A program made the translations under genes and the position numbers. From a virus, in IMG/VR virus record IMGVR_UViG_3300006789_000148, positions 1-24,740 of that record: a DNA stretch of 24,740 nt, one strand, 5' to 3'. This document shows positions 1 to 24,740 of this stretch, in pieces (positions within the stretch are counted from its first letter, which is position 1; the number at the start of each line of letters is the position of its first letter). The notes under the pieces were generated by a model that saw only the letters and a list, made by a program, of their open reading frames with translations, was not told the DNA's origin and ran no database searches.

Positions 1-587
1 GTTAAAGTGTAATTACCACTAATAACTAAATTGATTTGCATACCAGTCGAAACATTAGCAAAAGTTAATGTTGTATCAGCTCCTAATGTTTTAGTAAATG
101 TTGTAGCAGTTGCCCAATCTACTTCTGTACCACTTAATGCTGCTGCAGTAGTAAACTCTGCACCTAATTTTGCATAAGTAACTCCATTATCTGCAAGTTT
201 AGCTGTTGTTACATTAGCGTCAGTTATTTTTACTGTTGTTACTGAATCAGTAGCAAGTTTAGCATTTGTTATACTTCCATCGGCAATTGTTACACTTGGA
301 GAACCCCAAGAAAAACTTCCATCTCCATCTGACAATAAACTTTGACCAGAAGTACCATTTCCACTTACATTTAAAAGAGATGCACCAACTACGTTTGTAG
401 ATGATGTCCCAATTAAAGTTCCAACTGCTGCTGAAGAGATGTTTCCAGATGTATCAACTGAAATACCAATTGAGTTTCCAGCACCGTCAGACAACAACTG
501 TAAAGTTCCTGATGCGATACCATTATCACTAAATTTTATTAATGATGAATAAGTATCTTTTATTTTATTACCTGTTAATGTTGCCAT
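1..587 (-). CDS. Phage tail fibre-like protein, N-terminal part (partial)
   Basis: The reading frame is open from an ATG at 587 to the left edge, about 195 residues, and is cut by the window. The N-terminus reads MATLTGNKIKDTYSSLIKFS. A region of simple repeats follows, with units such as ITNAKLA, VTTAKLA and VTYAKLG at about residues 107-142, rich in Gly, Ser, Thr, Asp and Ala. This composition and the xxAKLA repeats are familiar from fibre or appendage proteins of marine tailed phages, where they form beta-rich trimeric shafts. The likely role is host contact or virion decoration at the tail tip. The start has an A-rich leader (AAATTAAAATAATATG) and no Shine-Dalgarno site. It lies 11 nt downstream of a 43-residue ORF. 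The receptor-binding end, if there is one, is outside the window. Confidence 0.7.
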   Translation of the reverse strand, partial: MATLTGNKIKDTYSSLIKFSDNGIASGTLQLLSDGAGNSIGISVDTSGNISSAAVGTLIGTSSTNVVGASLLNVSGNGTSGQSLLSDGDGSFSWGSPSVTIADGSITNAKLATDSVTTVKITDANVTTAKLADNGVTYAKLGAEFTTAAALSGTEVDWATATTFTKTLGADTTLTFANVSTGMQINLVISGNYTL

Positions 588-598
588 ATTATTTTAAT

Positions 599-730
599 TT
601 ATATTTTTTCCCAATTTTTGTTTTCGTGATTCCACTTGTGTGTATTAGTTGCCCAATATTGTTTTAGTTTTTTTATAACTGTTATTACTTTATTTGCTAT
701 TTTAGGTATTCCTAGTCCAAGTCCTAACAT
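599..730 (-). CDS. Small hypothetical protein, 43 aa
   Basis: A short ORF starts with ATG at 730 and stops with TAA at 599-601. The product begins MLGLGLGIPKIANKVITVIK and continues as a basic, Trp/Asn/Lys-rich tail (QYW, HKW, KNW). It fills a gap that would otherwise be 144 nt between two structural-looking genes, starts 1 nt after the upstream gene's stop, and lies on the coding strand. The N-terminal 20 residues could form an amphipathic or membrane-associated helix, which would suit a lysis accessory role because the holin and endolysin lie just upstream. That role is only inferred from position. I do not recognise a family. Confidence 0.5.
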   Translation of the reverse strand: MLGLGLGIPKIANKVITVIKKLKQYWATNTHKWNHENKNWEKI

Positions 731-731
731 A

Positions 732-1004
732 CTATTCTATATAAGCAATTATTTTACCAGCTGAAACACTAATCGTATGGAATGAACCATAAATTATCAT
801 TCCAGTAACTAATTCTAAACTAGTAATTGTTGTATCACCTTTGGTTGTGTTATTTGTAGCGCTTATTGTAGAATCTTCAACCACTTGAATAGCGTTATAT
901 TGCTCACCAACAGTACTTGTCTCTCCAGAAGCAATAATTTCTAAACCAAAATCTCCAAAAGCAGATTTGTGATAAACCGAATTGTAACTCATATCATTTG
1001 CCAT
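732..1004 (-). CDS. Hypothetical virion-associated protein, 90 aa
   Basis: This small acidic protein is rich in Thr, Ser, Ile and Val. The central stretch (VVEDSTISATNNTTKGDTTI, about residues 41-60) and the C-terminal IIYGSFHTISVSAGKIIAYI look like alternating beta strands, as in small phage decoration or tail-tip proteins that carry a short beta fold. There is no signal peptide and no membrane segment. It sits between the lysis genes and a fibre-like gene, so a structural role is plausible. That role is inference from composition and position, and I cannot name a family. The ATG at 1004 has an A-rich leader. Confidence 0.65.
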   Translation of the reverse strand: MANDMSYNSVYHKSAFGDFGLEIIASGETSTVGEQYNAIQVVEDSTISATNNTTKGDTTITSLELVTGMIIYGSFHTISVSAGKIIAYIE

Positions 1005-1041
1005 AACCTAAATATTTACTACAAAAATAATAAATTAATAA

Positions 1042-1173
1042 TTAATGCTTTCGCCCTTGACCTCTGTATTTTTTTTTAAAACCTGACTGTCCTTTACTTG
1101 CATTTTTACTATGGCGTCCAGGTCTTTTTTTCTTTGGCTTTTCTATATAAGAAACAAATACTTTTTGTGCCAT
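1042..1173 (-). CDS. Very basic small protein, 43 aa
   Basis: The ATG at 1171-1173 overlaps the TAA stop of the holin gene by one base (TAATG), a tight translational coupling. The product is 43 residues, begins MAQKVFVSYIEKPKKKRPGR and ends YRGQGRKH. From residue 12 on it is dominated by Lys, Arg, Gly and Ser with no acidic residues. I recall similar short KKRPGRH...YRGQG peptides in marine phage genomes, but I cannot name a family. The charge suggests binding to nucleic acid or to an anionic surface. Which of these applies is not decided by the sequence. Confidence 0.7.
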   Translation of the reverse strand: MAQKVFVSYIEKPKKKRPGRHSKNASKGQSGFKKKYRGQGRKH

Positions 1174-1547
1174 TAGCTTGTTTTGTCTTTAAATTTCTCA
1201 AAAGTTCTCATTCCACCAAGACCTAACATTCCAATAAGTACTGTCATTAAATGTTCCATTTGTAAAGCTGGAGGAGCTGTTTCTGCTCCCATATACCAAA
1301 CAAGCATATCTCTTAAAACAAAATTATAAGCAAGAGCCACACCGCACACCCAGCCAATAAAGGGGCGCCATCCAGCCACAAAAATTGTTCTATGCTTGGC
1401 TTCCATTTTATTTATCTCCGATTGTAGTTCTATTAATTGTTGAGGGTCAATTTCTTTACCTTTTATAAGTTCCCTTATTTCCATACCAAGACCTCCAATA
1501 TCGGATGAATCTTTAAAACCTAGTAATCTTTTAAGAATTTTAAGCAT
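1173..1547 (-). CDS. 3TM-type phage holin (GTA holin-like)
   Basis: This 124-residue protein has a soluble, charged N-terminal half (about residues 1-55) followed by hydrophobic segments. The first, at about 57-77, contains the characteristic WRPFIGWVCGVALAYNF motif. A second is near 79-87, and a third, at about 97-113, contains MTVLIGMLGLGGMRTFEK. That pattern matches the 3TM holin family (holin of GTA/phage type), inner-membrane proteins that trigger membrane permeability and give the endolysin access to the cell wall. Its ATG overlaps the stop of the M15 peptidase gene by 8 nt, forming a lysis pair. The C-terminus is charged, as in holins. Confidence 0.85.
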   Translation of the reverse strand: MLKILKRLLGFKDSSDIGGLGMEIRELIKGKEIDPQQLIELQSEINKMEAKHRTIFVAGWRPFIGWVCGVALAYNFVLRDMLVWYMGAETAPPALQMEHLMTVLIGMLGLGGMRTFEKFKDKTS

Positions 1548-2016
1548 CTAAATCAAAATATTTATATAGTGTGTAACTTTTTCCCTCTGGTTTCCAAGCC
1601 TGTAATACAACCCCTCTATTTTCTCTTTTAGAGACATAAGAAACGTGAATCCAGTCAGGATTATCATTATCTCCTTTTTCCCATATTAACTGGTCAAAAT
1701 CTAAATTGTTTTTTATATAATAAAATAATTCTCCATTTAGAGTGCTTCCAAGCGTGTCAATATCAATTGCCTCACCTTTTGTGTGTTGGCTTGTTTTTTT
1801 AGAGCCTATTGCCTCACAAACCTCTGGAGACCTATAAAAACTATTTACTCTTATAGGGTGGTCACACCACTCTCTTAATGGTTGAAAAACTTTTTCAGCA
1901 ACTTTTTTCATTGCTTTTACTTGTTCTTTGTTTGGAATGTTTTCTAATTCTAATCTTTCTGCTGTTGTAGAATTAACAGCTTCATTCCAAGAAATGTTAT
2001 CGCTAATTTTATTCAT
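1540..2016 (-). CDS. Endolysin, peptidase M15 family (M15_3-like)
   Basis: A 158-residue single-domain protein. The zinc-ligand pattern of M15 D-Ala-D-Ala peptidases is present: SQHTKGEAIDID (His78, Asp85) and DWIHVSY (His124), preceded by VNSFYRSPEV, the usual substrate-groove strand. The N-terminal SWNEAVNSTTAER is typical of the M15_3 type found in phages and Bacteroidota. It would cut peptidoglycan peptide cross-links at the end of infection. There is no signal peptide, so it needs the holin whose start overlaps its stop. It follows the tail-completion genes after a gap of only a few bases. Confidence 0.9.
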   Translation of the reverse strand: MNKISDNISWNEAVNSTTAERLELENIPNKEQVKAMKKVAEKVFQPLREWCDHPIRVNSFYRSPEVCEAIGSKKTSQHTKGEAIDIDTLGSTLNGELFYYIKNNLDFDQLIWEKGDNDNPDWIHVSYVSKRENRGVVLQAWKPEGKSYTLYKYFDLDA

Positions 2017-2021
2017 AATTT

Positions 2022-2459
2022 TTAAACTTGCAGAACACGATTTGAAATATCAATAATAGAGGTAAAGTAAGTTTTATCGTTTCTATCATCCTCTAAATAA
2101 GTAACGCCTTCATTTACACAAGTATAAACGTGAAAATCATTACTTGATAAATCAAAATAGCCGCTTGAGCGTGTTCTAATTATTACTAATATATCGTTTA
2201 CAATAGTATTTACTTCTAATTCTCCTCCGCTATCACTATCAAAAGCCGTTACAACTTCAATCCTTGTTAGGGTTTCAGTTATAAACTCATCAGCGTTTTG
2301 GTCAGCTTCATTTGTTTGCACTGAATAAATTTTTATATAAGGCTCACTTGCGCTAGATGGAACTCTCCCGTAAACAGGTACGTTTGCACCACCATAAGAA
2401 ATATTGCCGTTTAAAGCGGTAATCATTGCCTGTCTAATATATTTTATTGGGTCTTTCAT
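2022..2459 (-). CDS. Tail terminator/completion protein (DUF3168-like)
   Basis: A 145-residue protein with an N-terminal helix (DPIKYIRQAMITALNG), then alternating strands and helices, including PYIKIYSVQTNE, ETLTRIEVVTAFD and VNTIVNDILVIIRTR. This layout resembles the DUF3168/gp17-like tail completion proteins that cap the tail tube of siphoviruses. Context supports the assignment: it follows the gp10-like protein with an ATGA overlap, and upstream of that lie the head-tail adaptor and connector, the usual order. The assignment rests on position and overall pattern. No catalytic motif exists in this family. Confidence 0.65.
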   Translation of the reverse strand: MKDPIKYIRQAMITALNGNISYGGANVPVYGRVPSSASEPYIKIYSVQTNEADQNADEFITETLTRIEVVTAFDSDSGGELEVNTIVNDILVIIRTRSSGYFDLSSNDFHVYTCVNEGVTYLEDDRNDKTYFTSIIDISNRVLQV

Positions 2460-2881
2460 CTTATTGCTCTTTTAATTCTATATTCAAGGTTTTTAACTAG
2501 CAATTTAATTCCTTTTTCAATATTTCTATAAAAAAATGGTTGTGCTTTTATTGCAGGTATATTGACTTGTTTACCAAAAAATGTTTTGCCATCAGTAAGA
2601 ACTTTTGCATTTTTTACGCTAATTGTTCTAGCTTTAGTTCCATACTCTACAGATGCACTATAAGGCGCATTTGAAAATACAGTTACATCATTTTCTTTTG
2701 GCTCAAATCCAACATTGTTTCTTAAATTTCCTGTATCAACTGGCGCACTTCTTTTTATATCCGTAGACATTAAAGCACCAGCAGTAAACATTTCTTTTTT
2801 TAAACCATCCTTGTCAATAGCCTCAAGAGCGTGGAATTTCCTTTGCAGTTTATTTACATCATTTTGATTCAGCTTAATCAT
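2456..2881 (-). CDS. HK97 gp10-like tail completion protein
   Basis: A 141-residue protein with the hallmark of the HK97 gp10 family: a helix ending in KRSAPVDTGNLRNNVGF (about residues 43-59), then a strand and APYSASVEYGTKAR (about 73-86), and a C-terminal helix after PAIKAQPFFYRNIE. In the family this protein joins the tail to the completed head. The gene overlaps the DUF3168-like gene at ATGA and lies 1 nt downstream of the head-tail adaptor gene, the conserved order for these modules. Confidence 0.85.
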   Translation of the reverse strand: MIKLNQNDVNKLQRKFHALEAIDKDGLKKEMFTAGALMSTDIKRSAPVDTGNLRNNVGFEPKENDVTVFSNAPYSASVEYGTKARTISVKNAKVLTDGKTFFGKQVNIPAIKAQPFFYRNIEKGIKLLVKNLEYRIKRAIR

Positions 2882-2882
2882 C

Positions 2883-3209
2883 TTAATCTTTTTTTGTTGC
2901 CTCTATTGTAGTGTAAAAATCTTGTGTGTCGTTGTATCTGTTGTTAATCCTATACAACCCTGATACTCCTTCAACCTGAAGCAAATCTCCGTCAAGTATT
3001 TGGTCTCCAGTTCGTTTTCTACAGCGAACTTCAATAGATACATATCTATCACGCTTTCCATTTTGTGTTGTTATTTCTCCTGATGTTTCTTTTACTTCTG
3101 CCCAAATTGTATATTCAGTCGCAGTTGTAGCAGTAAAACCACCAAAGTTATCACTGCTTTTAGTTTGTCTTTTTACTAATACTCTTGTATTTAAGTTTCC
3201 TACTTGCAT
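2883..3209 (-). CDS. Head-tail adaptor (SPP1 gp16-like, phage head-tail joining)
   Basis: A 108-residue beta-rich protein. It has the family's early strand NTRVLVKRQT, then DNFGGFTATTATEYTIWAEVKETSG (a D-xxGG ... W-A-x-V pattern), an Arg-rich middle, and a C-terminal GLYRINNRYN. This is the head-tail joining protein (Phage_H_T_join) that forms a ring under the connector and closes the DNA channel. The start overlaps the previous stop by one base (TAATG), and the stop lies 1 nt before the gp10-like start. Confidence 0.8.
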   Translation of the reverse strand: MQVGNLNTRVLVKRQTKSSDNFGGFTATTATEYTIWAEVKETSGEITTQNGKRDRYVSIEVRCRKRTGDQILDGDLLQVEGVSGLYRINNRYNDTQDFYTTIEATKKD

Positions 3210-3754
3210 TAAATAAACATATTTTTATATGAATCTAAAATATTTCTAACATTTGTTGGCACTTCATTAAGAGTTACTCCAACCACAAAGTCACTTCTGT
3301 TATCATAATAAGTTGCCACAAGTTGTGATAAGGCTTGTTTTAATAAACTATCATCTTGTCCACTTGTTACATAGGTAATTTTAACTTCTTTAGATGGCAG
3401 ATTATTTAAAGCAATAATTTTATCATCTAATCCATAGGCTTCATAATCTGTAGTTGCAGTTCCCTCAACAGTAATTGAGCTAACAGAAGCCACTGGTGAG
3501 AAAGGCAAAACAAATCTGTCATTGACACTTGCTAAATATAAAGTTCTATTTTTAGCCACTATATCTCTAGATATATAGTTTTCGCACCATATTCTAGCTT
3601 GTGTTATCATTTGACCTATTATTGTGTCATCCGCTGTTGTATCAACTCTAATAAAATCTTTAGCCTCTGCTGTAGTTAATATTTCACTTCCAGTAGTGGA
3701 ATTAATTTTTATTTGAGTATGAAATGTATTTAAAGGTTCAGAAAAATATGCCAT
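3209..3754 (-). CDS. Head-tail connector protein (gp6/gp15-like)
   Basis: A 181-residue protein. Residues 27-70 (LTTAEAKDFIRVDTTADDTI and on to ARIWCENYISRDIV) fit the helical signature of Phage_gp6/SPP1 gp15-type connectors: L-x-x-A-K-x-F-L-R-V-D...D-D-x-x-I, followed by a helix and the E-x-Y short motif. The middle is beta-rich (FVLPFSPVASVSSITVEG), and a C-terminal helix (LLKQALSQLVATYYDNR) is also usual. It assembles below the portal. Both ends are coupled to neighbours by 1-nt TAATG overlaps. Confidence 0.85.
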   Translation of the reverse strand: MAYFSEPLNTFHTQIKINSTTGSEILTTAEAKDFIRVDTTADDTIIGQMITQARIWCENYISRDIVAKNRTLYLASVNDRFVLPFSPVASVSSITVEGTATTDYEAYGLDDKIIALNNLPSKEVKITYVTSGQDDSLLKQALSQLVATYYDNRSDFVVGVTLNEVPTNVRNILDSYKNMFI

Positions 3755-3951
3755 TATTTTTTAGATTTAGTTATTCTTTTTGATACTTTTTTTTCTTCTT
3801 TAGTTTCTTTAATAATCTTTTCCTCTTTATGTTTTACTGCAATATTTTTAGAAATGTATTGTCTTGCTGTTTTATCATCAACATCAACAACTTCATTTTC
3901 TTTTCTCCAACCTTTAGAAGAATAAACATCTTTTAACATTTTTACTTTCAT
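3754..3951 (-). CDS. Small head-module protein, 65 aa, unknown function
   Basis: The N-terminal half (MKVKMLKDVYSSKGWRKENE and VVDVDDKTARQYISKNIA) looks like a small beta fold in which a short strand is followed by a 'pass through a helix, A at the end' pattern. The C-terminal third is a run of Lys and Glu (KEEKIIKETKEEKKVSKR). Comparable short proteins sit just before the gp6-like connector in other phages, so it probably belongs to the head or connector module. It is coupled by a TAATG overlap to the connector gene. Transcription into it must pass, or start after, the terminator at 3975-4010. No enzymatic motif is seen. Confidence 0.7.
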   Translation of the reverse strand: MKVKMLKDVYSSKGWRKENEVVDVDDKTARQYISKNIAVKHKEEKIIKETKEEKKVSKRITKSKK

Positions 3952-3974
3952 AACATTTTATTTTAAACAAAGAT

Positions 3975-4010
3975 AAAAAAAATGCACCACAAGTATTTTT
4001 GCAGTGCATT
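3975..4010 (-). terminator. Rho-independent terminator after the nuclease-like gene
   Basis: On the minus strand the arms AATGCACTGCAA and TTGTGGTGCATT pair over 12 positions (two G-T pairs) around a 6-nt loop, followed by a run of T. It lies 14 nt after the stop of the gene at 4024-4401. It would insulate that gene from the head-tail connector operon downstream. Confidence 0.75.
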
Positions 4011-4023
4011 ATACAAAAGAGAA

Positions 4024-4401
4024 TTAATTAAACTCAAAGTTATTAAAATATTTTGAATTATCATTTTTCATATTTAATCTTATACACAATCTTTTACCAT
4101 TATTTTTAAATATAAAAAAGCCTTCATATAATTTAACATATATTGCAAAAAAGTCTACATCGTCCAAAGAATAGCTTTTATTCCAATTAACTGAAACTGT
4201 ATGCCTATTTTTAGCTTCACTTTGCCACGAAGATTTTACTTGTATTTTATATAACCCGTTTGGTGTGTCTACTATGCAATCATAGGGTGATGAATCTAAT
4301 AATGGGTAAGAAATAATAATATTATGTTTTAAACATTCTGTACCAAATAAATATTCAGCATAACAACCACGTATATTATTATCCACAAATTCAAGATACA
4401 A
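4024..4401 (-). CDS. PD-(D/E)XK nuclease-like protein (PDDEXK_5 / endonuclease-like)
   Basis: The product is about 125 residues. It shows the order of a small PD-(D/E)XK fold: an N-terminal helix with GCYAEYLFGTECLKHN (Glu at about residue 16), a strand PLLDSSPYDCIVDT (Asp at about 41), then a strand with the YKIQVKSS motif (Q-x-K) and HTVSVNWN, and a last strand region DDVDFFAIYV. This layout is that of the group-I-intron-related PDDEXK_5 family, which includes homing-type and resolvase-like nucleases. No ATG is available upstream of the first motif, so the start must be TTG at 4401 or GTG near 4386. The start sits in the T-tract of one terminator, and another terminator follows the stop. 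It looks like an inserted single-gene unit. Whether it is active is not shown. Confidence 0.65.
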   Translation of the reverse strand: MYLEFVDNNIRGCYAEYLFGTECLKHNIIISYPLLDSSPYDCIVDTPNGLYKIQVKSSWQSEAKNRHTVSVNWNKSYSLDDVDFFAIYVKLYEGFFIFKNNGKRLCIRLNMKNDNSKYFNNFEFN

Positions 4402-4429
4402 AAAAAGTGGCTAACCGAAATTAACCACT
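4399..4429 (-). terminator. Rho-independent terminator after the MazZ-like gene
   Basis: The minus-strand arms AGTGGTTAA and TTAGCCACT form a 9-bp stem (one G-T pair) around the loop TTTCGG, followed by TTTTTT. It stands about 52 nt after the stop of the gene at 4482-4784. Its T-run overlaps the TTG start codon of the next gene. Confidence 0.8.
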
Positions 4430-4481
4430 TGACTAACAAAAACTAATTAAATGAAAAACAATGTTAAAGAATTAACATATA

Positions 4482-4784
4482 CTATAAATTAAAGTTATTC
4501 TTTTCTAATAACTTTTCCAAATGCGCTAACGCCCTCCAAGCTACTTTAGCGTCGTGATATAATCCATCATCATCTAATTTACCACACTCGGTTAAATGTC
4601 TCATTAAAGCGTTTAAATCGTCTTGAGACTTTGTTCTATCCCAAAACAGTTCTTTGCCAGGATTATGTTGGTCATTTCCAACCTTACTAACCAAAGCTAC
4701 ATAAGCAAGAGCTTTTGGAAAGTATTTTACAACCCCACTATAAATCGGAAAGTTTTTTCGTTTCTTGTGTTTGTTCTGTTCCAT
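4482..4784 (-). CDS. MazZ/DUF5664-like dATP/dGTP diphosphohydrolase-domain protein
   Basis: A 100-residue helical protein. Motifs that I associate with phage proteins carrying the dATP/dGTP diphosphohydrolase (DUF5664) domain are present: PIYSGVVKYFPKALAYVALVSKVGNDQHNP, seen here in two pieces (PIYSGVVKYF at about 14-23; KVGNDQHNPG at about 34-43), then FWDRTKSQDDLNALMRHL at about 47-64 and DGLYHDAKVAWRALAHLEK at about 73-91. Members are related to the MazG-type all-alpha NTP pyrophosphohydrolases and hydrolyse dNTPs to dNMP and pyrophosphate. In some phages the MazZ member supports 2-aminoadenine DNA synthesis together with PurZ, which is not visible here. The canonical MazG ExxE...ExxD is not clear, so substrate and activity are inference. 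Its start overlaps the upstream ORF by 47 nt. Confidence 0.65.
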   Translation of the reverse strand: MEQNKHKKRKNFPIYSGVVKYFPKALAYVALVSKVGNDQHNPGKELFWDRTKSQDDLNALMRHLTECGKLDDDGLYHDAKVAWRALAHLEKLLEKNNFNL

Positions 4785-4920
4785 TTAATTTATCTAATTC
4801 TGTTTCTATTATATTTAAATCACCGCATATCTTAAGTGCATCCTTAAGTTTTAATTCAGCGCAGTAAAACACCTTGTGATGTAATTTATTTAAATCTTTT
4901 TTAATTTCCCCTAATGACAT
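4738..4920 (-). CDS. Small helical protein, 60 aa, unknown
   Basis: The ORF starts at ATG 4920, overlapping the end of the upstream membrane-peptide gene by 20 nt, and ends 47 nt inside the MazZ-like gene. The product is predicted to be helical, with heptad-like hydrophobic spacing (LGEIKKDLNKLHHKVFYCAE; LKDALKICGDLNIIETELDK) and a polar C-terminus. The gene is short and overlaps on both sides, but it keeps translational spacing and otherwise 116 nt would be unexplained. No family is recognised. It belongs to the small-gene islet 4024-5750. Confidence 0.6.
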   Translation of the reverse strand: MSLGEIKKDLNKLHHKVFYCAELKLKDALKICGDLNIIETELDKLNGTEQTQETKKLSDL

Positions 4921-5062
4921 AAAATAAAAAGTGTATTAGCATTATCATCCAAAATGTAAATTGAGGTAATCCCCAGCAAATATATTTTATAAATCTTTTT
5001 TGCCATTCTTTATCTACTGGCATATTTATATCTTTTTGTGTTGCTTTATGAATTGTTTTCAT
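4901..5062 (-). CDS. Small membrane protein, 53 aa
   Basis: The frame is open further upstream, but the chosen ATG at 5062 overlaps the preceding stop by one base (TAATG), the same coupling seen elsewhere in this genome. The product is MKTIHKATQKDINMPVDKEW followed by a membrane segment at about residues 28-50 (ICWGLPQFTFWMIMLIHFLFY). The N-terminal half is soluble and basic, the C-terminus short (VIRGN). A bitopic inner-membrane peptide of unknown role is the best description. With the preceding gene it forms a pair of tiny membrane proteins, reminiscent of superinfection-exclusion or anti-lysis peptides. That comparison is only inference. Confidence 0.6.
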   Translation of the reverse strand: MKTIHKATQKDINMPVDKEWQKRFIKYICWGLPQFTFWMIMLIHFLFYVIRGN

Positions 5063-5280
5063 TATGGTAAATAATAAGTTAGTGTTCCTATAATTCCTAA
5101 TATGATAAATATTACTGTATAAGTAATAAAAGCCCATTTAATCATTTCTTTTGTTTTCATAGTTTTATTTTTAAAAAGATGCTGCCCTTTCAAACTTGAC
5201 TTACTAAACTCCTCACTAGGATAATAATCCATTGTTGATATCGGTTTTAGTGTTTTGGTTTTACTACGGGTTATCAGCAT
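5062..5280 (-). CDS. Small membrane protein, 72 aa (or 32 aa from an internal start)
   Basis: The ORF runs from ATG 5280 to a TAA at 5062-5064. The last 32 residues (MKTKEMIKWAFITYTVIFII, then LGIIGTLTYYLP) hold one clear membrane segment at about residues 48-69. An internal ATG at 5160 follows AAAAATAAAACT, the A-rich leader typical of starts in this genome, so the 32-aa peptide may be the main product. The upstream 40 residues (with MDYYPSEEFSKSSLKGQHLF) look coding rather than random and would give a soluble N-terminal domain. I cannot decide between the two starts. The stop overlaps the next ATG. Confidence 0.55.
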   Translation of the reverse strand: MLITRSKTKTLKPISTMDYYPSEEFSKSSLKGQHLFKNKTMKTKEMIKWAFITYTVIFIILGIIGTLTYYLP

Positions 5281-5288
5281 CTGTGTTA

Positions 5289-5549
5289 TTATCTTATTCT
5301 TACAATTAATCTTTGATTACCAAATTGATTTTGTAAAGAAGATTTAACATCTTCAATTGTTACATTCCATTTTACAAGAAGATTTGCTAATTTTTTCATC
5401 TTTATTGTAATCCATCTTGTTCTGTCTTTATCCATAGTTACCATAAAGTCAGTTGGTATTGAATCAAATTCTTCAGTTACAGTGCTACCTATTTCTAAAA
5501 AAGTTTCTGCTTTATCGTTTATAAATGATTGTATAAAAGTATTTTCCAT
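5289..5549 (-). CDS. Hypothetical protein, 86 aa
   Basis: An 86-residue soluble protein with mixed strand and helix character. The middle, DFMVTMDKDRTRWITIKMKK, has alternating hydrophobic residues typical of paired strands. The rest, LANLLVKWNVTIEDVKSSLQ, suggests a helix followed by a short C-terminal strand (RLIVRIR). There is no membrane segment, cysteine cluster or known catalytic motif. The ATG at 5549 is preceded by AAAAACAAAAACA. It belongs to the islet of small genes between the capsid terminator and the connector genes and is unrecognised. Confidence 0.65.
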   Translation of the reverse strand: MENTFIQSFINDKAETFLEIGSTVTEEFDSIPTDFMVTMDKDRTRWITIKMKKLANLLVKWNVTIEDVKSSLQNQFGNQRLIVRIR

Positions 5550-5564
5550 TGTTTTTGTTTTTAA

Positions 5565-5750
5565 TTAATCTTTTTTTAATATTGTTTTCATTTTATTTAT
5601 TAGCTGAATATCTTTTATTTGCTCTACACAATCATTAAGAGATTTTTCAGTTATTGTTGATGACATACAAATAATAGCTAATTGCTTTCTTTGATATTCA
5701 GGCAGCTTTAAGACTGCAGTTGCTAATTCTTCTAAAGTGTATTTTTTCAT
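5565..5750 (-). CDS. Small helical protein, 61 aa
   Basis: First gene after the terminator that ends the head operon. The product (MKKYTLEELATAVLKLPEYQ, then QLAIICMSSTITEKS and DIQLINKMKTILKKD) appears entirely helical with a basic tail. A start at 5750 fits the leader AATTAAAACTAATAACT. It could act as a small regulator or inhibitor, but no family is recognised and nothing in the sequence proves a function. It would need its own promoter in the AT-rich gap 5751-5854. Confidence 0.6.
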   Translation of the reverse strand: MKKYTLEELATAVLKLPEYQRKQLAIICMSSTITEKSLNDCVEQIKDIQLINKMKTILKKD

Positions 5751-5854
5751 AGTTATTAGTTTTAATTTGAAATAAAATTAAACAAAATATTTTAAATAAT
5801 AAAATATATTTACTTTTTTTTAATAAATTTTAAAGTTTATTTAATATAGGGGTA
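5751..5854 (-). promoter_or_regulatory. AT-rich gap, probable promoter for the small-gene islet
   Basis: After the strong terminator, about 100 nt of almost pure A/T separate the capsid operon from the gene at 5750. A promoter is expected here. On the minus strand TATTTTG lies about 35-40 nt before the start, one base short of the Bacteroidota -7 consensus TAnnTTTG. I find no TTG at a fitting -33 distance, so the exact promoter is not supported. Confidence 0.3.
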
Positions 5855-5880
5855 TAAAAAAAGGGGCATAAAGCCCCTTT
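5855..5880 (-). terminator. Strong rho-independent terminator after the major capsid gene
   Basis: The minus-strand arms AAAGGGGC and GCCCCTTT form a perfect 8-bp stem around a 5-nt loop, followed by additional T residues. It stands 22 nt after the capsid stop. Because major capsid mRNA is usually abundant, a strong stop here would insulate the downstream islet. Confidence 0.9.
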
Positions 5881-5902
5881 AATTAATATACTACTCGATT
5901 AC

Positions 5903-7120
5903 TTATGCAGTCTCAAGTGCTGTTTTAGCTGTGCTAAACGTTCCTTGTACAATTGCATTTGGTTGGTAGTTTGTCAACGCGATTCTTTCTGAAACTTTTA
6001 CAGTTACGAATCCATCTCTGAAGTTAGTAGAATCTTCTCTTGAGAATTCAACAGAAAGGTTTTCTCTAATCCAAAGTTGTGTCGCTTGATTTAAATCTCC
6101 CACTAGGAATTTGCCGTTTGTAACTGCCGTATTTGCAACGACTGGCACTCCCATTATAGTTGGAACTAAACCTGAATAAATTTGATTTCTCAAATACTCA
6201 TTAGTAGTTGCCTTTAATAATGCGATTTTGTGTAAATCAGTTGGGTTAACTAAAATTGTACTTGCTTGGTAGTTAGATAATGCTAACTGGTTACAAGCAG
6301 CTACAAGTACGTCATACTCATTTGCTGATTCAACTGCTTGGTAAAAAGCACCAGAAGAAGAAGTTACAAATGCAGCTCCGTCCGTAAATAATCCATCAAG
6401 ATTTGGCGATGAACCATCTCCGTTAAGGATTTCGTTATCTTCAATTGATAAAACTTTACCTGGAACTCTAGCAGAAAGGTAAGATGATAATTGTGGTGTA
6501 TCAGCTAACATTTCTTCTGTTATTCTCATAAAAGTACCAATTTTTTCAACATTTACTGAAGTTGCAGTAATATCAAAATCTGACGCAGGAAGGGTTGAAC
6601 CTTGAGCCGTAGCAGCTGCTCCGTCATCATAAGCTGACTCTTTTGGGAATCTAATTGTTTGTGCATCTGTGCTTCCATTAGGAATTAAATTTCTAATGTG
6701 TACACTTCTTGATGGGTCAAACTTAAAGTCTGGAATAACTGTCTCTGCAGCAACAACGCCAGAATAAGCGTTTGCCATAGTCATATCCCCTGCTTTCATC
6801 TCAAACTTTGCAGCGTTTGAGTTACCTTTTAATAAGCTCTCAATTGCACCATCGTTGATGCTTTTAATTAAAGAACTTTTAAAGTTAGTTGGTTGGCTAG
6901 ATGAAACTGCTTTCTTTTGAGCAACTTCAAATGAATCCATCCTTTTTGTAGCATCATCGTGTTTCGCTAAAAACTCTTTGCTTAAGTTATCAATCTCACT
7001 TTTTAATGAAGTTTCGATTTCTCCTTTAGCGTTATCTTTAGCTTGACCGAATGCTTTTTCAATTTTTGAGTCGACTATATCTCCGATTTGGTCTAACTCT
7101 TTTTTGATTTCTTCGTTCAT
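5903..7120 (-). CDS. Major capsid protein, HK97 fold
   Basis: A 405-residue protein. Residues 1-70 are charged and helical (coiled-coil-like: KKELDQIGDIVDSKIEKAF and on to KRMDSFEVAQKK), matching the HK97 delta domain that acts as a built-in scaffold and is normally removed by the prohead protease encoded just upstream. A linker (about 71-110) leads to the body, with SVHIRNLIP (N-arm/E-loop region), ATSVNVEKIGTFMRITEEML, ILNGDGSSPNLDGLF and the C-terminal FRDGFVTVKVSERIALTNYQ strands typical of Phage_capsid family members. Position after portal, MuF and protease is standard. A strong terminator follows. Confidence 0.92.
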   Translation of the reverse strand: MNEEIKKELDQIGDIVDSKIEKAFGQAKDNAKGEIETSLKSEIDNLSKEFLAKHDDATKRMDSFEVAQKKAVSSSQPTNFKSSLIKSINDGAIESLLKGNSNAAKFEMKAGDMTMANAYSGVVAAETVIPDFKFDPSRSVHIRNLIPNGSTDAQTIRFPKESAYDDGAAATAQGSTLPASDFDITATSVNVEKIGTFMRITEEMLADTPQLSSYLSARVPGKVLSIEDNEILNGDGSSPNLDGLFTDGAAFVTSSSGAFYQAVESANEYDVLVAACNQLALSNYQASTILVNPTDLHKIALLKATTNEYLRNQIYSGLVPTIMGVPVVANTAVTNGKFLVGDLNQATQLWIRENLSVEFSREDSTNFRDGFVTVKVSERIALTNYQPNAIVQGTFSTAKTALETA

Positions 7121-7121
7121 T

Positions 7122-7811
7122 TTATTTTAATTTATTGATTAAATAATTATAGATTTCACTATCATCTTTTTTAACTTCTCTCGGCTCTGTGACTTCTATT
7201 TGTGTCGGCAAAGTGAGTAATGATGCAAAAATTGATTTTAGTTTTACAAGCTCCGATTCAATGGCATAACCCAAATCATCTGAAATTTGTCCTTTTCTAA
7301 TAACCTTAACAAGATTGTCATATCTCTTTAATACTTTCTCACTGTCATAGTTTCCTTTGACATCTAAAAGTATTGCTTGGTCATTTGCAGCAAGTGTTAC
7401 AGCACTAATTTCATAAAGTTTAACTTCATTAATTTGTCTGTATTCACCGCTGTTGTCTTTTTGTATTGGCAAAATACCAACACTATTTTCTGTTATAACT
7501 CCTGCCTTCATAAGTTCGATTACATCTTTCCCAAGAGTTGTTTTAGGGATTTCAGCTTCAAAATATAAACCTTTGTCATCCTCGCCAAGGTTTACAATTT
7601 TACCTAGAGGTTTATCCATATCGTGCTGATAAAGATATTTAACTCTACTTCCGTTTTCTTCAATTGTCTTTTTATAAGCGCCACGATTAATGATGTCACC
7701 ATCACTATCTACGTTACCAAATACAGAACCATATCCTTTTACGATTCCAGCTTTTTCATCAGCATCGATTAAATCACCGAGTTGAGTTTGTTTAAATATC
7801 ATTTTTTCCAT
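7122..7811 (-). CDS. Prohead protease, HK97 family (peptidase S78)
   Basis: A 229-residue protein. The protease core is at about residues 20-150: GIVKGYGSVFGNVDSDGDII (N-terminal strand with the 'd' loop), VKYLYQHD (catalytic His63), ITENSVGI (catalytic Ser110) and EVKLYEISAVTLAAN, which holds the third element and the typical 'E-I-S-x-V-x-x-A-N' closing motif. It cleaves the scaffold domain of the capsid protein during head maturation. The C-terminal 80 residues are helical and charged. It stops 1 nt before the capsid start, so the two are translated from the same message. Confidence 0.92.
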   Translation of the reverse strand: MEKMIFKQTQLGDLIDADEKAGIVKGYGSVFGNVDSDGDIINRGAYKKTIEENGSRVKYLYQHDMDKPLGKIVNLGEDDKGLYFEAEIPKTTLGKDVIELMKAGVITENSVGILPIQKDNSGEYRQINEVKLYEISAVTLAANDQAILLDVKGNYDSEKVLKRYDNLVKVIRKGQISDDLGYAIESELVKLKSIFASLLTLPTQIEVTEPREVKKDDSEIYNYLINKLK

Positions 7812-7830
7812 AGTACAAATTTATAAAATA

Positions 7831-8691
7831 TTATTCTATTATTTCTTGAGCAACTTCTCCTGCTATATATGTATAGGCTAACCCCTCTAATAGATTGCTT
7901 TGAACAGTTTCAGGTTCTTCTTTTGGAAAGGAAGCACTTGAGCATCTGCAGTTTATTACATTGGCAGCTGAAGCGTTTGAATCACCAGGCATCATTAATT
8001 CTTCTCCTCCAACTCTAAAGTAATCTTTTTGGTCAACGATTTGTCCATTTGCAGCAGCGTGGTCAGGTCTTGTTCTTGAATCTAAAGCCGCAAACCATTC
8101 TTTTTGAAGATTGTTAAGCCCAAAAGTATCAATAGCCGTTTGTTGTGTTGCATAATTAGCAGCTAAAGTTGATTCAGTTCTAATTATACGTTGAGCATTT
8201 GTTTTTGATAAATTATTAAATTTTTGTCTCAATATCCTTTGAGCTTGTCTTTCATTAAGAGCATTAAAATCAGGATTCTTTACAAGTCTCTGAAAAACAT
8301 TCTTTAATTCCTTTCTTCTGTTACCAGAAACACTGACAACTCTTTCAGCGGCAATTTTACTTGCTATGTAAGAATATTTTTGCGCCCATATTGATTCGTC
8401 TGTAGTTTGCTTGTCAATTAGTTTTTCAAAGTTTTTTTGATACCATTTTGTAAATCGAATTCCAATGTTTACATAGATGTCATTGTATATATTTGTAACA
8501 TCTAATTCTTTAAACAAACCCTCGTAATTAGAGATTTTTTTAGTAGATAAATAATCGTCTATGCCTTTGTAGTATTCCCCACGAAAATACCTAGCAACTT
8601 TTGATATTTCTTTTCTTTCTGCAATATCAAGCTGATTCTCAAAGTTTTTTTGCCAATCCTTTTTGACTTGTTTAATTATTTGATTCCTCAT
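7831..8691 (-). CDS. MuF-like minor head protein
   Basis: About 286 residues from ATG 8691; a further ATG at 8733 would add 14 residues. I prefer 8691 because the extra stretch overlaps the conserved end of the portal protein. The N-terminal 150 residues are helical and basic. The C-terminal part carries the Phage_Mu_F signature: TNAQRIIRTESTLAANYATQ, WFAALDSRTRPDHAAANGQ, GDSNASAANVINCRCSSASF. The last element is the metal-like Cys/His cluster of the family. Such proteins sit inside the head near the portal and may enter the cell with DNA. It lies between portal and protease, the usual place. Confidence 0.85.
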   Translation of the reverse strand: MRNQIIKQVKKDWQKNFENQLDIAERKEISKVARYFRGEYYKGIDDYLSTKKISNYEGLFKELDVTNIYNDIYVNIGIRFTKWYQKNFEKLIDKQTTDESIWAQKYSYIASKIAAERVVSVSGNRRKELKNVFQRLVKNPDFNALNERQAQRILRQKFNNLSKTNAQRIIRTESTLAANYATQQTAIDTFGLNNLQKEWFAALDSRTRPDHAAANGQIVDQKDYFRVGGEELMMPGDSNASAANVINCRCSSASFPKEEPETVQSNLLEGLAYTYIAGEVAQEIIE

Positions 8692-10429
8692 TGTCTGAAA
8701 TTCTTCTAGCCCAAGAAACCATTGATTTACCACCCCATAGATTATAAGCTACATAACCATTATCTTTCCAAGGCTCGTTCTTGTATTCTTCAGATATTTT
8801 AGCATTATCCTCGTGTCTAGCTAAAAAACTATTGATTCTTTTGACAGTATCTAAAGACAATGATTCACGACTTGCTAATTGATTAGCTCTTTCCCATCCA
8901 ACTCTAGTTCCGCCTTTTACAACATCTCTTCCGTATTTCTCTCTCCATTCTAACATTCTTCTTGCATTGTTAGTGGCACCTTGTGGATAATCATTATAAG
9001 TTTCTTGCTTTATCTCTTTCTTTACAACTTCTTGCTTTTCTTCTTTAAACAAAGAACTAAAGTCAATATCAACACTTTTAGGCTCTTCTGGAATAACTAA
9101 ATCTTGATTATCTAATGGTAAAAAAGTAGAAGGAATATAATAATCATTCATTTCTTGAGTATCTTCATCAGCACCATAACTCATTGCTGCTCTTTTTTCA
9201 TTTGGAGTAAGCCACCAGGCTTGTGTCATTTGATTTACCACTTTATCCATTTCTTCTTGAAGCTCTGGAATGTTTGTATAATCAAAATCAATATAAAGTT
9301 TGTCTCCATATTGAGGAGTTAACCATCTGTTTAGCTCATCTTTAATTTTATTAAGCTCTGGTATTACAGAGTTAACATAAAGAGATTTTTTTGCCTCATT
9401 CATATTGTTATATGTAGATGAGTCAGTATTATTAAGTAATTGAACAGGCACGTTGTAAATATTACATAAATCTTTAATACTTGCATTATATTGCTCGATA
9501 AGAGATAAATCTGAAGCATTTAAACCAAAATTCACCCAAGATAATTTTTTAGGTGTAATTATTACATCACCTGCATTATTAGCTCCTTGATATTGTTGTC
9601 TAAACTTATCTTTTAGTTGTCTTGCTTGTACTTCATTTAAATCACCCTCATCGCTCATTAAAACACCTCTTGCTGTTTGGTTTTGTAAATATCTTACTCC
9701 AGTAGTTAAGGCTTCATTATTAGCATCTAAACTTCTTAAACCTGCTTTAAGTGGTGACATTCCGTAAAGGTGCGAACCAGTGCCATCGTAATATGGGTTA
9801 AAGTCTTTTATATGACAAACATCTTCTGAATCTATTTTATATTCTCCATTATAATCAAGAGTATAGTATTTAATTGGGTCAAATATTCCTCCGCTGTTTA
9901 TCTCTACGCTTTGAGATGGCAATACATAAAGTTCAGAGTATTTGTTTTGATTTGGTCCAGATTCTGGAGAAATACCATATATATATCTGTTACCAGTTAA
10001 TTTTCCAAACGCTACAACTTCTTGAAGCCAAGCATTGTAAGATTGCGCAGGATTAGGTCTGTTTAAAAGCTGGTGTAATTCTGTATCTTCAACTTCAATA
10101 AGTGCCTTCTTTTGTAATATTTTTGATTGCAGCATTGCATTTGAATTAAAGTTACCGCTTGTCATTGACTTGTATCTCTTTAACTCATTATCATTTTTTA
10201 CTTCATAAACCATAAAAGGAATTGTTGAAGCTGTTTTTGTAATTAAATTAACAATCGAATAAATTGTTGAATTAAAACGATACCCCTTATTTATATAAGT
10301 GTCATCATTCTCTGGGTTCCAGACAATAGAATCCCCAAGGAAATTATATATTGCTTTGTTAAAGTTTACATTAGTTTGTTGCGCGTTTTTAGAAACAAAA
10401 TTTCTAAATCTATCTAGTATTGATGCCAT
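8672..10429 (-). CDS. Portal protein (HK97 family) with a C-terminal extra domain
   Basis: A 585-residue protein. Residues about 30-440 match an HK97-type portal: YNAWLQEVVAFGKLTGNRYI, LPSQSVEINSGG, DVCHIKDFNPYYDG, YGMSPLKAGLRSL, YNVPVQLLNNTDSSTYNNMN (typical N-N-x-x-x-S-T-Y-N-N) and MTQAWWLTPNEKRAAM. It forms the dodecameric DNA entry channel. A charged linker (about 440-477) leads to a second domain at about 478-585 with conserved-looking blocks YPQGATNNARRMLEW, TRVGWERANQLA, SFLARHEDNAK and EPWKDNGYVAYNLWGG. I recall this domain on other phage head proteins but do not know its function. The start follows AAAATAAAATAA, and the stop overlaps the MuF gene. Confidence 0.93.
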   Translation of the reverse strand: MASILDRFRNFVSKNAQQTNVNFNKAIYNFLGDSIVWNPENDDTYINKGYRFNSTIYSIVNLITKTASTIPFMVYEVKNDNELKRYKSMTSGNFNSNAMLQSKILQKKALIEVEDTELHQLLNRPNPAQSYNAWLQEVVAFGKLTGNRYIYGISPESGPNQNKYSELYVLPSQSVEINSGGIFDPIKYYTLDYNGEYKIDSEDVCHIKDFNPYYDGTGSHLYGMSPLKAGLRSLDANNEALTTGVRYLQNQTARGVLMSDEGDLNEVQARQLKDKFRQQYQGANNAGDVIITPKKLSWVNFGLNASDLSLIEQYNASIKDLCNIYNVPVQLLNNTDSSTYNNMNEAKKSLYVNSVIPELNKIKDELNRWLTPQYGDKLYIDFDYTNIPELQEEMDKVVNQMTQAWWLTPNEKRAAMSYGADEDTQEMNDYYIPSTFLPLDNQDLVIPEEPKSVDIDFSSLFKEEKQEVVKKEIKQETYNDYPQGATNNARRMLEWREKYGRDVVKGGTRVGWERANQLASRESLSLDTVKRINSFLARHEDNAKISEEYKNEPWKDNGYVAYNLWGGKSMVSWARRISDNEESNN

Positions 10430-10462
10430 CTATACATTTATTTTATTTTACAAAAATAATAA

Positions 10463-11638
10463 TTAAATTACAAAGAAGTTTTGCTTCTTTCCATATTGAG
10501 AATAAACGCCATAACGAATGCTATCCATAGCGTGATTAAACTTGTCTTTTGGCTTGTTTACAATTGTACCATCTTTTAGTTCTTCCCAGTAATAATTATT
10601 ATATTCTTTTATTATATTTTTTGATTCCTTGCTTACATAAACATCAAATTCCTTAAGTAAGCTAATTCCTGCATTTATTGAACCCTGTCCTTTAATTGCT
10701 GGTTTAATTAATAGTCCATCTCTTTTTATTTGTTCGATAGATTTTGGCTCTGCGGCATCTGCATAAAACAAAACATCTTCATAACCTAACTTTTTAAAAT
10801 ATTCTACTAAATCGGAATTTGTCATTCCTTTTTTGTATAGTAATTCGTGAATAAACAACTTATCATTTTTTTTAAATATTAAAGTAGCTGCAGATTCATC
10901 ATTGCTGAATCCAAAATCAAGTCCTATCACAGCTTCTGCTGCTGGGTCAAATTCTGGAAATTCATCATAAGGTAAGAAATTCCAATTATTAAATATTTGT
11001 CTGGCGCTATATACAGCTTTTTGTCCCTCTCCATAAACTCTCCAATAATCAGGGTCTCTTGCTTTCATTCTCTCAATCTCAAAAACTAAATCTTTAGAAA
11101 GAAATTTATTGTCTTTATAGGTTGTTATCCAAGTATCACAATCTACTCTGGGAATTATCTCATCATATATCCAGTGGACTGGGTCTGAAGGGTTAAAATC
11201 AAGAATTAGGAAATCAGTACATCTCATATTTATTTGCCTAAAATCTTCTATGTTTAATTCATTAGCTTCATTTAAAAAAGCAATGTTTCTTTTTCGTCCT
11301 CTAATCTTTTGTGGTTCATCTACTGATAGAAACTCAACAATATGGTCTCCGTAAGTAAAAGTATTCTCTGCCTTATTGTGTGTGCCTTCAAAATATAAAC
11401 CTGTTTGTTGTAAAATTAAAACAAAGTCACGAAGAACTGAACCTTTTAGAGCTGGAAGTGTTTTTCTTACAATAGAGATAATTAAAGGCTCTTTAGTAGA
11501 TGTCAAAAGATAAGTCAGGTATTGACATATAGCAAAAGTTTTCCCACTTCGGGTTCCTCCTTGATGAATCTTAAAACGCTTGTTCGATTCTATTAAGTCG
11601 TAGAATTGTCTGTTGCATCTTTGTTCGATGGCTTCCAT
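10463..11638 (-). CDS. terL: Terminase large subunit
   Basis: A 391-residue packaging motor. ATPase motifs: Walker A GGTRSGKT (residues 27-34) and Walker B IAFLNE (119-124), with the coupling motif near LDFNPSDP. The C-terminal RNase-H-like nuclease carries acidic residues at VIGLDFGFS (Asp241), LFYADAAEP (Asp294) and NHAMDSIRYG (Asp372). Length and order fit the PBSX/Terminase_3-type group. With the portal it pumps DNA into the prohead. The start overlaps the small subunit gene by 46 nt, which suggests coupled translation. Portal follows after 33 nt. Confidence 0.95.
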   Translation of the reverse strand: MEAIEQRCNRQFYDLIESNKRFKIHQGGTRSGKTFAICQYLTYLLTSTKEPLIISIVRKTLPALKGSVLRDFVLILQQTGLYFEGTHNKAENTFTYGDHIVEFLSVDEPQKIRGRKRNIAFLNEANELNIEDFRQINMRCTDFLILDFNPSDPVHWIYDEIIPRVDCDTWITTYKDNKFLSKDLVFEIERMKARDPDYWRVYGEGQKAVYSARQIFNNWNFLPYDEFPEFDPAAEAVIGLDFGFSNDESAATLIFKKNDKLFIHELLYKKGMTNSDLVEYFKKLGYEDVLFYADAAEPKSIEQIKRDGLLIKPAIKGQGSINAGISLLKEFDVYVSKESKNIIKEYNNYYWEELKDGTIVNKPKDKFNHAMDSIRYGVYSQYGKKQNFFVI

Positions 11639-11970
11639 TCAATAAGAGTTGATTTTATTCCTCCTTTATGTTTTATTTCTTGTCTTGTTCCATTTAGTCT
11701 ATGAGCTTCGTGGTCCTCACTAATCATTTTCATTGCAGCTATTTGAAGTGATGGAACTTCTGAATCAATCCAATTGTTCAGCATTTTAACTTTCTTATTC
11801 ACACGATTTTCTTCTATTGCCTTTTTTATAGAGTCAACTTCGTGTAATTTATGATTATAAAAAGTTTCCTTGGAGCAAGGTAAATATGCAATTATATGCT
11901 CTATAAACATAAGTTTATGCTTTTTTACTGCTAATAAAGTTTTTTTAATTAAATCGTCTGTTTTATACAT
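11593..11970 (-). CDS. terS: Putative terminase small subunit
   Basis: A 125-residue protein directly before the large subunit. The N-terminal part (LIKKTLLAVKKHKLMFIEHI; YLPCSKETFYNHKLHEVDSI) reads as a helix-turn-helix type fold, followed by KKAIEENRVNKKVKMLNNWI and a stretch SLQIAAMKMISEDHEAHRLN, a pattern I associate with small terminase proteins of flavobacterial phages. It would recognise phage DNA at the start of packaging. The C-terminal ~35 residues are polar. Position and the 46-nt overlap with terL support it. DNA specificity is not deducible. Confidence 0.75.
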   Translation of the reverse strand: MYKTDDLIKKTLLAVKKHKLMFIEHIIAYLPCSKETFYNHKLHEVDSIKKAIEENRVNKKVKMLNNWIDSEVPSLQIAAMKMISEDHEAHRLNGTRQEIKHKGGIKSTLIEWKPSNKDATDNSTT

Positions 11971-12133
11971 AGTTACGCCAAATTATAGATATTCCAAAAA
12001 AACCGAAAAAAAATTGTATCATATTTTCCATTTCTTCAATTTCTTCTCCTTCAAATGTATCCATTTCTGTGTTCCAGTAAGAAACACCAAATACAAGACC
12101 ATACATCGGAAAGAAAATTATTTCCCAGTTCAT
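11963..12133 (-). CDS. Small membrane protein, 56 aa
   Basis: The ORF runs from ATG 12133 to a TAA at 11963-11965 and overlaps the terS start by 8 nt (ATGTATAA). The product begins MNWEIIFFPMYGLVFGVSYW, has an acidic middle (EMDTFEGEEIEEMENM, about residues 23-38) and ends with a second hydrophobic segment (IQFFFGFFGISIIW, about 39-52). Two membrane helices with an acidic loop are the best reading. It fills the gap between the helicase and terS with the usual tight spacing, so I accept it as a real gene. Its role is unknown. Confidence 0.65.
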   Translation of the reverse strand: MNWEIIFFPMYGLVFGVSYWNTEMDTFEGEEIEEMENMIQFFFGFFGISIIWRNYV

Positions 12134-12149
12134 AATGTAAAATTACTAA

Positions 12150-13823
12150 TTAAAAAGGAATATTATCTTTTATTACTTCAAATCGTTGTTTATGTTTATC
12201 AATTGATTTGTATACACCTCCATTATTAAAATCAGGTGCAATCATAAAGTCACCTTGTTTACCATTTTCTTTTCTTTTAACTTTTTGAACATATATGCTT
12301 ACACTGTCAGAGCCGTAAATAGTTTTTTGCCCAATATTTCTGTAAACAGTAACACAATTGTATGCTTTGTTAAAGAAGTCACTTGACTGGGAAATATCAT
12401 AAGGATTTGGCACTCTATATTTGCCCTCATTAGATTCCATTTTTCTAGGGTGAGCAACTAAAAATAAGTGTGTTTTAGTTTGTTGGCAGAACTGTGTTAT
12501 TTCAGAAAGTAATTTACCGACATAAGTAAAATCTTTTTGCTGTGAATGGTCAAGCATATTCCAAGGGTCAATGACACAAATATTAATTCCGTTAGTAAAT
12601 ACAAGCTGTTTAAATTTATCAAGAATTGATTTAAGTGATAAATTATTTAAATCTATTTTAACAAAGTAAAAATGTTCTTTAATAAAGTCCTTTGTATTGT
12701 TAAGAGTATCGTTATCACAATCTCTTTCATTAAGTTTATTAGCTATTCTTTTTATATGAGCCTCATAAGGATAGGATTCGGGAGTAAACATTCCGATTCG
12801 AAAATTTTGGTTTGTTGCAAGATTAACACAAACTTGGTCTATCCAATCGGATTTTCCAGCATTAGGAATTCCAGTGACAACACTCCATTCTCCCATAGAT
12901 ATATTAATATATTCTTTAGAGTCGCCTATTTTAATGTCATAATTTTTAATTCCGTTATCATTAAAATTTAAAACATTATCCCATATATCATCTATGTTTA
13001 CTATTCCTTCAACTGGAAAAGTTTTAGGTTTGTTTAATATTTCACGAAGTTCTGTAGGACCTTTGCTTACTAATATTTCATTTGCATCTTTGAACTCTCC
13101 AAACTCTATATATTTACATCTGTGTTGACCAAATCTTCTTGCAAGTTCATTGCGAAGTTGTAGTCCAGCCTGGTCATTATCAGTGCATAAAATAATACAT
13201 TTTTTCTTTTCAAAATACTCATAGCAATTATCTAAATAATCAAGCCTTTGATTACCAAGAGAAGCGCCATTAGGAACACTACAAACACTATATATTCCTG
13301 CTTCGTGTAGTGAAAGAGCATCCATTTCCCCTTCGGTAATATAAATTGTGTCCATTTCTTTAATATTGTCAAGACCATAAAAAATTAATTCAGCATCTTT
13401 AACCATTTTAAAGTTCTTTTCAGCATCTCTAAATTTTACATTTACAAGTTCGCCTTTACGATAATAATTAAAGTTTACAGCATTTCTTCTTTTTTCTATT
13501 TGCGGAAAATATTCTTTAGATTCACCTATTTTCCAATGAGCTACAGTTGCCTCGGAAACACCTCTTTTTGCAAACCATTTTACAAGCCTTTCAGAAACAT
13601 CAGCATTTACCTTTACAGGTTTTATATATTCTTTCTTTTTAGTAAGATTTACATTACCTGACCAATCACAATGATGACAATTATATAAACCTTTTTCGGT
13701 GTTTACTGATAAACATCTATCGGATTTATTTTTTCTTGTTGGCGAACATTTTGGACAGGTTAGTTTTAAGTCGCCACTTCGTCCTTTGGTATCAATACCA
13801 TACTCTAAAAATTTCTCAAACAT
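12150..13823 (-). CDS. Primase-helicase (T7 gp4/Twinkle-like)
   Basis: A 557-residue replicative enzyme with three parts. The N-terminal zinc ribbon (about 20-60) has CPKC at 23-26 and CHHC at 49-52. The TOPRIM primase domain follows, with YITEGEMDAL (Glu164) and CTDNDQAG (DxD at 215-217). The RecA-like hexameric helicase has Walker A GIPNAGKS (318-325), Glu349 in MFTPES, Walker B INICVIDPWNM (Asp419) and FLVAHPRKM (His458). It unwinds DNA at the fork and makes primers. The family is well known from T7-like and many siphophages. The HTH replication protein upstream may load or position it at the origin. Confidence 0.93.
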   Translation of the reverse strand: MFEKFLEYGIDTKGRSGDLKLTCPKCSPTRKNKSDRCLSVNTEKGLYNCHHCDWSGNVNLTKKKEYIKPVKVNADVSERLVKWFAKRGVSEATVAHWKIGESKEYFPQIEKRRNAVNFNYYRKGELVNVKFRDAEKNFKMVKDAELIFYGLDNIKEMDTIYITEGEMDALSLHEAGIYSVCSVPNGASLGNQRLDYLDNCYEYFEKKKCIILCTDNDQAGLQLRNELARRFGQHRCKYIEFGEFKDANEILVSKGPTELREILNKPKTFPVEGIVNIDDIWDNVLNFNDNGIKNYDIKIGDSKEYINISMGEWSVVTGIPNAGKSDWIDQVCVNLATNQNFRIGMFTPESYPYEAHIKRIANKLNERDCDNDTLNNTKDFIKEHFYFVKIDLNNLSLKSILDKFKQLVFTNGINICVIDPWNMLDHSQQKDFTYVGKLLSEITQFCQQTKTHLFLVAHPRKMESNEGKYRVPNPYDISQSSDFFNKAYNCVTVYRNIGQKTIYGSDSVSIYVQKVKRKENGKQGDFMIAPDFNNGGVYKSIDKHKQRFEVIKDNIPF

Positions 13824-13834
13824 TCTCTTTTGTT

Positions 13835-14266
13835 TTAAAATTTACACTTAACTATATTGTAAAATTTGCCTATATCATTTAAACAAGTTATTAATTTTTG
13901 TTTTCTTTTTGACCATTTACCTTGAAAATATATTTCAGTAACGGTACAAAGTTTTAAAGGTATATCGGTTTTTTTATTACGATGGTCGTGTTCTACCTTT
14001 AGAATTAAACCGTTTTTATCTTTTTCATTATTCCAAGCATTGCAAATACGTTCCAACATTAATCTTTGACCGGTTGGTATTTGTTTGTCTTTAATTTTAA
14101 TTTCCATTAGAATTAAGAGCTTGTTATCAAATTCAAGTACTGCATCAATATCCGAAGGGTGCATATTTTTATTTTGTACACCTTCAAAATCAATGGCTTG
14201 AACTACTTTATCACTGTCGTTTATTAACCCCATATTTTCCATTAAATCCATTATTATTAAATCCAT
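13835..14266 (-). CDS. PD-(D/E)XK-like phage protein, 143 aa
   Basis: The core reads HPSDIDAVLEFDNKLLILME, then IKIKDKQIPTGQRLMLERIC. Asp residues before the strand, then E-x-K in ILMEIKIKD, then the conserved-looking PTGQRL helix, fit a PD-(D/E)XK nuclease fold of the type seen in phage replication modules. The rest is basic, ending in VKCKF. It may act on replication or recombination intermediates together with the nucleases upstream. Activity is inferred from the motif only. It lies between the HTH replication gene (3 nt gap) and the primase-helicase. Confidence 0.6.
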   Translation of the reverse strand: MDLIIMDLMENMGLINDSDKVVQAIDFEGVQNKNMHPSDIDAVLEFDNKLLILMEIKIKDKQIPTGQRLMLERICNAWNNEKDKNGLILKVEHDHRNKKTDIPLKLCTVTEIYFQGKWSKRKQKLITCLNDIGKFYNIVKCKF

Positions 14267-14269
14267 AAA

Positions 14270-14983
14270 TCATAATCCTAGTTCTTCTATTTCTTTTGCA
14301 AATCGTTGTTCAAACTTTACAATGTATTTTACTCCGTTATTATCATTTTTACGAAGTTTTAATATTGATAAAAAATTATCTTTCCAGAAATCATCACGTC
14401 TTACTTTCTTTGAAATAAAATAAACCTTTCTTGGGTTATATTTATCTAATCTATCTAATTTATCTATGCAATCAAGCCAAGCCTCTTTTTGTGATTTAGT
14501 TGTTGGTCTTAATTTTTCTGGAAAAAGACTTGCAATTGGCTCTAAACTATTTTTAACTAAATCAGAAAATTTCTTATTTTTTGACTTGACGGTATTATTT
14601 ATTATATTATTATTATTATATATATTATTATTAATAACCTTAAACTTTTCTTTAAGGGGGTCATTAACTTTTCTTTGGGGGGGTATTAAAGATTTCTTTA
14701 AGGGGGTGGAAATAAATATTCGTCTTTCTTTTATTTGAGTTGTCCCTGGCATATACATATATTTCACCCTTATATATTCTTTGTCATTCAATTGTTTAAT
14801 CCATTTAGAAACAGATACAGTAGAAACTTTATAAAGGTTAGCAAAATATTTATTGCTGCCGTAACAATAACCTTGTTCATTAGATAAAGCTGTTATTTCG
14901 CCATACATAAGTTTTGCATTTGGAGTTAAATTATCATCATATCTAATGTTTGCAGGAATAATTGCATAATAACTTTTATTCAT
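14270..14983 (-). CDS. Winged-helix replication initiator-like protein (HTH_36)
   Basis: A 237-residue protein. The N-terminal domain (about 1-92) is a helix-turn-helix of the HTH_36 type: YYAIIPANIRYDDNLTPNAK, LMYGEITALSNEQGYCYGSN, YFANLYKVSTVSVSKWIKQL, then a wing DKEYIRVKYMYMPGTTQ. Residues 94-130 are low complexity (Pro/Lys blocks, then Asn-rich) and are encoded by the repeat and A/T-only DNA described separately. The C-terminal 90 residues have a helical domain (EAWLDCIDKLDRLDKYNPRK). The layout matches phage replisome organiser proteins that bind repeats within their own gene, as lambda O does. The primase-helicase two genes on is the natural partner. Confidence 0.75.
   Translation of the reverse strand: MNKSYYAIIPANIRYDDNLTPNAKLMYGEITALSNEQGYCYGSNKYFANLYKVSTVSVSKWIKQLNDKEYIRVKYMYMPGTTQIKERRIFISTPLKKSLIPPQRKVNDPLKEKFKVINNNIYNNNNIINNTVKSKNKKFSDLVKNSLEPIASLFPEKLRPTTKSQKEAWLDCIDKLDRLDKYNPRKVYFISKKVRRDDFWKDNFLSILKLRKNDNNGVKYIVKFEQRFAKEIEELGL
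14593..14637. other. 45-nt A/T-only stretch, candidate DNA-unwinding element
   Basis: An uninterrupted run of A and T only, made of ATT/ATA units, lies inside the replication gene and encodes the Asn/Ile run at about residues 118-130. It begins 3 nt beyond the direct-repeat array. Repeats beside such an easily melted stretch are the usual arrangement of an iteron-type origin. The melting role is inferred. Confidence 0.5.
14641..14706. repeat. Three iteron-like direct repeats, 23-bp period
   Basis: Copies start at 14641, 14664 and 14687, each 20 nt long and ending in a G run. The common form is TAAACTTTTCTTTAAGGGGG; each other copy differs from it at 2-3 positions. The period, 23 bp, is not a multiple of 3, so the copies are read in different frames by the surrounding gene. 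That means the DNA sequence and not the peptide is what is repeated. 23 bp is near two helical turns, so proteins bound to the copies would lie on roughly the same face. Confidence 0.75.
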
Positions 14984-15236
14984 AAAGCCTAGAATCCTTT
15001 AAGTTTTTAAAGTCAATACAAAATATTCGCAGTTCATCATAAAGAGCCTGAACATTATCCCTAGATATATAATCATCCTCAAATATTACAAACAATGCTT
15101 CTAAAAACATATCAAACTCGGCATTAGACAATCTACCTATATAACTATAATTTAAGTGGTCGTCAAAAGTAGCGTGAGAAGTAAATCGAATTCTCTGTTT
15201 TTCTTCAGACCAAAAAACCATTTTATAACTATACAT
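14976..15236 (-). CDS. Hypothetical protein, 86 aa
   Basis: An acidic protein with a beta-like N-terminus (MYSYKMVFWSEEKQRIRFTS) and a helical C-terminal half (DMFLEALFVIFEDDYISRDN, then ALYDELRIFC). No motif or membrane segment is convincing. It overlaps the VRR-NUC fusion gene upstream by 8 nt and the HTH gene downstream by 8 nt, so it belongs to the same operon and is probably translated with them. Small acidic proteins in such places can be accessory replication factors, but nothing in the sequence shows this. Not recognised. Confidence 0.65.
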   Translation of the reverse strand: MYSYKMVFWSEEKQRIRFTSHATFDDHLNYSYIGRLSNAEFDMFLEALFVIFEDDYISRDNVQALYDELRIFCIDFKNLKDSRLYE

Positions 15237-15882
15237 AACTCATATATGAATCTATAATTTCTTTTGCTTTATCAAATGTATTAGTCCATTCAGCCCTCCA
15301 GTTCGCATTTTCAAGCGATTTAAGAGCGTTTAACTGGCTCTCTGTAGGTTTATTATACCCAACCTTTAGTTCTATCGCTAAACCAGCCTTAAATTCGTTT
15401 TGTTTAAAAATCAAAACATCAGGTACTCCAGCTTTCCCTCCAAGGTATTTAAATTTGTATCTTTCAAAATGACTTCTTTTCCCCTCATTTGCAACGTGAA
15501 TGCAATAAACATTAGGGTATTGCAGCGCTATATAATCCATAACTGCTCTCTGCAGCTTATCTTCTTTGGTTAAATACTTCTCAAAAGGGTTTGCCATTTT
15601 TAATCTTTTTATACATTTTCTCCTTAAATTTAAATAATCTTTTTTGTATTTAGTATCATACTCAATAATATTATTTATTTGTTTATGTCCATTTATAATG
15701 GTAGCGTGAGTTTTACCAACATAATTTCCAATATCATTATAAGATGCACTTTTTAACAAATCCTTTGAACATTTATAAAAAAAACCTCTTGCATCAGTTA
15801 TTTGCCTTCTTCTAGTATTGGTCATAATATTGACCTTAAAATGCTTTTCAACTTCTTTTTTTATTAGTGTAAGTTCTTTCAT
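15229..15882 (-). CDS. DnaA domain IV-like and VRR-NUC fusion protein
   Basis: A 217-residue protein in two parts. Residues about 20-75 resemble DnaA domain IV, a DNA-binding HTH: RRRQITDARGFFYKC, SYNDIGNYVGKTHATIINGH and KQI. Residues about 100-217 form a VRR-NUC nuclease domain: EDKLQRAVMDYIALQYPN, VANEGKRS, GGKAGVPDVLIF (Asp of the active site) and LAIELKVGYNKPTESQ (E-x-K), then W-W spacing. VRR-NUC enzymes cut branched or flap DNA. The ATG at residue 96 (15597) follows an AGATTAAAA leader, so a separate nuclease product is possible. The ATGA overlap with the exonuclease upstream couples the two genes. Confidence 0.78.
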   Translation of the reverse strand: MKELTLIKKEVEKHFKVNIMTNTRRRQITDARGFFYKCSKDLLKSASYNDIGNYVGKTHATIINGHKQINNIIEYDTKYKKDYLNLRRKCIKRLKMANPFEKYLTKEDKLQRAVMDYIALQYPNVYCIHVANEGKRSHFERYKFKYLGGKAGVPDVLIFKQNEFKAGLAIELKVGYNKPTESQLNALKSLENANWRAEWTNTFDKAKEIIDSYMSYV

Positions 15883-16640
15883 AATACAAGTGCGCCATCT
15901 TCAGCGTAATTATCTGATTTATAACCAGTCTCAATTCCTGTTTCTAAATATAGCTTCCAATCATTTAAAGCTGATTTATACGCTATTCTACCTTTTTCAA
16001 TATCAGTGTCATTTAAAGCATACACCTCAACATAATATGGATAATTAGTTTCACAAGCTATAAATCGAAAACTTTTTGGGTCAACACCTAAAACATCACA
16101 ATAAAATGCTGCTTGTAGATGATAAGAGTATTTATATACATCATTTCTAAAAGCCCACTTTGAAGATTTTTGACAAGTCTTTACATCACTCACCCATAAA
16201 TCTGTTTTTACATCAGGACGAACTCTGACGTCAATAGTATTAAAAGTTGTATAATGCGATAACTCTGGCTCACCTTTGCAATAATATTTAGCAAGTTCGT
16301 TCTTATTAAAATTTTCTAAAAGACCAGAGATTATCACTTTTTCATCGTATGTTATAATTTTTTTATTACCAGCTTTTATCGAAAGAGATTCTTTTAATTC
16401 TCTGTTTTCTTTTTTCCTCATATCGCCAATAAAAGGGAGTTCAAAATAATCTTCAAAATATTTTTCTCTGCCTTCTATTAAAATTGTATGAACAGCTGTT
16501 CCAAGTTCCATTGATTTTGATGTAAATGGTTTTCTTTTTAAAAAATGATAAACGCTGTTTTGATATATATATTTTAAACCTGAAGCACTTATTGCTTTTG
16601 ATTTGTGATAATCATCGTTGCTATCTTGTACTATTCTCAT
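15879..16640 (-). CDS. PD-(D/E)XK exonuclease (DUF3799 / RecE-C-like)
   Basis: A 253-residue nuclease of the PDDEXK_1/DUF3799 type. N-terminal DYHKSKAISASGLKYIYQNS and FTSKSMELGTAVHTILIEG give the entry helix with the conserved G-x-x-x-H. The active-site strand is VRVRPDVKTDLWVSDVKTC (Asp at about residue 144; D-x-K at about 152), and the helix with Y-x-x-Q-A-A-F-Y-C-D closes the site. RecE-type 5'-3' exonucleases make single strands for an annealing protein. An ERF annealing protein is encoded 3 genes upstream, so the two likely act together. The gene starts inside the end of the coiled-coil ORF (20-nt overlap). Confidence 0.85.
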   Translation of the reverse strand: MRIVQDSNDDYHKSKAISASGLKYIYQNSVYHFLKRKPFTSKSMELGTAVHTILIEGREKYFEDYFELPFIGDMRKKENRELKESLSIKAGNKKIITYDEKVIISGLLENFNKNELAKYYCKGEPELSHYTTFNTIDVRVRPDVKTDLWVSDVKTCQKSSKWAFRNDVYKYSYHLQAAFYCDVLGVDPKSFRFIACETNYPYYVEVYALNDTDIEKGRIAYKSALNDWKLYLETGIETGYKSDNYAEDGALVL

Positions 16641-16764
16641 TTTGTTTTAATTTTTTCTTTAATTCTCTATTCTCACCTTTTAACATTTCTAGGTGATTCT
16701 TTGTTTCTAAATATGCTTTTTGTAAAGCCTCTATTTGTATTTGTTGAAATTCTTTAAGTTTCAT
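16621..16764 (-). CDS. Small coiled-coil protein, 47 aa
   Basis: The ORF runs from ATG 16764 to a TAG at 16621-16623, overlapping the exonuclease start by 20 nt. The product MKLKEFQQIQIEALQKAYLE, then TKNHLEMLKGENRELKKKLK, is a strong coiled-coil candidate, with hydrophobic residues at heptad positions and a leucine-zipper look (LEMLKGENREL). It begins 10 nt after a terminator hairpin. The role is unknown. A dimerising adaptor of the exonuclease or of the SSB-like protein is a guess from position. Confidence 0.65.
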   Translation of the reverse strand: MKLKEFQQIQIEALQKAYLETKNHLEMLKGENRELKKKLKQNENSTR

Positions 16765-16774
16765 AATATTAATT

Positions 16775-16797
16775 AAAAAGGGGGCAAAAAGCCCCCG
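16775..16797 (-). terminator. Terminator or attenuator between the SSB-like gene and the downstream operon
   Basis: On the minus strand GGGGGC and GCCCCC pair around a TTTTT loop, followed by TTTTT. It lies a few bases after the SSB-like stop and 10 nt before the next ATG. That leaves no space for a separate promoter, so transcription must read through. Confidence 0.85.
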
Positions 16798-16802
16798 TTA
16801 AT

Positions 16803-17063
16803 TTAAAATGGTAAATCATCGTCTGCTTGAGTAGCGCCTTGCGGCTCTTTTCTTTCAGCTTTTACAATGTTACCGTCTGTCCAAAAGACTTTGCCATTAC
16901 CAACATAATTTCTTGGCTTTTTAGCTTCTCTTTCTTCTTTTGTTTGTTCTTCATAAATACTTATGTTTTGACCATAAGGATTTGTAGTATCGCTAATAGA
17001 TACAGTTAAATTTTTATAACTGCCATCAGCTTGTTTTAGACTTATTTGTCCCAATGCACTCAT
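16803..17063 (-). CDS. Putative single-stranded DNA-binding protein
   Basis: I use the ATG at 17063, which gives 86 residues starting MSALGQISLKQADGSYKNLT and begins 1 nt after the ERF stop. The frame is open 19 codons further upstream but that part overlaps ERF. The body is beta-rich (VSISDTTNPYGQNISIYEEQ; NYVGNGKVFWTDGNIVKAER). The last residues are acidic and end in DDDLPF, the tip that bacterial SSB proteins use to recruit partners (usual DDDIPF). That tail and the position beside ERF and the exonuclease argue for a phage ssDNA-binding role. The OB fold itself is not proven. A terminator follows the stop. Confidence 0.6.
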   Translation of the reverse strand: MSALGQISLKQADGSYKNLTVSISDTTNPYGQNISIYEEQTKEEREAKKPRNYVGNGKVFWTDGNIVKAERKEPQGATQADDDLPF

Positions 17064-17064
17064 A

Positions 17065-17595
17065 TTATTTAATATTAAATTTAGATTTGATTCCCTTTTG
17101 TTGTTCCAAAGTAACATCAAAGTTTGTAAGAACTTTTTGTGCTTGTTCTTTGGTCCCTTTCAATGTTGCTTGATATTGACTCTTTGACAATTTGTTTTTG
17201 CTTATAACTTTTGAAGCAGTATTGCCATCGTCATCTTCTGTATTTAGACCAAGAAGCCCGAATAAAGTATATCTTCTATAATAAGTTATAGTTGAACCTA
17301 CTTTTTGTGGGTCATCATTTATTGGTAGCTCTAAATCAGAGTAAACATATTGACCTGTATCAACACAAGTTAATATGGTTAGCACCTTCCCATCTTTGGG
17401 TGGCTGTTTAATTACAATTCCGTATTTCTTAAATAAAGGTTGTAATTGCTGCAAAGCAGAATTTATATCAGCATATTTAGATTTATAAAACGGATTCGTT
17501 GCATCTTTTAATATTGCACCTATTTCATTTTGAATCTTAAATATTTTGTTTTCTATACTTGCAGTTTCGTATTCTCTTTTGTTTGTTTCACTCAT
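17065..17595 (-). CDS. erf: ERF-family single-strand annealing protein
   Basis: A 176-residue protein with the ERF signature: an N-terminal helix FKIQNEIGAILKDATNPFYK, then SKYADINSALQQLQPLFKKYGIVI in order (K-S-K-Y-A-D), a strand region KVLTILTCVDTGQYV, DPQKVGSTITYYRRYTLFGL (G-S-x-x-T-Y-x-R-R-Y) and LGLNTEDDDGNTAS. The C-terminal ~45 residues are basic. ERF anneals complementary single strands in phage recombination and can help circularise or repair genomes. It is coupled to the small HTH gene by an ATGA overlap and followed by the SSB-like gene. Confidence 0.93.
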   Translation of the reverse strand: MSETNKREYETASIENKIFKIQNEIGAILKDATNPFYKSKYADINSALQQLQPLFKKYGIVIKQPPKDGKVLTILTCVDTGQYVYSDLELPINDDPQKVGSTITYYRRYTLFGLLGLNTEDDDGNTASKVISKNKLSKSQYQATLKGTKEQAQKVLTNFDVTLEQQKGIKSKFNIK

Positions 17596-17780
17596 AAATT
17601 AAAAGTTAAATTAAAGTCAAGTTGTTTTAGATTGCCAACATCTTTAAGTGTAAGCCTGTCGGGTTCTAAAATCTTGGATTGTAAAGTAGGCATAGTAATA
17701 CCTAACTTTTCGGCAACCTCATTCTTCTTAAGATTAAGTCGCCTTCTTTCAGTTTCAAATTCTATTTCAAATTCGTTCAT
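17592..17780 (-). CDS. Small HTH protein (Cro/CI-like fold)
   Basis: A 62-residue protein with a short helix-turn-helix: RRRLNLKKNEVAEKLGITMP followed by TLQSKILEPDRLTLKDVG. The sequence R-x-x-L-x-L-x-x-x-E-V-A-E-K-L-G-I-x-x-x-T-L is that of Cro/Xre DNA-binding domains. It could repress its own operon, which begins just upstream. It ends with an ATGA overlap onto erf. It has no dimerisation domain of the size that a lysogenic repressor would carry. Confidence 0.75.
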   Translation of the reverse strand: MNEFEIEFETERRRLNLKKNEVAEKLGITMPTLQSKILEPDRLTLKDVGNLKQLDFNLTFNL

Positions 17781-17784
17781 AAAT

Positions 17785-18045
17785 TTACCATTTACCTAAA
17801 GGACATTTCGCCTCTGGTGCTAAAGATTTAGCTGCAATGTTGCAACCGCACCCATAAACCAATTGACCACTTTCTATATGTTTACCTTTTTTGCTAGGAG
17901 AACAAGTGTTACCTTCTCTCATGTGGCAAAAATGACAATTATATAACCTCAATTCAGACTGTTCTTTAGTTTGTTCGTCTAACATATTAAATTGACTTAA
18001 AACTAAATTTCCCCATCCTTGAAGAATATCCTTTATAATTTTCAT
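17785..18045 (-). CDS. Cys-rich, putative zinc-binding protein, 86 aa
   Basis: The first gene after the tail module. The N-terminus is a helix (MKIIKDILQGWGNLVLSQFN). The second half has cysteines arranged CHFCHMREGNTC, GCGC and a C-terminal CPLGKW, a pattern that looks metal-binding. I recall similar proteins in early operons of flavobacterial phages but no function. It starts 5 nt before the HTH gene, so the two are probably one operon, preceded by 55 nt of A/T-rich gap. A role in regulation or in recruiting a partner protein is inference. Confidence 0.65.
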   Translation of the reverse strand: MKIIKDILQGWGNLVLSQFNMLDEQTKEQSELRLYNCHFCHMREGNTCSPSKKGKHIESGQLVYGCGCNIAAKSLAPEAKCPLGKW

Positions 18046-18100
18046 ACAGCTAAAATAAAAAATATTTTAAATATAAAAAAATTTTTTGTATAATTATTTT
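18046..18100. other. AT-rich junction of tail and replication operons
   Basis: 55 nt between the stop of the tail gene and the ATG at 18045, almost all A/T, with an AAAAAATTTTTT inverted run. It probably carries the promoter of the replication operon. I find no good TAnnTTTG plus upstream TTG, and no GC-rich terminator hairpin. Confidence 0.35.
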
Positions 18101-19360
18101 TTAATCCTCGTAGTAAAACTCATCAAAAGTAAGTATGTCGTCGTCTTGATTTGGTAAGTGCATTATTATTTTATATGTATTTGATTTCACGTTGTATTCC
18201 ATAGAATCAATAATTGCAGAAGATGAATCTTGAAGGGTCGAGGTACCAAAGTTTACCCAAATTTTATTAAAAAATTGTAACGGGTCTGTTGAATCATCTT
18301 TTCTATAAAAGTCACCTTCATATCTTTTTACAGATACTCTATAATCATTTATTACCTCTTGATTTACGATTGAATCTAAAGTTTTTGATTCAGGAAAGTT
18401 TTTTCTTTTAAAACTACCCTCAAACCCACCTACAAATAAAGATTCTTTTAAATTATTTGTATTAAGTTTTTTGCCTTGTTTTAATGAACCCGTTACCCTT
18501 GTAAATTCAGTAATTATTCCTAAAGTAAAAATACCTTGTGTTTTCTTTTCTATAAACTTTTTACCTAAAGTGTTTTTGTTTCCTAAATAAAATGCGTCAT
18601 AATAATTTGCGCCAAATAAAAATCCAGTTGTGTTTCTTGCAGGTGGATAAATACTAATTTTAGCTTTTACTGAAGTTGATGTAGTTACTGGAGCGTTTAA
18701 TGTTTGTGAAACCTTAACCCATTGATTTAAACTGTTCGTTGTAAATTGTTTAAAAAACTCATCATCGGTAAAAGTACCTGACTTAAATTTGTTATCTGTA
18801 AAGCTGTATGATAAATCAATATTTCCATCACCTGTTGTGTCTAGCCCAGCACTAACATAAAAAGTATAAGTGTCTTGTAAAATTTGTGATGAAAAATAAT
18901 AATAAAATCCAAATTCTAAATCACTACCTAAATTTATAAAAGTTGTTGGAAGATTTGTAGAAACAATTGGATTACCTTTTGCAGTTCCAGTTGGCATTTG
19001 TGTTACTGGTGATTTAACAATATAATTCCCAGAAATTGGCTTTGGGTCTAATAAACCTGATAGTTGAACTGAATTATTTGTCCCAATATCCCAGTCAAAA
19101 CTTGCATACCTAAATGTTGGATTTTTATTTACAACATCTACATTATTTAATTGTATTTGATTTATAACATTTTTTAAAGGTCTTAAATATTCGACACTTA
19201 AATTTGCATTTATTGGCTGTATTTGTGAAGGTGCTGTAACTAATATATTTTTAGTAGTGTCACCTTTTCTATTGCCTAAATAATCAAATATTACATATTT
19301 AATTTCTTCTTTATTTGTGCTTTGAAGTAGTTGTAATTGTTGTGCTGCTATTGAACCCAT
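18101..19360 (-). CDS. Tail protein with a carbohydrate-binding-like central part
   Basis: A 419-residue beta-rich protein. The N-terminal ~85 residues (IKYVIFDYLGNRKGD, then INANLSVEYLRPLKNV) and the C-terminal ~140 (DYRVSVKRYEGDFYR, FNKIWVNFGT, YNVKSNTYKIIMHLP) look like a tail tip or baseplate frame. Between them, at about residues 130-260, lies a jelly-roll-like segment (LEFGFYYYFSSQI, TFYVSAGLDTTGDGNIDLSY, NQWVKVSQTL, AKISIYPPAR, YYDAFYLG) in the style of carbohydrate-binding modules. I recall that other flavobacterial phages have this C-terminal type on one long tail protein that begins like the 916-residue neighbour. That is unproved. No catalytic motif seen. Confidence 0.6.
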   Translation of the reverse strand: MGSIAAQQLQLLQSTNKEEIKYVIFDYLGNRKGDTTKNILVTAPSQIQPINANLSVEYLRPLKNVINQIQLNNVDVVNKNPTFRYASFDWDIGTNNSVQLSGLLDPKPISGNYIVKSPVTQMPTGTAKGNPIVSTNLPTTFINLGSDLEFGFYYYFSSQILQDTYTFYVSAGLDTTGDGNIDLSYSFTDNKFKSGTFTDDEFFKQFTTNSLNQWVKVSQTLNAPVTTSTSVKAKISIYPPARNTTGFLFGANYYDAFYLGNKNTLGKKFIEKKTQGIFTLGIITEFTRVTGSLKQGKKLNTNNLKESLFVGGFEGSFKRKNFPESKTLDSIVNQEVINDYRVSVKRYEGDFYRKDDSTDPLQFFNKIWVNFGTSTLQDSSSAIIDSMEYNVKSNTYKIIMHLPNQDDDILTFDEFYYED

Positions 19361-19369
19361 AATGCAAAA

Positions 19370-19864
19370 TTAACTAATAATATTTATATCTAATGATTTA
19401 ATTACTTTGTATTCTAAATGAGGTTTATGAAGTGTGCCTCTTAATTCATTATCTCCATAGTGATGTTTATTATTATCCCACCAATCAAAACCTATTAAAT
19501 CTACTTTTTTGTTAAAATAATAAAGAGCTATTAATCCAGTACTTGGATATGATACTGGAATTTTATCTATAATTTTATAGTCTACTTTTTCAACATCATC
19601 TCTTTCTAATTTAAAAGAATTATATAGTTGGCAATTTGTTTTTGCCCAAGAATGAGTTATTACTTTATTATAATGTTTTATATGGTCAAAATGATGTTTG
19701 TTTACAGTAAACCAAATATTTGTTTTAGTTCCAACATATTTTTCAAACCCATTTATTTTATAACTGTTAAATCTAACAACTGTTTTATATGAATCAATAA
19801 GCTCTTTGTTTTCTTTATTTAACAAAGAACTTCCATTACCAACTAAAATAATATCACTTTTCAA
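19370..19864 (-). CDS. Sialyltransferase-like glycosyltransferase (GT29 fold)
   Basis: A 164-residue protein. The N-terminal IILVGNGSSLLNKENK, VVRFNSYKINGFEKYVGTKT is like the large sialylmotif (G-N-x-x-S/G-x-L ... V-x-R-x-N ... x-G-x-K-T). YPSTGLIALYYF and VDLIGFDWW fit the small motif, and HHYGD the very small motif (His). GT29-like folds use CMP- or other nucleotide sugars. The protein is short, close to the core fold, without signal or membrane part, so it would act in the cytosol on virion proteins. It overlaps the next upstream glycosyltransferase gene and sits between tail genes. Real donor and acceptor are unknown. Confidence 0.7.
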   Translation of the reverse strand: MKSDIILVGNGSSLLNKENKELIDSYKTVVRFNSYKINGFEKYVGTKTNIWFTVNKHHFDHIKHYNKVITHSWAKTNCQLYNSFKLERDDVEKVDYKIIDKIPVSYPSTGLIALYYFNKKVDLIGFDWWDNNKHHYGDNELRGTLHKPHLEYKVIKSLDINIIS

Positions 19865-20361
19865 ATTGTCTCTTTTAAAAGTTTATAATAATTATATGAG
19901 GATTTAGTTTCGTCTATTTTTAAGTCTTTAGGAGGTAATTGTCCAGTCCATTGACCTTTATAAAAAAGACCAGTGTTGGAATTTATTACACCTGCATTGT
20001 GATAAATACTTTTACTATCCCAATAGTGAATTGGTTCAGTTGCCCATACAAAATCTAATTCTTTTATAATCTTTGTTTGTTTACCAAATATCCATAGGTT
20101 CCATAAAACCGCCCACATATCCGAACACCAAATTTGTAATTCGTGATAGTCAGGGTCTTTTATTTTTTTCTTTTTATTCATTGCCGTAATATTTTTGTAA
20201 AGCTGAACTGAATCTTTCTCAACTTTAGCCCAAAAACAAGAATCTATGTTTTTTAAGAGGTATTGCGCACCACCACTATTTTCTTGATTTTCTTTTACAC
20301 AATTAGAATTTATATTAAAAGTCCTAATCATTCTCTCAAAAACATCTTCTCCTTTTGTCAT
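19861..20361 (-). CDS. Glycosyltransferase-like protein, C-terminal part (frame split)
   Basis: The reading frame is open from about 20608 down to 19861, and the ATG at 20361 is only an internal start. Read with the fragment at 20559-20762, the pieces make one protein of about 300 residues. This part holds, upstream of the ATG, GSFLYHDCDIAL (a DxD motif for metal and nucleotide-sugar binding in GT-A enzymes), then SGGAQYLLKN, SCFWAKVEKDSVQLY and WCSDMWAVLWNLWIFG. The Trp-rich block is similar to phage glycosyltransferase-like proteins that I recall. The stop overlaps the GT29-like start by 4 nt. It would need the upstream N-terminus, supplied only by a frameshift or a different tract length. 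Confidence 0.7.
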   Translation of the reverse strand: MTKGEDVFERMIRTFNINSNCVKENQENSGGAQYLLKNIDSCFWAKVEKDSVQLYKNITAMNKKKKIKDPDYHELQIWCSDMWAVLWNLWIFGKQTKIIKELDFVWATEPIHYWDSKSIYHNAGVINSNTGLFYKGQWTGQLPPKDLKIDETKSSYNYYKLLKETI

Positions 20362-20558
20362 AATATAGTCATATCCAATATATGATTTTGTATCGCTTAT
20401 ATAACAAATATCATCTTGTAAATACTTCTCTAAATTTAATGGTTTTGTTAAGGCAATATCGCAATCGTGGTATAAAAAAGAACCTTTATATAAATCAGGA
20501 TGTTTGTAAAAATGTTTTTTTAAAATATGAGGTCTTATACTAGAAACATAAAACTTGT

Positions 20559-20762
20559 CTATTCTTGTGTCAGGATAATAATAAAAGTTAACAGTAGGAT
20601 ATTTTTTTTTAAAACATTATAATAAGAACTATTGTTGATTTGGTCGGCTAAAATTATATCAATAAAAGAAGGATTTACACCGTTTTTAATAAATGATGCA
20701 ATCATAACATCTATTTGCCAAGCATAATACAATATAGCTGGTTGAGCGCAAATATACCTCAT
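20559..20762 (-). CDS. Glycosyltransferase-like protein, N-terminal part (frame split)
   Basis: A 67-codon ORF starts at ATG 20762, 1 nt after the stop of the 916-residue tail gene. Its first 52 codons (MRYICAQPAILYYAWQIDVM; FIDIILADQINNSSYYNVLK) look like the start of a nucleotide-sugar domain. The last 15 codons (NILLLTFIIILTQE) are frame-shifted and not protein-like. Past an A9 run at 20602-20610 the -1 frame continues as KYPTVNFYYYPDTRIDKFYV and on into the gene at 19861. A single A too few, or a -1 slip, explains all of this. Sequencing error, phase variation and programmed frameshifting are all possible. Confidence 0.65.
   Translation of the reverse strand: MRYICAQPAILYYAWQIDVMIASFIKNGVNPSFIDIILADQINNSSYYNVLKKNILLLTFIIILTQE
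20602..20610 (-). repeat. A9 homopolymer / slippery tract in the glycosyltransferase gene
   Basis: On the coding strand the context is GTTTTAAAAAAAAATATCC. In frame 0 it contains A AAA AAA, the classic -1 slippery heptamer. An A10 version would restore the ORF without slippage. Confidence 0.8.
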
Positions 20763-20763
20763 A

Positions 20764-23514
20764 TTATGGACAAGCAGGACAAGTTGATTTAGTTAAAGTA
20801 ACACCATTCCAAAAATAATAATCTCCTCCATTTATAGTGAAATATGTTCCATTTAATAATGTTCTTGTACAAGCTGAATCTCTATAAGCTATGGTTGCAT
20901 TATCCATATTAGAATTATTGGCATATATGTTTGTTATATTAGTAACAGTACAACAGGCATCTGTTTGTGAACTCGTGGATAAAAATACCTGATGTAAAAC
21001 ACAAGGCGCTGAAGTTGTTGTTGGTGCAAGAGTTGTAGTTGTTGCTCCAATACAAGTTGTACAATCATTATAATTAGTATATGTGTCAACATCGCCATCT
21101 TGACCTGTACCTCCAGTTGTACTTAATTCATAACATAATGTGCCATCATAAATTACGTTTGGAAATGTATTTGTTTGATTAGAAACATACTTAACAGCTC
21201 CAGCACCCTCATTACATTGTGTATATATTTTATAAAATATTGGCGGTAATGTAGTTGGAGCAACTGTCGTTGTTGGAGCAGCAGTTGTAGTTGGCGCTAA
21301 TGTAGTTGTGATACCTTGACATTCATCACAATCTGCAAAGTTTGAAGTATAATCTCTAGTAACCCAATCATTTGAAGTTTGAGATGTTGTTTGATATTTA
21401 AAAAAACATTCACCACTTGCATTTTTAATAATTTCAGGAAATGTTGAGTTTGTATTACCGACTGTAATTAGTTGGTCAAAACCTCCTGTTGCACAATCTC
21501 TATATTGCATAAAATTTGTTAGTGGTGGCGTTGTTGTTACATTTGAGGTTGTTGTTGTTATGTTACAAGAAGCCGTAATTGTTGGGAAACTTGATGGGTC
21601 ACCAACAGCCCCTTCTTCTTTAATTTTATAACAATTTGAAGTATCAACTGATAAAATAACATTTGTGTTAATAGCAAAAGACCCGTTATATTGTACATTT
21701 CTTTGAAAACCATCACTTAATCTTTGAACAATATAAATATTAGTTGAAGGATATTCGGTTGTCGTAGTTGTAGCTGGTGGTCTTGTTGTCGTAGTTGCTG
21801 GTACTGCTGTAGTTGGCGGAACTTGTGTTGTTGCACACGCTCCTGTTATAGTTGGAAATGTTGCGGCATTTGATAAATATGTTTTTTCAATAACAACATA
21901 ACAAACAGTACCACTATTTGACAAAGTAACTGAATCTCCAATAGTAAATGTCGAATTAAATTGAGCATTAAATATTGTGTCGTCAGAAACCCTTCTAACT
22001 CGCATTGCATTTCTTGTATATACACCGCTAGTCGTTCCGTAAGTTGTAATCGTTCCATTAGAAGCAAATGGTGTTATATAATACAAAACCCCTTGAGATA
22101 AAGAAGTTTTTGACAATGTATAATCCCCAATAGATGTTCCTGCAACTACATTTTTATTTGCTGGAACTATAGATTGCGAAGTACCAAAATAAAAACCTCT
22201 TTCAGTAAGTGTTGCTCCTCCATTAGATGAAACAGAAGCATTTAATAGCATACTTGTGTTTTCAATATTTGTAATTTTTGTTTTTGTATTATCAAATACA
22301 GGTCCACCGATTGTTGTCGTTGGTGCCAATGTTGTCGTTGGTGCTAATGTAGTTGTTATTTGTGCCACTTTAAACTTCGTAACACCAATTCCCTCTCCTG
22401 CTGAATTTATAGCATAAGCAGTTACATAATAAGTTGTGCCTGAAACAAGTCCAGTTTTTGTAACATTATACGTTCCAGTTGTGCCTGAAACAATTATTTT
22501 AGTGTTAATTGCATAATTAGAATTAGTCCCAAAATAAAAACCACGCTCTATTATTGCAAGTCCATTATCAGCTGTAACATTGCCATTTAATGTCATTTGG
22601 CTTGTTGTAGGATTTGTAATATTGTCGGTAGTTACCGCAGGAACTAAAGGGCTTTGTGTTGTTGAAACGCTAGGCACTATTGACTCATCGTATATATTAG
22701 AGTTTGATGTTATATACCAAGTGCCATTAGCCTGATATATTCTAGAATTTATTAATCTTAAAATATTCTCCAATATATCTTTAGCATTCTTTTTTGCAAA
22801 ACCATCTAATAAAGAAAATTCATTTAAATATATATCGTGTAAAACAGTCAAATCACTAGAACCTCCAATTTCTCTAATTTTATTTTGAATGTATATATCA
22901 AAATTTAAATCAAGATTTGCTAATATTTTATGGACATAAGAAAAAGCTGTATCAAAATTTATTTGAGAATTTGTGCTTGTTTGTGGATTACCATTTGCAT
23001 CTAAAGCAATAGCACCATCTGGAGCGTCATAAGAATCTAAAGTTCCTAAACCATCAATTGCCCTTAATTGTAAAATATAAGGTGTTGATATTAATTGTTC
23101 TCTATATGTATCGGCAACTAGAAATCCTTCCCAATATATATCTACATCACCAGTAGAACTCCAAATATTATTAGCTTCATTAAATAAACTTTCTTCATTT
23201 TCCCACTCTAAATCTGTTTCCTCACCATCATCTGTAGTTCCAGAACTTACTCTAACCTTATACTCTCTTTCGTCAAAATTTTGAAATTCATCATAATTTG
23301 TAGAATCTGTTACAAGTAAATTTAATTGACAAGTAGAACCAATTATTGGATTGTAAAAATCATCGTCATTTTCCCATTTAATACTTACAGGTTCATCACT
23401 AGCAATCAAATCATTTATAGAGCCAAAATAATCCCTTTTTAAAATTTCTAAACTTCTTGGATTACCCTTTACGTCAGAAAAGTTTAATTTGAATTTAGTT
23501 CTATAAGTTGCCAT
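20764..23514 (-). CDS. Large modular tail protein with Thr/Pro-rich linkers
   Basis: A 916-residue protein. Residues 1-275 form a tail domain (YRTKFKLNFSDVKGNPRSLE, YNPIIGSTCQLNL, IYWEGFLVADTYREQ, LQLRAIDGLGTLDSYD, GTWYITSN) that I associate with tail proteins of Bacteroidota phages. Then comes a mosaic. Two FN3-like domains with RGFYFGT lie at about 291-386 and 409-500. Two small domains ending FPTITGAC/FPTITASC lie at 504-560 and 592-650. Two CxxC-type domains with NTFPxxI lie at 667-732 and 759-822. A C-terminal domain follows at 838-916. They are joined by Thr/Pro linkers (TTTLAPTTT, ATTTTRPPATTT, TTLAPTTTAAPTTT). It probably displays binding domains at the tail tip. The ATG overlaps the tape-measure stop by one base. 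Confidence 0.75.
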   Translation of the reverse strand: MATYRTKFKLNFSDVKGNPRSLEILKRDYFGSINDLIASDEPVSIKWENDDDFYNPIIGSTCQLNLLVTDSTNYDEFQNFDEREYKVRVSSGTTDDGEETDLEWENEESLFNEANNIWSSTGDVDIYWEGFLVADTYREQLISTPYILQLRAIDGLGTLDSYDAPDGAIALDANGNPQTSTNSQINFDTAFSYVHKILANLDLNFDIYIQNKIREIGGSSDLTVLHDIYLNEFSLLDGFAKKNAKDILENILRLINSRIYQANGTWYITSNSNIYDESIVPSVSTTQSPLVPAVTTDNITNPTTSQMTLNGNVTADNGLAIIERGFYFGTNSNYAINTKIIVSGTTGTYNVTKTGLVSGTTYYVTAYAINSAGEGIGVTKFKVAQITTTLAPTTTLAPTTTIGGPVFDNTKTKITNIENTSMLLNASVSSNGGATLTERGFYFGTSQSIVPANKNVVAGTSIGDYTLSKTSLSQGVLYYITPFASNGTITTYGTTSGVYTRNAMRVRRVSDDTIFNAQFNSTFTIGDSVTLSNSGTVCYVVIEKTYLSNAATFPTITGACATTQVPPTTAVPATTTTRPPATTTTTEYPSTNIYIVQRLSDGFQRNVQYNGSFAINTNVILSVDTSNCYKIKEEGAVGDPSSFPTITASCNITTTTSNVTTTPPLTNFMQYRDCATGGFDQLITVGNTNSTFPEIIKNASGECFFKYQTTSQTSNDWVTRDYTSNFADCDECQGITTTLAPTTTAAPTTTVAPTTLPPIFYKIYTQCNEGAGAVKYVSNQTNTFPNVIYDGTLCYELSTTGGTGQDGDVDTYTNYNDCTTCIGATTTTLAPTTTSAPCVLHQVFLSTSSQTDACCTVTNITNIYANNSNMDNATIAYRDSACTRTLLNGTYFTINGGDYYFWNGVTLTKSTCPACP

Positions 23515-24740
23515 TATTTAAAACGATTTCTATTCCTTTCGGCTCTTTGTAAAGCTACAACTAAATCTTGTCCTCTTAAAACAAATTCACCTGAAACATT
23601 TTGTGAACCACCGCCAATCATTGCTTTTAATTTATTTAGAGGCGCTATGACTTCTGGATTGCTTCTTACACCACTATAATCTCCAACCATTACAGGAGTT
23701 TGACCAAAGGCTAATCCACCATTTCTCATACCAATTAAATCTTTAAAAGTTGTTACAAAAGACAATGCTTTTGCTGCCTTACCAGAACCACCCCCTGGCA
23801 ATAAAAAAGATAATACTGCTGCCGCTGCTGCTGCTGCAACTAATCTAACAACTAATGCTTTTATAACAGTAATTAATCTTTTTATTGGATTTTCACCATC
23901 TGCTATTGCAGCAAAACTATCTGCTAATGCTTGACCAACTTGAGGTAATATTGACGCTCCAAAATTCTCAAAAAGACCAATTGTTTCTTTAGACTTTTCG
24001 CCTAAACTAGCAAAAGCACTTTGAGTTGTTGTGATTATTGGACTTAAAGAAGCAATAGCAGGTCTTACAACAGTGTTAATTCCTGTTCCAGCTGATTCTA
24101 TAAAACCAAACATTGCTTTATGTAATGACGCTGCCGAAGCACTTAATCCTTTAAATTCATTTTCTGTTGTACTCAAATTAGCTTTAGGTCCTTTTGCTCC
24201 CGCTGAAGTTTTTGCATTTGGAAACAATAAGTTTTGTAAATCTCTTGATTCACCTTTTTGCAGTGGTCCCATTACACCATCCATTGATTTTTTTAATTCA
24301 TCTAATTGAAGCTTTGCAGCTAATGATTGAGCTTGAAGCGCAGCAAATAATCCTCCACTACCTCGTGATTTAAATAAATTTTTAAGTGTTTGTCCAAATG
24401 AAATACCTGATGCCCTTGCAGTTAAAAATGTAGTTGATAAGGTGCCTAAAACAAATATCAATGCGCTAATTAATGGGTTTAAAGCCATAACAGCAGTTGA
24501 GATTGTGCCAATAGATGAAATCAAAACTCCTAAAGCCATTGTTATAGGCGGAATAGCTGCAGCAATTAAACTGGCATTTATAATAAATTTTTGTGTATCG
24601 TCGTCTAAATTTCTAAAACTTGTGATTAAATCACCAATTTTTCTACTTAAAGCAGGAATACCTTCTTGTAAATTTAAAGCGTCTGCTATTTCTTGTCCAA
24701 GTTCAGCAAGTGCTATGTTTACATTATCTTTTAAAGTTGA
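23514..24740 (-). CDS. Tape measure protein, C-terminal part (partial)
   Basis: The frame is open from the stop at 23514-23516 to the right edge of the window, about 408 codons, so the start lies outside. The ATG at 24539 is internal: codons before it read QEIADALNLQEGIPALSRKI and on through KFIINASLIAAAIPPITMAL, a helical tape-measure pattern. It has several hydrophobic Ala/Leu-rich stretches (LISSIGTISTAVMALNPLIS; VIKALVVRLVAAAAAAAVLS), which is typical of the membrane-active end of tape measures. The last 60 residues are Gly-rich then basic. It sets tail length and helps DNA entry. Confidence 0.85.
   Translation of the reverse strand, partial: STLKDNVNIALAELGQEIADALNLQEGIPALSRKIGDLITSFRNLDDDTQKFIINASLIAAAIPPITMALGVLISSIGTISTAVMALNPLISALIFVLGTLSTTFLTARASGISFGQTLKNLFKSRGSGGLFAALQAQSLAAKLQLDELKKSMDGVMGPLQKGESRDLQNLLFPNAKTSAGAKGPKANLSTTENEFKGLSASAASLHKAMFGFIESAGTGINTVVRPAIASLSPIITTTQSAFASLGEKSKETIGLFENFGASILPQVGQALADSFAAIADGENPIKRLITVIKALVVRLVAAAAAAAVLSFLLPGGGSGKAAKALSFVTTFKDLIGMRNGGLAFGQTPVMVGDYSGVRSNPEVIAPLNKLKAMIGGGSQNVSGEFVLRGQDLVVALQRAERNRNRFK

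Follow-up and report, generated by a model that had tools for sequence, protein, structure and literature searches.

A putative replication origin within the winged-helix initiator gene of a probable flavobacterial phage

Replication origins that lie inside the genes of their own initiators are a known arrangement, of which lambda O is the textbook case. In lambda, iterons and an A/T tract occupy the middle of the O gene (PMC7466680). The initiators of TP901-1 and Tuc2009 bind repeats within their own genes, and these repeats act as origins (PMC8965321), while SPP1 gp38 has been found experimentally to bind direct repeats within its own gene, with oriL in gene 38 and oriR elsewhere. The Staphylococcus plasmid pPR9 encodes a chimeric Rep in which an HTH_36 N-terminal domain is joined to the C-terminal domain of pSK41, and its origin lies inside rep (PMC5703833); in it, the corresponding ~500 bp of a pSK41-type Rep have given way to the HTH_36 domain together with the origin, and the pPR9 mini-replicon replicates autonomously and is compatible with pSK41 (PMC5703833). 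In the PLE satellites, a RepA_N domain covaries with the origin (PMC8263062).

The origins of uncultured phages are rarely known. The window, by which we mean the whole 24,740-nt stretch of DNA analysed, is an IMG/VR record that represents a linear fragment of an incomplete genome. Its host, judged from the relatives of the terminase and primase, probably belongs to the Bacteroidota and is probably a marine flavobacterium. We propose, with a probability of about 0.88, that positions 14593-14707 of the window are the replication origin of this phage, situated inside the gene of its own initiator. The features on which the proposal draws are as follows.

14270..14983, minus strand: initiator gene, 237 aa (open reading frame; PF13730; phrog_19658; AlphaFold2 model)
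14783..14821, minus strand: recognition-helix codons (residues 55-67, including V56 and K60), placed from the model; columns 56 and 60 covary with the half-site
14686..14706, minus strand: iteron 1, CCCCC + TTAAAG AAAT CTTTAA; dyad 14686-14701, 6/6 pairs
14663..14683, minus strand: iteron 2, CCCCCCCAAAG AAAA GTTAAT; degenerate dyad 14663-14678, 2/6 pairs
14640..14660, minus strand: iteron 3, CCCCC + TTAAAG AAAA GTTTAA; dyad 14640-14655, 5/6 pairs; adjoins the A/T tract
14593..14637, no strand assigned: A/T-only tract, 45 nt, candidate DNA unwinding element; longest A/T run in the window
12150..13823, minus strand: primase-helicase (Toprim_2, 1.2e-13; phrog_239 DNA primase/helicase, 3.4e-83)

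The initial annotation had described the gene as a replication gene of the HTH type encoding a winged-helix protein, and both parts of this description agree with what we found. The protein matches PF13730 (HTH_36) at 43.8 bits against a cut-off of 25, its best PHROG match is phrog_19658, replication initiation protein (1.6e-26), and an AlphaFold2 model with a mean pLDDT of 77 predicts a winged helix at residues ~5-94, with the recognition helix at 55-67 and wing strands at 71-77 and 84-91. Residues 95-135 form a low-confidence linker in the model, which is probably disordered, and are followed by a helical C-terminal domain (141-235); the DNA that encodes the linker consists of the iterons and the A/T tract. 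A sequence search of solved structures with the protein gave no useful match. Fold matches cover its first ~106 residues, and many of the top ones are transcription regulators. Among the best are 4pt7, 4pql and 5kbj (Z 8.6-9.1), which are titled initiator or Rep-DNA complex and which we take to be RepA_N structures; with an rmsd of 4.0-5.6 over 98-101 residues they are tied with unrelated winged helices, and the similarity is one common to many winged helices.

The primase-helicase lies two genes after the initiator, as had been noted, with a single small gene between them. This intervening gene (13835-14266, minus strand, 143 aa) has no Pfam match, and by eye its product shows nuclease-like acidic and EIK motifs. 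Upstream of the initiator, again with one small gene between, 15229-15882 (minus strand) encodes DnaA domain IV (PF08299, 6.9e-9) fused to a VRR_NUC nuclease-like domain, the latter match (22.9 bits) falling just below the cut-off. A gene annotated as DnaA is also found upstream of the initiator in Polaribacter phage P12002L (L350:482-961), but the two proteins showed no similarity on comparison. The sole plus-strand open reading frame longer than 120 aa is 4024-4401, all other likely genes being on the minus strand.

Three direct repeats 23 bp apart had been reported within the initiator gene, with the copies read in different frames, and this proved correct on both counts. The repeats occupy 14640-14661, 14663-14684 and 14686-14707 (22 nt each, start-to-start distances 23 and 23), are 82-91% identical to the reference copy, and fall in all three frames. 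Scored as an equally spaced three-copy repeat they give 53 of 63 matches, a value reached by none of 400 dinucleotide shuffles of the initiator gene (maximum 46) and by none of 400 synonymous-codon shuffles that kept the protein (maximum 49); all other 714-nt stretches of the window, those holding the repeats themselves aside, score 46 or less. The unit had been seen as a direct repeat ending in a G run. The repeats are real, and we refine the unit to a dyad with an A-rich centre and a flanking C/G run. The array comprises only three copies, and iteron 2 is a poor dyad: on the coding strand it reads CCCCCCC AAAG AAAA GTTAAT, its C-run overlapping the dyad arm. Near-identical contigs from other metagenomes break within the array (L002:1-90 and the 3' ends of L007 and L024), as if assembly had failed at the repeats.

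The A/T-only stretch of 45 nt beside the repeats, also pointed out initially, was found at 14593-14637; in 200 shuffled windows the A/T-only run had a mean of 26 nt and a maximum of 39. The second longest run in the window (18051-18087, 37 nt) lies in the gap between 17785-18045 and 18101-19360 and is without iteron-type repeats. A cumulative GC-skew minimum, which had been suggested as a check, does not occur at the site; the skew declines steadily over the whole window, a consequence of almost every gene lying on the minus strand, which masks the signal. The window contains 33 DnaA boxes against 45.7 expected, with no cluster at the repeats, and an Rfam search of the window for RNA elements gave no match.

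A search of the rest of the 24.7-kb record for a second iteron cluster, or for the motif elsewhere, found none. This bears on the possibility that the phage, like SPP1, has two initiator-binding regions, the window array being one of them and the main origin being located in the part of the genome that is missing. The second initiator-binding site of SPP1 is ~13 kb away, and the record is a linear fragment, both of which favour such a reading; given that no second cluster lies within 24.7 kb, however, we regard it as unlikely.

Relatives of the initiator provide a broader basis for judging the array. A tblastn search with the initiator returned 105 phage records, chiefly from Staphylococcus, Lactobacillus and Lactococcus, with further matches in Cellulophaga, Polaribacter, Fusobacterium and Pseudomonas phages. 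Scans of IMG/VR and GTDB genomes, together with a dozen further GenBank phages, yielded ~190 distinct genes from phages and prophages of Bacillota, Bacteroidota, spirochaetes and others, which mostly share only the first ~115 residues. Whether relatives keep the repeats had been proposed as a check, and nearly all of the ~190 genes do so, with linker iterons and an A/T tract in the corresponding position: the iterons are 22-24 bp apart, in several reading frames, between the winged helix and the C-terminal domain, and the tract follows. The BK5-T record annotates a repeat region at the place equivalent to the window repeats. Throughout the family the iteron unit combines a run of C or G with a dyad (half-site, AAAA, half-site').

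Direct repeats were found at the equivalent spot in 145 genes, with a spacing mostly of 22, 23 or 24, and in 136 of the 145 the copies occupy more than one reading frame. Units were derived as the consensus of the copies, a simple dyad scan across linkers being too noisy; in 110 of the 145 genes the consensus contains a dyad centred on A in which 4 or more of the 6 pairs match, as against ~14% after shuffling. A second set of 49 further genes behaved in the same way, with 132 of 145 spacings at 22-24. The half-site arms vary widely between phages (TTAAAG, TTGACA, TTAACA, GTGACA, TGGAAG, TCTACA and others). Linker-only synonymous shuffling was beaten outright in no more than 68 of 122 genes, so that for single short arrays a repeat score by itself does not always settle the matter, and it is frames, spacing and covariation that decide.

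Some relatives have few or no clear iterons. Two from Brachyspira (L156 and L165) possess the homologous winged helix without clear C/G-run dyad iterons in the linker; their origin may be gone or built from a different unit. In Cellulophaga phage phi18:3, a C-terminal domain of the window type follows an N-terminal domain that gives no HTH_36 match, and the linker array is also different (L349:1362-1416), with AAAGGGCAAGC-like units and 22-nt matches that step by 11 bp, which is not a multiple of 3. This exchange of domain and array parallels the swap of N-terminal domain and origin in pPR9 and the RepA_N/origin covariation in PLE.

Across the family we defined the tract by its position after the last iteron only, because choosing it by A/T content made the codon test circular. 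Within tracts, AAT accounts for 977 of 996 asparagine codons, compared with 1633 of 2525 in the remainder of these genes. In 179 of 187 genes the GC content of the tract falls below that given by synonymous resampling, and this is true of every one of the 41 genes in the GC-richest class. These figures argue that tract composition is held at the DNA level. The tract motif is nevertheless read in a single frame (AAT AAT) in 439 of 450 cases, so that the tract may be partly protein-level or inherited. In the near relative L002, iteron 3 and the tract differ at 0 of 90 nt; the remaining 309 nt of the gene hold 19 differences, with 14 changed codons synonymous.

For each gene the half-site was derived solely from its DNA and then set against all columns of the N-terminal domain, which gave 396 column pairs. 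The strongest associations were between residue 56 and half-site base 3 (z 19) and between residue 60 and base 5 (z 15). In the recognition helix these residues occupy positions 2 and 6, the usual base-contacting positions of helix-turn-helix proteins.

Predictions were recorded before the 49 further genes were fetched, all of them <95% identical to one another and to any gene of the first set. The rule for residue 60 passed this hold-out, lysine going with A in 5 of 5 genes and arginine with C in 18 of 20; at residue 56, arginine went with G (10/10), as did glutamate (6/6) and lysine (4/6), and valine with A (2/3). The prediction of G for T56 failed, threonine being found with T or C. As a control for relatedness we took 83 genes <80% identical and stratified them by backbone identity outside the helix region. 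In this set R60 accompanied C in 35 of 38 genes, K60 A in 19 of 20, R56 G in all 20, and V56 A in 14 of 15; after stratification the 56/base 3 and 60/base 5 pairs reached 0.58 and 0.56, whereas the mean over the 396 pairs was 0.01 (sd 0.08). Distant pairs of genes with both residues in common shared both bases in 66 of 73 cases, and those with neither in common in 39 of 916.

The window initiator, with V56, K60 and the half-site TTAAAG, fits the two-residue rule, and the same residues and half-site recur in the flavobacterial phage P12002L (complete genome), which has two copies. We consider this covariation the strongest pre-experimental evidence that the initiator binds the window repeats, which it very probably does. 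It is also quite probable, judging from the sequences compared, that in HTH_36 phage initiators of several phyla two bases of the six-base half-site are largely determined by residues 56 and 60, and that each such gene carries initiator and origin as one self-contained pair, with its specificity readable from the sequence.

Covariation points to recognition and says nothing of function, and the repeats might serve the initiator as binding sites mainly for autoregulation, as an intragenic operator or a roadblock. Winged-helix proteins are often repressors, and the many transcription regulators among the top fold matches would fit such a role. On the other hand, an A/T tract kept AT-rich at the DNA level follows the iterons family-wide, the window protein falls in replication-initiation families, and homologous arrangements are proven origins, and we therefore think a mainly regulatory role very improbable. 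The notion that the repeats are a coding feature only, reflecting codon bias in a low-complexity Pro/Lys and Asn-rich linker, is already largely refuted: it would suit the modelled disorder and asparagine content of the linker and those relatives in which synonymous shuffles of the linker match the observed score, but not a period of 23 with copies in three frames, a window score beyond every synonymous shuffle, more than one frame in nearly all the relatives' arrays, or covariation with a distant part of the protein.

We return, then, to the reading of 14593-14707 as an origin. The repeats, the tract, the DNA-level conservation and the covariation of helix and half-site, all obtained by computation, together predict that replication very probably starts with the initiator binding to its own gene; we infer from them origin activity and the following course of events. 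The winged helix would bind to every iteron, probably as a dimer that sits astride the A-rich centre and places a recognition helix in each TTAAAG half-site. With an iteron spacing of 23 bp, or about two helical turns, the bound copies would lie on the same face of the DNA, and, so aligned, could strain and melt the adjoining A/T tract. The C-terminal domain would then recruit a helicase, most simply the phage's own primase-helicase two genes downstream, a partnership that is presumed. The steps after binding are drawn from the lambda, SPP1 and RepA_N systems.

If correct, the architecture of iterons between a winged helix and an Asn-rich linker, combined with a check of two residues, would allow origins to be called from sequence alone across a widespread initiator family. 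The two-residue code predicts which initiators could share an origin, and so bears on phage and plasmid compatibility, as well as on satellites, on the copying of origin-binding domains by phage nucleases (PLE/Odn) and on the resistance that phages encode by means of origin copies. The specificity of the initiator family also becomes directly testable with purified domains. A literature search of limited journal coverage found no earlier recognition-helix/iteron code for phage initiators, and the family-wide unit structure and the two-residue code appear to be undescribed.

The initial annotation had likened the locus to lambda O. The layout does resemble that of lambda O, with iterons and an A/T tract in mid-gene, although unit structure and spacing differ; the protein, on the other hand, has no Pfam match to Phage_rep_O (PF04492) up to E 0.1, and weak O-like PHROG matches involve its C-terminal part only. 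On sequence evidence its closest kin are the HTH_36-type phage initiators (BK5-T, Staphylococcus, Lactobacillus and Polaribacter phages, and the pPR9 chimera), not lambda O. Those of BK5-T (ORF49), P12002L and the Staphylococcus and Lactobacillus phages have a homologous winged helix, iterons 22-24 bp apart at the same place, and an A/T tract after them, the spacing of 46 bp in P12002L being twice 23. Their C-terminal domains differ from that of the window protein, as mostly do their half-sites, P12002L sharing TTAAAG, and where the window phage has a primase-helicase next, its HTH_36 kin have a DnaC-like loader or a DnaB-like helicase. With pPR9 the window has in common HTH_36 and an intragenic origin, putative in the window, but pPR9 is a plasmid and its C-terminal domain is of the RepA_N type. 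The RepA of pSK41 (RepA_N) has a similar layout, in which a winged helix binds Rep boxes in mid-gene, the origin encodes a linker, and the C-terminal domain is separate; the window protein has no Pfam match to RepA_N (PF06970) up to E 0.1. TP901-1 Rep and the window protein have phrog_186, 428 and 270 in common, but the repeats of TP901-1 are shorter and of another type, and it has a DnaB_2 (PF07261) C-terminal domain, which the window protein lacks, with HTH_36 just below the cut-off. The intragenic origin is a type already known from lambda O, SPP1 gp38, TP901-1, BK5-T and pPR9, and the window adds a further, putative case from a probable flavobacterial phage.
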